DNA from: Herbidospora cretacea
GTDB lineage: Bacteria; Actinomycetota; Actinomycetes; Streptosporangiales; Streptosporangiaceae
Assembly: GCF_001570605.1 (NCBI RefSeq)
Contig: NZ_BBXG01000006.1
Span: 1-64,000, forward strand
Reading direction: 5' to 3'
DNA: 64,000 nt
The translations under genes and the position numbers were made by a program. Under the pieces are notes generated by a model, which did no database searches, had not been told where the DNA came from, and saw only the letters and a list, made by a program, of their open reading frames with translations. Shown in pieces: positions 1-64,000 of the stretch (its first letter is position 1; the number at the start of each line of letters is the position of its first letter).

Positions 1-60
1 CCCCCGGCCCCCGCCGCATCCGGCGCCGACCGGCCGCGCCCCATCCCGCCGCGACGACGC

Positions 61-1617
61 TCAGTGGGCGGGTTCCTCGACCTTGCCGGTGTCGTCGAGG
101 ATGACCTCGGGGATCTCCTTCGGGGTGCCGCGCAGCGCCCAGAGGCAGGCCGCGGCCAGGACGATCATGGAGACGGCGCCGACGGCGAGGGTCGTGTGCA
201 TCGAGTCGACGAAGGTGCGCCGCGCGGCTTCGAGGAGCTGCGTTCCGAGCGTGCCGGGGAGCTGGGACGCCACGTGGACGGCCCCGCCCAGCGACGTGCC
301 CGCCACGTCGGCCGCCTCGGCGGGCACGCCCGGCGGCACGACCAGGTTGCCGGTGTAGAGGCCGCCCAGCACGCTGCCCAGGACGGCGATGCCGAGCGCG
401 CCGCCGACCTCGGTGGCCGTCTCGGAGATGGCGGACGCCGCTCCGGCCCGCTCGCGGGGGACCGAGGCGATGATGGTGTCGTTGGTGACGGCGAAGGTGA
501 AGCCCATGCCCATCCCGGCGACGATCATCGGCAGGAGCATGAAGACGTAGGTGGTGTCGACGTCGATCAGGCCGTAGAGGAAGAAGCCGACCGAGGTCAG
601 GAACAGGCCCAGCGTGACGGTCCTGGCCCGGCCCATGGCCATGATCAGGGTGCCGGCCAGGCCGCCGGCGATCGCGGCGCCGACGCCGCCGGGGAGCCCA
701 GCCAGGCCCGAGATCAGCGGCGACCAGCCCCGGACGAGCTGGAAGTACTGGGCGAAGGCCACCGAGATCGACAGGGTGCCGAAGATGACCGCCACGTTGG
801 CGCCGACGGCGCCGGAGAAGGCCCGGAGCCGGAACAGGCGCACGTCGATCAGGGGCTCGGCGAGCCTGGTCTGACGGCGGACGAAGACGACGAGGGTGAT
901 CAGGCCGAGCGCGGCGGAGATCCAGACCACCGGTTCGGCGACGCCGTCGTGGGCGGCGATCTTGAAGGCGTACACGAAGGCGACGACGCCGACGATCGAC
1001 AGGGGGACGCTGACGACGTCGAGGCGGCCGGGATGGGGGTTGCGGGACTCCGGCAGGACGATCGCGCCGCCGACGACCAGGAGGACCGTGATGGGGACGT
1101 TGATCAGGAAGACCGAACCCCACCAGAAGTGGTCGAGCAGCGCGCCGCCGACGACCGGGCCGATGGCGAACCCGAGGGCCGAGACGCTGCTCCAGATGCC
1201 GACGGCGGTGGTGCGCTCCTTCGGGTCGGTGAAGACGTTCCGGATGATCGACAGGGTGGACGGCATGATGGTCGCCCCCGCGACGCCCAGCAGGGCGCGG
1301 GCGGCGATCAGCAACTCGGGGGTGGGGGCGTAGGCGGTCAGGGCCGACGCGGCGCCGAAGGCGACGGTGCCGATCAGCAGGAGCCTCTTGCGGCCGACGC
1401 GGTCGCCGATGTTGCCGAACGTGATCAGCAGACCGGCCAGGGCGAAGCCGTAGACGTCCAGGATCCAGAGCAGTTGGGTCGCGGACGGGGTCATGTCCTC
1501 GACCAGCTTGGGAGTGGCCAGGTGGAGGACGGTCACGTCAAGGGCGAGCAGCAGCATCGCGAGGCACGAGATGACCAGCGTGCCCCACTTCTTCCCGGCG
1601 GGAGTGGTGGAAGTCAT
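61..1617 (-). CDS. DHA2-family MFS drug:H+ antiporter
   Basis: 518-residue integral membrane protein with about 14 hydrophobic segments, the size and layout of EmrB/QacA-type (DHA2) exporters that expel hydrophobic compounds using the proton gradient. Visible family marks are LDVTVL near residue 26 in helix 1 and the loop 2-3 signature GDRVGRKR at residues 71-78. The start is an ATG lying six bases after a candidate -10 hexamer, with no Shine-Dalgarno sequence, which suggests a leaderless mRNA. It follows the SARP-type regulator gene after 87 bases that hold six regularly spaced heptamers, so it is probably that regulator's target. It is clearly related to the second pump at 5432-6931. The substrate cannot be read from sequence. 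Confidence 0.9.
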   Translation of the reverse strand: MTSTTPAGKKWGTLVISCLAMLLLALDVTVLHLATPKLVEDMTPSATQLLWILDVYGFALAGLLITFGNIGDRVGRKRLLLIGTVAFGAASALTAYAPTPELLIAARALLGVAGATIMPSTLSIIRNVFTDPKERTTAVGIWSSVSALGFAIGPVVGGALLDHFWWGSVFLINVPITVLLVVGGAIVLPESRNPHPGRLDVVSVPLSIVGVVAFVYAFKIAAHDGVAEPVVWISAALGLITLVVFVRRQTRLAEPLIDVRLFRLRAFSGAVGANVAVIFGTLSISVAFAQYFQLVRGWSPLISGLAGLPGGVGAAIAGGLAGTLIMAMGRARTVTLGLFLTSVGFFLYGLIDVDTTYVFMLLPMIVAGMGMGFTFAVTNDTIIASVPRERAGAASAISETATEVGGALGIAVLGSVLGGLYTGNLVVPPGVPAEAADVAGTSLGGAVHVASQLPGTLGTQLLEAARRTFVDSMHTTLAVGAVSMIVLAAACLWALRGTPKEIPEVILDDTGKVEEPAH

Positions 1618-1623
1618 GGCCTC

Positions 1624-1697
1624 AGCCTTGGGCAGGCCGCTGACCTGCGGCTGACCACGCGCTGACGCCGCTGACGGATCGCTGACGGGACTCTGAC
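1624..1697 (-). promoter_or_regulatory. SARP-type heptamer repeat array and promoter of the first MFS pump
   Basis: On the minus strand six heptamers GTCAG(C/A)(G/C) follow one another, beginning at plus-strand positions 1691, 1680, 1669, 1660, 1649 and 1638. The spacing is 11 bases between starts except for one 9-base step. Exactly eight bases after the last repeat comes AAGGCT (1629-1624), then six bases, then the ATG at 1617. Direct heptamers at 11-base pitch ending eight bases from the -10 are the known signature of SARP/AfsR activator binding sites, and the gene immediately upstream encodes such an activator. Confidence 0.75.
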
Positions 1698-1704
1698 GGC
1701 CCGA

Positions 1705-4700
1705 TCAGGCCGGTGGGGTGAGCTCCAGGACGACGGGGATGAGACGGTCCCTGGGCATGTCCAGGCCTCTCGCGTGGGCGGTGTCGTAGCCCGCCTCGCC
1801 CAGGGCGGCGCGGCAGCGGGAGGCCAGCCGGAGGAAGTCCGGTTCGTCGCTGGGCACGCCCTCGCGCAGGGCCGTGCTGATGCCGAGGAGGGCCGCCGCG
1901 CCCGCCGGGTCGCCGCGGAGCAGCACGGCGCCGGCCAGGCCCTCGGTCACGCGGGCGGCGTGGAGGCGGTTGCGCTGGACGTACACCGACGAGAGGGCCT
2001 GGCGGTGGTGGTGTTCGGCGCGGTCGGGGTCGCCTTCGGCGTAGGCGGTCCAGCCCAGGGTCAGGTTGGCGGCCACCCGGATCTCGTCGAGGCCGAACCA
2101 GTCGCCGCTCTGGGCCAGGTCGGTCAGGACCTGTTCGATCAGCTTCCTGGCCTCGGCGAGGGAGCCGTGGAGGCGGGCCAGGTCGGCCAGGCCGGTGCGG
2201 GCGCGGCCGACCAGTTCGAGCGCGCCCGCGTGGCGGGCCAGGTCGGCGGCGCGGGTCAGGTCGGCGTGGACGCGCTCGCGCATGGCGGGGGCCGCCGCGC
2301 CTGACCGTTCCGACAGGATGAGGGTGTTCTGGGCCCGGCGGCAGAGCAGCTCGGCGATGTCGACGGTGGTGCCCAGGGTCTGGACGAGTTCCAGGGCCTG
2401 GTCGATGAGGTCGAGCGCCTCCTCGCGGCGGCAGGTCCACTCGGCGATGTCGGCCAGGCCGGTGAGGCCCATCGCCATGCCCCAGCGGTCGCCGATCTTG
2501 GTGAATCCGGCCAGCGACGGCAGGAGGTGCTCCTCGGCCCGCGCGGGCCTGCCCTCGAACAGGGCCAGCAGGCCCCAGCCGAACTGGGACAGGGCGCGGA
2601 GCCACGGATCGAGGTCGTAAGTGGCCTGGACGGCGATCAGCTCGTCGGCCAGGGCCGGGTCGGGCGGGCCGATGGCCTGGGACCAGAGCACCCACAGGAG
2701 CGGCTGGCGGTTGGGGGCCCGGAACCGGTTCATCCAGGTCGTGACGCGCTCGATCTGCGGGCGCAGCTCGGGGGTGGGGCCGCCGCCCACGATCACGCTC
2801 AGCACGCAGAGCGCGTACTCCTCGGACAGCTCCGGCTCGGGGCCGAGGCGGGCCAGCAGTTCGCGGGCGCAGACGTCGGCCTCGCTGCGCAGGCCGCGCA
2901 GCCACCAGAACCCGGTCATGCCGGAGAACAGCAGCAGCGCGTCGCCGGTGCCCGCGTGGCGGAAGGCGGCCAGCAGGTTCTCGTGGTCGGCGTCCAGGCG
3001 GCGCAGCCAGTCGAGCTGGTCGCCGGTGCGCAGCCACGGGTCGGCGAGGGTGGCGAAGTCGCGGAAGTAGGCCACGTGGGCCTGGCGCAGGCGCTCCTCC
3101 TCGCCCGCCTCGGCGAGCTGCTCGGCGCAGAACGCCCGGATGGTGTCGAGCATCCGGTAGTGGGTGCCGGCGACCTCGACGAGCGACTTGTCGGCCAGCC
3201 CCGCGAGCAGGTCGAGGACATCGTGGGCGGGCAGGCCGCAGACCTCCTGCGCCGCTTTCAGCGTCGCGCCGCCGCGGAAGACGGTCAGGCGGCGGGCGAG
3301 GGTCCGCTCGTCGTCGTCGAGCAGGTCCCAGCTCCAGGCGATCACGGCGCGCAGGGTGCGGTGTCTCGGTTCGGCGGTACGGCTCCCGCGCGCGAGCACG
3401 GCGAACGGGTCGGTCGCGTCGGCGATGTCGGTCACCGGGAGCGTGCGGACCCTGGCCGCGGCGAGCTCGATGGCCAGCGGCAGCCCGTCGAGGGCGCGGC
3501 AGATCCGGACCACGGCGTCGAGTTCGCCCGGCTGGGCCGACTCCCAGAATCCCGGTCTCACGGCGGCGGCGCGGTCGGCGAACAGGCGTACGGAAGGGTA
3601 GGAGAGGGCGTCGGCGGGGTCGGCGCCCGACGGCGGGAGGGCCAGCGGCGGGATCGGGCGCAGGCGTTCGCCGGTGATGCCGAGGGGCTCGCGGCTGGTG
3701 GCCAGGATCCGCAGCCCCGGGCAGGCGGCCAGCAGACGGCCGGCGAAGGCGGCGGCGGCCTCGACGAGGTGTTCGCAGTTGTCCAGCACGACGAGCATCC
3801 GGCGGTCGCCGATGCCGGCCACGATCCGGTCGAACGGATCGGTGATCGGCTGCCCGCCCTGCTTGAGCAGGCGGCCCTCCCGGAGCCCGAGCGTGCTGAG
3901 AACGGCCTGCGGCACCTCGGCGCCGTCGGCCAGCGGGGACAGCTCGACGAAGTAGACGGGGGCGTCGACGTGGGCGCAGGCCTCGGCGGACAGCCGCGTC
4001 TTGCCGGTGCCGCCGGGGCCGGTCAGGGTGACCAGGCGGGTGGTGGAGATCAGCTCCCGGACGGCGGCCAGCTCGGCGTCCCGGCCGACCAGGTCGGTGA
4101 GCTGGGTGGGCACGCCGACCCGCTCGGGCCGGTCGGGGGCCGGGTCGTGGACCGCGGGGTGGGGCGGCGCAGGGGCGCTCTCCCCGCGCAGCACCGCCAG
4201 GTGGGCGGCGGTCAGCTCGGCCGACGGCCGGGCGCCGAGCTCCTCGTCGAGGAGACGGCGGGCCTCCTCGTAGGCGGCCAGCGCCTCCGCCGGGCGGCCG
4301 AGGGCGGCCAGGACCCTGATGTGACGGGCCCGCAGGCCCTCGTTGAGGGGATGGCGGTCGATCATCCCGGGCAGTCCGGGGACCGCGCCGTCGCCGGTCA
4401 GGAGCGGGGCGACCGGCCCCTGACCGGCCAGGACCTCGTCGGCCATCGCGAGGAAGGTCGTCAGGTGGAGCTCGGTCAGGCGGGCGGCGGCGGGCGCCAG
4501 GGTGGCGGGCAGGCCGTCGAGCGCCGGGCCGCGCCACAGCGACAGCGCCTCGGTGAGGCGGCCCGCGGCGGCCAGGCGCTCGAAGCGGTGGGCGTCGACG
4601 TCGGCGGGATCGGCGTCGAGGCGGTAGCCCGCCGGGGTGTGGGTGATGTGGCCGCCCAGCGCGGTCCGCAGGCGGCTGACCTGGGCCTGGAGGGCGTTGG

Positions 4701-4878
4701 CTGCCCCCGCCGGTGGGGCGGCGCCGTAGAGGACGTCGATCAGGCGGCTGGTGGGGACGACCTGGCCGGCGTCGAGGGCGAGGGCGGCCAGGAGGGTGCG
4801 TCCGCGGGGGCCGCCGAGCTCGACGGCGGTGCCGTCGTCGCGGCGCACGTCGAGGGGGCCCAGAATGGCGAAACGCAT
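1705..4878 (-). CDS. SARP/AfsR-type transcriptional activator (wHTH-BTAD-NB-ARC-TPR)
   Basis: 1,057-residue multidomain regulator. Residues about 5-90 form the OmpR-like winged-helix DNA-binding domain, 95-232 the bacterial transcriptional activation domain, and from about 255 an NB-ARC/STAND ATPase with Walker A GPGGTGKT at 287-294 and Walker B MLVVLDN near 361-367. The C-terminal half is rich in TPR-like helical repeats. Proteins of this build activate secondary-metabolite or efflux genes by binding direct heptamer repeats. The ATG at 4878 gives a full winged helix; GGAGGT touches the ATG directly, which is too close for a normal ribosome site. It is divergent from the DUF402 gene across 40 bases and upstream of the MFS pump on the same strand. 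Confidence 0.9.
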   Translation of the reverse strand: MRFAILGPLDVRRDDGTAVELGGPRGRTLLAALALDAGQVVPTSRLIDVLYGAAPPAGAANALQAQVSRLRTALGGHITHTPAGYRLDADPADVDAHRFERLAAAGRLTEALSLWRGPALDGLPATLAPAAARLTELHLTTFLAMADEVLAGQGPVAPLLTGDGAVPGLPGMIDRHPLNEGLRARHIRVLAALGRPAEALAAYEEARRLLDEELGARPSAELTAAHLAVLRGESAPAPPHPAVHDPAPDRPERVGVPTQLTDLVGRDAELAAVRELISTTRLVTLTGPGGTGKTRLSAEACAHVDAPVYFVELSPLADGAEVPQAVLSTLGLREGRLLKQGGQPITDPFDRIVAGIGDRRMLVVLDNCEHLVEAAAAFAGRLLAACPGLRILATSREPLGITGERLRPIPPLALPPSGADPADALSYPSVRLFADRAAAVRPGFWESAQPGELDAVVRICRALDGLPLAIELAAARVRTLPVTDIADATDPFAVLARGSRTAEPRHRTLRAVIAWSWDLLDDDERTLARRLTVFRGGATLKAAQEVCGLPAHDVLDLLAGLADKSLVEVAGTHYRMLDTIRAFCAEQLAEAGEEERLRQAHVAYFRDFATLADPWLRTGDQLDWLRRLDADHENLLAAFRHAGTGDALLLFSGMTGFWWLRGLRSEADVCARELLARLGPEPELSEEYALCVLSVIVGGGPTPELRPQIERVTTWMNRFRAPNRQPLLWVLWSQAIGPPDPALADELIAVQATYDLDPWLRALSQFGWGLLALFEGRPARAEEHLLPSLAGFTKIGDRWGMAMGLTGLADIAEWTCRREEALDLIDQALELVQTLGTTVDIAELLCRRAQNTLILSERSGAAAPAMRERVHADLTRAADLARHAGALELVGRARTGLADLARLHGSLAEARKLIEQVLTDLAQSGDWFGLDEIRVAANLTLGWTAYAEGDPDRAEHHHRQALSSVYVQRNRLHAARVTEGLAGAVLLRGDPAGAAALLGISTALREGVPSDEPDFLRLASRCRAALGEAGYDTAHARGLDMPRDRLIPVVLELTPPA

Positions 4879-4918
4879 ACCTCCGATTCTGTCCCACCTT
4901 CGGTTAAGGTCGGATGAC

Positions 4919-5431
4919 GTGACGGACCTGGCGATCGTTTACCGTAAATACGACGGCTCCCTCCACTGGAACTTCCCCGGTGTCCTCCTCGGCGAGGACG
5001 AGCACGGCGTCTGGACCGGCCACCGGAAGGGCATCGTGGGCGTCAAGGGTTACGAACCCAAGTTCGTCTACGAGTTCCCGTTCGTGATGCTGTTCCCCCG
5101 CGACGCCTGGTGGGCCGCCTCGTTCAACGCCCACCCCCACGAGACGGCCGTCTACGTCGACGTCACCACGGTCCCCGTCGTCTCCGACACCGAGATCACC
5201 ATGATCGACCTCGATCTCGACGTGATCCGCAAGACCGACGGGCGGATCTTCCTCGACGACGCCGACGAGTTCGAGGAGCACCGCGAGCTCTACGGCTATC
5301 CCCAGGAGGTCATCGAGCAGTCGGTCGGGGCCGCGAAATGGCTGATGGACGCGGTGACCGAGCGGCGGGAGCCGTTCGGGCGCGTCCATCAGGGGTGGCT
5401 CGACAAACTGGAGGGCCTCGTCGCGAGCTGA
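4919..5431 (+). CDS. DUF402-domain protein (nucleotide phosphatase-like)
   Basis: 170-residue soluble protein of the DUF402 family, which includes FomD (a CMP-ester hydrolase) and Ntdp-type nucleoside di/triphosphatases. Seen in the sequence are the family patterns RKYDGSLHW near the N-terminus, PRDAWW in the middle and the acidic strand MIDLDLDVIRK, followed by a C-terminal helix. The GTG at 4919 is chosen because it begins right before the conserved region and is preceded by AAGGTCGGA; an open frame continues upstream into the divergent regulator gene but has no family similarity. Its TGA (5429-5431) directly abuts the stop of the convergent MFS gene. Its cellular substrate is unknown. Confidence 0.75.
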   Translation: MTDLAIVYRKYDGSLHWNFPGVLLGEDEHGVWTGHRKGIVGVKGYEPKFVYEFPFVMLFPRDAWWAASFNAHPHETAVYVDVTTVPVVSDTEITMIDLDLDVIRKTDGRIFLDDADEFEEHRELYGYPQEVIEQSVGAAKWLMDAVTERREPFGRVHQGWLDKLEGLVAS

Positions 5432-6931
5432 TCAGGCCGGGATCAGGTCGGACTCCTCGGCGGCTTCTTCCCGGATGACGGGGACGTCCCGGAACGCCAC
5501 CCACACCAGCAGGGCGAGCGCGGCGAAGACGACGGTCCCGACCGAGGCCACCACGACCAGGCCCGAGGTGAAGGCCGTCCTGGCCGCCTCCATGAGCTGC
5601 TCACCGGCCGTGCCGCCGATCCGCCGGGCGGCGGCCGCCGCCTCGGTGATGCCCTGGCGGGCCGTCTCGTCGGCGCCCGTGAACGACGAGCGGTAGACGT
5701 AGGTGGCCAGGCTGCCCAGGGTGGCGATGCCCATCGCGATGCCGAACTCGCCGCCGGTCTCCGACAGGGAGGCCGCCGAACCGGCCTTCTCCGGCGGGGT
5801 CGCGGCCATGATCAGGTTCATCGTCAGGGCCATCGTGGGGGCGATGCCGATCCCGGCCAGGGTCAGGCCGGCGACCACGGTCGCCACGCTGGTCTGGGTC
5901 TGCACGAACATCCCGGCCGCCGCGACGACCAGCCCGGCGGTCATCAGAAGGGCGGGCTGGATCCTGGCCGCCAGGCGCGGGGCGGTCATCAGGCCGGCGG
6001 CCATCGCGACGGCCTGCGGGATCATCCACAGCCCGGCCTCCAGCGGCGAGAGCCCGGCCACGCTCTGCAGGTAGAGGCTGGTGACCAGGGTGATCCCGGC
6101 CATCACCACGCCCAGTGCCAGCGAGGTGCCCAGGGCGCTGCTGAACGAGCGGTTCCGGAAGAGGTTCAGGTCGAGCAGCGGGCTGGTGAGGCGGCCCTGA
6201 CGGCGGACGAAACCGAACCCGGCGAGGAGCCCCGCGGCGATCGCCGCGACGGCGACCAGGCCGGCGGCGCCGCGGGCGATCTCCTTCAGGCCGTAGATGA
6301 CCGGCAGGATCGCGGCCAGCGACAGGGCGACGCTGGTCAGGTCGAGGCGGCCCGCCTGGGCGTCGCGGTACTCGGGCAGCAGCACCGGGCCGACGACCAG
6401 CAGCACGACCATGACCGGCACACCGAGCAGGAAGGCCGAACCCCACCAGAAGTGGTCGAGCAGGGCGCCGCCGACCAGCGGGCCGAGGGTCATGCCGCCC
6501 ATGAAGCAGGAGAACCAGAGGCCGATCGCCCCGGCCATCTCCTTCGGGTCGCGGAACATGTTCCTGATCAGCGCCAGCGTCGACGGCATCAGCGTCGCCC
6601 CGGCCACGCCGAGCAGCGCGCGGGCGGCGATCAGCATCCCGGGGCTGGTCGCGTAGGCGGCCGCCACCGAGCAGACCCCGAAGGCCGCCGCGCCGATCAG
6701 CAGGAGCCTGCGGCGGCCGATCCGGTCGCCCAGGGTGCCCATGGTGACCAGGAACCCGGCCAGCATGAACGAGTAGATGTCCAGGATCCACAGCTGCTCG
6801 GTGCCGGTGACCCCGAGGTCGCGGCTGAGGTGGGGGAGGGCCAGGTAGAGCACGCTGACGTCCAGGGACAGCAGCAGGGTGGGCAGGGCCAGGACCGTCA
6901 GTCCCAGCCATTCGCGGCGCGTTGCCTTCAT
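5432..6931 (-). CDS. DHA2-family MFS drug:H+ antiporter (second copy)
   Basis: 499-residue, roughly 14-helix exporter paralogous to the pump at 61-1617. Both share the helix-1 LDVSVL/LDVTVL motif, the GDR(I/V)GR(R/K)R loop signature (here 68-75) and the run LIAARALLGVAGAT with an LDHFWWGS segment. The ATG is preceded by GGAGACCTCCCG, a good ribosome site. It lies 42 bases downstream of the sigma-factor stop codon on the same strand, and a promoter of the sigma factor's apparent type overlaps that stop codon, so it is probably under ECF sigma control. Its stop codon abuts that of the convergent DUF402 gene with no intervening base. Confidence 0.9.
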   Translation of the reverse strand: MKATRREWLGLTVLALPTLLLSLDVSVLYLALPHLSRDLGVTGTEQLWILDIYSFMLAGFLVTMGTLGDRIGRRRLLLIGAAAFGVCSVAAAYATSPGMLIAARALLGVAGATLMPSTLALIRNMFRDPKEMAGAIGLWFSCFMGGMTLGPLVGGALLDHFWWGSAFLLGVPVMVVLLVVGPVLLPEYRDAQAGRLDLTSVALSLAAILPVIYGLKEIARGAAGLVAVAAIAAGLLAGFGFVRRQGRLTSPLLDLNLFRNRSFSSALGTSLALGVVMAGITLVTSLYLQSVAGLSPLEAGLWMIPQAVAMAAGLMTAPRLAARIQPALLMTAGLVVAAAGMFVQTQTSVATVVAGLTLAGIGIAPTMALTMNLIMAATPPEKAGSAASLSETGGEFGIAMGIATLGSLATYVYRSSFTGADETARQGITEAAAAARRIGGTAGEQLMEAARTAFTSGLVVVASVGTVVFAALALLVWVAFRDVPVIREEAAEESDLIPA

Positions 6932-6962
6932 CGGGAGGTCTCCTTCGTTCGTCTGACCTTCC

Positions 6963-6989
6963 GACGAGCGGCCTCAGGGCGAATCGACA
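6963..6989 (-). promoter_or_regulatory. ECF42-type promoter of the second MFS pump
   Basis: On the minus strand TGTCGA (6989-6984) is followed after exactly 17 bases by CGTC (6966-6963), 32 bases before the pump's ATG. This matches the bipartite motif reported for ECF42 sigma factors (TGTCGA at -35, CG(A/T)C at -10). The -35 element lies inside the last codons of the sigma gene itself. The same arrangement with the same 17-base spacer occurs upstream of the DGPF/sigma operon. Confidence 0.65.
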
Positions 6990-8230
6990 ACTTCGGCGAG
7001 ACGACTTTCGAGGAATTTCCGCTCCGCCTCGTTGTCGGCCAGCGCGATGGCGGCGCGGTAGGCACCGGCGGCCTCCTCGTGGCGCTTCAGGCGGCGCAGC
7101 AGGTCGGCCCGGACCGCCGGGAGGTAGTGGTATCCGGCCAGCCGTTCGTCGGTGGCCAGCAGGTCGACCTCCTCCAGCGCCGCCGCCGGGCCGTCGACCA
7201 TGGCGACCGCCACCGCGCGGTTGAGGGCCACGACGGGGGAGGGCCAGATCTTCAGCAGGAGGCCGTACAGCGCGACGATCTGTCTCCAGTCGGTCGTGGC
7301 GGGGCTGTCGGCGACGGCGTGCAGCGAGGCGATGGCCGCCTGGAGGGCGTAGCGCCCGGCCCGGCCGGTCCGGAACGCGGCCACGGCCAGGTCGCGGCCC
7401 TCGGCGATGGCCCGGCGGTCCCAGAGCGAGCGGTCCTGGTCTTCGAGGACCACCAGCCGCCCCCGCGCGTCCGTGCGGGAGGCGCGGCGGGCGTCGGTGA
7501 GGAGCAGCAGCGCCAGCAGCCCGCGCACCTCCGGCTCGTCGGGCATGAGGGCCAGCAGCATGCGGGTCAGCGCGACCGCGCGGTCGACCAGGTCGGTGCG
7601 GACCAGGCCGGCGCCCGACGGGGCGGTGTGGCCGGTGGTGTAGAGCAGGTGGATGACCGACAGCACCGCGTCGAGGCGTTCGGGCAGGTCGGCGGCTACC
7701 GGCACCCGGTAGGGGATCCGGGCGGCGGTGATCTTCTTCTTGGCCCGGGTGATGCGGGCGGCCATGGTCGGCTCGGACACCAGGAAGGCGCGCGCGATGT
7801 CGGGTGTGGTCACGCCGCAGACCAGGCGCAGGGTCAGCGCCACCTGCGCCTCGCGGGCGAGCGCCGGGTGGCAGCAGGTGAAGACCAGCCGGAGCCGGTC
7901 GTCGGGGATCTCGTCGGGGATGTCGTCGGGGTCGGTCAGGTTCACGTCGGCACCGCCGGGGTCCGGTTCGACGAGCAGGGGCATCTTGGCGCGGAAGACC
8001 TTGTCCCTGCGCAGCAGGTCCAGCGCCTTGCGCCGGGCCGTCTGGGTCAGCCAGGCGCCCGGTTTGCGGGGTACGCCGTCGCGGGCCCAGGCGTCCAGGG
8101 CGGCGATGTAGGCGTCCTGGACGCACTCCTCGGCGAGGTCGAAGTCGCCGGTGACGCGCGCCGTCGCGGCGAGCACGAAGGCCCACTCGTGACGGTGCGC
8201 GTCGGCGACGGCCCGCTCGGTCTCGTTCAT
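6974..8230 (-). CDS. ECF42-group RNA polymerase sigma factor with C-terminal helical extension
   Basis: 418-residue protein. The N-terminal part carries sigma region 2 (the stretch ending GAWLTQTARRKALDLLRR) and sigma region 4 around residues 110-175 (conserved FTCCHPAL, then the HTH near VTTPDIARAFLVSEPTMAARI). It is followed by a long C-terminal extension of about 220 residues with TPR-like helices, typical of ECF42 sigma factors rather than classic 180-200 residue ECFs. ECF42 genes are nearly always paired with DGPF proteins, as here: the start ATG overlaps the stop of the upstream DGPF gene by four bases (ATGA), so the two are translationally coupled. No anti-sigma factor is visible; the extension is thought to control activity in this group. 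Confidence 0.9.
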   Translation of the reverse strand: MNETERAVADAHRHEWAFVLAATARVTGDFDLAEECVQDAYIAALDAWARDGVPRKPGAWLTQTARRKALDLLRRDKVFRAKMPLLVEPDPGGADVNLTDPDDIPDEIPDDRLRLVFTCCHPALAREAQVALTLRLVCGVTTPDIARAFLVSEPTMAARITRAKKKITAARIPYRVPVAADLPERLDAVLSVIHLLYTTGHTAPSGAGLVRTDLVDRAVALTRMLLALMPDEPEVRGLLALLLLTDARRASRTDARGRLVVLEDQDRSLWDRRAIAEGRDLAVAAFRTGRAGRYALQAAIASLHAVADSPATTDWRQIVALYGLLLKIWPSPVVALNRAVAVAMVDGPAAALEEVDLLATDERLAGYHYLPAVRADLLRRLKRHEEAAGAYRAAIALADNEAERKFLESRLAEVVDSP

Positions 8231-8568
8231 CCAGCGGGCGGGGTGAACAGCGGCCGGACCTCGACCCCGCCGTCGATCGTGGCCGGGTTGAGCTTGGCGA
8301 TGGCGAGGGCGACGTCCAGGTCGGGGGCCTCCAGGACGAAGAACCCGGCGACGACCTCCTTGGCCTCGGTGAACGGGCCGTCGGTGACGACGTCGCCGCG
8401 GATCGAGGTGGCGGTGGTGCTGGGCTCCAGGGCGAAGCCGGTGACGATGGTCCCGCCGAGCTCGGCGACCTTCGCGCCGTAACCTTCGAGGAGGGCGAGG
8501 TAGTCGGGCGTCAGGTCCATCGGGTCGGCCGGGGCGGGCGAGTGGATGATGACGGCGTACTGGGGCAT
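8227..8568 (-). CDS. DGPF-domain (YCII-related) protein, ECF42 partner
   Basis: 113-residue ferredoxin-like-fold protein of the YCII/DGPF family. The name-giving DGPF is at residues 63-66, within VTDGPFTEAKEVVAGFFVLE. These small cytoplasmic proteins are the standard partners of ECF42 sigma factors; their biochemical role is not established. It is the first gene of the operon, followed by the sigma factor with an ATGA overlap. GAGGAGCAGGAAA precedes the ATG, and an ECF42-like promoter lies about 45 bases upstream, which suggests autoregulation. Confidence 0.9.
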   Translation of the reverse strand: MPQYAVIIHSPAPADPMDLTPDYLALLEGYGAKVAELGGTIVTGFALEPSTTATSIRGDVVTDGPFTEAKEVVAGFFVLEAPDLDVALAIAKLNPATIDGGVEVRPLFTPPAG

Positions 8569-8610
8569 TTTCCTGCTCCTCGGTTCGGTTGTCGGTGCTT
8601 CCGTCTACCC

Positions 8611-8637
8611 GACGACCAGGGTCCAGCGGAATCGACA
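8611..8637 (-). promoter_or_regulatory. ECF42-type promoter of the DGPF/sigma operon
   Basis: Minus-strand TGTCGA (8637-8632), 17-base spacer, CGTC (8614-8611), upstream of the DGPF start at 8568. The sequence and spacing equal those of the site ahead of the second MFS pump. Autoregulated promoters of this form are known for ECF42 operons. Confidence 0.65.
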
Positions 8638-8692
8638 ACCGGCCGGGAAGATCTATCTAAAAATGTCATATATTACCAAATGGGAGGTCTCG

Positions 8693-10093
8693 ATGATCAA
8701 TGAAGCTGCCCGCGCCGGAGAGGTCTGGCGCACCCGCCCCGCCGCCGAACGCGCCGAGGTGCTCGACCGCGTCGCCGACGCGCTGCTGATGGCCGAAGAG
8801 GAGTTGTGGCCGGTCGCGCGCGAGGAGACGGCACTGCCGGAGGCCCGGCTGCGTGGTGAGATCACCCGTTCGGCGGTCCAGTTCCGGCTGTTCGCCGACG
8901 TGCTGCGCGACGGCGGCCACGTCGAGGCGGTCATCGACCACGCCGACGCGTCGGCGGCCCCGCCCAAGCCCGACGTGCGGCGGATGTTCCAGCCGGTGCC
9001 GGGCGTGGTCGGGGTGTTCGCGGCCTCCAACTTCCCGTTCGCGTTCTCGGTCGCGGGCGGCGACGTGGCCTCCGCCCTGGCCGCCGGGTGCGCGGTCGTG
9101 GTGAAGGCCCACCCGGGACACCCGGTCCTGTCGCGGCGGGTGGCCGAGGTGATCAAGGCCGCGCTGCCCGACCCCGACCTCCTGGGCCTGGTCGAGGGGC
9201 TGGAGGCGGGGCGTGAGCTGGTTCAGCATCCGCTCGTCTCCGCCGTGGGGTTCACCGGGTCGCTGCGCGGCGGCAAGGCGATCCAGGCGCTCATCGACGA
9301 GCGGCCCGACCCGATCCCGTTCTACGGCGAGCTCGGCAGCGTCAACCCGGTCGTCGTGCTGCCCTCGGCGCTGGCCGACCCGGCGCGGCTCGCCGAGGGG
9401 TTCGCCGCCTCCCTCACGCTGGGGGTCGGGCAGTTCTGCACCAATCCCGGGCTGCTGTTCGTGCCCGACGACGCCGAACTGCTCAAGGCCATCACGGCCG
9501 CGGTGGCCGCCACGACCGGCGGGGCGATGCTGACGCCCGCGATCCGGGAGGGCTTCGAGACCGGCGCCGCCTCGCTCGACGGGAAGCTGACCGAGCTGGC
9601 CCGGGGGCTGGCCGGGCCGATCGAGGGGGCCGTCGCGCCGCGCGTCTACACCGCCGACCTGACCACGTTCTCGATGGGGCTGCCGGAGCTGGCCGAGGAG
9701 TGCTTCGGGCCGTCGGCGATCGTGGTGACCTACCAGGAGATCTCCGATCTGCCCGAGGTGCTCCGCAACCTGCCCGGGTCGCTGACCGCGACCGTCCACT
9801 CGGCCGACCCGGTCGAGGCGGCGCCGCTGGTGCCCGAGCTGGCGCGGCTGGCCGGGCGCGTGATCTGGAACGGCTGGCCGACCGGCGTCGCGGTGACGTG
9901 GGCGATGCACCACGGCGGGCCGTGGCCGGCCAGCACCACCCCGATGCACACGTCGGTGGGCGCGACCGCGATCCGCCGCTGGCAGACCCCGGTCGCCTAC
10001 CAGGACCTGCCCGACCAGCTGCTCCCGGCCGAGCTGCGGGAGGACAACCCGCTGGGCGTCCCGCGCCGGGTCGACGGGGTCTTCTCCCAGTGA
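8693..10093 (+). CDS. Aldehyde dehydrogenase, probable 2,5-dioxopentanoate (alpha-ketoglutaric semialdehyde) dehydrogenase
   Basis: 466-residue NAD(P)-dependent aldehyde dehydrogenase. Visible are the active-site Asn in ASNFPFAFS (N113), GFTGS at 186-190, the general-base Glu in ELGSVNP (E213) and the nucleophile Cys in GVGQFCTNPG (C249). The ELGSVNP and QFCTNPG forms are typical of alpha-ketoglutaric semialdehyde dehydrogenases. With KdgD encoded nearby, the likely reaction is the last step of oxidative uronate breakdown, giving 2-oxoglutarate. GGGAGG at 8682-8687 supports the ATG at 8693; an in-frame ATG at 8663 lies in an AT-rich patch (8651-8680) that is more likely promoter. The N-terminus is shorter than in many relatives. 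It converges on the pectate lyase gene, sharing a terminator-like hairpin. Confidence 0.85.
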   Translation: MINEAARAGEVWRTRPAAERAEVLDRVADALLMAEEELWPVAREETALPEARLRGEITRSAVQFRLFADVLRDGGHVEAVIDHADASAAPPKPDVRRMFQPVPGVVGVFAASNFPFAFSVAGGDVASALAAGCAVVVKAHPGHPVLSRRVAEVIKAALPDPDLLGLVEGLEAGRELVQHPLVSAVGFTGSLRGGKAIQALIDERPDPIPFYGELGSVNPVVVLPSALADPARLAEGFAASLTLGVGQFCTNPGLLFVPDDAELLKAITAAVAATTGGAMLTPAIREGFETGAASLDGKLTELARGLAGPIEGAVAPRVYTADLTTFSMGLPELAEECFGPSAIVVTYQEISDLPEVLRNLPGSLTATVHSADPVEAAPLVPELARLAGRVIWNGWPTGVAVTWAMHHGGPWPASTTPMHTSVGATAIRRWQTPVAYQDLPDQLLPAELREDNPLGVPRRVDGVFSQ

Positions 10094-10138
10094 GGAGAGC
10101 GACGGCGGCTCCGGGACGCGGAGCCGCCGGTCTCCTCA
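10091..10138. terminator. Bidirectional terminator-like hairpin containing both stop codons
   Basis: Outer arms TGAGGAGA (10091-10098) and TCTCCTCA (10131-10138) are perfectly complementary. Inside them CGGCGGCTCC (10103-10112) pairs with GGAGCCGCCG (10120-10129) around the 7-base loop GGGACGC. The first three bases are the TGA of the aldehyde dehydrogenase and the last three are the complement of the pectate lyase TGA. There is no U-tract, as is common in actinobacteria. Confidence 0.65.
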
Positions 10139-11326
10139 GCCGATCTCGCCCGCCCCGGCGTGCCGGGACACCTTCTCGTGGACGTCGGCCGCCGGGTCGA
10201 CCCCCGAGTGGAGGGTGGGGGTCCAGCCCGCGTCGGTGCCGAAGTCGGGGTCGTTGACCGCGTTGTAGGCGGCGATCGGGTCGAAGGGCGTGACCTTGCC
10301 GCCCACCCGGAGCAGGTCGCCCCGGGCGGTCAGGGCGGTGCCGCCCCAGTTGTAGAGGATCTTCGCCGGGTCGATGCCCCGGCCCAGGCGGTAGAGGTTG
10401 TTCTCGCTGTAGATCTGCGACTGCACGCCGACCCCCAGGGCGTAGACGAAGGCCGCGGGGTCGTACACCTCGTAGTAGTTGTTGTAGACGTGCACCTGGC
10501 CGAAGCGCACCCTCGGCAGCCGCTGGAGGGTGTTCTCGAAGTGGTTGTGGTGCACGGTCACCCGGAGCTTGCCCAGGTCCTGGGACGGGTTGTTGGTCGA
10601 GCCGATCAGCATCGTCTTGTCGTGGCCGGTGAAGCGGTTCCACGACGCGGTCACGTAGTCGCTGCCGTTGGTGATGTCGAGCTGGCCGTCGTGCACCTGC
10701 CAGGGGCGGCCGAAGTAGACCGGCTGCGCGCTGTCGGGGTTGCCGCCGTCGGTGAAGGTGTTGTGGTCGGCCCACACGTGGGTCGAGCCGGTCACCGAGA
10801 TGTTGTCGTAGAGGGAGTTCCAGTTCCCGGTCGCGCCGTCGAGCGGGTCCCACTGCGGGAAGCAGTCGTGGGCGTCCTCGAAGGTGATGTTGCGGATGAT
10901 GACGTTGTCGGCCTTGTCGACGTGCAGGTTGACGCCCTTCAGCCGGGCGGTCTTCCCGACGCCGACGATCGTGGTGTTCGAGCCGACCTTGAGCTTGATC
11001 CGGGCGGTCTGCCGCGCGGCCGACGCCGCGCGGGCGTCCTCCTGCGGGCCCGCGGGGTCGACGCGGCCCCACGTGGCGGGGTCGTAGGCGGTCAGGTAGG
11101 CGTCGAGGGAGTAGCCGCCGGTCACGTACGCCGAGCAGGGCAGGTTGCCGTCGATGGAGCCCGTGACCTTGATGATCTTCGGGCCGGGGGCCTGGAGCGC
11201 CGTCACGAGCTGGTCGCGGGTCGCGACCGTGTGCACCGTGCCGCCGGCCCCTCCGGTGGTGCCGGTGCCGTGGGAGGCCCAGCCGTCGGCCGACAGCAGG
11301 GTCGCCACCAGGGCGAGAGCGAGCAT
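10136..11326 (-). CDS. Secreted pectate lyase, PL1 family
   Basis: 396-residue protein with a short hydrophobic signal peptide (residues 1 to about 17). The rest is a right-handed parallel beta-helix of polysaccharide lyase family 1. Diagnostic stretches are WASHGTGTTGG at the mature N-terminus, NVIIRNITFEDAHDCFP, the calcium-site region VWADHNTFTDGG, the WNRFTGHDKTMLIGS strand and RLPRVRFGQVHVYNNYYE, which carries the catalytic arginine and the family's vWiDH/RxPxxR signatures. It cleaves polygalacturonate by beta-elimination outside the cell. TGAGGAGA before the ATG is a good ribosome site. It is the last gene of the leftward uronate operon but is separated from the binding-protein gene by 71 bases holding a very strong hairpin. 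Confidence 0.92.
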   Translation of the reverse strand: MLALALVATLLSADGWASHGTGTTGGAGGTVHTVATRDQLVTALQAPGPKIIKVTGSIDGNLPCSAYVTGGYSLDAYLTAYDPATWGRVDPAGPQEDARAASAARQTARIKLKVGSNTTIVGVGKTARLKGVNLHVDKADNVIIRNITFEDAHDCFPQWDPLDGATGNWNSLYDNISVTGSTHVWADHNTFTDGGNPDSAQPVYFGRPWQVHDGQLDITNGSDYVTASWNRFTGHDKTMLIGSTNNPSQDLGKLRVTVHHNHFENTLQRLPRVRFGQVHVYNNYYEVYDPAAFVYALGVGVQSQIYSENNLYRLGRGIDPAKILYNWGGTALTARGDLLRVGGKVTPFDPIAAYNAVNDPDFGTDAGWTPTLHSGVDPAADVHEKVSRHAGAGEIG

Positions 11327-11345
11327 GCGTGTCTCCTCAGGAGAG

Positions 11346-11388
11346 CCCGTACGGCTCCCGCCAGGTCAGGGGGCGGGAGACGTACGGG
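11346..11388 (-). other. 17-bp stem-loop between binding-protein and pectate lyase genes
   Basis: Positions 11346-11362 and 11372-11388 form an inverted repeat matching at 16 of 17 pairs, with a 9-base loop. It lies after the binding-protein stop codon (11398) and before the pectate lyase ribosome site, so on the minus-strand transcript it could stabilise the upstream message, or partly terminate transcription so that lyase expression differs from transporter expression. Confidence 0.7.
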
Positions 11389-11397
11389 AGTTCGGGG

Positions 11398-12687
11398 TCA
11401 GCCGCCGTTGCGCTGCTTGTACTTGGCCTGCGCCTCGGTCAGCGCGGCCGCCATGCCGTCGAGGAAGTCCTTGGCCGGGAGCTCCCCGAGGAGGACCTTC
11501 TGGAAGTTCGGCTCGGCGTCGGTCTTGGTGATGGCGTTGAACTCGGGCAGGTGGTAGGGCATCTGGACCACGGCGGTGGCCGGGTCGTTCAGCACGTCCA
11601 GGGCGGCCGAGACGTGCTGCCGTTCCTTGATCCACGGTTCGGAGTTCACCTCGGTGTTGGCCGGCAGCACGCCGGTCTTGTCGGCCCAGTAGCTGTTCAT
11701 CGCCTTGCTCGCGGCGAACTTCGCGAACGCCAGCGCCGCGTCCTTCTTCTCGCCGCTCGCGAACAGGCCGATCCCGGCGATCGGGTTCGACAGCACCGCG
11801 CGCGGCGCGCCGTCGGCCGGGCGGAAGACGGGCAGCGCGGCCACCTTGCCGGCGCCGAGCGTCTTGACGTGGTCGTTGTAGGACCCGAGGTTGTGCTGCA
11901 TGACCGCGATCGAGCCGCCGTCGAACTGGGCGACCATCTTGGCGTAGTCGTTGGTGGCGTCGGCCTCGGGCGTGGCCGTCTTGAACAGCCCGGCCAGCCT
12001 CTCCAGGGCCTTGACGTTGAGCGGGTCGTTCACCGTCGAGACTCCGGCGCCGGTGAACATCTCCTTGATGCCCGACTGGCCGTAGACGACCTCCAGAGCC
12101 TGGGCGATCGAGCCCGCGCCGCCGCGGATGGTGAAGCCGTAGCGGTTCTGCCCCTTGTCGGTGAGCGCGGCGACCGCGTCGAAGAACTGGTCCCAGGTCT
12201 CCGGCGGGGTGACGCCCTTCTCCTTGAACCAGTCGGTCCGATACCAGAAGACGCCCATGTTGGTGGACATCGGGACCATGTACGTCTTCCCGTCGGGCAC
12301 CACCGACGTGACCGAGTTCACCACCTGCTCGTTCAGGGGAAGGCCCGTCAGGTCGACCGGGTCGAGCGCCTTCTGGGCGACGAGGTTGGCGAGCATCGCC
12401 GTCGACACGCCGCCCACGTCGGGCAGGCCGCCGCCGGCGATGGCGGTGTCGTACTTCTGCTGGACCTGGGCGATGGGGATGCCCACGTACTGGACCTTGA
12501 TCTTCGGGTTGGCCTTCTGGAACTCGGCGATGATGTGCTGCCACACCGGCGTGCGGGCGGGGCCGCCGTTGTCGTCCCAGAAGGTGATGGTGGTCGTGCC
12601 GTCGGCGGCGGGGGCGGACTCGCCGCCGCATCCGGTCAGGGTCAGACCGGCGCCTATCAACAGGGCACACAGCAGGCGTCTGGCCAT
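11398..12687 (-). CDS. ABC transporter sugar-binding lipoprotein (family 1 extracellular solute-binding)
   Basis: 429-residue lipoprotein with a signal peptide ending in the lipobox LTGC (Cys20), so it is anchored outside the membrane. The mature part is a family 1 solute-binding protein, beginning TTTITFWDDNGG and rich in conserved blocks such as IPIAQVQQKYDTAIAGG and FAKFAASK. It feeds the two MalFG-like permeases encoded upstream in the same operon. The setting among pectate lyases and uronate enzymes points to galacturonate or short oligogalacturonides as cargo. The start lies five bases after the stop of the preceding oxidoreductase gene. No ATPase is encoded nearby, so a shared MsiK-type ATPase is expected. 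Confidence 0.9.
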   Translation of the reverse strand: MARRLLCALLIGAGLTLTGCGGESAPAADGTTTITFWDDNGGPARTPVWQHIIAEFQKANPKIKVQYVGIPIAQVQQKYDTAIAGGGLPDVGGVSTAMLANLVAQKALDPVDLTGLPLNEQVVNSVTSVVPDGKTYMVPMSTNMGVFWYRTDWFKEKGVTPPETWDQFFDAVAALTDKGQNRYGFTIRGGAGSIAQALEVVYGQSGIKEMFTGAGVSTVNDPLNVKALERLAGLFKTATPEADATNDYAKMVAQFDGGSIAVMQHNLGSYNDHVKTLGAGKVAALPVFRPADGAPRAVLSNPIAGIGLFASGEKKDAALAFAKFAASKAMNSYWADKTGVLPANTEVNSEPWIKERQHVSAALDVLNDPATAVVQMPYHLPEFNAITKTDAEPNFQKVLLGELPAKDFLDGMAAALTEAQAKYKQRNGG

Positions 12688-12692
12688 CGTGT

Positions 12693-14642
12693 CTACCTTT
12701 CTCGTTGGATGTCCCCGATGTCTGCGGCCAGGGCGGCGGCCTCACCGGGGGTGAGACGGCCGTCGGCGATCACGGTGACGACCCGGCGGGTCAGCTCGCG
12801 CTCGACGACGAGCGGGGCGTCCCAGGCCAGGGCCGGTCCGGCGCCCGGATATTCGTCCACCCGGACGAACCACGGGTCGTCGTTCTGGATGAAGATCAGT
12901 GTCCAGAGGTCGCTGGACAGGGCGAGCCAGGGCGCGCGGCTGCCGTGCGGCTCGTCGCCGAGGGCGGTGAACGCGGTCCGGTCGGCCGACTCGCCGGGGG
13001 CCCGCCAGAAGAAGCCGCCGTACCCGGCGCCGGCGCGGCCCTTGGTGGCCGAGCTCTCGATCGTGAGCGGTTCGCCGGTGAGGTTCCGCAGCGTGAACTC
13101 CACGTCGAGGGCCCAGCCCCGGCCCAGCGGGCGGGCCTCGACCGTGCGGCGCTCCTCGATCAGGTCGAGGCCGTCGACGCCGGTCCAGCGCAGCGTCTCG
13201 GTGAAGCCGCGGTCGTCGCGGCGGGTGAAGGCGACGTGGTTCTGCACGCCGTGGTTGTCCAGCCACGTCGGGCCGGTGTCCCGGACGTAGGTCCGGCCGC
13301 CCCAGAAGTTGCGCCCCGAGACGTCGGAGACCGCGATCGAGGCGCCCAGGTGGTGGACGTGGTCGGGCGGGTTGACCTCGGTCACCGTGACCCCGCCGAG
13401 CGTCCGCACCGGGTGGAGGTAGGGCCGGGGCGACAGGGTGGTCGCCAGCTCGGGCCGCCAGTTGTACTCGGCGACCGGCCGGCCCGCGACGTCGAGGACC
13501 GCCCGCGCGGGCGCCCACGGCACGTCCAGCTCGGAGAACAGCGCCAGGTGCTCGGCGCTGCGCGCGGTCAGGTTGGCGACGCCGGGGATCGTCCGGCGGT
13601 CGTCGGCGATCTCCTGGTACTCGTCCGGGATCGGCAGCGGGTCGGGGGCCAGCCGGATCTCCTCCAGCACCCGCATGAACGCGCCCGTCCGCGCCAGCGG
13701 CACCAGCAGCGGGACGTCGTCGCGGACGTGGGAGACGAGGTTCTCCAGCAGGTCGGCGCGGGTGTGGGAGGTGGTGGACACGCCGCGCGCCCGGCTCTCC
13801 ACCCGCACCCTGTCCAGCGTGTACGTCAGCGTGATCCGCCCCTCGGTGCCGTGGAGGGTCACGTAGGGCTCGTGCCTGCGGTCGGCCGTCAGGGTGACCG
13901 CTACCGTGATGGGCGGCCCGTCAGCTAATCGGATGCGCAGGCAGGAGGTGTCGTCGGCCTCGATGGGGTTGGCGTGGAAGAGCTCGGCGTCGATCCCGGC
14001 CACGTCCTCGGCCAGCCCCTTGCCCGCCACGGCCAGGGCGGTCGCGACGGCGTGCGCGAAGGGGTTGGTGAGCGCGCCGTCCATGACGTCGATCCGCCCG
14101 GCTCGGCGTTTGCCCGCCCACGCCGAGCGGGTGAAATAGGCCGAGGGGCGCTCCCAGGCGCCGGCGACGCCGATGCCGCGCACCTCTCCGATGACGCCCT
14201 CGGCGACCAGCCGGCGGATCGCGGGGATCGCCGCCGAGCCGAGGCTCTGGAACCCCACCTGGCAGGCCAGGCCGGTGGTCCGGACGGCCGCCTCGATCTC
14301 CCGGAACCCGGCCATGGTCGCGGCGGGCGGCTTCTCCAGCAGCACGTGCGACCCCGCCTCCAGCGCCCGGATCGCCAGGTCGCGATGGGTGTGGATGGGG
14401 GTGACCAGGATCGTCACCTCGGCGCCGGTCCGTTCGATCAGCTCACCGAGGTCGGCCGACCGCTCGGGGCGGCCGAGCCCGCGCAGCAGGCCGGGATCGA
14501 TCTCCCGCACGTCGCAGACGCCCGCCAGCCGGACCAGCCCGCCCTCGGACAGCCGCCGCAGGTTCTCCAGGTGCCACCAGCCGTGGCCGTACGCCCCGGC
14601 CAGGACGACCGGGACGGTGCGCGTGGTGGTGCCGTTCGTCAT
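12693..14642 (-). CDS. Gfo/Idh/MocA oxidoreductase fused to a DUF6807 (PmoA-like) domain
   Basis: 649-residue two-part protein. Residues 1 to about 370 are a Gfo/Idh/MocA NAD(P)-dependent dehydrogenase: Rossmann glycines in GAYGHG (16-21), LLEKPPA with the EKP motif at 103-105, then the C-terminal sheet domain. Residues about 375-645 form a DUF6807 domain with histidine-rich PPDHVHHLG and LDNHGVQNH. The two modules are often adjacent or fused in sugar-catabolic loci; the reaction of this fusion is not known to me. It may oxidise or epimerise an uncommon pectin sugar. The true ATG is at 14642, overlapping the upstream stop by four bases (ATGA). Confidence 0.85.
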   Translation of the reverse strand: MTNGTTTRTVPVVLAGAYGHGWWHLENLRRLSEGGLVRLAGVCDVREIDPGLLRGLGRPERSADLGELIERTGAEVTILVTPIHTHRDLAIRALEAGSHVLLEKPPAATMAGFREIEAAVRTTGLACQVGFQSLGSAAIPAIRRLVAEGVIGEVRGIGVAGAWERPSAYFTRSAWAGKRRAGRIDVMDGALTNPFAHAVATALAVAGKGLAEDVAGIDAELFHANPIEADDTSCLRIRLADGPPITVAVTLTADRRHEPYVTLHGTEGRITLTYTLDRVRVESRARGVSTTSHTRADLLENLVSHVRDDVPLLVPLARTGAFMRVLEEIRLAPDPLPIPDEYQEIADDRRTIPGVANLTARSAEHLALFSELDVPWAPARAVLDVAGRPVAEYNWRPELATTLSPRPYLHPVRTLGGVTVTEVNPPDHVHHLGASIAVSDVSGRNFWGGRTYVRDTGPTWLDNHGVQNHVAFTRRDDRGFTETLRWTGVDGLDLIEERRTVEARPLGRGWALDVEFTLRNLTGEPLTIESSATKGRAGAGYGGFFWRAPGESADRTAFTALGDEPHGSRAPWLALSSDLWTLIFIQNDDPWFVRVDEYPGAGPALAWDAPLVVERELTRRVVTVIADGRLTPGEAAALAADIGDIQRER

Positions 14643-15694
14643 CGGCCCTCCAAGGTGGGGAAACGGAGGCCGTGACCCAGGTGGGCGCCCACGCGGACGC
14701 CGTCCGGGCCCGGCTCGACCGGCGGCGGCCCGTCGAGGAGGCCGAGCGCGGCCAGGGACGCGTCCTCGACGTCCTCGACCATGCACGGCAGCGGGAGCGC
14801 CAGCGCGAGCTGCGCGGACAGGTCCGGCAGCAGATGGGGGTAGGTGGGCACGCCGTGGAGCCGGGCCAGCTCGGCGATCCGCATCAGCGGCGTGATCCCG
14901 CCGACCCGCACCACATTCGGCTGGACGACGTCGACGGCGTCCAGCAGGGCCCGGAACTCGTGGATCGTGGCGAGGCTCTCACCCGCGGCGATCGGCACGC
15001 CGACCGACTCGCGCAGGCGGCGCAGCCCCGCGATGTCGTCGGCGGGGAGCGGCTCCTCGACCCAGTGCAGGCCGAAGGGCTCCAGCTCCCGGATGGCGGC
15101 ACGCGCCCGGAACAGGTCCCACCGCTGGTTCGCGTCGACCATCAGCAGGGTGTCCGGCCCGATGACCTCCCGGACCGCGGCCACCCGTTCGACGTCGTCG
15201 TCCCGGCCGACCTTCATCTTCACCGCCGGGTAGCCGATCCACCGGCGCGCCTGGTCGGTGAGCTCGCCGAGCGAGTAGTGCCGGTTCACCCCGCTCGCGT
15301 AGACCGGGACGGTGTCCCGCCGCCGCCCGAGCGCGTCGGCCAGCCCGAGCCCCAGCTCGTGGGCGCGCAGGTCCCAGAGCGCGATGTCGACGGCCGCCAT
15401 CGCCATGGTCGTGACGCCGCCGCCCCCGGCCTCGCGCAGATGCCGCCACAGGCGGTCCCAGACCACCTCCGGATGCGGCGGCAGCCCTTTCACGAACGCG
15501 GCGATGTCGTGGTCGAGCAGGCCGGTCACCGCCGCCGCCCCGATCGAGGGGGTCCAGGAGAAGCCGGTGCCGGTCCGCCCGTCGTCCAGGACGAGCGTGC
15601 AGGCGATCACGTGGTGGTGCGGCACGCCGGGCCCCCACGGCCGGGGCAGGTCCGCCCGCAGCGGGAGCGTGTGCAGGCCCGCGATCCGCGTCAT
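14639..15694 (-). CDS. Enolase-superfamily cycloisomerase/dehydratase (mandelate racemase/MLE type)
   Basis: 351-residue member of the enolase superfamily. Seen are the KxK base (K159-M-K161), three metal ligands in VDAN (D187), EEP (E213) and GES (E239), and a C-terminal histidine in YPHLLP (H287). This set fits the mandelate racemase/muconate-lactonising subgroup. In the operon it lies between kdgD and the dehydrogenase fusion. The expected role is opening galactaro-1,4-lactone, or dehydrating galactarate/glucarate, to 3-deoxy-2-keto-hexarate, as Agrobacterium Gci does. Substrate assignment is from context. It overlaps both neighbours by four bases. Confidence 0.85.
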   Translation of the reverse strand: MTRIAGLHTLPLRADLPRPWGPGVPHHHVIACTLVLDDGRTGTGFSWTPSIGAAAVTGLLDHDIAAFVKGLPPHPEVVWDRLWRHLREAGGGGVTTMAMAAVDIALWDLRAHELGLGLADALGRRRDTVPVYASGVNRHYSLGELTDQARRWIGYPAVKMKVGRDDDVERVAAVREVIGPDTLLMVDANQRWDLFRARAAIRELEPFGLHWVEEPLPADDIAGLRRLRESVGVPIAAGESLATIHEFRALLDAVDVVQPNVVRVGGITPLMRIAELARLHGVPTYPHLLPDLSAQLALALPLPCMVEDVEDASLAALGLLDGPPPVEPGPDGVRVGAHLGHGLRFPTLEGR

Positions 15695-16545
15695 GTCAGA
15701 TCCAGCCCTGTCTTGACGAGACGGTCGAGCTCGGCCAGGTCGCCGGGGGACAGGTCGGCCAGCGGCGGCCGCACCGGCCCTGCGTCCAGCCCCCGCAGCC
15801 GGACCCCGGCCTTGACCAGCGAGACCGCGTATCCGGGCACCTTCGACCTGAGCTCCACCAGCGGCGCGTAGAACTCCCGGAGCAGCCGCTCGTTCCCTCT
15901 GCTGTACGCCACCGCGATCTCCGGCGCGAACGCGAACACCGCCGAGCTGTACAGGCCGACCCCGATCGCCCGGTAGGCCGGCATCGTCAGCTCGGCCGTC
16001 GGCAGCCCGTTGAAGAAGGTGAAGTCCCGCCCGTCCATCGCCCGCACGATCCGCTGCGTCCGGTCGATGTCGCCGATGCCGTCCTTCAGCCCGATCACCC
16101 CGGGGATGTCGGCCAGCGCCACGACCTCCCGCGGTGAGAGGACCAGGTGGTCGCGGGCGTAGAGGATGACCGGCAGCCCCTCGGCCGCGACCGCTGCGAC
16201 GTAGTCGGCGTACCGGGGGCCCCTGGCGAGGGGCGGCAGCAGGAGCAGTCCGTCGGCGCCGGCCTCCCGGGCGTTCCGGGCGTGCGCGAGGGCGGCTCCG
16301 AGCGGCCCGCCCGCCCCGGCGAACACCGGCACCCGCCCCGCCGCCGTCCGCGCGGCGACGGTGACGACCCGGGCGTGCTCCGACTCGGACAGGGAGGTGA
16401 ACTCGCCGGTCCCGCAGGCGGCGAACACCCCGCCCGGCCCGTGGGCCAGGCCGCGGGACAGGTGCTCGGCCAGCACGTCCTCGGCCACCCGCCCCTCGGA
16501 GTCGAAGGGCGTGACGGGGAAGAAGAGAACCCCGCTGAGGTTCAT
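15691..16545 (-). CDS. kdgD: 5-dehydro-4-deoxyglucarate dehydratase (KdgD)
   Basis: 284-residue class I aldolase-fold enzyme of the DapA superfamily. The start FFPVTPFD, the GTGEF.SL motif (45-52), the catalytic tyrosine in ILYARDH (Y129) and the Schiff-base lysine in IGLKDGIGD (K154) match KdgD rather than DapA. It dehydrates and decarboxylates 5-keto-4-deoxy-glucarate to 2,5-dioxopentanoate, the substrate of the aldehyde dehydrogenase encoded at 8693. The length is slightly shorter than the usual 300-310 residues. It is coupled by ATGA to the enolase-type gene and separated by one base from the upstream epimerase-like gene. Confidence 0.85.
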   Translation of the reverse strand: MNLSGVLFFPVTPFDSEGRVAEDVLAEHLSRGLAHGPGGVFAACGTGEFTSLSESEHARVVTVAARTAAGRVPVFAGAGGPLGAALAHARNAREAGADGLLLLPPLARGPRYADYVAAVAAEGLPVILYARDHLVLSPREVVALADIPGVIGLKDGIGDIDRTQRIVRAMDGRDFTFFNGLPTAELTMPAYRAIGVGLYSSAVFAFAPEIAVAYSRGNERLLREFYAPLVELRSKVPGYAVSLVKAGVRLRGLDAGPVRPPLADLSPGDLAELDRLVKTGLDLT

Positions 16546-16546
16546 G

Positions 16547-17428
16547 TCAGATGTCTCCCATCTCGGTGCGCCAGCTGCGTTTGGCCTGCCAGCCGAGCAG
16601 CCGCCCGGCCCTGGCGGCGGAGAAGGCGGGGGAGGCGCCCGTCAGGCAGGCCGCGAACGGGGCCGTCGACGGGATCACCTGCGGCAGCAGCTCGGCCAGC
16701 GGCTCCCGGGCCAGCGCGTCGGGCGCGCAGGCGAAGAACACCTCGCCGCTGGGCACCTCCTGCATCCGCTCGACGAGAGTCAGCACCAGGTCGGCGGCGT
16801 CGCGCGCGTCGACGTAGTTGAACAGCGACACCCCGGCGACGTCCGGCCGGTCGAGCCGCTCCCGGATGGTGTGGCCCGACTGCGTCGGCGCGCCCTCCCA
16901 CTCCTCGGGGGCGACCACGAAACACGGCCTGATCGCCGCGAAATGCGTGTCCGAGGCGCGGGCGAAGCTCGCCATCACCTGCTCGGCCACCAGCTTCGAC
17001 AGCGAGTAGGCGTTCCAGGGCGCGGTCGGGTGGTCTTCGTCGATCGGCAGGTAGGCGGGCGTCCAGCCGCCCGGCGCGCCGTAGCCGATGACCGTCGGGC
17101 TCGACGCCACCACCACCTTCGGCACCCCGGTCCGCGCCGCCGCCTCGCAGACGTTGAAGGCCAGCTGGGTGTTGACCCGGAAGGTGAGGCCGTCCGTACG
17201 CGAGAAGGGCGTCGCGACGGCGGCGAGGTGGACGACGGCGTCTGGCCGGAACCGGGTCATCACCTCGAACGCCTCGCCCAGGTCGGTGAGGTCGGCCGGG
17301 AGCCACAGCGCGCGCGCCGGGGTCCCGGCCGCCGTGTCGATCCCGACCACCTCGTGGCCCGCGTCGGCCAGCGCCACCACCACGCTGCGCCCGAACCGCC
17401 CGGCGCTACCCGTCACCAGTACTCTCAT
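16547..17428 (-). CDS. Extended SDR NAD-dependent sugar dehydrogenase/epimerase, candidate uronate dehydrogenase
   Basis: 293-residue extended short-chain dehydrogenase with TGSAGRFG (6-13) for NAD binding, the ASSPTVIGYG strand and the catalytic Y141-x3-K145 (YSLSK). In uronate operons an SDR of this kind oxidises D-galacturonate or D-glucuronate to the aldarolactone, which would complete the oxidative route with the two genes downstream. It is somewhat longer than characterised uronate dehydrogenases (about 265 residues), so an NDP-sugar epimerase or another sugar dehydrogenase remains possible. ATG 17428 is chosen because it starts the Rossmann fold directly and shares one base with the upstream permease stop. 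Confidence 0.75.
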   Translation of the reverse strand: MRVLVTGSAGRFGRSVVVALADAGHEVVGIDTAAGTPARALWLPADLTDLGEAFEVMTRFRPDAVVHLAAVATPFSRTDGLTFRVNTQLAFNVCEAAARTGVPKVVVASSPTVIGYGAPGGWTPAYLPIDEDHPTAPWNAYSLSKLVAEQVMASFARASDTHFAAIRPCFVVAPEEWEGAPTQSGHTIRERLDRPDVAGVSLFNYVDARDAADLVLTLVERMQEVPSGEVFFACAPDALAREPLAELLPQVIPSTAPFAACLTGASPAFSAARAGRLLGWQAKRSWRTEMGDI

Positions 17429-18237
17429 CAGCCCTTCACCGCCCCCGCCGACAGGCCCTGCACGAGATAGCGCTGGATGACCGCGAAGACGAGCACGACC
17501 GGCACCGCCGCGACCACGCCGCCGGCCGCCAGCGCCCCGAAGTCGGCGCTGAACTCGCCGATCGTGAACGCCAGCCCGACCGGCAGGGTGAACTTGTCCT
17601 GCTCGTTCACGAACATCAGCGCGAAGAGGAAGTTGTTCCATGAGTGGATGAACGCGAACGACCCGACCGCGACGAGCGCGGGCCGCAGCATCGGCAGCAC
17701 GACCGCGAAGAAGCCGCGCAGCCGCGAGCAGCCGTCGACCCAGGTCGCCTGTTCGAGCTCGACCGGGATGTTCTTGACGAACCCGCTGATCAGGATGAGC
17801 GACAGCGGGAGCTGGAAGACGGTCTCGGCGATCACCAGCGCCCACAGCGAGTTGACCAGGCCGAGCGTGCGGAAGATCTCGAACAGCGGGATCAGCATCA
17901 TCGCGCCCGGGATGAACTGGGTGCACAGCATGCCGACCAGGAACGCCTGCCGGCCCCGGAAGTCGTAGCGGGCCAGCGCGTAGCCGCCCGCCAGGGCGAT
18001 CACGGTGGTCGAGATCAGCGAGGCCACACCCACCAGCAGCGAGTTCTGGAAGAAGATCGAGAACCCCATGCCGGTCCAGACGTGCTCGAAGTGGTCGAAG
18101 GTGACCGGCCACGGCAGCAGCGAGTCCGAGCCGCGCGGCCGGAACGCGAAGACCACCATCCAGTAGAAGGGAACGAGCGTGAACAGCAGATAGAGGCCCA
18201 GCGGCACGTAGATCTGCCAGCGGCTCACCCGGTTCAT
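17428..18237 (-). CDS. Sugar ABC transporter permease, MalG type
   Basis: 269-residue inner-membrane protein with six hydrophobic segments and the binding-protein-dependent permease loop (EAA motif) around LEQATWVDGCSRLRGFFAVVLP, the contact site for the ATPase. The C-terminal GLSAGAVKG is typical of MalG/CarB-type sugar permeases. The ATG at 18237 overlaps the stop of the first permease gene by four bases. It partners with the permease at 18234-19115 and the lipoprotein at 11398-12687. Confidence 0.92.
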   Translation of the reverse strand: MNRVSRWQIYVPLGLYLLFTLVPFYWMVVFAFRPRGSDSLLPWPVTFDHFEHVWTGMGFSIFFQNSLLVGVASLISTTVIALAGGYALARYDFRGRQAFLVGMLCTQFIPGAMMLIPLFEIFRTLGLVNSLWALVIAETVFQLPLSLILISGFVKNIPVELEQATWVDGCSRLRGFFAVVLPMLRPALVAVGSFAFIHSWNNFLFALMFVNEQDKFTLPVGLAFTIGEFSADFGALAAGGVVAAVPVVLVFAVIQRYLVQGLSAGAVKG

Positions 18238-19115
18238 GAGCGGGCTCCGAACTTGCTCAGCCTCAGGTAGGCGATCGAGAAGAAGGTCAGCACCACGAAC
18301 GCGGCCGTGGTCAGCGCCGAGCCGTAGCCGAAGTCGTGCGACTGCACGGCCTTGGCGGCCACGTAGAGCGGCAGGGTCGTCGTCTGGTGGGCGGGGCCGC
18401 CGCCGGTCAGCGTGTAGAGCAGGTCGACGTTGTTGAACTCCCACACGGCCCGCAGCAGGGTCGACAGGATGATCGCGTCCTTGAGGTGCGGCAGCGTGAT
18501 GTGCACGAACCTGCGCAGGCGCGAGGCGCCGTCGACCGACGCGGCCTCGTACAGCTCGCCGGAGACCGTCTGCAGGTCGGCGAGCAGCAGGATCGCGAAG
18601 AACGGCACCCCGCGCCACAACTCGGCCACCACCGCCGCCGCGAACACGGTCGAGGGGTCGGCCAGCGGCGCGGTGTCGTAGCTGCCGACGCCCAGGTCGG
18701 CGAGGTAGCGGAAGATCCCCGTGGAGGGGTTGTAGAGCAGGATCCAGATGCCGGTCGTGAGCACTCCCGACACCGCCCAGGGTGAGAACACGAGCGCCCG
18801 GGAGATCGCTCTGCCGATGAACGTCTCATTGACGATCAGGGCCAGCGCCAGCCCGAACAGCAGCTGCAGCACGACCTCGACGACGACCCACTTCACGCTG
18901 AAACCGAGGCTCTGCCAGAACAGCGGGTCCTCGAACAGCAGGACGCGGAAGTTCTCCAGGCCGGCGAAGCCGTTGTCCCAGGGCTGGGTGACGTCGTAGT
19001 GCTGCAGGCTGTAATAGATCACGCTGCCCATCGGGTAGACGAGGAACCCGAGCATCGCGATCACCGCCGGGGCGATCAGGACATAGGGGGTGCGCGGCGA
19101 CCGTGCGACACGCAT
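18234..19115 (-). CDS. Sugar ABC transporter permease, MalF/UgpA type
   Basis: 293-residue six-helix permease. The EAA-type loop reads LYEAASVDGASRLRRFVHITLP. It is the first gene of a leftward operon of eight genes running down to the pectate lyase at 10136. AAGGAG stands eight bases before the ATG. The upstream region carries a perfect LacI-type palindrome at the expected transcription start, and a LacI regulator is divergently encoded, so the operon is very probably repressed by it. Confidence 0.92.
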   Translation of the reverse strand: MRVARSPRTPYVLIAPAVIAMLGFLVYPMGSVIYYSLQHYDVTQPWDNGFAGLENFRVLLFEDPLFWQSLGFSVKWVVVEVVLQLLFGLALALIVNETFIGRAISRALVFSPWAVSGVLTTGIWILLYNPSTGIFRYLADLGVGSYDTAPLADPSTVFAAAVVAELWRGVPFFAILLLADLQTVSGELYEAASVDGASRLRRFVHITLPHLKDAIILSTLLRAVWEFNNVDLLYTLTGGGPAHQTTTLPLYVAAKAVQSHDFGYGSALTTAAFVVLTFFSIAYLRLSKFGARS

Positions 19116-19151
19116 GGCCGTGACTCCTTAGCGAGAGCGGAGGGGTGTCAC

Positions 19152-19165
19152 TGCAACCGGTTGCA
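19152..19165. promoter_or_regulatory. LacI-family operator for the uronate operon
   Basis: TGCAACCGGTTGCA is a perfect 14-base palindrome with the CG centre typical of LacI-family operators. For the leftward operon a TTGACG -35 element can be placed at 19198-19193 with a weak -10 (19175-19170) 17 bases on, which puts the operator over the start site. A near-identical palindrome lies in the promoter of the divergent lacI gene. Confidence 0.85.
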
Positions 19166-19216
19166 CGAAACATTCCCTTCACTCCCGAGAAACGTCAAGG
19201 GGTCAATTTCTACGGC

Positions 19217-19251
19217 TTGACACTGATGCAACCGTTTGCATTAATTTCCCC
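19217..19251 (+). promoter_or_regulatory. Autoregulated lacI promoter with operator in its spacer
   Basis: TTGACA (19217-19222), 17-base spacer, ATTAAT (19240-19245). The palindrome TGCAACCGTTTGCA (19227-19240) occupies the spacer, so the repressor should block its own transcription. The GTG start codon at 19252 lies six bases after the -10 and is therefore the predicted +1: a leaderless message. Confidence 0.75.
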
Positions 19252-20241
19252 GTGGCAGCGACGATCCGTGATGTGGCGCAGGCGTCCGGGGTACATGTTT
19301 CGACCGTCTCGCGCACGTTCTCGGCGCCGCACCTGGTCAATCCCGAGACCAGGACCAGGGTCCTGGCGGCGGCCGAGGACCTCGGCTACCGCCCCAACCG
19401 GGCCGCCCGCGCCCTGACCACGGGCCGCACCCACAACCTCGGCCTGATCGTGGCCGACATCGCCAACCCGTTCTTCTCCCACCTGATCAAGGGCGCCCAG
19501 GCCCACGCCCGCACCCGCGACTACCACGTGTTCGTCGCCGACACCGACGAGGACCCGTCGGTCGAGGAGGAGCTCATCCAGACGCTGGCCAAACAGGTCG
19601 ACGGCGTCCTGCTCTGCTCCCCGCGCCTGTCCAACCGGGTGATCGAGAAGCTGCACGAGGACGTGCCGTTCGTCGTGGTCAACCGGCGGATGAAGGGGAT
19701 GTCCAACGTCCTGATGGACGTCGGCAGCGGCGCCCGCGAGGCCATCGCCCACCTGGTGTCGCTCGGCCACCGCCGGATCGCGCTGCTGGCCGGGCCCGCC
19801 GGGTCGTGGACGTCCAAGGAGATCACCGAGGCGGCCCGCTCAGTGCCCGGCATCGACCTGACGGTCCTGGGCCCCAACTCCCCGACCGAACACGGCGGCC
19901 TGGCCCTGGCGCGGCCGGTCGCCTCGTCCGGCGTGACCGGCGTGCTCGCCTACAACGACCTGATGGCGATCGGCCTGGTCGAGGGCCTGACCTCGCTCGG
20001 CGTCGACGTGCCCGGCCACGTCAGCGTGGTCGGCATAGACGACATCGTCGCCGGACGGGTGAGCCGCCCCAAGCTGACCACGGTCGCCATGCCCGCCGAG
20101 GCGGCCGGCCGCACCGCCGTCGACCTGCTCCTCCAGCTCGTCGGCGCGCCGGTCACCCCGGCGCTCGCCACCCTGGCCACCAACCTGATCATCCGCGACT
20201 CGACGGGACCGGTGAGAGATGCGCTTCGGGGAGACCCCTGA
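19252..20241 (+). CDS. LacI-family transcriptional repressor of the uronate locus
   Basis: 329-residue LacI/GalR-type repressor. Residues 3-50 form the HTH and hinge (TIRDVAQASGVHVSTVSRTF, then the LGYRPN region); residues about 60-329 form the periplasmic-binding-like ligand domain (NLGLIVADIANPFF, GHRRIALLAGP, VVGIDD). GTG 19252 is used because it sits exactly where a good promoter would place +1 and directly precedes the HTH. Two operator palindromes flank it in the divergent region. Its effector is probably a uronate or a pathway intermediate. The last 23 bases overlap the galM start. Confidence 0.92.
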   Translation: MAATIRDVAQASGVHVSTVSRTFSAPHLVNPETRTRVLAAAEDLGYRPNRAARALTTGRTHNLGLIVADIANPFFSHLIKGAQAHARTRDYHVFVADTDEDPSVEEELIQTLAKQVDGVLLCSPRLSNRVIEKLHEDVPFVVVNRRMKGMSNVLMDVGSGAREAIAHLVSLGHRRIALLAGPAGSWTSKEITEAARSVPGIDLTVLGPNSPTEHGGLALARPVASSGVTGVLAYNDLMAIGLVEGLTSLGVDVPGHVSVVGIDDIVAGRVSRPKLTTVAMPAEAAGRTAVDLLLQLVGAPVTPALATLATNLIIRDSTGPVRDALRGDP

Positions 20242-21154
20242 GGGCGAGAAGGTCGAACGGCACGTCCTGACCGGCGGCGGCCTCACCGCCGCGGTCCTCA
20301 CCTACGGCTGCGTGATCCAGTCGCTGGAGGTCGACGGCGTCGACGTGGTGCTGGGCTGCGCCACCCTCGGCGACTACCTGACCCGCAGCCGCTACTTCGG
20401 CGCAGTGGTCGGCCGCTACGGCAACCGCATCGGCGGCGGCCGCTTCACCCTCGACGGCACCACCTACGAACTCGCCCGCAACAACGGCACGGCCGCGCTG
20501 CACGGCGGGGTGCGCGGCTTCGACAAACGCGTCTGGGCCGCCGACGTCTCACCCGGCTCGATCACCCTGCGCTACGTCAGCCCCGACGGCGAGGAGGGCT
20601 ACCCGGGCACGCTGTCGGTCGCGGTCACCTACACCCTGGCCGACCGCGCGCTCCGGATCGACTACGCCGCCACCACCGACGCCCCCACCGTGCTCAACCT
20701 GACCAACCACAGCTACTTCAACCTGGCCGGCGGCGGCGACGTGCTGGGCCACGTGGTGACGATCGACGCCGACGCGTACACCCCCGTCGACGAGCACAAG
20801 ATCCCCACCGGCGAGCTCGCCCCGGTGGAGGGCACCCCGTTCGACTTCCGGCGTCCGGTCGCGGTCGGCGCCCGCCTCGGCGGCGCGTACGACCACAACT
20901 ACGCGCTGAACCCCGGCGGCCGGATGCGGGTCGAGTGTGGCGACCGGGCGATGGAGGTGACCACCGACCAGCCCGGAGTGCAGTTCTACGCCGGCGGGAT
21001 GCTGTCGCCCGCGCTCACCCCCTACGGCCCGCACGCCGGCCTGTGCCTGGAGACCCAGCACTTCCCCGACTCTCCGAACCGGCCGGGTTTCCCGCCGGTC
21101 GTGCTGCGCCCGGGGGAGGAGTTCAGGTCAACGACCGCCTACCGGTTCCACTAG
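20219..21154 (+). CDS. galM: Aldose 1-epimerase (mutarotase)
   Basis: 311-residue galactose-mutarotase-fold protein interconverting alpha and beta anomers of a sugar. Catalytic residues are recognisable: His95 in ALHGGVRGFD, His164 in TNHSYFNL and the base Glu278 in LCLETQHFPDSPN. The length is usual for GalM-type epimerases. It overlaps the end of lacI by 23 bases in another frame and is followed after 12 bases by the iclR-type gene, so the three probably share a transcript. Its likely role is supplying the correct anomer of imported uronate to the dehydrogenase. Confidence 0.92.
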   Translation: MRFGETPEGEKVERHVLTGGGLTAAVLTYGCVIQSLEVDGVDVVLGCATLGDYLTRSRYFGAVVGRYGNRIGGGRFTLDGTTYELARNNGTAALHGGVRGFDKRVWAADVSPGSITLRYVSPDGEEGYPGTLSVAVTYTLADRALRIDYAATTDAPTVLNLTNHSYFNLAGGGDVLGHVVTIDADAYTPVDEHKIPTGELAPVEGTPFDFRRPVAVGARLGGAYDHNYALNPGGRMRVECGDRAMEVTTDQPGVQFYAGGMLSPALTPYGPHAGLCLETQHFPDSPNRPGFPPVVLRPGEEFRSTTAYRFH

Positions 21155-21169
21155 TAGGCTCATGGGGTG
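21155..21169 (+). promoter_or_regulatory. Possible leaderless promoter of the IclR-type gene
   Basis: TAGGCT at 21155-21160 stands six bases before the GTG start at 21167, the spacing expected if the GTG is the first transcribed base. No Shine-Dalgarno sequence and no convincing -35 are visible, so read-through from galM may matter equally. Confidence 0.4.
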
Positions 21170-21931
21170 GTCAGGGAAGGCAGTTCCATAGACAAGGCGC
21201 TCGCCGTGCTCGAGGCGATCGCGGAGCACCACCGGATCACCGACATCGCCGCCGCGACCGGCATCTCCAAGTCGACCGTCCACCGCATCCTCCAGTCACT
21301 CGTCGACTGGGACTTCGCCCGCACCGACGGCAACGGCGGCTACGAGCCCGGCCCGCGCATCCTGACCCTCGCCGGCCGGGTGATGACCCGCTTCGACCCG
21401 GCCCGCCAGGCGGCGGGCGCGCTGCGCGTCCTCCACGACCGCACGGGCTTCACCACCCACTTCGCCATCCGCAGCGGCGACGAGGCCGTCTACATCGAGA
21501 AGCTGGAGGGCCGCCGCCCCTACCAGATGCCGTCGCGGGTGGGCATGAGCCTGCGCCTCCACACCACCGCCATCGGCAAGGCGCTGCTGGCGCAGCTCGA
21601 CGACGACGAGGTCCGCGCCATCTGCTCCCGCACGCCCCTGGTGGGCCTGACCCCCAACACCATCACCACGGTGGAGTCGCTGTTCGACCACCTGGTGCAG
21701 GTCCGGGCGCAGGGCTACGCGATCGACGACGAGGAGAACGTGCCGGGAATCCGGTGCGTGGGCGCGGCGGTGTTCGACCACACGGGCCAGGTCCTCGGGG
21801 GCATCTCGATCTCGACGCTCGCGATGGACATGGAACGTGACGTGCTCAGAGACCTGGCCCCCGAGATCGTCTCGGCGGCCCGCGAGGTCTCCCTCGCCCT
21901 CGGCGCCCCGACCACGCTGACCCTGCGCTGA
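21167..21931 (+). CDS. IclR-family transcriptional regulator (KdgR-like)
   Basis: 254-residue IclR-type regulator: winged HTH at about residues 8-65 (DIAAATGISKSTVHRILQSL) and a C-terminal effector domain about 80-250 (VYIEKLEGRRPYQMPSRVGM, LHTTAIGKALLA, GIRCVGAAVFD). Family members near pectin genes, such as KdgR, respond to 2-keto-3-deoxygluconate. It converges with the KDG-kinase-like gene (19 bases apart). TGAAAC hexamers at exact 20-base pitch lie ahead of the kinase and the second pectate lyase and are good candidates for its binding sites. Confidence 0.9.
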   Translation: MVREGSSIDKALAVLEAIAEHHRITDIAAATGISKSTVHRILQSLVDWDFARTDGNGGYEPGPRILTLAGRVMTRFDPARQAAGALRVLHDRTGFTTHFAIRSGDEAVYIEKLEGRRPYQMPSRVGMSLRLHTTAIGKALLAQLDDDEVRAICSRTPLVGLTPNTITTVESLFDHLVQVRAQGYAIDDEENVPGIRCVGAAVFDHTGQVLGGISISTLAMDMERDVLRDLAPEIVSAAREVSLALGAPTTLTLR

Positions 21932-21950
21932 TCCCTCCGCCGGCCGGCCC

Positions 21951-22862
21951 TCAGGACAGCAGGCTCTCGATCTCGGCGCTGCCCGCCACGCGTCCCGTCC
22001 CTCCCTGGCCCGCCAGCGACACCGACGCCGCCGCCGCGCCCGCGCGCACCGCCTCCCGCAGCGACTCCCCGCGCGCCAGCCAGGCGGCCAGCGCCCCGGT
22101 GAAGTTGTCACCGGCCCCCGTCTGGTCGACGATCTCCGGTGCGGGCACGGCCGGGATCTCCTGTACGCCCTCCGCCGTCCCCAGCAGCACCCCGCCGGGC
22201 CCGAGGGTGACCGCGACCGCGCCCGCCCCGAGGCCGAGGCAGCGGGTGATGGTCTCGCGGGGATCGGTCGTGCCGAGCAGGGCCGAGCTGTCGCCGGGGG
22301 AGGAGATCTTGACCAGGGAGGCCCGGGGCGCTATCTCCGTGAGCATCTCGGCCGCCGCCTCTGGGCTCGTGAGCCGGGGGCGGTAGTTGGGGTCGTAGAC
22401 GACGTGGCCAGTGGCCGACTTGGCCGCGTGGCGGACGGCCTCCGCGCAGTCTCCCGACAGGGCGGCGGTGATCCCGCTCAGGACCAGCACGCGCGCGTCG
22501 GCGGCCGGGGAGGCCAGCACGTCCTGGAAGGTCAGCCGGGAGGCGGCGCTGCCCCGCCGCATGTAGGCGAAGGCCCGCTCGCCGCTCGGGTCGGCCCCCA
22601 CCGCGTAGGCCCCGGTCGGGCCGTCACCGGGGTGCATCCAGGCCGTCTCGACGCCCCTGGCGCCGGCGAAGCGGATCAGGCGCTCGCCGAACTCGTCGGC
22701 GCCGACCCGGGTGACCAGGGCCGTTCTCGCGCCCGCGCCCGCCGCGGCGACCGAGACGTTGAGGGCGTCACCCGAGAACGAGAGGCGGAAGGTGTCCGCG
22801 TCGGTGAGCGGACGCTCCGCCGAGAACTCGACCAGGGGCTCACCGACGACCACGACGTCCAC
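21951..22862 (-). CDS. PfkB-family sugar kinase, probable 2-keto-3-deoxygluconate kinase
   Basis: 303-residue ribokinase/PfkB-fold kinase. Features are GEPLVEF and FSGDALNVSVAAA near the N-terminus, VYDPNYRPRL (156-164) and the C-terminal PfkB signature DQTGAGDNFTGAL with catalytic Asp252. The DPNYRP motif and the pectin setting favour KDG kinase, which phosphorylates the product of unsaturated uronate breakdown to KDPG; a fructokinase cannot be excluded by sequence alone. No KDPG aldolase is in the window. It is transcribed divergently from the lectin-pectate lyase across the repeat-containing region. Confidence 0.8.
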   Translation of the reverse strand: MDVVVVGEPLVEFSAERPLTDADTFRLSFSGDALNVSVAAAGAGARTALVTRVGADEFGERLIRFAGARGVETAWMHPGDGPTGAYAVGADPSGERAFAYMRRGSAASRLTFQDVLASPAADARVLVLSGITAALSGDCAEAVRHAAKSATGHVVYDPNYRPRLTSPEAAAEMLTEIAPRASLVKISSPGDSSALLGTTDPRETITRCLGLGAGAVAVTLGPGGVLLGTAEGVQEIPAVPAPEIVDQTGAGDNFTGALAAWLARGESLREAVRAGAAAASVSLAGQGGTGRVAGSAEIESLLS

Positions 22863-22903
22863 TGCTCACCCAGTCTCGTAGAGGGATCTACAAATCCATT
22901 ACA

Positions 22904-22949
22904 TGAAACATGGAATCAAGTCATGAAACAAGATCAACTGTAAGTTTCA
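22904..22949. promoter_or_regulatory. Three TGAAAC/GTTTCA boxes at exact 20-base pitch
   Basis: TGAAAC occurs at 22904-22909 and 22924-22929, and its complement GTTTCA at 22944-22949, so the three boxes start exactly 20 bases apart, or about two helical turns. TGAAAC...GTTTCA half-sites are the hallmark of KdgR-type (IclR) operators. They lie between the divergent KDG-kinase-like and pectate lyase genes, on an AT-richer stretch likely to hold both promoters. Confidence 0.65.
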
Positions 22950-23059
22950 TGCTCCATCTCGCGTCGGCCCATTTCGGGGAGATCGCCAACCAGGCGGCGT
23001 TCCGCTACATGGAACGCGCGCTTATGTTGTGCTCCCACCTTGAGAGAGGAGCATCACTC

Positions 23060-24499
23060 GTGTCCAGACTGAGTGTCAGAGGGCGGATCCTCGCCGCCTT
23101 CGGCGCCGCCGTCCTGGCCGCCGCCGGCGTGGTCGTCCCCATGGCCACCGGCGCCCAGGCCGCCCCCGGCGCGGGGACCTACTCCGTCGTCAACCGGGGC
23201 AGCAACCTCTGCCTCGACGTGCTGAACGTCAGCACGGCCGACGGAGCCGGCCTCATCCAGTACGCCTGCACGGGCGGCGCCAACCAGCGCTTCACCCTGA
23301 CCGCCCAGGGCTCGGGCTACCGCATCACCGCCGGGCACAGCGGCAAGTGCCTGGGCGTCCAGGACAGCAGCAGTTCGGCGGGCAAGGCGATCGTCCAGCA
23401 GACCTGCAACGGGTCGGCGTCGCAGACCTGGACGTTCTCCGACGCCTCCAACGGCACCCGGATCGTCAACGGCAACGGCGCCAAGTGCGTCAACACCCGC
23501 GACAACTCGACCGCCTCGCTGGCCGTGATCCAGCAGAACTCCTGCGACAACACGATCACCAAGCACTGGACGTTCACCCCGGCCGGCGGGCCCCAGCCCA
23601 CTCCCACGCCGACGCCCACGACGACCCCGACCGTCGGCCCGCCCCCCGGCGGACTGGTCGGCTGGGCCACCCAGGGCGGCGGCACCACCGGCGGCGGCAG
23701 CGCCCCGGCGACCACGGTGACCAGCTCCTCGGCCCTGAGCAGCGCGGTCTCCGGCTCCAACGCGGCGGTGGTCCGGGTCTCCGGGACGATCTCGTGCTCC
23801 GGCATGATCTCGGTCGGCTCGAACAAGTCGATCATCGGCAACTCGGGCGCGGTGATCCAGGGCTGCGGCCTGAACGTCTCCAACGCCACCAACGTGATCA
23901 TCCGCAACCTGACGTTCCGGAACTGGAACGACGACGGCATCAACGTCCAGTACTCCACCCGGGTCTGGATCGACCACAACACGCTGTCCAACGGCTACGA
24001 CGGCGCGATCGACATCAAGCGGGCCAGCGACTACGTGACCGTGTCGTGGAACCGCATCTACGACCACGACAAGTCGATGCTGCTCGGCCACGACGACGGC
24101 AACGGCTCCGAGGACCGCGGCCACCTGCGGGTGACCTACCACCACAACTGGTTCGACGGCACCGGCCAGCGCCACCCGCGCGTCCGGTTCGGCAACCCGG
24201 TCCACGTCTACAACAACTACTACGGCGGCGTGAGCAGCTACGGCGTGGCCTCCACCGAGGGCGCGGGCGTGCTCGTCGAGGGCAACTACTTCGAGAACAC
24301 CGAAGACCCCTACCACCTGGGCGAGGGCGACTCCGGCCCCGGCACCCTGGTGGCCCGCGACAACCACTTCGTCAACTCCGGCACGGGCCAGGCCGGCGGC
24401 AGCGTCAACTCCATCCCCTACTCCTACTCCGTCGAGACCGCCTCCAACGTCAAGTCGTCGGTCACCGCCGGCGCGGGCGCGGGCCGCATCTCCGTCTAG
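23060..24499 (+). CDS. Secreted pectate lyase with N-terminal ricin-type lectin domain
   Basis: 479-residue exported protein. Residues 1-34 are a signal peptide ending GAQA. Residues about 38-178 are a ricin-type beta-trefoil (CBM13) with repeated Q-x-W/F units (NQRFTL, SQTWTF, KHWTF). About 180-195 is a Pro/Thr linker, and 200-479 a PL1 pectate lyase beta-helix with NVIIRNLTFRNW, VWIDHNTLSNG, WNRIYDHDKSMLLGH and QRHPRVRFGNPVHVYNNYYG carrying the catalytic Arg. GTG 23060 follows GAGAGAGGAG, a strong ribosome site. The lectin domain should anchor the enzyme to plant cell-wall polysaccharide. A strong terminator follows. Confidence 0.93.
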   Translation: MSRLSVRGRILAAFGAAVLAAAGVVVPMATGAQAAPGAGTYSVVNRGSNLCLDVLNVSTADGAGLIQYACTGGANQRFTLTAQGSGYRITAGHSGKCLGVQDSSSSAGKAIVQQTCNGSASQTWTFSDASNGTRIVNGNGAKCVNTRDNSTASLAVIQQNSCDNTITKHWTFTPAGGPQPTPTPTPTTTPTVGPPPGGLVGWATQGGGTTGGGSAPATTVTSSSALSSAVSGSNAAVVRVSGTISCSGMISVGSNKSIIGNSGAVIQGCGLNVSNATNVIIRNLTFRNWNDDGINVQYSTRVWIDHNTLSNGYDGAIDIKRASDYVTVSWNRIYDHDKSMLLGHDDGNGSEDRGHLRVTYHHNWFDGTGQRHPRVRFGNPVHVYNNYYGGVSSYGVASTEGAGVLVEGNYFENTEDPYHLGEGDSGPGTLVARDNHFVNSGTGQAGGSVNSIPYSYSVETASNVKSSVTAGAGAGRISV

Positions 24500-24548
24500 A
24501 CCCGTCACCCGGTCCCCTGACCTGACCGGGCGGCACAAGCAAGGAAGG

Positions 24549-24572
24549 CGCCGGCCCCCACGGGGGCCGGCG
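24549..24572 (+). terminator. Intrinsic terminator after the lectin-pectate lyase gene
   Basis: Perfect 11-base inverted repeat CGCCGGCCCCC (24549-24559) and GGGGGCCGGCG (24562-24572), followed by the T-rich TCTTCTTGTGT. It lies 50 bases after the pectate lyase stop. Confidence 0.85.
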
Positions 24573-24625
24573 TCTTCTTGTGTACGACTGTGACACCGCC
24601 ACGTGGTCAGACGGCCCGAGATCGC

Positions 24626-24654
24626 GCGAAGCCGTAACGGAAAAGGCCTTTCGG
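24626..24654. repeat. Dispersed 26-29 base repeat, copy 1
   Basis: GCGAAGCCGTAACGGAAAAG and the following CCTTTCGG align with the segment at 54926-54954 in 22 of the first 26 positions without gaps. The core AAAGGCCTTT is a palindrome. This copy lies about 95 bases upstream of ftsK. It could be a small dispersed palindromic element or a shared regulatory site. Confidence 0.4.
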
Positions 24655-24734
24655 CCGACGACGGCGAGAGGGCCGGTGCGGCGCGGTCCGCCCGACACGC
24701 GTGGGAAATCCCGGGCAATGTCGCGGTTGCGCAA

Positions 24735-24747
24735 TACCGTGACCATC
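24735..24747 (+). promoter_or_regulatory. Possible -10 region of ftsK, shared with rimO
   Basis: ATACCGT (24734-24740) is followed by GACCATC and the ATG at 24748. The rimO gene has the same block, ATACCGT then AGCTTCATC and ATG. TACCGT is an acceptable actinobacterial -10; for ftsK it would give a message starting at or very near the ATG. No clear -35 is seen. Confidence 0.4.
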
Positions 24748-27267
24748 ATGGCCACCCGTGCGTCCTCCGGTGGGAAGCGGCCGACGTCTCGGCAGACGCC
24801 TCGTCCCGCCCCCCGCCCGACCGTCAAGAAGAAGGCGCCACCGCCCCGCCGGAGACCGGCGCCGCCCAAGCGGCCGATCGGCACCGGGAACGATCCGCTC
24901 TCCTGGGTCTTCCTGATGATCGGCAAGCTCGTCGTGGGCATCTGGACGCTGGTCGCGAACGCCATCGGCGGCGCGGCGCGGGCCGTCGGCAACGGCGCCC
25001 GCGAACTCGACCCCGCCCACCGGCGCGACGGCCTCGGGCTGGCCGTGCTGGCGGCGGCGATCGTGCTGGCCGCGATGACCTGGCGGACGACCAAGGGGTC
25101 GGTGGCCACGGTGGTCGACGCGATCGTGCGCGGCACGGTCGGGTCGCTGTTCTGGTCGGTGCCGCTGCTGCTCGGGATGATCGCCTGGCGGCTGCTGCGC
25201 CACCCCGACCAGAACGCCGAGACGGGCCGCATGCTGATCGGCTGGACCGCCCTGGCGGCCGGCATCCTCGGCATCGTGCACGTCGCCCACGGCACCCCCT
25301 ATCCGGCGGGCACCGCCAACGACGGCATCGACAAGGTGTCGGCGGCCGGGGGCATGCTCGGGTTCATCGTCTCGGCCCCGCCCGACAGCATCCTGCCGGC
25401 GTTCGTGACGATCCCGCTGCTGCTGATGCTGGCCGGGTTCGGCGTGCTGGTGGTCACCGCCACGCCGATCCACCGGGTGCCCGAGCGGCTGGGCGAGATC
25501 AAGGTGCTGCTGTTCCAGAAGCCCTTCGAGGGCGGCGCGGACAAGAAGCCCAGGAAGAAGCCGCCGCGCCCGGCGCCGGGCGAGCACGTCAAGCCCTACG
25601 ACACGCCGATCCTGCGCGAACCGCCGAAGGACCACTCGCCGGAGATCGTGCCCGGTCTCCTCGACGACGAGCCGCTGCCGCCGCCGGCGCCGGTCGACGA
25701 GCCGCCGGTCCCGCAGCAGACGCTCGCGCCCGAGCCGACCCCCGCGCCGCGCAAGGTCGAGCAGCTCATGCTGTCGCCGCAGGCCGGTCCCTACACGCTC
25801 CCCGACGCCCAGATGCTCCGTCCGGGCAGCGCGCCGAAGGCGGAGACCAAGGCCAACAAGATCGTGGTGAACGCGCTGACCAGCGTGCTGGAGCAGTTCG
25901 CCATCGACGCCCAGGTGACCGGCTTCACCCGGGGCCCGACCGTGACCCGCTACGAGATCGAGCTCGGCCCGTCGGTCAAGGTCGAGAAGGTCACCGCGCT
26001 CACCAAGAACATCGCGTACGCGGTCAAGTCGGCCGACGTCCGGATCCTGTCCCCGATCCCCGGCAAGTCGGCGATCGGGGTGGAGATCCCCAACGTCGAC
26101 AAGGACCTGGTGTCGCTGGGCGACGTGCTGCGCTCCCAGGTGGCCCAGGCCGACGAGCACCCGATGATCGTCGGCCTCGGCAAGGACGTCGAGGGCCGCA
26201 CCATCGTCGCCAACCTGGCCAAGATGCCGCACATCCTGATCGCCGGAGCCACCGGCGCGGGCAAGTCGACCTGCATCAACGGCCTGATCACCTCGGTGCT
26301 CATGCGCGCCACGCCCGACGAGGTCAGGATGGTCCTGGTCGACCCCAAGCGGGTCGAGCTCAGCGCCTACGAGGGCATTCCCCACCTCATCACGCCCATC
26401 ATCACCAACCCGAAGAAGGCCGCCGAGGCCCTCGACTGGGTCGTGGGGGAGATGGACCGCCGCTACGACGACCTGGCCGCCAGCGGCTTCCGGCACGTCG
26501 ACGACTTCAACAAGGCCGTCCGCGCCGGGGCGCTGACCGCCCCGCCCGGCAGCGAGCGGGTCTACCAGCCCTATCCCTACCTGCTGGTGATCGTCGACGA
26601 GCTGGCCGACCTCATGATGGTCGCCCCGCGCGACGTCGAGGACTCGATCGTCCGCATCACCCAGCTCGCCCGCGCGGCCGGCATCCACCTCGTGATCGCC
26701 ACCCAGCGGCCCTCGGTCGACGTCGTGACCGGTCTGATCAAGGCCAACGTGCCGTCTCGGCTGGCGTTCGCCACCTCCTCGCTGGCCGACTCGCGGGTCA
26801 TCCTCGACCAGCCGGGCGCGGAGAAGCTGGTGGGCCAGGGCGACTCGCTGTTCCTGCCGATGGGCGCCAGCAAGCCGATGCGGCTGCAGAACGCCTTCGT
26901 GTCGGAGCAGGAGATCGCCGAGGTCGTCGGCCACTGCAAGGCCCAGATGCAGGTCGAGTACCGCCCCGACGTGGCCCCGGCCACGGCGGCGAAGAAGGAG
27001 GTCGACGAGGAGATCGGCGACGACCTCGACCTGCTGATTCAGGCCGCCGAGCTGATCGTGACGACTCAGTTCGGCTCGACGTCGATGCTCCAGCGCAAAC
27101 TGCGGGTCGGCTTCGCCAAGGCGGGCCGCCTCATGGACCTGCTCGAATCGCGCAACGTCGTCGGCCCGAGCGAGGGCTCCAAGGCCCGTGAGGTGATGGT
27201 GAAGCCGGACGAACTCGCCGGGCTTCTCGCGGATCTCCGTGGAGGTGGCCCCGACGCCACATCATAG
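24748..27267 (+). CDS. ftsK: DNA translocase FtsK/SpoIIIE
   Basis: 839-residue septal DNA pump. A basic Pro/Lys-rich N-terminus is followed by about four membrane segments (residues about 50-240), a Pro-rich linker, and the RecA-like motor from about residue 370 with Walker A GATGAGKST near residues 500-508 and Walker B LLVIVDELADLMM. The C-terminal gamma winged-helix (QFGSTSMLQRKLRVGFAKAG) binds orienting sequences. It moves chromosomal DNA through the closing septum. The ATG (MATRASSGGK) is preferred because family proteins begin here; a longer open frame upstream has no similarity. Ribosome-site bases are absent, consistent with a leaderless transcript. Confidence 0.95.
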   Translation: MATRASSGGKRPTSRQTPRPAPRPTVKKKAPPPRRRPAPPKRPIGTGNDPLSWVFLMIGKLVVGIWTLVANAIGGAARAVGNGARELDPAHRRDGLGLAVLAAAIVLAAMTWRTTKGSVATVVDAIVRGTVGSLFWSVPLLLGMIAWRLLRHPDQNAETGRMLIGWTALAAGILGIVHVAHGTPYPAGTANDGIDKVSAAGGMLGFIVSAPPDSILPAFVTIPLLLMLAGFGVLVVTATPIHRVPERLGEIKVLLFQKPFEGGADKKPRKKPPRPAPGEHVKPYDTPILREPPKDHSPEIVPGLLDDEPLPPPAPVDEPPVPQQTLAPEPTPAPRKVEQLMLSPQAGPYTLPDAQMLRPGSAPKAETKANKIVVNALTSVLEQFAIDAQVTGFTRGPTVTRYEIELGPSVKVEKVTALTKNIAYAVKSADVRILSPIPGKSAIGVEIPNVDKDLVSLGDVLRSQVAQADEHPMIVGLGKDVEGRTIVANLAKMPHILIAGATGAGKSTCINGLITSVLMRATPDEVRMVLVDPKRVELSAYEGIPHLITPIITNPKKAAEALDWVVGEMDRRYDDLAASGFRHVDDFNKAVRAGALTAPPGSERVYQPYPYLLVIVDELADLMMVAPRDVEDSIVRITQLARAAGIHLVIATQRPSVDVVTGLIKANVPSRLAFATSSLADSRVILDQPGAEKLVGQGDSLFLPMGASKPMRLQNAFVSEQEIAEVVGHCKAQMQVEYRPDVAPATAAKKEVDEEIGDDLDLLIQAAELIVTTQFGSTSMLQRKLRVGFAKAGRLMDLLESRNVVGPSEGSKAREVMVKPDELAGLLADLRGGGPDATS

Positions 27268-27326
27268 TGTTGTTACTGATTGAATGTGACTCACTACACA
27301 GCGTCGGGATGGGCGGGGGGCCGCAG

Positions 27327-28061
27327 ATGTCCATCGGTGGAACGATCTCGGAGGCGCGGGCGCAGAGAGGGCTGACCGTAGCCGACCTGAGCCAGCGCAC
27401 CCGGATCCGCGAGGCGATCATCGCCGCGATCGAAGGTGACGACTTCTCCGCCTGCAACGGAGACTTCTACGCCCGTGGCCACCTGCGGGCACTGGCCCGC
27501 GAGCTGGGCCTGGAGGGCGACGCCCTGGTCCGCGAGTACGACGCCCTGACGGGCGGTCCACGCCCCGGCGTGGGCGCGATGTACCCGATCGACAAGGGCA
27601 TCAAGCTGCGCGAACGGCGGGCGCCCAACTGGACGCTCGCGATGGCGGTCGCGCTCGCCATCGTGGCCGTGTTCGGCATCGGCCGGATCATGGGCAGCGC
27701 GATCAAGTCGCCCGAGCAGCAGGCGGTCAAGGTCAAGTCGGCTCCGGCGGCGGCCAAGGCGGCGCCTCCGGCGGCGGCCCCGGCCGCCCCGGTCAAGGCG
27801 ACCCACGTGACCGTGAAGATCAAGGCGCTGAGCGAGGCGTGGATCCAGGTCCGCGACGCCAAGAACAAGCGCGTCTTCATGGGGGTGATCCCGACCGGGA
27901 ACACCCGCAGCTTCCGGATCAAGGACAAGGTGAAGCTGACCTTCGGCAACGCCGGGTCGGTGCAGCTCAACGTCAACGGCCAGGACCTGGGCAGCCCGGG
28001 CCGCGCCGGGGAGACCGTCCGCAAAACCTACGGGCTCGACGTCCCGAGTCCACGGCAGTAG
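27327..28061 (+). CDS. RodZ-like membrane protein: HTH domain, one TM helix, DUF4115 domain
   Basis: 244-residue protein. Residues 1-70 are a Cro/HTH-25 type helix-turn-helix ([19 protein letters not shown]). A single membrane helix lies at about 103-122 ([17 protein letters not shown]), then an Ala/Pro linker and an extracellular DUF4115 beta domain (about 150-240). This is the layout of RodZ, which links MreB to cell-shape machinery; in actinobacteria it stands between ftsK and rimO, as here. ATG 27327 is chosen over an upstream ATG at 27309 because GGCGGGGGG precedes it at a suitable distance. Confidence 0.88.
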
Positions 28062-28072
28062 CGGATCCCCGA

Positions 28073-28087
28073 TACCGTAGCTTCATC
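28073..28087 (+). promoter_or_regulatory. Possible rimO promoter -10 region
   Basis: GATACCGT (28071-28078) precedes the rimO ATG by nine bases and repeats the block found before ftsK. It would start the transcript within three bases of the ATG. No Shine-Dalgarno sequence is present. Confidence 0.4.
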
Positions 28088-29490
<1,403 letters not shown>

Positions 29491-29494
<4 letters not shown>

Positions 29495-30132
29495 GCCAGA
29501 GCAACGACCCGCAGCCGTCGGTCATGGCCGACGGCGCCCCGGAGAGACTGGTCGTCACCGATCCCGTCGATCCGGCCACGCCCCCCGTGAGCGCCTGGAA
29601 CATCGCCAACGCCCTCACGGTCGCGCGCCTGCTGGTCGTGCCCGCTTTCATCGTGTTCCTGTTCATCGAGGGCACCGGCTGGCGGCTGGCCGCTCTCGGC
29701 GTCTTCATGTTCGCCTCGATCACCGACCAGCTCGACGGCTTCCTGGCCCGCAAATACGGCCTGATCACCGACTTCGGCAAGATGGCCGACCCGATCGCCG
29801 ACAAGGCCCTCATCGGGTCGGCGCTGGTCTGCCTGTCGATCCTGGGTGAGATCCCGTGGTGGGCGACCGTCGTGATCATCGCCAGGGAACTGGGCGTGAC
29901 GCTGCTGCGGTTCGCGGTGATCCGCTTCGGCGTCATCCCCGCCAGCACCGGCGGCAAGATCAAGACGGTGCTGCAGATCTTCGCGATCGGCTTCTTCCTC
30001 GTGCCGGGGCTCCCCGCCGTCATCAGCTGGGCCACCATGGGCACGGCGATCCTCGTGACGGTGGCCACCGGCGTCGACTACGTTGTGCGAGCGGTGCGCC
30101 TGCGGCAGGTGGCCCGGAGGGAACAAGTGTGA
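29491..30132 (+). CDS. pgsA: CDP-diacylglycerol-glycerol-3-phosphate 3-phosphatidyltransferase
   Basis: 213-residue membrane enzyme for the committed step of phosphatidylglycerol synthesis. The CDP-alcohol phosphotransferase signature is intact: D79, D82-G83, A86-R87, G96, D100 and D104. Several membrane helices follow, and a polar extension of about 35 residues precedes the first. The GTG at 29491 overlaps the rimO stop (GTGA), and its own stop overlaps the next gene in the same way, so the three genes rimO, pgsA and pncC are one translationally coupled unit. Confidence 0.95.
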
Positions 30133-30626
30133 CCGAAGCCACGGCAGCGAAGATCATCTCGCTCCTCGCGGAGCGAGGTGAGACGTTCGCCGTGGCCGAA
30201 TCCCTGACCGGCGGGCTCATCGGGGCCACCGTGACGGGGGTGGCCGGGTCGTCGGCCGCGTTCGTCGGCGGGGTGATCAGCTACGCCACCGATCTGAAGG
30301 CGAGACTGCTCGGCGTCCCCGAAGACCTGCTGGCCGCCGAGGGCGCCGTCCACCCTGACGTGGCCGCCGCGATGGCCACCGGTGTGCGCGAGGTCACCGG
30401 CGCGACGTGGGCGGTCGCCGTCACCGGCGTGGCCGGCCCCGAACCCCAGGACGGGAAGCCCGTCGGCACCGTCTTCTGCGGCGTGAGCGGGCCCGGTGGC
30501 AGCTTGAAAGTCGTTGACCTGCGATTGACCGGAGATCGTCACTCCATACGTATCCATACGTGTGAGATGGCTTTGGATCTACTTCTAGGTGTGCTACTGA
30601 CCAATTCGGGGGAACATTCGGGGTGA
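30129..30626 (+). CDS. pncC: Nicotinamide-nucleotide amidase (CinA C-terminal domain protein)
   Basis: 165-residue single-domain CinA-C protein, which deamidates nicotinamide mononucleotide in the pyridine-nucleotide cycle. Family marks are TFAVAESLTGGLIGATVT, the ISYATDLKARLLGV strand and AVTGVAGPEPQDGKPVGTV. Only the amidase part is present; the N-terminal MoaB-like domain of full CinA is absent, as usual in actinobacteria. GTG 30129 overlaps the pgsA stop. The gene order pgsA-cinA-clgR is typical of streptomycete relatives. Confidence 0.93.
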   Translation: MTEATAAKIISLLAERGETFAVAESLTGGLIGATVTGVAGSSAAFVGGVISYATDLKARLLGVPEDLLAAEGAVHPDVAAAMATGVREVTGATWAVAVTGVAGPEPQDGKPVGTVFCGVSGPGGSLKVVDLRLTGDRHSIRIHTCEMALDLLLGVLLTNSGEHSG

Positions 30627-30633
30627 TTACCGT

Positions 30634-30651
30634 GTTACGTCCCCAGCGAAC
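30634..30651. promoter_or_regulatory. Candidate ClgR box upstream of clgR
   Basis: GTTACGTCCCCAGCGAAC contains a perfect right half GCGAAC five bases after a degenerate left half with the conserved CG. ClgR operators have the form GTTCGC-N5-GCGAAC. Its position 8 bases after pncC and ahead of clgR fits the known autoregulation of clgR. Confidence 0.45.
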
Positions 30652-30879
30652 ATGCTCACCATGGTCTGCCGTGGTGTCGCTTGATACAGGTACGGTGGAG
30701 CTGTGAGTGAGGTCCGTGAGCCATCGGCGAGGAGTAAGTCCACCGCGCGCCCGGCGCAGGGGCCGAGCGACCCAATGATGACGGCGAGGAGTATGTACGA
30801 AGGGCGTGGAAAGAACGGGCGATATGAACCGAAAGCGCGGAGCGTCGTGACGACTCCCGCGCCGGGAAGGGAGCGACAG

Positions 30880-31236
30880 ATGGTCCTGCTGCGTCAGCTT
30901 CTCGGCGACGTCCTGCGGCGGCTACGCGTGCGGCAGAGCCGCACGCTGCGCGAGGTCTCCACGCTGGCCCGGGTTTCCCTCGGCTACTTGTCCGAGGTGG
31001 AGCGCGGTCAGAAGGAGGCGTCGTCCGAGCTGCTCGCCTCGATCTGTGGTGCTCTTGGGGTGCCGCTGTCGCAGGTGCTGCGGGAAGTCTCCGACCAGTT
31101 CGCTCTCGCTGAGCTTCAGCACGCGCCGGTTCTGGCCGACGTGCCCGAGCGTGAGCGCCTGCCCATCACGGAGACCGTGCCCTCGGGTCCGGAGTTCGAC
31201 GGTTTCCCCGAAGTCAAGGACATGGTGGCCGCCTAG
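30880..31236 (+). CDS. clgR: ClgR-type transcriptional activator of Clp protease genes
   Basis: 118-residue Cro/XRE-family regulator. The HTH runs from about residue 12 to 66 and shows the near-invariant ClgR core [22 protein letters not shown], then [17 protein letters not shown]. ClgR activates clp and lon protease genes and is itself Clp-degraded in relatives; the C-terminus here ends VAA, compatible with a degradation tag. ATG 30880 is chosen because AAGGGAG stands ahead of it and family proteins begin M(V/I)LLR; an in-frame GTG at 30703 would add 59 unconserved residues. Its TAG overlaps the stop of the convergent glycosylase gene (CTAG). Confidence 0.9.
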
Positions 31237-32012
31237 CCCCGCTGGCAGCGCGGGCACCAGTAGATCAGCCGCTGCTGCGGTTGTGATCCCATCTCTTCAC
31301 GCTCGATGATCGTTCCGCAGACACGGCAGGGCTGGTGTGCTCTGCCGTAGACGAACAGCCCACGACCCGGCCTCGGGTCGCCGGTCGTGACCGGTCCATG
31401 TTCGTCCTTGCCCGCGTCGAGCAGGCGGTGGGCCGTTTCGGCCAGCCCCGCCAGATCCGCCACGTCCCCGGTGCGCCGCCACGGCGAGACCCGGGCGACG
31501 AAGAGCGTCTCCGCACGCCATATCGTGCCGATCCCCGCGAGATTGCGCTGGTCGAGCAGTGCCTCCCCGATCGTGCGGCCAGGTTCGCGCCGCAGGTTCG
31601 CGACCGCCGTCTCGGTGTTCCAGTCGGGGCCGAGCAGGTCGGGGCCGAGATGGCCGACGACCTCGTCCTCCCTGGACGTCGGGAGCAGCTCGACCACCCC
31701 GAGCTTGACGCCCACGGCCTGCCAAACGGTGTTGGCCAGCACGACCCTGACGACGTCGCCGCGCCTGAGGGGGGCGCCCGCCTTGGAGATCCGCCAGCGG
31801 CCCTCCATCCGGAGGTGGGTGTGCAGGGTCGCGCCGCCCTCGAACCGGGTGAGCAGGTTCTTCCCCCGGGACACCGTGGTCAGCACCCGGCGTCCGCGCA
31901 GGTCGGCGGTGGCGAACCGGGGCACCCGGAAGTCGGAGCGGGTCAGCTCCCGATCGTCGAGCGCTTCGCGCAACCGGACGGCCGCGCGCCAGACGGCGTC
32001 GCCTTCGGGCAT
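31233..32012 (-). CDS. Fpg/Nei-family DNA glycosylase (endonuclease VIII-like)
   Basis: 259-residue base-excision repair enzyme. After removal of Met the N-terminal Pro2-Glu3 (MPEGDAV) is the catalytic pair; the conserved lysine lies in SRGKNLL. The H2TH region is around [17 protein letters not shown], and a C-terminal zinc finger has CRVCG and CPRC. The start [11 protein letters not shown] and the [10 protein letters not shown] motif resemble Nei (actinobacterial Nei2) more than MutM, so oxidised pyrimidines are the likelier substrates. It is convergent with clgR with overlapping stop codons. Confidence 0.9.
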
Positions 32013-32057
32013 CAGAGCTCCCGGGCGTCGGGCTGCCGGGGCATGGTGGCTCCGGCG

Positions 32058-32525
32058 TCAGACCGGGGCGTTGGGGGAGTCCCAGGCTGATGGGTCGTCG
32101 GACAGGTCGGTCACCCGCTTGGGGAGGTCGCCGGTGGCGATCTGGTCGAGGGTGACCTCTTCGAGGATGGCCCGTTCGCTGGCCCGCAGGGCGATCCAGA
32201 CCTGCTGGAGCGACTGGGCCGCGCCGGTGTAGCCGACGTGTTCGGGCCGTTCGCCGCGGACGTTGGCCAGCGGGCCGTCGACCGCCCTGATCACGTCGGC
32301 CAGGGAGATCTGGCTGGCCGGACGGGCCAGCACATAGCCGCCCTCGGGGCCGCGCTGGCCGCGGACCAGGCCGGCCCGGCGCATCTGGAGGAGGATGTTC
32401 TCCAGGTATTTGGGCGGCATCTCCTGACCCTTGGCGAGCTCACCCACCGTGGTCGGGCCGTCGCCGGACGCGGCCAGCTCTGCCGCCGCCCGCAGGGCGT
32501 AGTCGACACGCGCAGAAAGTCGCAT
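32058..32525 (-). CDS. Rrf2-family transcriptional regulator lacking cluster cysteines
   Basis: 155-residue Rrf2-type winged-helix protein. It starts MRLSARVDYALRAAAELA and contains KYLENILLQMRRAGLVRGQRG followed by the wing GGYVLARPA, all standard for the family. There is no cysteine anywhere in the protein, so it cannot hold the Fe-S cluster of IscR/NsrR and should sense through protein contacts or another ligand, as CymR does. It lies 45 bases upstream of the glycosylase gene on the same strand and may be co-transcribed. Confidence 0.88.
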   Translation of the reverse strand: MRLSARVDYALRAAAELAASGDGPTTVGELAKGQEMPPKYLENILLQMRRAGLVRGQRGPEGGYVLARPASQISLADVIRAVDGPLANVRGERPEHVGYTGAAQSLQQVWIALRASERAILEEVTLDQIATGDLPKRVTDLSDDPSAWDSPNAPV

Positions 32526-32576
32526 GTAAACGATTATCCCGCCTGGTTGGGACTGGTTGACCGGGGTCCCCCGGGT

Positions 32577-34328
32577 TCACCCCACCCGGATCCGCATCAC
32601 GACTGGCAGATGATCGGAGAACGGCACCCGGGGAACCTCGGCGGAGACGGCCGTGAGGCCTTCGGTGAGCAGGACGTGGTCGATTCTCTTGACCGGATCG
32701 TCGGCGGGAGAGGTCGGCGGGTCGCCGAGGTCCTTCAGCGGGTCGGTCAGGCCGATCTCGGCGAGCAGGCGCTGGAAGGCGGGGTCGCCGGGGGTGAGGT
32801 TGAGGTCGCCCGCCACCAGCGCCGGGGCGGGGGGCATGACGCCGTGCAGGGTGGCGCTCTGGAGTTCCGGCTCCTGGAGGTGGGTGTTGACGATGCCGAC
32901 CGGCGCGCCGCCGACCTCGACCACCACGGTCTGGGCCTGCGCTCCGGTCGGATATCCCTCGGTGACCAGGGGCGCCGACTGGATGTTCCTGATCGGGAGG
33001 TTGGTCAGCACGGCGTCGCCCCAGAGCTCGTCGGCGGCCGGGGCGAAGTGGAAGTGCATGCCCAGGCGGGTGGCGATGCGGTCGAGGTCGTCGTGGCCGC
33101 CGTTGAGGAACCAGCCGCGGTCGACCTCGCTGAGCAGGACGACGTCGGGCTTCTTCGACGCGGCCCAGTCGGCGATCTCGTCGAGGTCGAGGGTGCCGGA
33201 GGTCCCGAAGCCCATCCTGATGTTGTACGCGATCAGCGTGAACTCGTCGCGGTCGACGGCCACGCCCGGCCCCTCGGTGGCCCTCGGCTGGGGGAGGGCC
33301 CACAGGGCCAGCACCGCCAGCCCGGCGGCCACGGCGGGCAGGACCTGAGGCAGGTCGGGCAGCCGCACGGCGGTCGCGGCGACCACGAGGCCCAGCGCCA
33401 GCGGGACGTAGGCGTTGTCGAAGCCGAGGACCAGGTCGTAGGCGGCGTAGTAGACGAACGTGCCGACGAAGAACACGATCATCCCGGCCAGGAGCGCGCC
33501 GCCCGGACGGCGTCCCGGCGGGCCGTCTCCCGCCACGCGCAGGCACCAGCCGAGGCCCAGCGCGAAGATCGGCAGGGTGGCGGCCCGGAGGTGGCCGTCG
33601 TCGTGGGCGATCCAGACGCCGACGATCATCAGGATCGGCGCGAGCTGGGCCGGATGGCCCGCCGTCCCGGCCAGGGCCAACACGGCCAGGGCGGCCAGCA
33701 GCGCCAGCGTCGGCCAGAGGCGGTCACCGGGAGTGGTGCCCTGGCCGATCAGCGCCGAGGGGCCCAGGTACATGCCGGCCAGCAGGATCGCGGGGCCGAG
33801 GGCGAACCACAGCCGTGCCGGGGCGGGGTCGGCGGCGGCCGTCACGCCCAGGACCGCCCAGGCGAACGCCACGGCGACCAACACCGTTGGGATCCATGGC
33901 AGCAGGCCGTCCCGCCACACCAGGTCGAGATGCCCGATGGACAGGTGGAGGGCCTGGGAGAGCGCCAGTCCGAGGGGGAGGGCCGGGCGGGCGTGGGGCC
34001 GGGCCACGAGCCTGGCGGCGCCGTACAGGAAGACGATGCCGGCGGTGACGCTCACGGCGCTCACATAGAGCTGCGGGAGACCTCCGTCGGTGGCCTGGAG
34101 CGCCAGGCGGCCGAGGGCCAATACTCCGGCGCCGCCCAACAGGGCCCATTTCGCGGGAATGAGCAGCGCGGCCAGCGGCAGGACGAACCAGAGCGCCGCG
34201 AAGAGGCCCAGCTGCTCCGGCGGGGTGTCGCCGGCCTGGCCGTAGATCGTGATCAGGGAGGGGAACAGGACGCGGACGGCGTCCATGAACAGGAGCAGAC
34301 CCAGGGTCACTGCCGCTACAGGACGCAT
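32577..34328 (-). CDS. Polytopic membrane protein with C-terminal endonuclease/exonuclease/phosphatase domain
   Basis: 583-residue protein. Residues 1 to about 345 contain roughly ten hydrophobic segments. Residues about 355-583 are an EEP-fold metal-dependent phosphodiesterase with LIAYNIRMG, LSEVDRG, NTHLQEPEL, VAGDLNLTPGD, RIDHVLL and the terminal SDHLPVV, so all usual active-site Asn, Glu, Asp and His positions are kept. The domain probably faces outward and may cleave a phospholipid, lipid-linked phosphate or nucleic acid; the substrate is not evident. It is divergent from the ROK regulator at 34458. Confidence 0.82.
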   Translation of the reverse strand: MRPVAAVTLGLLLFMDAVRVLFPSLITIYGQAGDTPPEQLGLFAALWFVLPLAALLIPAKWALLGGAGVLALGRLALQATDGGLPQLYVSAVSVTAGIVFLYGAARLVARPHARPALPLGLALSQALHLSIGHLDLVWRDGLLPWIPTVLVAVAFAWAVLGVTAAADPAPARLWFALGPAILLAGMYLGPSALIGQGTTPGDRLWPTLALLAALAVLALAGTAGHPAQLAPILMIVGVWIAHDDGHLRAATLPIFALGLGWCLRVAGDGPPGRRPGGALLAGMIVFFVGTFVYYAAYDLVLGFDNAYVPLALGLVVAATAVRLPDLPQVLPAVAAGLAVLALWALPQPRATEGPGVAVDRDEFTLIAYNIRMGFGTSGTLDLDEIADWAASKKPDVVLLSEVDRGWFLNGGHDDLDRIATRLGMHFHFAPAADELWGDAVLTNLPIRNIQSAPLVTEGYPTGAQAQTVVVEVGGAPVGIVNTHLQEPELQSATLHGVMPPAPALVAGDLNLTPGDPAFQRLLAEIGLTDPLKDLGDPPTSPADDPVKRIDHVLLTEGLTAVSAEVPRVPFSDHLPVVMRIRVG

Positions 34329-34406
34329 GGAAATGATCCTTTCGTCCCGGTGGGAGCGGTATCAAGGGTCGATTTCCGGGAGCCCGTATAGTCGCTAAGC
34401 TGGCCG

Positions 34407-34428
34407 GAAAAGTTTGTTGACAGTTTTC
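34407..34428. promoter_or_regulatory. Possible operator/promoter between EEP gene and first ROK gene
   Basis: GAAAA (34407-34411) and TTTTC (34424-34428) form a spaced inverted repeat around TTGACA (34417-34422), a good -35 for the rightward ROK gene. Such AT-rich symmetric sites are usual for ROK repressors. The -10 is not clear. Confidence 0.35.
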
Positions 34429-34457
34429 GCGCGGGGGCGACCATCGAAAGCAGGAAC

Positions 34458-35636
34458 ATGGAGCGACGTCCTGGCGTGCCCAGGCTGCTCCGGGAGATCA
34501 ACGACCGGGCCGCCCTCGATTTACTGCTGTCGTCCGGGCCGCTCACGCGCGGCCAGATCGGCGACCTGACCGGACTGTCGAAGGTGACCGCGTCGCAGAC
34601 GCTGTCGCGCCTTGAGGAGCGGGGGCTCGTCGAGGTCGTGGGCGAGCAGGCCGGGAACCGGGGGCCCAACGCGGCCCTCTACGGCGTGATCGCGTCGTGC
34701 GCCTACGTGGCGGGGCTCGACGTCGGGCCTGAGCACGTGACGGCGGCCATCGCCGACATCAAGGGCGACGTGGTCGCCGAGGTCACCGCCTCGCCCAACG
34801 GCACCGACGACCCCGTCTCGGTGGTCCACAACGCGGTCGTGAAGGCCTGCCGGTCGGCCAAGGTCGCGCTGTCGCGCCTGAAGGGCGTCGTGATCGGCAC
34901 GCCCGGTGTGGTCGATCCGCGCACGGGCGACGTGCAGTTCTCGTTCGACCTGCCCCACTGGCACGAGGGCATCCACGAGGCGCTGGCGCGCGATCTGAAG
35001 CGGACCGTGCGGATCGAGAACGACGTGAACCTCGCCGCCATCGCGGAACGGTCGAAGGGGGCGGCCAAGCAGGCCGACGACTTCGTGCTGCTCTGGGTCG
35101 GTCGTGGCATCGGCCTGGCCGTCGTGCTCGGCGGCCGTCTGCATCGCGGGCGGTCGGGCAGCGCGGGGGAGATCGGCTATCTGCCGGTGCCCGGGGTGCC
35201 GCTGGCGGAGGACGTCCGGTCGGAGCCGGGGCGGCTGCCCTCGCTCGCGGGTGGTCTCCAGTCGCTGGTGAGCTCCGTGGCGGTGCTCGACCTGGCGCGC
35301 GACCTCGGCTTCGAGGGCGCGACGGCGGCCGAGTGCGTGACCGCCGCCGTCGACGCGGGCGACCAGGGCGACCGGCTGCTCGACGAGATCGCCTCCCGGC
35401 TGGCGCTGGGCGTGGCGTCGGTGTGCGTGGTCCTCGACCCGGGGCTGATCGTGCTGGCCGGAGAGGTCGGCCTGGCCGGGGGAGTGTCCCTGACCGGCCG
35501 GGTCGAACAGGCGGTGGCCCGCATCTGCCCGATCAGGCCGCAGGTCGTCACCTCGGCCGTGCCCGGCAACCCGGTCCTGCGCGGCGCGGTGCTCGCCGCC
35601 CTCGACCAGGCCCGCGAGGAGATCTTCGCGCCGTGA
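34458..35636 (+). CDS. ROK-family transcriptional repressor (first copy)
   Basis: 392-residue regulator. An N-terminal winged HTH occupies about 12-65 (SGPLTRGQIGDLTGLSKVTA) and a ROK actin-like domain 80-392 (VVIGTPGVVDPRTGDV, RIENDVNLAAIAE, GRSGSAGEIGYLP). The usual zinc-binding ROK cysteines are missing. It is a clear paralogue of the ROK protein at 40769 (both share PGVPRLLR/PGTPRLLR-INDR starts and the IENDVNLAA block). GCAGGA precedes the ATG. Codon 22 is TTA (34521-34523), rare in this GC-rich DNA, which suggests bldA-linked control. It converges with the GH3 gene. Confidence 0.88.
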   Translation: MERRPGVPRLLREINDRAALDLLLSSGPLTRGQIGDLTGLSKVTASQTLSRLEERGLVEVVGEQAGNRGPNAALYGVIASCAYVAGLDVGPEHVTAAIADIKGDVVAEVTASPNGTDDPVSVVHNAVVKACRSAKVALSRLKGVVIGTPGVVDPRTGDVQFSFDLPHWHEGIHEALARDLKRTVRIENDVNLAAIAERSKGAAKQADDFVLLWVGRGIGLAVVLGGRLHRGRSGSAGEIGYLPVPGVPLAEDVRSEPGRLPSLAGGLQSLVSSVAVLDLARDLGFEGATAAECVTAAVDAGDQGDRLLDEIASRLALGVASVCVVLDPGLIVLAGEVGLAGGVSLTGRVEQAVARICPIRPQVVTSAVPGNPVLRGAVLAALDQAREEIFAP

Positions 35637-35645
35637 GGCCCCGCC

Positions 35646-35666
35646 GCCCCGGCACGGGGCCGGGGC
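35646..35666. terminator. Hairpin between convergent ROK and GH3 genes
   Basis: GCCCCGGC (35646-35653) pairs with GCCGGGGC (35659-35666) around a 5-base loop, in the 52-base space between the two stop codons. It is a likely bidirectional terminator. Confidence 0.55.
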
Positions 35667-35688
35667 GGGGACGCCTGCCCGGAAGGTC

Positions 35689-37143
35689 TCAGGCGGTGAG
35701 GAGTTCCACCGCCGCCTGAGCGTTGGCTCGGGCCGCGCCGTAGGTCGCGATGTAGACGCCGTGTTCCGGACGCCAGATCGGCAGGCCCATCTCCATGACC
35801 ACGCCGTCGGGGCGGGCCGCGACCAGCTCGGTGACCAGGGTCCGGCTCGCCGGATAGCGGTGGGCGTCCTTGACGACCACGACCAGGGACCTGCCCCGCG
35901 CCCGTGCGAGCAGGTCGCCGGCCTGGGCGTCCTCCGGCTTGACCCGGACGATCTCGGCCTGTGGCAGCCACGGGGCCACACCCCACGGCACGTCGCCGAC
36001 GGCGATCGTCGGCGGGGTGTCGACCTCGACCACGAACGGGTCCTCCAGCGGGACGGTCGTGCCGCTGAGCCGGACCGCGCGGCGGGCGGCCTGCAGGCCG
36101 ATCACGGTGTCCTCGGCGTGCTGGCTCCGCGTCTGGCGGGCCCAGTCGCGCAGGCTCTGGGCGCGGGCGACGGCCTCCTCCAGGCGCCCGGCGCTCAGTT
36201 CGCCCGTCCGGACGGCCGTGACGATCGCGTCGATGACGGCCGAGGTCTCCTCGTACGTGGGGATCGAGCCCATGCACAGCAGGTCGGCGCCCGCCTTGAG
36301 CGACAGCACCGCGCCGCCGCCGAGGCCCACGCTCTTGGTGATGGCGTGCATGTCGAGGGCGTCGGTGACGACCACGCCGTCGTAGCCCAGCTCGCCGCGC
36401 AGCAGGGTGGTGAGCGCCCGCGGGCTGAGCGTGGCCGGGGTGTCGCCGGTCAGCGCCGGGACGGCCACGTGGGCGGTCATGATCGACCGGGTGCCCGCCT
36501 CGATCGCGGCGCGGAAGGGGGCCAGCTCACGCTCGCGCAGGAGGTCCAGGGAGGCGTCCACGACCGGGACGGACAGGTGGGAGTCCTCGGTGGTCGCGCC
36601 GTGGCCGGGGAAGTGCTTGACGCAGGCGGCCACGCCGAGCGACTGGAGGCCGCGCACGGCGGCGACCGTGTGGCGGGAGACCAGCGCGGGGTCGGAGCCG
36701 AAGGAGCGGGTGCCGATGACCGGGTTGTCGTCGGCGGTGTTCACGTCGGCCGACGGGGCCATGTCGAGGTTCACCCCGGCCCGCACCAGGTCGCCGGCGA
36801 TCGAGCGGTAGACCCGCTCGGTCAGGTCGACGTCGTCGACCGCGCCCAGCGCCGCGTTGCCCGGGTATTCGCTGCCCACGTGGTAGGCCAGCCGGGTGAC
36901 GTCGCCGCCCTCCTCGTCGAGCGAGATCACGGGGTCGCCGGCGCTCGTCAGGACCGACGTGAGAGCGGCCACCTGGCCGGGGCTCCCGACGTTGAAACCG
37001 AAGAGGCAGACGCCGCCGAGACCCTCGGACAGGCCGTCCAGCACCCAGTCGGGCGCGGTCAGGCCTCGGAAGGTCACGAGCAGCGTGCCGGCCGCGAGAC
37101 GGCGCAGCCCCCGATCGCTGTGGCTCGCGGGTACTCCAGGCAT
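35689..37143 (-). CDS. Glycoside hydrolase family 3 beta-N-acetylhexosaminidase (NagZ-like)
   Basis: 484-residue enzyme without an evident signal peptide, so probably cytoplasmic. The GH3 N-acetylglucosaminidase signature KHFPGHG is at 176-182 with the flexible-loop dyad Asp187/His189 (TEDSHLS), and the nucleophile is Asp261 in VVTDALDMHA. Such enzymes remove N-acetylglucosamine from muropeptides or chito-oligosaccharides. A C-terminal domain of about 120 residues follows the barrel, as in longer actinobacterial NagZ proteins. It is the last gene of the leftward importer operon, separated from the permease by 147 bases with two hairpins. Confidence 0.88.
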   Translation of the reverse strand: MPGVPASHSDRGLRRLAAGTLLVTFRGLTAPDWVLDGLSEGLGGVCLFGFNVGSPGQVAALTSVLTSAGDPVISLDEEGGDVTRLAYHVGSEYPGNAALGAVDDVDLTERVYRSIAGDLVRAGVNLDMAPSADVNTADDNPVIGTRSFGSDPALVSRHTVAAVRGLQSLGVAACVKHFPGHGATTEDSHLSVPVVDASLDLLRERELAPFRAAIEAGTRSIMTAHVAVPALTGDTPATLSPRALTTLLRGELGYDGVVVTDALDMHAITKSVGLGGGAVLSLKAGADLLCMGSIPTYEETSAVIDAIVTAVRTGELSAGRLEEAVARAQSLRDWARQTRSQHAEDTVIGLQAARRAVRLSGTTVPLEDPFVVEVDTPPTIAVGDVPWGVAPWLPQAEIVRVKPEDAQAGDLLARARGRSLVVVVKDAHRYPASRTLVTELVAARPDGVVMEMGLPIWRPEHGVYIATYGAARANAQAAVELLTA

Positions 37144-37179
37144 GGGAACTCATGACTCCGATCATGGACATGGGTAGGC

Positions 37180-37250
37180 ACGGCCCCCGGGGATGCCCGG
37201 GGCCGTACCTGCTCAGGGAAGCGAGACGCGGACGGCCGAAGACCGGCCGT
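37180..37250 (-). other. Two stem-loops between permease and GH3 genes
   Basis: ACGGCCCC (from 37180) with a one-base bulge pairs with CCCGGGGCCGT (37196-37206), and ACGGCCG (37232-37238) pairs with CGGCCGT (37244-37250). They occupy most of the spacer and could adjust GH3 expression relative to the transporter or protect the upstream mRNA end. Confidence 0.5.
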
Positions 37251-37290
37251 GGCTCGCGCTGGGAATCTGCCTCGAAGACAGGTCGGGCGG

Positions 37291-38208
37291 TCAGCCCTTG
37301 ACGGCGCCCGCGACGAGGCCGGAGACCATGCGTCGCTGCACCAGCAGGAAGAACACGACGACGGGGATCGTCATCAGGGTCGAACTCGCCATGATGGCGC
37401 CCCAGTCGGTGCCCCGCTGCCCGAAGAAGAACTGCAACGCGACGGGCATCGTGTAGCCCGACGAGTCGCTCATGATGATCAGCGCGAAGATCAATTCGTT
37501 CCACGCGGTGATGAACGAGAAGATGCTGGTCGCCACCAGGCCTGGGGCGACGAGCGGGAAGAGCACCTTCCAGAACGCGGTCATCCGGCTCGCGCCGTCG
37601 ATCCACGCCGCCTCTTCCAGTGACTTCGGCACGGACGCGACGAAGGTGCGCAGCATCCAGATGCCGAACGGGAGAGTCAGGCCGACGTTGATCACGATGA
37701 GGCCGAGCAACTGGTCGTACAGACCCAGTCTCTTGACGCTCAGGAACAGCGGGATCAGCAGCGCCTCGGCCGGGATCATCTGCACGACCAGCAGCGCGAT
37801 CAGGAAGGAGGTGCGGCCCTTGAACCGGAAACGGGCCACCGCGGTGGCGGCCAGCAGCGAGAAGACCGCGCCCACCGCGACCGTGCCGAGGGCGACGATC
37901 GCGCTGTTGCGCAGGTAGAGCCAGATGGAGTTGCCCGCCACGCCCTCGCTGAGCACCCGGTCGAGGTGCTCGAAGGTGAAGCTCGTCGGGAACGGGATGA
38001 ACTCCGTGGTGAAGATCTGGTCGTTGGTCTTGAACGCCGTCGAGACCATCCAGTACACGGGGAACATCGCCACGACGAACACCATCACCGCGACCGAGTT
38101 CAGGGCTATCCGGCGGCCCTTGGCGCGATATTTCGCGACTTTCCGCATGCGGTTGAGCTGGTCCTGCCGTGGGCGGTCCACGTTCTTGTACGCCGGCACA
38201 GTGGTCAC
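37291..38208 (-). CDS. Sugar ABC transporter permease, MalG type (second importer)
   Basis: 305-residue six-helix permease with a basic cytoplasmic N-terminus of about 35 residues. The ATPase-contact loop reads LEEAAWIDGASRMTAFWKVLFP and the protein ends GLVAGAVKG. It forms the importer with the permease at 38205 and the lipoprotein at 39236. The start overlaps the preceding stop by four bases. Confidence 0.92.
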   Translation of the reverse strand: MTTVPAYKNVDRPRQDQLNRMRKVAKYRAKGRRIALNSVAVMVFVVAMFPVYWMVSTAFKTNDQIFTTEFIPFPTSFTFEHLDRVLSEGVAGNSIWLYLRNSAIVALGTVAVGAVFSLLAATAVARFRFKGRTSFLIALLVVQMIPAEALLIPLFLSVKRLGLYDQLLGLIVINVGLTLPFGIWMLRTFVASVPKSLEEAAWIDGASRMTAFWKVLFPLVAPGLVATSIFSFITAWNELIFALIIMSDSSGYTMPVALQFFFGQRGTDWGAIMASSTLMTIPVVVFFLLVQRRMVSGLVAGAVKG

Positions 38209-39230
38209 TGCACATCCTCCGACTTCACCATCTGGCGGATGTAGAACGACGTGACGACCAGCAGGATGATCGTGAGGATCACCGCGATGGCCGCGCCGGA
38301 GCCCATTTTCGGCGGGCTGCGGAACGCCTCCGCGTAGGAGAACATCGACAGGTTGAAGGCCTCACGGTTGGTGGGGCCGTTCATCAGGGTGTAGAGCTGC
38401 GGGAAGACCTTGAAGTCCCAGATGATCGACAGGATCGTCAGGACCGCGAAGACGGGCTTCAGCAGCGGGAACGTGATCTTCCAGAAGGTCCGCCACGAGC
38501 CCGATCCGTCGACCCGGGCCGCCTCGTAGAGCTCCCCGGGGATGCCCTTCAGGCCGGCCAGCACCGAGACGGCAACGAACGGGAACGACGACCAGAGGAC
38601 CGTCACGACCAGGATCAGCAGGATCGAGAACGCCTCGTTGGTCCACGGCTGACCAGTCCAGTCGGCCCGCCCGAACAGGGCGTTGGACAGGAAGTCGGGC
38701 AGCAGATTGAGCGCCCAGTTGATGATTCCGGCCTCGGCGTCGAACAGCCAGCGCCAGATGACGCCCTGCGCGACCGGGGGAACCGCCCACGCGAACATGA
38801 TTCCGATGATCAGGAACGTGGACATCCGCTTGCTGAGCTGGTTGAGCAGCACGCCGACGGCGGTTCCGACGATCAGCGTTAGGCTGACGGTCACGGCGGC
38901 GAACCCGAGGGTGTTGCGGAGTGACGACCAGAAGATGTCGTTCTCGAAGACCTTGGTGTAGTTCTCCCAGCCCAGCCATTCGGCCGGACGCGGGTTGACG
39001 TCCCGGATCTGCGGGATCCCGACCTTCTGGAAGGAGATCACGAAGGCCTGGAACATCGGGTAGAGCAGGAGCGCGCCGATCACCAGGATGCCCGGGACCA
39101 GCAGCACGTAGGGGATGTACTTCGGGTTGAGGCCCGAGGCCTTCTTCGGCGGACGGTGCGAGCGGCGGGGGCGCCCGGCCGGGGCGGAGGCGCTGCCTCC
39201 ACCCCGGCGGGCGATCGACGTGTCGGTCAT
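38205..39230 (-). CDS. Sugar ABC transporter permease, MalF type (second importer)
   Basis: 341-residue permease with a Pro/Arg-rich N-terminus of about 35 residues, then six membrane segments and the EAA loop LYEAARVDGSGSWRTFWKITFP. It starts five bases after the binding-protein stop codon. As in the first importer, no ATP-binding subunit is encoded in the operon. Confidence 0.92.
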   Translation of the reverse strand: MTDTSIARRGGGSASAPAGRPRRSHRPPKKASGLNPKYIPYVLLVPGILVIGALLLYPMFQAFVISFQKVGIPQIRDVNPRPAEWLGWENYTKVFENDIFWSSLRNTLGFAAVTVSLTLIVGTAVGVLLNQLSKRMSTFLIIGIMFAWAVPPVAQGVIWRWLFDAEAGIINWALNLLPDFLSNALFGRADWTGQPWTNEAFSILLILVVTVLWSSFPFVAVSVLAGLKGIPGELYEAARVDGSGSWRTFWKITFPLLKPVFAVLTILSIIWDFKVFPQLYTLMNGPTNREAFNLSMFSYAEAFRSPPKMGSGAAIAVILTIILLVVTSFYIRQMVKSEDVQ

Positions 39231-39235
39231 CGTCG

Positions 39236-40564
39236 CTACTGGTTCAGGATCTCTTCGAGTTCCTTGTTGGCCGCCGCGAGCGCCTCATCGGCAGAGGACT
39301 TGCCCTCGATGACCGAGCGGGCCGCGTTCTGCAGCACCGCCTTGGTCTCGCCCGCCTCGGTCCAGTTCGGGTCGGCCGGGAAGCTGCGGGCCTTGGCGAA
39401 CGCCGCCGCGAACGGGGCCTGGACCGGGTCGCTGGAGAGCGAGGCCAGGGTGTCGGGGTAGACCGGGAGCAGGCCGCCGTCCTTGGCGTAGCGGTCGGCC
39501 CACTGCTTGCTCGTGGCGAGCTTGATGTACTCCTGCGAGAGCTCGGCGTTCTTGGTGGTGCCCCAGACGGCGATGTCGTTGCCGCCGAAGAACGCGGGGG
39601 CCTCGCCGCCGGTCTTGGCCGGGAGCGGGAAGAAGGCGAGCTGGTCGGCCTTCACCTTGCCCTTGGAGTCGGTCTCGATGCCCGGGATGTCCCACGACGC
39701 GGTCAGGTACATGCCGACCTTGTCGTTGGCGAAGCGGGTGCGGATGTCCACGGTGTTCTGGGTCAGCCGCGACTTGCCGGACAGGCCGCCGGTCACCAGG
39801 CCGGTGTAGGTCTCGAAGCCGGCCTTGAAGGTCGGGTCGGTGAGCTTGCCCACCCACTTGTCGCCTTCCTTGGCGGCGTAGTCGCCGCCCTCGGACCAGG
39901 CCATCGCGCCGAGGAGGTGGTTGGCGTCGGATCCGCCGTTGAAGGCGAAGCCGTCGACGTCCTTGCCCTTCTCCTCCTGGATCTTCTTGCCGGCGGCGAG
40001 GACCTCGTCCCACGTCTTCGGCACGTCGATCTTCAGCTCGTCGAACCAGTCCTTGCGGTAGAGGACCGCGCGGGTGCCGGCGCCCCACGGCACGGCGTAG
40101 ACCTCGCCGTCGATGGTCTCCAGGCCGAACAGGTTCTTGGGGATCTGCGCCTGGTCACCGGCGGAGGTGAGCGGGGTGATCGGGGACAGCGCCTCCTGGC
40201 TGACCCACAGCGGCACCTGGTCGTTGCCGATCTCGGTGACGTCGGGGCCCGCGCCACCCGCGGCGGCGGCGGTGAACTTGTCGTTCACCTGCGGCCACGG
40301 GATCCACTCCAGCTTGACGGTGGCGCCCGTCTGCTTCTGGAACTCGGCGTTCAGGTCGTCCATGTAGGCCTGGGCCGGCGGGTTCGAGTCGCCGAGACGC
40401 CACATGGTCAGCGTCTGGCCGGCGAACTTCGGTCCGGAGGCGGCAGGGGCCGAGGCGGCGGCGGAGGGCTGTGACTCGGTGGTCTCGCCACCACCGCAAG
40501 CGGCGACACCCAGGGCCAGGGCGGCCACAGTGGCGGTGACGCCGGCGATCTTCACGATCTTCAC
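39236..40564 (-). CDS. ABC transporter sugar-binding lipoprotein (second importer)
   Basis: 442-residue family 1 solute-binding lipoprotein. The signal peptide ends in the lipobox GVAAC with Cys23; the mature protein begins with a Ser/Ala-rich spacer and then LTMWRLGDSNPPAQAYMDDL. It delivers a sugar to the two downstream-encoded permeases. The adjoining N-acetylhexosaminidase suggests N-acetylglucosamine-containing oligosaccharides (chito-oligomers or cell-wall fragments), but the binding site cannot be read from sequence. It is the first gene of the operon, with a palindrome-rich promoter shared with the divergent ROK gene. Confidence 0.9.
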   Translation of the reverse strand: MKIVKIAGVTATVAALALGVAACGGGETTESQPSAAASAPAASGPKFAGQTLTMWRLGDSNPPAQAYMDDLNAEFQKQTGATVKLEWIPWPQVNDKFTAAAAGGAGPDVTEIGNDQVPLWVSQEALSPITPLTSAGDQAQIPKNLFGLETIDGEVYAVPWGAGTRAVLYRKDWFDELKIDVPKTWDEVLAAGKKIQEEKGKDVDGFAFNGGSDANHLLGAMAWSEGGDYAAKEGDKWVGKLTDPTFKAGFETYTGLVTGGLSGKSRLTQNTVDIRTRFANDKVGMYLTASWDIPGIETDSKGKVKADQLAFFPLPAKTGGEAPAFFGGNDIAVWGTTKNAELSQEYIKLATSKQWADRYAKDGGLLPVYPDTLASLSSDPVQAPFAAAFAKARSFPADPNWTEAGETKAVLQNAARSVIEGKSSADEALAAANKELEEILNQ

Positions 40565-40698
40565 TAGGGGGGTTCTCCCTTCCCGGCTTCGCGTCGAGGC
40601 AAGTTGGAGGTGTCGGCTGGCCGCGCACCCGGGGTTTGCTGACGGTCGGCGTTTGTGGCACCTCAGAGGCTTGATCGCTTGCCTATGGGGTGACTGCC

Positions 40699-40722
40699 GT
40701 TAAACTAACAAGAAACTTTCTT
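40699..40722. promoter_or_regulatory. Tandem palindromes in the divergent importer/ROK promoter
   Basis: GTTAAACTAAC (40699-40709) is an inverted repeat of GTTA with a 3-base centre, and the touching AAGAAACTTTCTT (40710-40722) is a perfect palindrome apart from its centre. They lie in an unusually AT-rich block ending in a run of eight A. GAAACTTTC-type sites are known operators of sugar repressors in streptomycetes. They are likely binding sites for the adjacent ROK protein. Confidence 0.6.
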
Positions 40723-40768
40723 AAAAAAAACCCCGCGTTAGCGGATCGTGACGAGAAGGGAGGCAGCG

Positions 40769-41935
40769 GTGTCCCGACGTCCCGGCACGCCCCGGCTGCT
40801 CCGGCAGATCAACGACAGATCGGCCCTGGAGCTCCTTCTCCTGCAGGGCCCGCTCACCCGGGCTGAGCTGGGCGAACTCACCGGTCTGAGCAAGGTCACC
40901 AGCGGTCAGCTGCTGGCCCGGCTGGAGGACCGGGGCCTGGTCACCACGGCCGGCGAACGGGCCGGCGGGCGCGGCCCGAACGCCGCGCTCTACGCCGTCA
41001 ACCCCCGGTCGGCGTACGTCGCCGGCCTGGAGGTCTCGCCCGACAGCGTCACCGCCGGGGTCGCCGACATCACCGGCCGGCTGATCGCCGAGGTGACCGT
41101 CGACCCGTCCGAGGCGCGCGATCCGGTCAAGCTCGTCCACAACGCGCTCCTGCGCGCCTGCGAGAGCGCCGGCATCGGCCTCGACCAGCTCATGGGCCTG
41201 GTCATCGGGACGCGCGGCGTGGTCGACCCCCGCAGCGGGGACGTGCGCTACTCCTTCGACCTCCCGGCGTGGCACTTCGGCGTGCTGGCCGAGCTCCGGG
41301 CCGACCTGGGCCGGGCCGTGCGGATAGAGAACGACGTCAACCTCGCCGCCCTGGCCGAGCAGGCCCACGGAGCCGCGCGCGGGCTCGACGACTTCGTCAT
41401 CATGTGGGCCGGGATAGGGCAGGGCCTCGGCGTCATGCTCGGCGGCCGCCTCCACCGGGGCATCACCGGCGGCGCGGGCGAGATCGGCTGGCTTCCCGTG
41501 CCGGGGGAGCCGCTTCCCTCCGACGTACGCGATCCGCAGTCCGGCTCCTTCCAGCGCCTGGTCGGCGGCGACGCGGTCCACGGCATGGCGCTGGCCCACG
41601 GCGTGCACCCCCAGGAGGCGCCCGTGGCCGACCTGGTCGCCAGGGCCGTCGCCGAGGGGAACGGGCGCTTCCTCGACGAGCTCGCCGGGCGGCTGGCCGT
41701 CGGCGTCGCGGCCGTCGCCGTGGTGCTCGACCCCGGTCTCATCGTGCTGAGCGGCGACGTCGGGCGGGCCGGGGGGCCGGAGCTCGCCGCCCGGGTCGAG
41801 GACGAGGTGGCGCGGGTCTGCCCGAGCCGCCCCAGGGTCGCGGTGACCGAGGTCGCGGGGAACCCGGTGCTCCAGGGAGCCCTGGTGGCCGCCCTGGAGG
41901 AGGCGAGGGAACAGGTCTTCTCGGATACGGTCTGA
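40769..41935 (+). CDS. ROK-family transcriptional repressor (second copy)
   Basis: 388-residue paralogue of the ROK regulator at 34458. It has an N-terminal winged HTH (LTRAELGELTGLSKVTSGQLL) and a ROK fold with VVDPRSGDVRYSFDLP, RIENDVNLAALAEQAHGAA and the GGAGEIGWLPVPGEP loop; zinc-ligand cysteines are absent. GTG 40769 is chosen because AGAAGGGAGG precedes it closely; an in-frame GTG at 40748 lacks a ribosome site. It is divergent from the importer operon and most likely represses it. Followed after four bases by the dipeptidase gene. Confidence 0.88.
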   Translation: MSRRPGTPRLLRQINDRSALELLLLQGPLTRAELGELTGLSKVTSGQLLARLEDRGLVTTAGERAGGRGPNAALYAVNPRSAYVAGLEVSPDSVTAGVADITGRLIAEVTVDPSEARDPVKLVHNALLRACESAGIGLDQLMGLVIGTRGVVDPRSGDVRYSFDLPAWHFGVLAELRADLGRAVRIENDVNLAALAEQAHGAARGLDDFVIMWAGIGQGLGVMLGGRLHRGITGGAGEIGWLPVPGEPLPSDVRDPQSGSFQRLVGGDAVHGMALAHGVHPQEAPVADLVARAVAEGNGRFLDELAGRLAVGVAAVAVVLDPGLIVLSGDVGRAGGPELAARVEDEVARVCPSRPRVAVTEVAGNPVLQGALVAALEEAREQVFSDTV

Positions 41936-41939
41936 CATC

Positions 41940-42578
41940 ATGGGCGAAGTCATTCTGATCTCCGACCACCGGGTGACCTCCATCCCGGTGACCGATTGCC
42001 TGGAGCCGCTCGTCGATGTGCGGGCTTTCCTGCGCGTTGACGAACGGCTGGCCGACCCCGCCGGGGCCTTCGCCCATCTGCGGGCCGGGATGGCCGAACG
42101 GCTGCGGCGGGTGGTGCTGCCGCTCGGCGTCCACCTCCTGGTCGTCGAGGGCTACCGGCCGGTGTCGCTCCAGCGGAAGTGGTTCGAGGACTACCGCGAG
42201 ACGCTGCGGGCGACATTTCCGGAAATGTCGTCGGATGAGCTGCACGTGGCGGCGAGCCGGTTCGTCTCGCCGGTCGAAGTGGCCCCCCACACGGCCGGGG
42301 CCGCCGTCGACCTGACGCTGTGCGACGACGACGGCGTGGAACTCGACATGGGCACCGAGGTCAACGCGACCCCGGAACAGAGCGACGGGAACTGCTACAC
42401 CGCCTCCACCGGCATCTCGGCGGAGGCCACGCAGAACCGGAAGGTGCTGGTGACGGCGCTGGAGGGCGTCGGGCTGGTCAACTATCCGACGGAATGGTGG
42501 CACTGGTCCTACGGCGACCGTTACTGGGCCATGGCCCGGGGCCACGACTCGGCCGTCTACGGACCGGTCGAACTCTGA
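41940..42578 (+). CDS. VanX-like D-alanyl-D-alanine dipeptidase (peptidase M15D)
   Basis: 212-residue zinc dipeptidase. The expected elements are present: GYRPVSLQ with Arg73, zinc ligands His117 and Asp124 in PHTAGAAVDLTL, the base Glu185 and third ligand His188 in TEWWHWS. It hydrolyses D-Ala-D-Ala. No vanH or ligase gene is nearby, so recycling of D-Ala from peptidoglycan rather than glycopeptide resistance is the simpler role, in keeping with the N-acetylhexosaminidase locus. It begins four bases after the ROK gene, implying co-transcription. It has no signal peptide, so it acts in the cytoplasm. Confidence 0.88.
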   Translation: MGEVILISDHRVTSIPVTDCLEPLVDVRAFLRVDERLADPAGAFAHLRAGMAERLRRVVLPLGVHLLVVEGYRPVSLQRKWFEDYRETLRATFPEMSSDELHVAASRFVSPVEVAPHTAGAAVDLTLCDDDGVELDMGTEVNATPEQSDGNCYTASTGISAEATQNRKVLVTALEGVGLVNYPTEWWHWSYGDRYWAMARGHDSAVYGPVEL

Positions 42579-42623
42579 CCACCGGCCGCGCTCCGGACAC
42601 GGTGACTCGGGCAGGCCGGCGTC

Positions 42624-44459
42624 TCAGAGCGTTCTCGCTCTGGGGGATTCCCGCCGGCGGAGCGGTGCGCCCGGGGCGGTGGCGACGAGGTGGCCCGCGT
42701 GGGCGGTGAAGGTGGTGGTCCCCTCCGGCAGGTCGCCCGCCGGGTGCCACTCGCCGGTGGCGGCAGGGCGGCGGGTGACCAGGGTTCCGCTGCTGGTCAG
42801 GGCGTAGAGGCGGCCGTTCATGCCGCTCATGGCGACCGCGTCGCACTCCCCCCGGTCGAGCCACTCCTCGCCGGTGAAGGGCATCGCCCACAGGCGGCCC
42901 TCCGACGTCGCCGCCCAGAAGGTGCAGTCGGCGACGGCGAAGGCCACGGTGCCCGCCGGGCAGGTCGCCTCGTCGGTCCAGGGGGCCGGGATCTCGACGG
43001 CCGCCCTCGACCTCAGGATGCCGTCGGGGGTCACGCCGTACAGCAGGACGCCGCGGGTCCCGGCCGCCTCGCGCGGGGTGTCCAGGCACATCACGTCACC
43101 GGCCCAGCCGATGGGACGCCAGGGCAGGTTCTGGGCGCACAGTTCGCGGCTCATCAGGGCGCCGCCTGCGCTGACGCCGTAGAGGACGCGGGCGTCGGCG
43201 GCCAGGGCGCGGACGTCGGCCGGATCGCCGATCACGTCCCAGCCGTCGTACGGGGAGCTGAGGCGGGTCAGGACGTTGCGGGTGATCCGGTCGACCACCG
43301 GGTCGTGGAGGGTGTTGCCCCAGTTGACCGTCGCGGCGTTGAAGACGGTGCCCCGGCCCGAGGTGAAGACGCCCATGGTGGCCCAGCCGCCCTGGCCGCC
43401 CGATCGCCAGTGGCGCAGGTCGGCGGTGGCCAGGACGGTGAACGACGACGGGGTGCCGTCGCGTGAGGTCACCCTCGGGACGCCGCCCACCTCGACGAAC
43501 TCGGCCGCGTCGGTCTCGTAGCCGAGGGCGCCCTGGGCGAACTTGTCGCCCTCGGTCAGGCCGGTGCCCTCGAAGACCCAGTGGCCGGCGAAGCGGGTGA
43601 CGTACGACTCCTCGTTCATGAGGGGCATCGACGGGCCCCAGGTTCCCGCGCCCGCCCGGAAGCTGACGCCCGTCAGCGAGTTCTCGGGGCGGCCGACGCT
43701 CGACCACTCGGCGGTGACCAGCGCCGGGTCGTCGACGGGGTCGGTGAAGGGGTCGCGGTGGCAGACCAGGGTGCGGCCCTCCAGCCGCGCCTGCCACCAG
43801 GCGGTGTTCCCGGCGAAGATCGCCATGTTGCCGCCGCGCCGGACGAACTCCTCGCACGCGTCGCGCATCTCGCGGGTCCAGTATTCGTCGTGGCCGTTGA
43901 CGACCAGGAGCCGGTAGCCGTCGAGCAGCTCCCCGGACAGGTCGAGGCCGTCGCAGAAGTCGGCGTCGTAGCCCGCCGGGCGGAGCCAGCGCAGGAAGCC
44001 GTCCTCCCACCGCTCGGGCGAGGGGCCGCCGCCCGGACGGTCGAAAGTCACCTCGGTCGCGCGATCCGGGTCCTCGGTCCAGTAGAGGCCCTCGCCCGGG
44101 ACGCCCGCGCGGTTGTAGGCCTGCCAGGTCCCGAACGGGATGGAGACCAGGATGTCCTTCTTCGGCCCGGACGGGGTCACGACGAAGTAGACCTCGTCGT
44201 CGCCCGAGACGTTGGTGCCCGGCAGCTCACCGGTCGCCCGGGGCACCTCCGAGGCCGGGGCGTCGGTGAAGTGGGCGCGGTAGAGCGAGCTCGGCCAGTC
44301 GCCGGGGATGTCCAGGGTCCACCGGGGGCCGTGCGCGCGGGTGGTCAGCACGTGGGCGCCGGTGGTGGCGTCGTGGACGTGGACGCCGCTGTCGCCGCCC
44401 AGATGGAAGGTCAGCGGGCGGCCCTGGGGGCACGACGTCGCGGCGGCGTAGGCGATCAC
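42624..44459 (-). CDS. N,N-dimethylformamidase beta-subunit-like protein with C-terminal beta-propeller-like repeats
   Basis: 611-residue protein. Residues about 90-430 match the DMFase large-subunit-like fold (glutamine-amidotransferase-like core: GLYWTEDPDR, LVVNGHDEYWTREMRDACEEF, RRGGNMAIFAGNTAWWQ, WVFEGTGL). Residues about 445-600 contain four to five short repeats with spacing like tectonin or beta-propeller blades (VLYGVSAGGAL, VLLYGVTPDGIL, TFWAATSEGRLW, RLYALTSSGTLV). The GTG start at 44459 overlaps the condensation-protein stop (GTGA), so it belongs to the biosynthetic operon. A role as amide hydrolase or ligase-like tailoring enzyme, or as a binding protein, is inference. Confidence 0.7.
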   Translation of the reverse strand: MIAYAAATSCPQGRPLTFHLGGDSGVHVHDATTGAHVLTTRAHGPRWTLDIPGDWPSSLYRAHFTDAPASEVPRATGELPGTNVSGDDEVYFVVTPSGPKKDILVSIPFGTWQAYNRAGVPGEGLYWTEDPDRATEVTFDRPGGGPSPERWEDGFLRWLRPAGYDADFCDGLDLSGELLDGYRLLVVNGHDEYWTREMRDACEEFVRRGGNMAIFAGNTAWWQARLEGRTLVCHRDPFTDPVDDPALVTAEWSSVGRPENSLTGVSFRAGAGTWGPSMPLMNEESYVTRFAGHWVFEGTGLTEGDKFAQGALGYETDAAEFVEVGGVPRVTSRDGTPSSFTVLATADLRHWRSGGQGGWATMGVFTSGRGTVFNAATVNWGNTLHDPVVDRITRNVLTRLSSPYDGWDVIGDPADVRALAADARVLYGVSAGGALMSRELCAQNLPWRPIGWAGDVMCLDTPREAAGTRGVLLYGVTPDGILRSRAAVEIPAPWTDEATCPAGTVAFAVADCTFWAATSEGRLWAMPFTGEEWLDRGECDAVAMSGMNGRLYALTSSGTLVTRRPAATGEWHPAGDLPEGTTTFTAHAGHLVATAPGAPLRRRESPRARTL

Positions 44460-45724
44460 CGCAGGGCCGCCTCGACGAGCATCGTCTCCAGGCCGTGCAG
44501 GAAGCGCTCCATGTCGGCCCTGGACAGCCAGCGGGTGTCGGCGGTCACCGAGACGTCCATGGTGCCGCTCAGGTGGACGCAGAACCGGCAGTTGAGCTGG
44601 TCCTGCGACATCGGCCAGCTGAGCGCGCTCTCGCCGAGGGCCCGGCGGATCAGCGTCTCGTCGCGGTAGACGGGGTTGTCGGCGAAGCGCATGTCGTTGA
44701 AGCAGCACCACGGGTGGACGTCCGTCCCGCGCTCGGCCGCGACCCGCCGCAGGGCCGCCGACCGGTCGGCGGGGTCGTGGTAGGCGCTCCGGTAGGCCCG
44801 CAGCGCCGCCGCCCCGGCCAGACTCAGCAGCTCCTCGAACCGGACCTTCTCCACGTCGAGCACGAACAGCCCCTCCTGCGACATCGTGGTCACCGCGGTG
44901 CGGGTGTCGGCCCGGAACCGGTTGCCGACGATCGGCAGCATCGCCACGGTGTCGTGCCCGGTCATCTCCGAGACCAGCGCGGTCACCGCCGTCAGCAGGA
45001 CGGTCGAGGTGCTCGTGCCGTGGCGGACCGCGATCCGCTGCGCGGCCAGGTCGACGGCGGGGGACCGCAGCGACGCCCGCCAGATCGGCGGCGTCTCCCC
45101 AGCTCCGGACGGCACGTGGAACATGGTCGGCGGGATGCGCCGGTGGGCCTGCTCCCAGTAGGCCGCGGCCTCGGCGGCCACCCGGCGGCCCGCCTCCGAC
45201 CCCTGCCAGCGGGCGATGTCCATCGGCTGCGGCGGCCTGGCCGCGGGCGCGCCGCCGCGCAGCAGCAGCAGCCGCAGGTCGCGGATGGCCTGCTCGGCGC
45301 CCAGGCCGTCGGCCGCCAGGTGGCAGAACACCAGGACCAGATGGGTGACCTCACCGGCCTCCGACAGCACCAGCCCGGCGCGCAGCGGCCACTCGGTCTC
45401 GTAGTCGAACGGCTCGGCCGCCATCGCGGCCAGCAGCGTGTCGGGGTCGTCCCCGGTCCGGACGCTCAGCTCGCCGCCCGCCTTGAGCAACTGGCCCCCG
45501 TCGCGCACGAGCGTGCGCAGCGACTCGTGCCGTTCGGCCAGGCGGCCCAGCGCCCACAGGGCCGACGACACCGACGCCGGGCGCGCGCCCAGCGGCAGCA
45601 CCCGGCCGAAGTTGAAGTAGTGGTCGTCCGGCCGGGTCCGCTCGATCGCCTCCCAGATCGCGCGCTGGCCCCAGGTGAACGGAGCCGTTCCGGTGCGCCC
45701 GCCGGAGAAGACGGCCCGGGTCAT
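44456..45724 (-). CDS. Free-standing NRPS condensation-domain protein
   Basis: 422-residue stand-alone condensation domain. It starts like a C domain (FTWGQRAIWEAIERT). The active-site motif HHxxxDG appears as CHLAADG at 134-140: the first His is Cys134, but the catalytic second His135, Asp139 and Gly140 are kept, so activity is plausible. Later C-domain blocks (LPIVGNRFRADTRTAV, SQEGLFVLDVE) are present. It overlaps the carrier-protein gene by ATGA and probably uses that carrier as donor or acceptor. Confidence 0.85.
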   Translation of the reverse strand: MTRAVFSGGRTGTAPFTWGQRAIWEAIERTRPDDHYFNFGRVLPLGARPASVSSALWALGRLAERHESLRTLVRDGGQLLKAGGELSVRTGDDPDTLLAAMAAEPFDYETEWPLRAGLVLSEAGEVTHLVLVFCHLAADGLGAEQAIRDLRLLLLRGGAPAARPPQPMDIARWQGSEAGRRVAAEAAAYWEQAHRRIPPTMFHVPSGAGETPPIWRASLRSPAVDLAAQRIAVRHGTSTSTVLLTAVTALVSEMTGHDTVAMLPIVGNRFRADTRTAVTTMSQEGLFVLDVEKVRFEELLSLAGAAALRAYRSAYHDPADRSAALRRVAAERGTDVHPWCCFNDMRFADNPVYRDETLIRRALGESALSWPMSQDQLNCRFCVHLSGTMDVSVTADTRWLSRADMERFLHGLETMLVEAALR

Positions 45725-45922
45725 GCCGGTGACCGGGCGGCCTCGACCCAGGCGGCCAGCCCGTCGACGCTGTCGAGGAACGTGACGTCGCCGCTCAGGT
45801 CGACCTCGACGCCGTATTCGCGTTCGACGGCGTCGATGAGCCGCATCTGCGCCAGCGAGGTCACGCCGAGATAGGCCAGCGGCACGGTCGCCGCCAGCAC
45901 GTCGGCCGGGGTGAGCTCGCCG

Positions 45923-50959
<5,037 letters not shown>

Positions 50960-51020
50960 CTTCCCTCAAGAGATCGGACGACTGCAGCACAAAGAGGCCA
51001 AACGCCTCAGCCAGGGAAGC

Positions 51021-51184
51021 TAACTGGAAAGGTTCTTTGCAATTAGCGGACGGCGTCAGTCTGGCACGCCCCGTCTCCGCTCACAAGACCGAAACCGGCT
51101 TGGCCTATTGGTCTGGCAGAGCTGGGCACCCCTTGTGACGAGCATCGGGACCATGCCAGACTGGCCATGGGTCTAATTGGAAAG
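51021..51184. repeat. Direct repeats flanking the bidirectional cluster promoter
   Basis: TAACTGGAAAG (51021-51031) and TAATTGGAAAG (51174-51184) match in 10 of 11 positions, one near each side of the 282-base divergent region. They may bind a common regulator of the two arms of the cluster. Confidence 0.45.
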
Positions 51185-51217
51185 AATGTTTTCAGTAAAA
51201 CCGTGCTCGGGCAATAT
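51151..51217 (+). promoter_or_regulatory. Palindrome and candidate promoter of the AMP-ligase operon
   Basis: CCATGCCAG-A-CTGG(C)CATGG (51151-51170) is a near-perfect inverted repeat with one inserted C. Downstream, TTTTCA (51189-51194) and CAATAT (51212-51217) are separated by 17 bases and are weak but usable -35/-10 elements, followed by GAGGAAG ahead of the ATG at 51242. The rest of the 50960-51241 spacer shows no gene; no pathway-specific regulator is encoded in the cluster. Confidence 0.4.
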
Positions 51218-51241
51218 TCATCCGATCTTTGAGGAAGTCCT

Positions 51242-52618
51242 ATGACGCTCTCGGATCTGCTGGCGGCCCGCGCCGCCGCCGAACCTGACGGCGTCGCCAT
51301 GATCGTCCACGGGGTGGGGGAACTGACCTACTCCGGCTGGGACGCGCGCGCCGGCGCCATGGCGAACATCCTGATCAACGAAGGCGTCCGGCCGGGCGAG
51401 CCGGTGGGGCTGGTGTTCCCGCACGCCGCCTGGCTGGACTACGCGGTGGCGTTCATGGGCGTGCTCCGGGCGGGGGCCGTGGCCGTGCCGATGTCCGACC
51501 GGACGCCCGAGGGAGAGATCCGACTTCTGGCGGAACGTGCCGGAATTGCCCGGATTCTCCGGAACGTTCCCACGGGCCCCGCCGAACCCGCCGAACCCGT
51601 GAAAGTTTCATCCTCGGACCCCGCCCAGATTCTTTTCACCTCGGGGACCACGGGCGTCGCCAAGGGGGTCATGGCCACCCACGGCAACCTCGCCTTCGGG
51701 CTGCACCGCGACCCGCGCCGCAGGGCGTTCCGGCACTCCACCCACCTCGCGCACGCGTTCCCCATCGGGACCAACGCCGGTCAGATGATGCTGGTGAACG
51801 CGATCGCCGCCCACCCCACGGTGGTGACGACGCCCATGTTCACCACCGCCCGGTTCGCGAATCTTGTCGCGAAATATCAGGCCGGCACGGTATTCCTGGT
51901 GCCCGCCATGGCCATCGAACTTCTCTCGGCGGGGGTCGACCCGCTCGACAGCGTGCTGCTGCTGGGATCGGCCGCCGCGCCGCTGCCGGCCGCCGTGGCG
52001 GCGAAGCTCACCGAGCTGTTCCCGGCGGCGATGATCACGAACTACTACACCTCGACCGAGGCCGCTCCCGCTCAGACGATCATGGTGTTCGACCCCGAGC
52101 GCCCGGGATCGGTGGGCCGCGCGGCGGCCGGCGGGCAGGTCCGGGTCACCTCCGGCGACGGGACCCCGGCCGCCACCGGCGAGATCGGCGAGGTGTGGAT
52201 GCGCTCGTCCGCCGCGCCCCGCGCCTATCTCGGCGACCCCGACTCCGACACCTTCCGGAACGGGTGGGTGCGGATGGGGGACCTGGGCTACCTCGACGAC
52301 GACGGCTACCTGTTCCTGGTCGACCGGACCGGCGACGTCATCAAGTCCGGAGCCCACAAGGTCTCGACGCTGAAGATCGAGGAGGCGCTGCACGCGCATC
52401 CGCTGGTCAAGGAGGCCGCCGCCTACGGGGTGCCCCATCCGGTGCTCGGGAAGGCGGTGGCGGTGGCCCTGGTCGTCCAGGAGGAGATCCCGCTCCCCGA
52501 CCTCCGGTCTTTCCTGAGCGAGCGGCTGGCCCCGCACGAACTGCCCGCGAAGGTGACCACGATGGACGCGCTGCCGCGCAACCGGGGCGGCAAGGTCGAC
52601 AAGCGGGCCCTGTCATGA
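51242..52618 (+). CDS. AMP-forming acyl/aryl ligase (ANL superfamily)
   Basis: 458-residue stand-alone adenylating enzyme. The P-loop is FTSGTTGVAKG (132-142), the A5 region is NYYTSTEAAPAQ, the hinge region LVDRTGDVIKSGAHKVS and the catalytic lysine Lys451 in RGGKVDKRAL. It is shorter than most acyl-CoA ligases because the N-terminal part is compact. It should activate a carboxylic acid as the adenylate and load it on a carrier protein, either the free one (45721) or the PCP of the next gene, or on CoA. GAGGAAG is a good ribosome site. First gene of the rightward operon; ATGA overlap with the next. Confidence 0.88.
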   Translation: MTLSDLLAARAAAEPDGVAMIVHGVGELTYSGWDARAGAMANILINEGVRPGEPVGLVFPHAAWLDYAVAFMGVLRAGAVAVPMSDRTPEGEIRLLAERAGIARILRNVPTGPAEPAEPVKVSSSDPAQILFTSGTTGVAKGVMATHGNLAFGLHRDPRRRAFRHSTHLAHAFPIGTNAGQMMLVNAIAAHPTVVTTPMFTTARFANLVAKYQAGTVFLVPAMAIELLSAGVDPLDSVLLLGSAAAPLPAAVAAKLTELFPAAMITNYYTSTEAAPAQTIMVFDPERPGSVGRAAAGGQVRVTSGDGTPAATGEIGEVWMRSSAAPRAYLGDPDSDTFRNGWVRMGDLGYLDDDGYLFLVDRTGDVIKSGAHKVSTLKIEEALHAHPLVKEAAAYGVPHPVLGKAVAVALVVQEEIPLPDLRSFLSERLAPHELPAKVTTMDALPRNRGGKVDKRALS

Positions 52619-54039
52619 CCCCTGCCCCGACGGAGGCGTCGTTCGCGCAGACCGGGATGTGGATCACCGAGCGGATGGGACGGGCCCGCACGGCCTACCA
52701 CATGCCGCTGGTGATCCGTTTCGACGGGCCGCTGGACGTGTGCGCCCTGCACGCCGCGTGCGATGCGGTCGTCCGGCGGCACGCCGTGCTCTCCACGGCC
52801 GTCGCCGAGGACGACGGGCTGCCGGTGATGGTGCCGGGGATGCGGCCGGAGGTCCGGCTGACCACCGCCACCGACCTCGCCGCCATCGTCCGGGAGGAGA
52901 CCCTCGCGCCCTTCGACGTCGAGAAGGGGCCGCTCGCCCGGTTCGTCGTGGTCAAGCTCGACCCCGGGCGGCACGCCCTGGTGTTCGTCGCCCACCACCT
53001 GGTGTTCGACGGCGAGTCGAAGGACATCCTGGTCAGGGACCTGGCCGACTTCTACAACGGCGAGTCGCACCCCCGGCTGGGGATGTCCTACGCGAGCTTC
53101 GCCGAGGGGGAGCGGGAGCGCGTCAGGCGCGACCTCGCCGAGGCCAAGGCCTACTGGTCGTCACGGCCGGTGGGGGAGACGACGCTGCCCGGTCTCAAGG
53201 CGGCCGGTCTGGGCGCGGCCGAGGGCGCGGTGCGCACCTTCCCCGCCCGGATGCCCGAGGTGCCGGGCGTCTCCCGTTTCGAGCTGTTCCTGGCGTCGGT
53301 GCACACCCTGCTGCACCGCTACGGCAACCCCGATCCGACCGTCGCCGTCGACCTGTCCACCCGCGTCCCGGACGTCCGGGACAACATCGGCCTGTTCGTC
53401 AACGAACTCCCCGTCTCCGTCCGCGTCGAGGGCACCGTGGCCGACGTCGCCCGGACCCTGCACCGCGACCTGCGCGAGATGTACCGCTTCCGGCATGTCC
53501 CCTATGCCCGTGCGGTCCGGGGGGTGCGGCCGCGCACCGCGCTGGCGCAGGTCTCCGTCAGCTACCGCAAACGCCGCCCCGACCCCGTCTTCACCGGCGT
53601 CGAGGCCACCGTCGACTGGGCCGTCTTCAACCATTCCGTACGCAGCGTCCTGCACCTCCAGGCCGTCGACCACCCCGACGGCCTTTTCGTGATCATGCAA
53701 TACGGCGCCGGCTCCGGCACGGAGTCCGACGTCGCCCGGATAGCGGAGGACCTTCTCACCATCATGAACAACCCCGACATCCCTGTGGACGGCACCCCGC
53801 AGGCGGCCGGCCTGGACGACGCCATCCGCGAGATCTGGCAGGAAGTCCTGGGCATCGACGAGATCGGCGACGACGAGGACCTGTTCGACCTCGGCGGGCA
53901 CTCGCTGACCATCACCCAGATCATCGCCCGCATGCGCAAGCGCCTCGGCGTCGAGGTCCCCCTCGACGTCTTCTTCGACACCCCGACGATCGCGGGCGTC
54001 GTCCAGGCGATCCGCGAGGCGGAACCGGCCGTCAGGTGA
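52615..54039 (+). CDS. Condensation-PCP didomain NRPS protein
   Basis: 474-residue protein. Residues 1 to about 385 form a condensation domain with a full HHLVFDG motif (127-133) and NELPVSVRVE. Residues 395-474 form a carrier domain with DLGGHSLTI, phosphopantetheine Ser430. No adenylation domain is attached, so its carrier must be loaded by a separate enzyme, most simply the AMP ligase encoded just upstream. ATG 52615 overlaps that gene's stop (ATGA), and its own stop overlaps the E1-alpha start (GTGA). Confidence 0.9.
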   Translation: MTPAPTEASFAQTGMWITERMGRARTAYHMPLVIRFDGPLDVCALHAACDAVVRRHAVLSTAVAEDDGLPVMVPGMRPEVRLTTATDLAAIVREETLAPFDVEKGPLARFVVVKLDPGRHALVFVAHHLVFDGESKDILVRDLADFYNGESHPRLGMSYASFAEGERERVRRDLAEAKAYWSSRPVGETTLPGLKAAGLGAAEGAVRTFPARMPEVPGVSRFELFLASVHTLLHRYGNPDPTVAVDLSTRVPDVRDNIGLFVNELPVSVRVEGTVADVARTLHRDLREMYRFRHVPYARAVRGVRPRTALAQVSVSYRKRRPDPVFTGVEATVDWAVFNHSVRSVLHLQAVDHPDGLFVIMQYGAGSGTESDVARIAEDLLTIMNNPDIPVDGTPQAAGLDDAIREIWQEVLGIDEIGDDEDLFDLGGHSLTITQIIARMRKRLGVEVPLDVFFDTPTIAGVVQAIREAEPAVR

Positions 54040-54890
54040 CCACCACCGACCTCGACCGGTTACTGCTCATCCGCCACTTCGAACGCGCCCTGCTCGACCT
54101 GTTCGCGAAGGGCGAGCTCAACGGCACGACCCACACGTGCCTGGGCCAGGAGATCGTGCCCGTGGCGGTGTCGGGCCTGCTCGGCCCGGACGACCGCGTC
54201 TTCAGCAACCACCGGGGTCACGGCCACTACCTGGCCCGGTTCGACGACCCCGCCGGCCTGCTGGCGGAGATCATGGGCCGCGAGGGGGCGGTCTGCGGCG
54301 GGGTCGGCGGCAGCCAGCACATCCTGCGGGACGGGTACGTGTCGACCGGCGTCCAGGGCGAGAGCCTGCCCGTGGCCGCCGGCGCGGCCCTGCACCTTCG
54401 CGGTTCGGGGGCGCTGGCCTGCGCCTACATCGGCGACGGGACCTGGGGGGAGGGCGCGGTCTACGAGTCGCTGAACCTGGCGGCGCTGTGGGGGCTGCCG
54501 CTGCTGGTCGTGGTGGAGCACAACGGCATCGCGCAGACGACGCCGACCGAGCTCGCCATGTCCGGAGACATCGCGGCACGGTGCGCGGCCTTCGGGGTCC
54601 GGCACGTCGCCCTGCCCGCCGACGACGTCGGAGCGGTCCGGGCCGTCCTGGAACCGCTGGTCTCTTCGGTACGCACCGGCTCGCCCCTCGTGGTGGAGTT
54701 CGCGGTCAACCGGCTGGGGCCGCACAGCAAGGGTGACGACACGCGGTCAGGCGTCGACGAGCTCCGCGACTGGTATCGCGACATGTCGGGCGACACGGGC
54801 TTCGCGGAGGCCGACGCCCGCGCCCACGACCTGGTCGACTCGGTGGTACGCGAGGTGAAGGCCCGCCCTGCCTCCCGGTGGGACCGATGA
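54036..54890 (+). CDS. TPP-dependent 2-oxo-acid dehydrogenase E1 alpha subunit (cluster-specific)
   Basis: 284-residue E1-alpha of the pyruvate/acetoin dehydrogenase type. The thiamine diphosphate motif is GDGTWGEG (133-140) through Asn163 in VEHNG; FSNHRGHGHYLA and GGSQHI are also typical. It is shorter than usual E1-alpha chains (about 320-400). With E1-beta it would decarboxylate a 2-oxo acid, or accept a ketol unit, and pass the acyl group to lipoyl-E2. GTG 54036 overlaps the PCP-protein stop, placing it firmly in the NRPS operon. Codon 9 is TTA (54060-54062), a rare codon that suggests bldA-dependent translation. Confidence 0.9.
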   Translation: MTTTDLDRLLLIRHFERALLDLFAKGELNGTTHTCLGQEIVPVAVSGLLGPDDRVFSNHRGHGHYLARFDDPAGLLAEIMGREGAVCGGVGGSQHILRDGYVSTGVQGESLPVAAGAALHLRGSGALACAYIGDGTWGEGAVYESLNLAALWGLPLLVVVEHNGIAQTTPTELAMSGDIAARCAAFGVRHVALPADDVGAVRAVLEPLVSSVRTGSPLVVEFAVNRLGPHSKGDDTRSGVDELRDWYRDMSGDTGFAEADARAHDLVDSVVREVKARPASRWDR

Positions 54891-54925
54891 ACCGCCGGCT
54901 TTCGTCGCCCTGGTGGCAGGGTGTG

Positions 54926-54954
54926 CGGAGCCGTACCGAAAAAGGGCTTTTCCG
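54926..54954. repeat. Dispersed 26-29 base repeat, copy 2
   Basis: GCGGAGCCGTACCGAAAAAG and the following GGCTTTTCC match the segment at 24626-24654 in 22 of the first 26 positions. This copy fills the middle of the 94-base gap between E1-alpha and E1-beta, the only non-overlapping junction in the rightward operon. Confidence 0.4.
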
Positions 54955-54984
54955 CTCTGACCCGCACCTGACGAGGCGGCCCGC

Positions 54985-55962
54985 ATGCGCGTAGTAGAGA
55001 ACCTCAACCGGGCCCTCCACGAGGTGCTCGCCGCCGACCCGAAGGCCCGCCTTCTCGGCGAGGACCTGCTCGATCCCTACGGCGGCGCGTTCAAGGCCAC
55101 CCGAGGCCTGTCGACCGCGTTCCCCGGGCAGGTCCTCACCACACCCATCAGCGAGAACGCCATCACCGGCGTCGGCGCGGGCCTGGCGCTGTGCGGCGAG
55201 ACAGCGATCGTCGAGATCATGTTCAGCGACTTCGTCACGCTGGCGTTCGACCAGATCGTCAACTTCGCCGCCAAGTCCGTCTCCATGTACGGCACCCGCG
55301 TCCCGATGCGCCTCATCGTCCGCCTGCCCACCGGCGGCGGCCGGGGCTACGGCCCCACCCACAGCCAGAGCCTGCAGAAACACTTCATCGGCGTGCCCGG
55401 CCTCGACGTCTACGAGATGTCGCCCCTGCACGACAACCGCGCCGTCCTCGCCGCCATGATCGCCTCGCAGCGGCCCTGCGTCTTCTTCGAGGACAAGGTC
55501 CTCTACACCAAGCGCATGCACCAGGTGGACGACCCCTTCACCTGGGACCTCACCGACGGCCTGGCCCGCGTCCACGTCGACGCGCCCCCCGACTGCGTGA
55601 TCATCGCCCCCGGCGGGGTCACCCACCGGGCCGTCGCCGCGATGCGCCGCCTCCTGATCGAGCAGGAGATCATCTGCACCCTGCTCGTCCCCTCCCGCCT
55701 CCACCCCCTCGACGTGACCTCCCTCGTCGCCGCCGCCCGCGGCGCGAAGTCGGTCGTCGTCGCCGAGGAGAGCACCGCCGGCGGCACCTGGGGCGCCGAG
55801 GTGGCCCACCGGCTCCACCAGGAGCTGTGGGGCGTCCTGCGCAACCCGGTCGCGCTGGCCCATTCGGCCGACAGCGTCATCCCCACGGCCTCCCACCTCG
55901 AACGTGCCGTGCTGCTGACCGAGACCACCATCCACGACACGGTCCTGGAGTCCCTCAAGTGA
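54985..55962 (+). CDS. TPP-dependent 2-oxo-acid dehydrogenase E1 beta subunit (cluster-specific)
   Basis: 325-residue transketolase-fold E1-beta of normal length. Family marks are the N-terminal RVVENLNRALHEVL, LTTPISENAITGVGAGLA with the glutamate that activates TPP, GYGPTHSQSLQKHF lining the lipoyl channel, and FEDKVLY. It forms the E1 heterotetramer with the chain encoded at 54036. GAGG precedes the ATG. Its stop overlaps the E2 start (GTGA). Confidence 0.92.
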   Translation: MRVVENLNRALHEVLAADPKARLLGEDLLDPYGGAFKATRGLSTAFPGQVLTTPISENAITGVGAGLALCGETAIVEIMFSDFVTLAFDQIVNFAAKSVSMYGTRVPMRLIVRLPTGGGRGYGPTHSQSLQKHFIGVPGLDVYEMSPLHDNRAVLAAMIASQRPCVFFEDKVLYTKRMHQVDDPFTWDLTDGLARVHVDAPPDCVIIAPGGVTHRAVAAMRRLLIEQEIICTLLVPSRLHPLDVTSLVAAARGAKSVVVAEESTAGGTWGAEVAHRLHQELWGVLRNPVALAHSADSVIPTASHLERAVLLTETTIHDTVLESLK

Positions 55963-57119
55963 AGGTCCCCAAGCTCAACAACAACGACGACAGCTATGTC
56001 CTGGTGGAATGGCTGGTCGCCACCGGGACCGAGGTCAAGGAGGGCGACCCGATCGCCGTCCTGGAGACCTCGAAGTCGGCCGAGGAGGTGACCGCCGACG
56101 CGTCCGGAGTCCTGCTCCAGGAGGTCGCCCTGATGGCCGACTGCGCCCCCGGGGACCTGCTGGCCACCATCGGCTCCGTGGTCGAGGTCCCCCCGGCGGA
56201 CGACCGGACCTACTCCGAGACCCTGGCCTCCGCGCTGGCCCACTCGCCGGAAACGGGCGCCTTCGCCACCGGAGCCCTCTCGGCCGCCGGAGTGACCCCC
56301 GCCAAACGCCCCGGCCCCGTGATCACCGCTCCCGCCCGCGCCGCCATGGACGAACTCGGCGTGACCGAGGACCAGGTCGCCGCCCTGGGCATCCCCGTGA
56401 TCCGCCGGACCGACGTGGCCCAGCTCGCCGCCGCCAACGCCGCCCCCACCGAGCCGCTGTCCAAGGTCCAGCAGGCCGTCGGCCGCGCCGTCGCGCTCTC
56501 CCACTCCACGATCCCCGCCGCGTACGCCGTCCTCGACATGCCCCTGGACGAGGAACTCGCCGCCACCCGCCGCCTGACGAAGCAGGTCCGCCGCCCGGTC
56601 GGCCTGCCCGAACTCTTCGTCATGGCCGTCGCGAGACTCCACGCGGAGTTCCCGCTGTTCTTCGCCACCCTCAGCGACGACCGGACCAAGGCCGTCCTCT
56701 CCGACCGCCCCAACGTCGGCGTGACCTTCGACACCGGCGACGGCCTGTACGTCCCGGTCGTCCACGACGCCGCCGCGAAGTCGCTCCAGGAGGTGGCGAC
56801 GAAACTGATGGAATACCGCGTGGCCGCGATGAAGGGCGACTTCAAGGCGACCGACCTGGCCGACGCGAACATCGCCGTCACCCTCCACCACGACGGCGGC
56901 ATCAGCCTGGCGATCCCCTTCATCTTCCCCGGCACCGCCTGCGCCCTCGCCGTCACCGCCCCCCAGGAGACCCTCTACCTGGACGGCACCGAGGTGAAGG
57001 CCCGGCAGGTCTCCCACATAGGCCTCGCCTACGACCACCGCCTCATCAACGGCCGCGACGCGGCCCGCTTCCTCGCCGCCCTCCAACGGGAGACCAGAGC
57101 CCTGGCGACCACGGACTGA
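55959..57119 (+). CDS. Lipoyl-dependent E2 acyltransferase (cluster-specific)
   Basis: 386-residue E2. Residues 1-75 are one lipoyl domain with attachment Lys39 in LETSKSAEE; about 113-150 a peripheral-subunit-binding domain; about 160-386 the CAT-like catalytic domain. The active-site motif usually DHRxxDG reads DHRLING (His360 kept, Asp replaced by Asn). E2 normally passes the lipoyl-bound acyl group to CoA; here the phosphopantetheine of a carrier protein is an attractive alternative acceptor. No E3 gene follows, so lipoyl reoxidation needs the housekeeping E3, or none if no net oxidation occurs. Last gene of the operon. Confidence 0.9.
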   Translation: MKVPKLNNNDDSYVLVEWLVATGTEVKEGDPIAVLETSKSAEEVTADASGVLLQEVALMADCAPGDLLATIGSVVEVPPADDRTYSETLASALAHSPETGAFATGALSAAGVTPAKRPGPVITAPARAAMDELGVTEDQVAALGIPVIRRTDVAQLAAANAAPTEPLSKVQQAVGRAVALSHSTIPAAYAVLDMPLDEELAATRRLTKQVRRPVGLPELFVMAVARLHAEFPLFFATLSDDRTKAVLSDRPNVGVTFDTGDGLYVPVVHDAAAKSLQEVATKLMEYRVAAMKGDFKATDLADANIAVTLHHDGGISLAIPFIFPGTACALAVTAPQETLYLDGTEVKARQVSHIGLAYDHRLINGRDAARFLAALQRETRALATTD

Positions 57120-57150
57120 CGGTCACCCCGCCGCGCACCTCGCGCGACGT

Positions 57151-57200
57151 CGTCGAGCATCTCGGAGAGCGTTCAGCGCTGCTCGGCGAGATGCTTGACG
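57151..57200. terminator. Long hairpin between E2 and lhr
   Basis: Positions 57151-57164 and 57187-57200 pair over 14 bases with a single G-U wobble and no mismatch. The 22-base interior holds a second GAGC/GCTC pairing. It lies between convergent genes and is a probable bidirectional terminator, although without a U-run. Confidence 0.6.
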
Positions 57201-57257
57201 GAGTACTTGAGCCCACCGAGACTGTCGCTGATCAGCGCTGCCCTTCCCCGTCGGTCC

Positions 57258-60200
57258 TCACCCCCGGATGCGAAGGCCTCGTGGGGTCGGATGGAAGCCG
57301 GCGGCCTCCAGGGCCGCGCCCAGCGGGGAGTCGTTGATGGCGGTCCCGTCGGCCCGTTCCACGGTCAACCGCCCCAGAGCTCCGTCGCGTACGGCTCCCG
57401 CCAGCGCCTCCACCGCCACGCTCAGGTGGTCGTCCTCGCCGAAGGACAGCAAGGTCTTCCCGCCCCGTTCGACATAGAGGACCAGCTTTCCGGCCACGGT
57501 CACCACCAGCGCGCCGGCCTTGCGCCCCGGCCGATGCCCGGCGTCGCCGCCCCGGTCGGGCCACGGCAGCGCCGCGCCGAACGGGTTGGCCGGGTCGGCG
57601 GCGGCCATCACGGTCGCCTTGGGCAGCTCCCGCTCGACGCCCTGGGGACGCCAGGCCGTCCACGGATCGACGTAGTCGCCCTCGGGCTGAGGAGGCTGCG
57701 CCACTTCCTTCCTGTCGGAGGCCCGCAGCCGGTCGACCGCCCCCGGCAGCGCGAACTGCGCCCCGCCGAGCCCTTCGACGAAGTAGCCGCGGCGGCACCG
57801 CCCGCTCTCCTCGAACGCCCGCAGCACCTGGTAGACGGCGGCGAACCCGCCCGGCAGCCGCTCGGCCGTCACGCCGCCGCGGGTCACCACGCCGTGGCGT
57901 TCGAGCAGCATCTCGGCCTGCGCCTGGGCGCGCAGCGTCACCTCACCCGAGGCCTCCGGCAGCAGCCACCACCGCCCTCCGACCGTCGGCGGACCCGACC
58001 GCGTCGGCAGCACGGCCCGCCGCCGCCGCGACGGGGAGGCGGGACGGTGGGCCGGTTTACCCGTCCCGAGAGCGGCCCGCAGCGGGGCGAGCGTGTCACC
58101 GGTGACCCGGCCCGACCAGACCAGATCCCACAGCGCCGCCGCGAGGGTGGCGTCGTCGGGGATCCCGCCGTGGACCACCCGGTTGGACAGGTCGCGGAAG
58201 AACAGCGCCCCGCCCCCCGACAGCACGCCGAGCACGGCCTCGTGGACCGGCGTCATGGTGATCTCACCCGGCAGCGGCATCAGCAGCGGCGCGGTGTCGG
58301 CGAAGAACAGCGACACCCACCCGTCGCCGCCGGGCAGCGCCCCCTGCCCCACCCAGAGCACCTCCCCGGAGGAGGTCAGCTCGTCGAGCAGCGAAGGTGA
58401 GTAACCGGCCACCCGTCCGGGCAGCACCAGCGTCTCCAGGGCCGACGCCGGAACGGCCGCCCCCTGCAACCGCTCGATGGCCGCGACCAGCGCATCCATC
58501 GCCCGATACGCCGCGCCCGCCCCCGGCCGCCCGCGCCCGCCATCGGGGTCGGCCGGACGTCCGGCGCGCCCTCCTGCCGCCGGGCTCGGCGGTTCGTGAG
58601 CCGCGATCCCGTGCCACCGGGGCAGGAACATCGCCAGCGCCTCCGGCGGCACCGGCTCGACCTCCTTGCGCAGCCGGGCCAGCGACCGCCGCCGCAGCAG
58701 CCGCAGCACCCCGGCGTCGCACCACTCCTCACCACGCCCACCCGGCCGGAACTCGCCCGACACCACGCGGCCGGACGCCGCCAGCCGGGCCAGCCCGTCG
58801 CTCACCACGGCGATCCCCACCCCGAAGCGCGCGGCCGCGGTCGAGGCCGGGAACGGCCCCCGCGTCCGGGCGTGCCGGGACAGCAGGTCACCCAGCGGAT
58901 CAGGGCGGGAGGCGGTCTCGGGCGGGTCGAGGAACTCCAGCGGCACCCCCACCGGCAGCGGCGCCCCCAGCGCGTCGCGCAGCCGCCAGGCGTCTTCGAC
59001 CGCAGCCCATTGGGGCACCCCCGCGACCCGCACCTGGATCGCCCGCCGCGACCGCTCCAGCTCGGCCAGCCACCCGGGATCGCCCTCTCTGATGGCGACG
59101 TCTTCGGCGAGCAGCGGCCCGTGGGACCGCAGCAGGTCGGCCAGGTCCTCCACGTCGCGCAGCGGCCGGTCGAGCCGGGCGAGCTCGCGCTCGGTCTCCG
59201 CGATCACGTCGGGATCGAGGAGTTCCCGAAGGTCGGCCTGGCCCATCAGCTCGGCCAGGAGAGAGGTGTCGAGGGCGAGCGCCTGGGCGCGCCGTTCGGC
59301 GAGGGGGGCGTCGCCTTCGTACATGAACTCGCCGATGTAGTTGAACAGCAGCGACGCCGCGAACGGCGAGGCCTGCCGCGTCTCCACCTCGACCACCCGC
59401 AGCCGCCGCGCCGAGATGTCGCGCATCAGCTGCACCAGACCAGGCACGTCGAACACGTCCTGGAGGCACTCGCGCATCGTCTCCAGCACGACCGGGAAAC
59501 CGGCGTACTTGGCCGCCACGCCCAGCAGATGAGCCGACCGCTGGCGCTGCTGCCACAGCGGGCTGCGCCGCCCCGGAGTGCGGCGCGGCAGCAGCAGGGA
59601 GCGCCCGGCGCACTCGCGGAACCGGGCAGCGAACAGCGCGGACCCGCCGAGCTCCTCGGTGACGATCTGCTCGATCTCCTCGGGGTCGAACGCCGCCACA
59701 TCGGTCGGCGCCTCGTCGAGGGTGTCGGGCACGCGAAGGATGATCCCGTCGTCGGAGTGGACGGCCTGCACGTCGATCCCGTAGCGCTCGCGCAGCCGCC
59801 GCGCGATGGCCAGCGCCCAGGGCGCGTGGACCCGGGCGCCGAACGGGGAGTGGATGATCACCCGCCAGTCGCCCAGCTCGTCGTGGAACCGCTCGACCAG
59901 CAGGGTCCGGTCGTCGGGGACGTATCCCGTCGCCTCCCGCTGCTCAGCGAGGTAGCCGATGAGGTTCCCGGCCGCGAACTCGTCGAGCCCGGCGGCGCGC
60001 ACCCGCTCCCCGGCGGCCGGCCCGGCCCCGGCCAGTTCCCGGACGAACGCGCCGATCGCCCGCCCCAGCTCGGCCGGACGGCCCTGGGGGTCGCCCTTCC
60101 AGAACGGCAGCTTCCCCGGCAGCCCGGGCGCGGGGGAGACGAGCACCCGGTCGGCCGTGATGTCCTCGATCCGCCAGGACGTCGCGCCGAGGACGAAGAC

Positions 60201-61877
60201 GTCGCCGACCCGGGATTCGTACACCATCTCCTCGTCGAGCTCCCCGACCCGGGACGCCTTCTCACCCACGAGGAACACGCCGAACAGGCCCCGGTCGGGG
60301 ATGGTGCCGCCGTTGGTGACGGCGAGCCGCTGGGCCCCGGGACGCCCCCGCAGCGTGCCGGTCACCCGGTCCCACACCAGCCGGGGGCGCAGCTCGGCGA
60401 ACTCCTCGCTCGGGTAGCGCCCGGCCAGCATGTCGAGCGTGGCCTCCAGCGCGGAGCGCGGCAGCGTGGCATAGGGCGCGGCGCGGCGGACCACGGTCTC
60501 CAGCTCGTCGACGGTCCATTCGTCGAGCGCGGTCATCGCGACGATCTGCTGGGCCAGCACGTCGAGGGCGTTGCGCGGATAGCGCAGCTCCTCGATCTGG
60601 CCGCCCTTCATGCGCTCGGCCACCACCGCCGTCTGGACGAGATCGCCCCGGTATTTCGGGAAGATCACCCCCCGCGACACCGCCCCCACCTGGTGCCCGG
60701 CCCGGCCGACCCGCTGCAGCCCGCTGGCCACGCTCGGCGGCGCCTCGACGCAGGCCACCAGATCGACCGACCCCATGTCGATGCCCAGTTCGAGGCTGGA
60801 CGTCGCCACCACCGCCGGCAGCCGCCCCGACTTCAGCGCCTCCTCGATCTGCGACCGCTCCTCCTTGGACACCGACCCGTGATGCGCCCGCACGACCTCG
60901 GGAACCGCCCCCTTGGACGCCCCCGCCTGCGCCATCAGCTCGGCGGGCACCCCGGCGTCGAGCGACTCGGCCGTGCTCCGCTCGTAGGCCAGCTCGTTGA
61001 GGCGGCTGCACAACCGCTCGGACAGCCGCCGCGAGTTGGCGAAGATGATCGTCGACCGGTGGGCCTCGATCAGGTCGAGAAGATGCTCCTCCACGTGGGG
61101 CCAGATGCTGCGCTGGTTGGGCTCCCCGGCGTCGCGCGAGGTGATCTCGGCCATGTCCTCGACCGGGACGACCACGTCGACCTCGATCCGCTTGTCCGAC
61201 GGCGGCTGCACGACCTTCGCCGGCCGCACGCCCCCCAGAAACGCGGCCACCTCGGACGCGGGCCGCACCGTCGCCGACAGCCCCACCCGCTGCGCCGGCT
61301 GGGGCAGCAGCGCGTCGAGCCGTTCGAGGGTGAGGGCCAGATGGGCCCCGCGTTTGGTGCCCGCCACCGCGTGGACCTCGTCGACGATCACCGTCTCGAC
61401 CCCGCGCAACGCCTCCCTCGCCTGCGAGGTGAGCAGCAGGAACAGCGACTCGGGCGTGGTGATCAGGATGTCGGACGGCTTGGACGCGAACCGCCGCCGC
61501 TCCTCGGCCGGGGTGTCGCCCGACCGGATGGCCACCGAGATCTCCGGCACGGCCACCCCCATGCGCCGCGCCGTCTGCCGCACCCCCGTCAGCGGCGCCC
61601 GCAGGTTGCGCTCGACGTCGACCGCCAGCGCCTTCAACGGCGAGACGTAGACGACCCGGCACTTCCTCTCCGGATCCTCCCGCGCGGCCAGCCGGTCGAT
61701 CGACCACAGGAACGCCGCCAGCGTCTTGCCCGACCCGGTCGGGGCCACCACCAGCGTGTTGTCACCGTCGGCGATGGAGTTCCAGGCGCCTTCCTGGGCG
61801 GCCGTCGGCGCGGCGAAGGCACCGGTGAACCACTCGCGGGTCACCGCCCCGAACCTGCTCAGCGCGCCTTTCGCCAT
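57258..61877 (-). CDS. lhr: Lhr-type ATP-dependent DNA helicase
   Basis: 1,539-residue superfamily 2 helicase. Walker A is APTGSGKTLAAF near residue 45, the DExH box is VIVDEVHAVAG, then GLSATVRP (motif III) and a long second RecA domain with QRVGRAGHQ (motif VI). Beyond about 850 come the winged-helix and the large Lhr C-terminal region characteristic of actinobacteria. It is a 3'-5' translocase taking part in DNA repair. ATG 61877 is chosen because GGAGGAGG lies eight bases ahead; a GTG at 61886 would add three residues. Convergent with the E2 gene. Confidence 0.93.
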   Translation of the reverse strand: MAKGALSRFGAVTREWFTGAFAAPTAAQEGAWNSIADGDNTLVVAPTGSGKTLAAFLWSIDRLAAREDPERKCRVVYVSPLKALAVDVERNLRAPLTGVRQTARRMGVAVPEISVAIRSGDTPAEERRRFASKPSDILITTPESLFLLLTSQAREALRGVETVIVDEVHAVAGTKRGAHLALTLERLDALLPQPAQRVGLSATVRPASEVAAFLGGVRPAKVVQPPSDKRIEVDVVVPVEDMAEITSRDAGEPNQRSIWPHVEEHLLDLIEAHRSTIIFANSRRLSERLCSRLNELAYERSTAESLDAGVPAELMAQAGASKGAVPEVVRAHHGSVSKEERSQIEEALKSGRLPAVVATSSLELGIDMGSVDLVACVEAPPSVASGLQRVGRAGHQVGAVSRGVIFPKYRGDLVQTAVVAERMKGGQIEELRYPRNALDVLAQQIVAMTALDEWTVDELETVVRRAAPYATLPRSALEATLDMLAGRYPSEEFAELRPRLVWDRVTGTLRGRPGAQRLAVTNGGTIPDRGLFGVFLVGEKASRVGELDEEMVYESRVGDVFVLGATSWRIEDITADRVLVSPAPGLPGKLPFWKGDPQGRPAELGRAIGAFVRELAGAGPAAGERVRAAGLDEFAAGNLIGYLAEQREATGYVPDDRTLLVERFHDELGDWRVIIHSPFGARVHAPWALAIARRLRERYGIDVQAVHSDDGIILRVPDTLDEAPTDVAAFDPEEIEQIVTEELGGSALFAARFRECAGRSLLLPRRTPGRRSPLWQQRQRSAHLLGVAAKYAGFPVVLETMRECLQDVFDVPGLVQLMRDISARRLRVVEVETRQASPFAASLLFNYIGEFMYEGDAPLAERRAQALALDTSLLAELMGQADLRELLDPDVIAETERELARLDRPLRDVEDLADLLRSHGPLLAEDVAIREGDPGWLAELERSRRAIQVRVAGVPQWAAVEDAWRLRDALGAPLPVGVPLEFLDPPETASRPDPLGDLLSRHARTRGPFPASTAAARFGVGIAVVSDGLARLAASGRVVSGEFRPGGRGEEWCDAGVLRLLRRRSLARLRKEVEPVPPEALAMFLPRWHGIAAHEPPSPAAGGRAGRPADPDGGRGRPGAGAAYRAMDALVAAIERLQGAAVPASALETLVLPGRVAGYSPSLLDELTSSGEVLWVGQGALPGGDGWVSLFFADTAPLLMPLPGEITMTPVHEAVLGVLSGGGALFFRDLSNRVVHGGIPDDATLAAALWDLVWSGRVTGDTLAPLRAALGTGKPAHRPASPSRRRRAVLPTRSGPPTVGGRWWLLPEASGEVTLRAQAQAEMLLERHGVVTRGGVTAERLPGGFAAVYQVLRAFEESGRCRRGYFVEGLGGAQFALPGAVDRLRASDRKEVAQPPQPEGDYVDPWTAWRPQGVERELPKATVMAAADPANPFGAALPWPDRGGDAGHRPGRKAGALVVTVAGKLVLYVERGGKTLLSFGEDDHLSVAVEALAGAVRDGALGRLTVERADGTAINDSPLGAALEAAGFHPTPRGLRIRG

Positions 61878-61966
61878 CAGGCCCACCTCCTCCGCACATC
61901 ATGCCTCCGGCGACCGACAGTTTCCGTCGGGCCTTGAGTGGTTCATCTGCGGTTAAAGCGACAATC

Positions 61967-62464
61967 ATGAGAACCATGGACATCGACTACGAGGCCATCG
62001 AAGCCACCCGCGCTTCCATAAAGGAGCGTCACCTCAACGAGCGCCGACCCCCGAGCAGTGCGCGCGGTCTGCACCACTTCGCCCTACTGTCCTCCAATGT
62101 CGAACGCACGATCGAATTCTACCAGGGCCTTCTGGAGTTCCCGCTCACCGAGATCTTCGAGAACCGCGACTACAAGGGCTCCAACCACTTCTTCTTCGAC
62201 ATCGGCAACGGCAACCTGCTGGCCTTCTTCGACTTCCCCGGCCTCGACCTCGGCCCCTACAAGGAGGTGCTCGGCGGCCTCCACCACATCGCGATCTCCG
62301 TCGACCCGGTCGTGTGGGAGCGCCTGCGCGGCAAGCTGGAGGCCGCCGGGGTGCCGTACATCATGGAGAGCGGCGCGTCCATCTACTTCAGCGACCCCGA
62401 CGGCGCCCGCCTCGAACTCCTCGCCGATCCCCTCGGCGAGATGTACGGCTCCCGCGTGCTCTGA
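61967..62464 (+). CDS. VOC-superfamily (glyoxalase/dioxygenase-like) protein
   Basis: 165-residue protein built on the vicinal-oxygen-chelate fold. It has an N-terminal helix of about 35 residues, then RGLHHFALLSSNVERTIEFY, FEN-DYKGSNHFFFDIG, and the second half GGLHHIAISVDPVVWERLRGKLEAAGV through IYFSDPDGARLELL. Candidate metal ligands are His in LHHFAL and LHHIAI and Glu in RLELL. Which small molecule it acts on is not visible. ATG 61967 is chosen over an ATG at 61976 without strong evidence. It is divergent from lhr across 89 bases. Confidence 0.85.
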   Translation: MRTMDIDYEAIEATRASIKERHLNERRPPSSARGLHHFALLSSNVERTIEFYQGLLEFPLTEIFENRDYKGSNHFFFDIGNGNLLAFFDFPGLDLGPYKEVLGGLHHIAISVDPVVWERLRGKLEAAGVPYIMESGASIYFSDPDGARLELLADPLGEMYGSRVL

Positions 62465-62495
62465 CCACCCTCACGACCCGGCCATACTGGGGGCC
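62461..62495 (+). promoter_or_regulatory. Leaderless promoter of the DUF3046 gene
   Basis: CTGACC (62461-62466), 16-base spacer, CATACT (62483-62488), then seven bases to the ATG at 62496, with no ribosome site. This spacing predicts transcription starting at the ATG. Confidence 0.5.
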
Positions 62496-62690
62496 ATGCG
62501 ACTCACGGATTTCTGGAACCGCATGTCCAGCCATTTCGGCCAGACGTACGCCGAGTCCTGGGCGAAGGACTACGTGATCGCAGGACTCGGCGGCCGGACC
62601 GTCGAACAGGCCCTGGCCGACGGCTTCGCGGCCAAGCAGGTCTGGCAGGCGGTCTGCCAGGTCGTCGACGTCGACCCCCGGCTCCGCTAA
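62496..62690 (+). CDS. DUF3046 family protein
   Basis: 64-residue actinobacterial protein of the DUF3046 family: MRLTDFWNRMSSHFG, YAESWAKDYVIAGLGGRTV and QALADGFAAKQVWQAVC are the conserved blocks. It is usually found near recA/recX; here recA is not in the window, so it may lie just beyond. Function is unknown. The Asp/Trp-rich small helical fold and strong conservation argue for a real gene. Confidence 0.88.
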   Translation: MRLTDFWNRMSSHFGQTYAESWAKDYVIAGLGGRTVEQALADGFAAKQVWQAVCQVVDVDPRLR

Positions 62691-62719
62691 CCCCCCGAGA
62701 AGCAGGAGAAGACCGGCCG

Positions 62720-63013
62720 ATGACCCTCCCCGCGCCCACGCGCACCCCGCTCACGGCAGACGAGAAGATCCGCGCCGAGGCGAACTTCGTCCCCCTGGTG
62801 GCCGGACACCTGGCCGCCAGCGGCCGGTTCCGGATCAGCGCCGACACCCCCGAGCTGGTGGAGCTGTTCCAGAACGTGGCCCACACCGTGGGCGAGCGGC
62901 TCGGGCGGCCCGTGGTCAGCTACGCCAACGGCCGATACATGGTGATCACCTTCGCCGGCTCAGACGATGAGCCCGCCGGTGGCCCTCAGGTTCTGACCGG
63001 TGATCCACTGTGA
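62720..63013 (+). CDS. Small protein of unknown function
   Basis: 97-residue open frame with actinomycete codon use and AGCAGGAGAAG ahead of the ATG. I do not recognise a family. It has a polar N-terminus, a helical middle (FVPLVAGHLAASGRF..TPELVELFQNVAHTVGERLG) and a beta hairpin (RPVVSYANGRYMVITF). The last 54 bases overlap the end of the convergent SDR gene, so its final 17 residues or so may have evolved under constraint from the other strand. Confidence 0.6.
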   Translation: MTLPAPTRTPLTADEKIRAEANFVPLVAGHLAASGRFRISADTPELVELFQNVAHTVGERLGRPVVSYANGRYMVITFAGSDDEPAGGPQVLTGDPL

Positions 63014-63712
63014 GTCGGGCCCGGCCAGGAACGCCACCACGTTGGCGATGTCGGCCGGTTCGCCCAGCCGGCGCAGCGCGGTCTTGGCGGTGATCCCGTC
63101 GAAGGTCTCGTCGGCGCTCACCCCCGACGACTCGCGCATCAGCTCGGTGTCGGTCACCCCGGGAGAGACCGCGTTAACGGTGATCCCGCGCTCCCCGAGC
63201 TCCCGCGCGGCCACGGCGGTCAGCAGCTCCAGCGCCGCCTTGCTGGCCAGATAGAGCGACAGCCCCTCGGCGGGCGCGCGGGTGCCGAAGGACGAGACGT
63301 TCACGATCCGCCCGCCCGCGCGCAGAATGCGGGACGCCGCCTGGATGGCCAGGAACGGCCCTCTCGCGTTCACGCCCATGACCCGGTCGAAGTCGTCGGC
63401 CGTGGCGTCGATGATGCGCCGGACCGGGTTGATCGCCGCGTTGTTGACGAGGATGTCGAGGCCGCCCAACCGGCGTAACACCTGCTCGAAGAGCAGTTTC
63501 ACGTCGTCGGGGCAGCCCATGTCGGCGCGGACCGCGTGAGCGGTGCCGCCGAACCTGGCCACCTGCTCGACGACCTCCTCGGCCGCCGACCGGTTCTCGT
63601 TGAAACTGAAGACCACATGAGCGCCTTCGCGAGCCAGTTTCTGTACGACGGCCCGCCCGATCCCCCGCGAACCACCCGTCACCAGAGCCGCCTTCGTCTC
63701 CAGTGCGCCCAT
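62960..63712 (-). CDS. Short-chain dehydrogenase/reductase (FabG-like)
   Basis: 250-residue classical SDR. Nucleotide motif TGGSRGIGRA near residue 13, NNAA, catalytic Ser in NVSSFG, YLASK (Tyr-x3-Lys) and the PGVTDTE segment are intact, and the end GQNLRATGGLIV is typical. It probably reduces a ketone or oxidises an alcohol with NADP(H). The substrate is unknown. GAGGAGAC precedes the ATG at 63712. The C-terminal coding end overlaps the small unknown gene on the other strand. Confidence 0.9.
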   Translation of the reverse strand: MGALETKAALVTGGSRGIGRAVVQKLAREGAHVVFSFNENRSAAEEVVEQVARFGGTAHAVRADMGCPDDVKLLFEQVLRRLGGLDILVNNAAINPVRRIIDATADDFDRVMGVNARGPFLAIQAASRILRAGGRIVNVSSFGTRAPAEGLSLYLASKAALELLTAVAARELGERGITVNAVSPGVTDTELMRESSGVSADETFDGITAKTALRRLGEPADIANVVAFLAGPDSQWITGQNLRATGGLIV

Positions 63713-63774
63713 GTGTCGTCTCCTCACCGCTGGGGCCCAACGGCAGCGTGCCACACATTCGTGGAGACGGGGTG

Positions 63775-64000
63775 TCAAGCCGCCTGAGAGAGGAGCTTCT
63801 CCAGGGTGTCGGCGGCGGCATCGGGGGAGTCGGCGTTCTCCTGGCCGTCGGGCGACCAGAGGAACAGCCATCCGCCACCCGACTGCGTGGCGAAGACGAT
63901 CGTCTGCCGGCTCGTGCGGGGATGCCAGATCCACAGCACGGGCTCGCCCCCGCCCAGCATCCTGCCCTGGAGCCCGCGCCCGGGAAGCCGCTCGGCGAGC
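63775..64000 (-). CDS. Unknown protein, 3' part only (runs off the window)
   Basis: C-terminal 74 codons of a leftward gene whose start lies beyond 64000. Visible are a Trp-rich strand region (VLWIWHPRTSRQTIVFA, GGGWLFLWSPDG) and a C-terminal helix (AADTLEKLLSQ). I do not recognise the family. The open frame has no stop back to the edge; an internal ATG at 63960 is unlikely to be the start because the frame stays open upstream. Confidence 0.6.
   Translation of the reverse strand, partial: LAERLPGRGLQGRMLGGGEPVLWIWHPRTSRQTIVFATQSGGGWLFLWSPDGQENADSPDAAADTLEKLLSQAA

What the first reader, a model, noticed from the sequence alone, without database searches (positions are those of the whole stretch)
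42624..57119. Compact divergent NRPS cluster wired to its own 2-oxo-acid dehydrogenase E1/E2
Nine genes in two coupled arms combine free C, free carrier, C-PCP, AMP ligase and a one-module NRPS with E1-alpha, E1-beta and lipoyl-E2. GTGA overlaps physically couple E1-alpha to the C-PCP gene. Known precedents (NapB/NapD in naphthyridinomycin, related quinocarcin genes) move a C2 unit from a ketose through TPP and lipoyl chemistry onto a carrier protein. Here the E1 subunits are separate and of dehydrogenase type, with a full E2 and two free-standing condensation proteins. I recognise no described cluster with this gene set.
Basis: partly seen in the sequence, partly recalled or inferred. Interest (0 to 1): 0.88.

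Follow-up and report, generated by a model that had tools for sequence, protein, structure and literature searches.

The report
Carbon-unit loader in orphan peptide cluster
A soil actinomycete carries a small peptide-making gene cluster with its own enzyme trio, related to enzymes of the dnacin and naphthyridinomycin antibiotics, that probably takes a two-carbon piece from a sugar and hands it to the peptide assembly line.

Summary
Nine genes at 42624-57119 form two divergent arms: NRPS-MFS, PCP, free C and an amidohydrolase-like protein (minus); AMP ligase, C-PCP, E1-alpha, E1-beta, lipoyl-E2 (plus). GTGA overlaps join C-PCP to E1-alpha and E1-beta to E2. Of 58 free-C relatives (52% identity or more), 56 lie within 12.1 kb of an E1-alpha. 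NRPS and C-PCP match 'nrps-6' of Herbidospora cretacea (Komaki 2015, predicted '?-Asn'). The stated contrast with NapB/NapD is largely wrong: E1-alpha is 62% identical to the protein taken as DinU (dnacin NapB homologue), E1-beta 56% and E2 34% to the halves of DinS (NapD homologue); two housekeeping sets of the same genome reach 25-35%. E2 shares DHRxxNG with the NapD type. Best reading: an unfused sister of NapB/NapD that loads a C2 hydroxyacyl (glycolyl) unit onto C-PCP, which could be the '?' of '?-Asn'. Donor, product and function are untested. 345 related stretches exist in the species-level genome collection, in varied clusters. New variant of a known kind.

The parts
45923..50959 (-). 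NRPS, 1678 aa: C-A-PCP-TE fused to a C-terminal MFS exporter; A code DFTKIGHVG(K), Asp/Asn-like
   Evidence: Pfam; code (positions and meaning recalled from GrsA-type codes); Komaki 2015 lists C/Aasn/T-TE, 1678 aa
45721..45963 (-). free-standing carrier protein (PCP), 80 aa, serine motif LGVTSL
44456..45724 (-). free-standing condensation protein, 422 aa, motif CHLAADG (second His kept)
42624..44459 (-). DMFA2_C-like protein, 611 aa: distant relative of N-acetyl-(R)-beta-phenylalanine acylase and dimethylformamidase, C-terminal beta-propeller; probable N-acyl amidohydrolase
51242..52618 (+). AMP-forming acyl ligase, 458 aa
52615..54039 (+). C-PCP didomain, 474 aa, motifs HHLVFDG and LGGHS; presumed acceptor of the E2 acyl unit
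   Evidence: Komaki 2015 lists C/T, 474 aa
54036..54890 (+). E1-alpha, 284 aa, NapB/DinU type (HRGHGH)
54985..55962 (+). E1-beta, 325 aa, like the N-terminal half of DinS (NapD homologue)
55959..57119 (+). lipoyl-E2, 386 aa: lipoyl Lys in ETSKS, catalytic DHRLING (Asp to Asn), like the C-terminal half of DinS
50960..51241 (.). divergent intergenic (presumed promoter) region between the two arms
40769..41935 (+). ROK-family regulator, conserved beside the cluster in some genera (flank)
41940..42578 (+). M15 peptidase (VanX/VanY-like), conserved beside the cluster in some genera (flank)

Best explanation
The E1-alpha/E1-beta/E2 trio is an unfused sister of the NapB/NapD system. Shown: homology, gene coupling, conserved catalytic and lipoyl residues, linkage to carriers and C proteins. 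Inferred: TPP-bound E1 takes a two-carbon hydroxyethyl unit from a ketose phosphate (xylulose-5-P or fructose-6-P), acylates the lipoyl arm of E2, and E2 passes the glycolyl group to the phosphopantetheine of the C-PCP protein instead of CoA; a housekeeping E3 reoxidises the lipoyl. Inferred further: the AMP ligase, free PCP and free C supply another acyl group (perhaps a cryptic leader), the NRPS adds Asp or Asn, TE releases, the fused MFS exports, and the amidohydrolase-like protein trims an N-acyl group. The glycolyl unit would be the '?' of the published '?-Asn' prediction for nrps-6.
For: E1-alpha 62% identical to DinU, E1-beta 56% and E2 34% to the two halves of DinS, against 35 and 29, 32 and 30, 28 and 25% to the own C6 and C24 housekeeping proteins. 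L168 is taken as the dnacin cluster because eight gene sizes (223, 280, 336, 754, 76, 306, 486, 613 aa) equal the published table. E1-alpha tree: the NapB-type row L121 lies inside the 83-row set with the window, support 99/98, branch 6.5 from housekeeping. E1-beta tree: 39 split rows form one branch (100/100) beside seven NapD-type rows, all 46 apart from two housekeeping rows (100/99). E2 DHRxxNG in 76 of 77 split and 7 of 7 NapD-type rows; DHRxxDG in the 3 own housekeeping E2s looked at, of 4 other than the two trio E2s. E1-alpha, E1-beta and E2 adjacent in 76 of 80 named loci. A PCP gene in 72 of 80 loci, none among 39 genes around two own housekeeping E1/E2 loci (the PCP profile was built from these clusters). 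Free C within 12.1 kb of an E1-alpha in 56 of 58.
Against: No substrate has been tested; homology to a pair reported to use a ketose does not fix the donor. In the E1-beta tree the split type lies outside the NapD-type rows, and the place of L121 in the E1-alpha tree is weak (86/61) with long housekeeping branches. No KASIII (NapE type) partner was found. PDB sequence matches favour PDH E1 over split transketolase (9e-39 v 8e-8), though this would probably hold for NapB too. 8 of 80 loci show the trio with no carrier found (L086, L102 and L104 are short contig-end loci). DHRxxNG fails in L097, and in L049 (DHRTVTG, not in the 77). HRxHGH in the 80 loci is partly built in, since a scan pattern contained it. 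NapB and NapD themselves were not compared, only the proteins taken as DinU and DinS.
Confidence: 0.6

Rival explanations
1. The trio is an alpha-keto acid dehydrogenase (pyruvate, 2-oxobutyrate or branched chain) that primes the C-PCP carrier with acetyl, propionyl or isobutyryl, as proposed for pepteridine.
For: E1-alpha and E1-beta match PDH-type families in Pfam, NCBIfam (below the curated cut-offs) and PDB. Pepteridine uses PDH-like E1 and an E2 fused to T-C, with alpha-ketobutyrate and pyruvate.
Against: The trio groups with NapB/NapD-type proteins and not with the own housekeeping E1s; E2 carries DHRxxNG like the NapD type; the added histidines of HRxHGH in E1-alpha and QKHF in E1-beta are shared with the NapB/NapD type and lacking in the two own housekeeping E1 sets.
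Confidence: 0.25
2. The trio only makes an acyl-CoA or free acid that the AMP ligase or primary metabolism uses; it is coupled by gene order but not by carrier transfer.
For: Eight loci show the trio without a carrier gene nearby (L086, L097, L098, L102, L104, L114, L126, L129).
Against: Overlap of C-PCP and E1-alpha; a carrier gene directly upstream of E1-alpha in many unlike clusters; the E2 motif differs from the own housekeeping E2s.
Confidence: 0.1
3. The trio makes a C2 unit for carbon-carbon bond formation or transfer to an acceptor other than a carrier (as in two-carbon branched sugars or rifamycin L, both recalled), the lipoyl domain being vestigial.
For: Sugar genes (GH1, aldose epimerase, kinase; in L056 also a glycosyltransferase) flank the related trios in L052, L055 and the own paralogue L056.
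Against: The lipoyl Lys motif is in 74 of 77 E2 rows and the catalytic His is kept; no sugar-modifying gene is among the nine; the sugar genes may be plain synteny.
Confidence: 0.05

Closest known systems
NapB/NapC/NapD (naphthyridinomycin) and DinU/DinT/DinS (dnacin B1)
   Same: E1-alpha, adjacent carrier, E1-beta plus lipoyl-E2; 62/56/34% identity to DinU and the two DinS halves; DHRxxNG; set in an NRPS cluster with an acyl ligase
   Different: E1-beta and E2 are separate genes here; the carrier is a C-PCP didomain, not a free ACP; no KASIII found; free C, PCP and amidohydrolase-like gene present; product unknown
Pepteridine cluster plu2792-plu2799 (Photorhabdus luminescens)
   Same: PDH-like E1/E2 supplies an acyl group to a carrier for a condensation domain
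   Different: there E2 is fused to T and C, keto acids are used and the acceptor is a tetrahydropterin; no pteridine genes among the nine here
nrps-6 of Herbidospora type strains (Komaki et al. 2015)
   Same: the same cluster: 474-aa C/T and 1678-aa C/A/T-TE on scaffold 06 of H. cretacea, listed for all five type strains
   Different: the paper lists only multidomain genes and predicts '?-Asn'; E1/E2 and the MFS part are not named in its main text
N-acetyl-(R)-beta-phenylalanine acylase / N,N-dimethylformamidase large subunit
   Same: similarity over the DMFA2_C domain, with the HxEY motif shared with the acylase
   Different: shorter, with a C-terminal beta-propeller; only distant similarity (3e-9 and 6e-7)

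Membership tests
NapB/NapD two-component C2-loading system | E1-alpha of the NapB/DinU branch | tested here: met
   62% to the protein taken as DinU; tree
NapB/NapD two-component C2-loading system | E1-beta and lipoyl-E2 of the NapD/DinS type, with DHRxxNG | tested here: met
   56% and 34% to the DinS halves, motif shared; a branch beside the NapD-type rows
NapB/NapD two-component C2-loading system | E1-beta and lipoyl-E2 fused in one chain | tested here: not met
   separate GTGA-overlapping genes; therefore filed as a sister variant, not as a NapB/NapD member
NapB/NapD two-component C2-loading system | carrier protein encoded next to the E1-alpha gene | tested here: met
   C-PCP overlaps E1-alpha
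NapB/NapD two-component C2-loading system | KASIII-like partner (NapE/DinQ) | tested here: not met
   no KASIII among the window genes scanned with Pfam
NapB/NapD two-component C2-loading system | ketose phosphate as donor, glycolyl on the carrier | not testable with these tools
   needs an enzyme assay
Housekeeping PDH/BCKDH complex | groups with primary-metabolism E1/E2 proteins | tested here: not met
   25-35% to the own C6 and C24 sets; trees 63, 95
Housekeeping PDH/BCKDH complex | DHRxxDG in E2 | tested here: not met
   DHRLING; own E2s DHRVIDG, DHRLVDG, DHRIIDG
Pepteridine-type E2-NRPS | T-C fused to E2, and pteridine genes | tested here: not met
Komaki 2015 nrps-6 | 474-aa C/T and 1678-aa C/A/T-TE on scaffold 06 of an 8.28-Mb, 36-scaffold genome | tested here: met
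   window C-PCP 474 aa, NRPS 1678 aa; contig C6 of 36, 8280334 bases

The most novel reading that the evidence does not exclude
A widespread, split-gene branch of NapB/NapD-like enzymes feeds sugar-derived hydroxyacyl units directly from lipoyl-E2 to NRPS carriers in many unrelated actinobacterial clusters, the DHRxxNG change marking a switch of acceptor from CoA to carrier protein; the window cluster makes an exported, deacylated glycolyl-Asp/Asn-type small peptide of a new class.
Probability: 0.3. Interest if true: 0.72.

Novelty: new variant of a known kind. Interest (0 to 1): 0.5.

Why it matters
Direct channelling of a central-metabolism C2 unit onto an NRPS carrier has, to my knowledge, been described in few clusters. 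If the split branch works alike, the E1-alpha/E1-beta/E2 trio becomes a simple genome-mining handle for hundreds of orphan clusters and fills the unknown position in the published nrps-6 prediction. It also gives a testable hypothesis on how an E2 acyltransferase changes its acceptor from CoA to a carrier protein.

Tried and rejected
Rejected: ORF 40721-41983 on the minus strand as a tenth cluster gene; codon statistics put the real gene on the plus strand (ROK regulator). Rejected: the trio as the organism's only such complex; other E1/E2 genes exist. Rejected: the NRPS as an invariable part; it is missing from the syntenic cluster in G220, G022 and G104, where the best relatives elsewhere reach 53% or less. 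Weak: the AlphaFold model of the DMFA-like protein (mean pLDDT 69.6) supports the beta-propeller and an acylase match of low TM-score (0.33), not an active site. The E2 model (mean pLDDT 83.2) was not searched further. Literature searches (all ten allowed). Searches returned nothing; of the papers listed by the others I read parts of five (PMC5384830, PMC7570522, PMC9268379, PMC8648761, PMC4599437) and only listings of the rest. Peng et al. 2012, the primary NapB/NapD paper, is not held, so NapB/NapD biochemistry is cited through PMC7570522 (passages and section 7) and PMC5384830 (abstract, sections 6 and 10); PMC9268379 and PMC8648761 were seen as passages only.
Full report
What is there. The reported nine genes are real. 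Minus arm: NRPS (45923-50959), PCP (45721-45963), free C (44456-45724), DMFA2_C-like protein (42624-44459). Plus arm: AMP ligase (51242-52618), C-PCP (52615-54039), E1-alpha (54036-54890), E1-beta (54985-55962), lipoyl-E2 (55959-57119). Overlaps of the form ATGA or GTGA join ligase/C-PCP, C-PCP/E1-alpha, E1-beta/E2, PCP/C and C/DMFA. The NRPS is C-A-PCP-TE with an MFS exporter fused at its C-terminus. Downstream lies an Lhr-type helicase gene, not part of the cluster.

Identity of the genome and earlier description. The window lies on contig C6 of an 8,280,334-base genome in 36 contigs; its nearest named relatives are Herbidospora. Komaki et al. 2015 (PMC4599437; abstract, parts 1 and 2 of 5 of the text, section 11 and term passages seen) sequenced H. 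cretacea NBRC 15474T, 36 scaffolds, 8,282,092 bp. Its nrps-6 is a 474-aa C/T protein and a 1678-aa C/Aasn/T-TE protein on scaffold 06, predicted product '?-Asn', listed for all five type strains. These sizes equal the window C-PCP and NRPS. Single-domain genes were excluded there, and 'dehydrogenase', 'transketolase', 'lipo' and 'MFS' do not occur in the main text. My A-domain code DFTKIGHVG reads Asp-like from memory; the paper's antiSMASH reading is Asn; I leave it as Asp/Asn.

Conservation. From the list I took 122 places with E1-alpha relatives of 56% identity or more, in 91 of 297 family genomes; three partial matches were left out. Twenty 20-kb loci were fetched. Fifteen (L037-L048, L050, L051, L054) show the window's arrangement as far as they reach; five (L049, L052, L053, L055, L056) are rearranged or different. 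L046-L048 (G220, G022, G104) lack the NRPS gene but keep the other eight. Of 58 free-C matches at 52% identity or more, 56 lie within 12.1 kb of an E1-alpha; the exceptions are G144, where C and E1-alpha sit near ends of two contigs, and G129. A scan of a collection of 84,980 species found 345 relatives among 356 pattern matches; the best 80 were kept. In these, E1-alpha, E1-beta and E2 are neighbours in 76 of 80: two misses are contig ends (L093, L136), one has a small called gene in between (L087), one is the fused L121. At 40% identity or more to a window gene, 52 of 80 also have ligase and C-PCP, 36 of 80 also PCP and C, and 22 of 80 the DMFA-like gene (loci cut by contig ends counted as misses). 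A carrier gene was found in 72 of 80 loci and in none of 39 genes around two own housekeeping E1/E2 loci (the carrier profile was built from the clusters themselves).

Relation to NapB/NapD. L121 (Actinocrispum wychmicini) carries E1-alpha, a 76-aa carrier, a 645-aa E1-beta/lipoyl/E2 fusion and a KASIII, beside ADC-synthase and HpaB genes: the order of DinU, DinT, DinS, DinQ, DinV, DinW in the dnacin table of PMC7570522 (section 7), where DinU and DinS are given as 68% and 59% identical to NapB and NapD. L168, from an unnamed 8,131,572-bp genome, matches eight published dnacin gene sizes exactly (223, 280, 336, 754, 76, 306, 486, 613 aa); two called genes differ (894 against 909 aa, 341 against 706 aa, where my caller took a shorter stretch), and genes at the locus ends are cut. 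I treat it as the dnacin cluster. Against its proteins the window scores 62% (E1-alpha/DinU), 56% (E1-beta/DinS) and 34% (E2/DinS); against the own C6 and C24 housekeeping sets 35 and 29, 32 and 30, 28 and 25%. In the E1-alpha tree of 86 rows L121 lies within the window's 83-row set (99/98); its exact place is weak (86/61), and the housekeeping rows are on very long branches. In the E1-beta tree of 48 rows the 39 split rows form one branch (100/100) beside the seven NapD-type rows, which fall in two groups of two and five. So the window trio is best called a sister branch.

Motifs. E2 has DHRxxNG in 76 of 77 split rows (L097 differs) and 7 of 7 NapD-type rows; L049, not among the 77, has DHRTVTG. 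Loci with an E2 called shorter than 250 aa or missing (L066, L087, L093, L136) were left out. The three own housekeeping E2s looked at, of four besides the two trio E2s, have DHRxxDG. The lipoyl motif is in 74 of 77; in the three misses (L063-L065) the N-terminal stretch lies outside the ORF as my script called it. HRxHGH in E1-alpha is in 82 of 82 split rows, partly built in by the scan pattern, and in 6 of 6 NapB-type rows that came through the NapD search (7 of 7 with L121). GPHSKGDDT is in 68 of 82 and THSxxxQKHF in 72 of 79 split rows, and in 7 of 7 each of the NapB/NapD type. The free C has CHxxxDG in 24 of 24 rows counted, the C-PCP HHxxFDG in 42 of 42.

Mechanism. By homology the trio loads a C2 hydroxyacyl unit on the overlapping C-PCP. 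The dnacin paper gives the donor for the DinS/DinU pair as D-xylulose-5-phosphate by analogy to NapB/NapD. The pepteridine paper supports the alternative, keto acids onto a carrier through E1/E2, and notes that E3 would come from the host. Which donor is used here is not decided; I put 0.6 on the NapB/NapD-type reading and 0.25 on keto acids. The DMFA-like protein resembles N-acetyl-(R)-beta-phenylalanine acylase (3.4e-9) and dimethylformamidase (6.2e-7), keeps HxEY in 12 of 12 aligned rows and adds a beta-propeller. With the acyl ligase this suggests that a cryptic N-acyl group is added and later removed, as leader removal is proposed for dnacin. This is inference.

Breadth. The trio recurs in quite different clusters: with a carrier, an NAD_binding_4 reductase and an M28 peptidase (L049), with an NRPS-MFS, carrier and glycosyltransferase (L056, own paralogue; 1709 aa on C5, as Komaki nrps-7 on scaffold 05), with an AAT-family protein (L079) and beside several NRPS-like genes (L073, L115, L127).

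Verdict. Observation confirmed; interpretation partly supported. The NRPS genes were known as an orphan cluster; I did not find the E1/E2 link or the NapB/NapD kinship of this cluster in the ten literature searches, most listed papers being seen only as listings. New variant of a known kind, interest 0.5.

Noticed in passing
window 45923-50959; own genome C1, C8, C5, C3: An NRPS module plus TE is fused to an MFS exporter. The own genome has four further relatives at 44-52% identity, on the scaffolds of Komaki nrps-3, -4, -5 and -7; the MFS part is shown by Pfam for C6 and C5 and covered by the match on C1, but the matches on C8 and C3 stop before it and were not tested.
   Followed up: partly
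L086, L098, L102, L104, L114, L126: A closely related trio in Lentzea, Saccharopolyspora, Nocardia and Streptomyces with no carrier gene found nearby (some loci are short) and a 362-aa gene in the neighbourhood; in L126 that gene is a GRAS-domain (PF03514) protein.
   Followed up: partly
window 44456-45724 and relatives: The free condensation protein has CHxxxDG in place of HHxxxDG in 24 of 24 rows counted.
   Followed up: partly
L070, L071, L074, L083, L089, L091, L110: Clusters that keep the DMFA-like gene, C, PCP, ligase, C-PCP and trio but show no NRPS gene in the fetched locus.
   Followed up: partly
L092, L107, L117, L130 (and L077, L080 in part): Related Streptosporangium clusters add NRPS modules with codes that read Gly-like (DILQLGVxW) and basic-residue-like (DTEDIGTII), then an Asp-like TE-MFS module; in Planomonospora L077 and L080 only the Gly-like one lies in the locus (readings recalled).
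   Followed up: no
window 40769-42578: ROK regulator and M15 (VanX/VanY-like) peptidase pair conserved next to the cluster in several genera.
   Followed up: partly
L056 (own genome C5), L052, L055: Related trios flanked by GH1 and aldose-epimerase genes, with an APH/fructosamine-kinase-like gene in L056 and L052 (not scanned in L055); in L056 a glycosyltransferase sits between the carrier and E1-alpha.
   Followed up: partly
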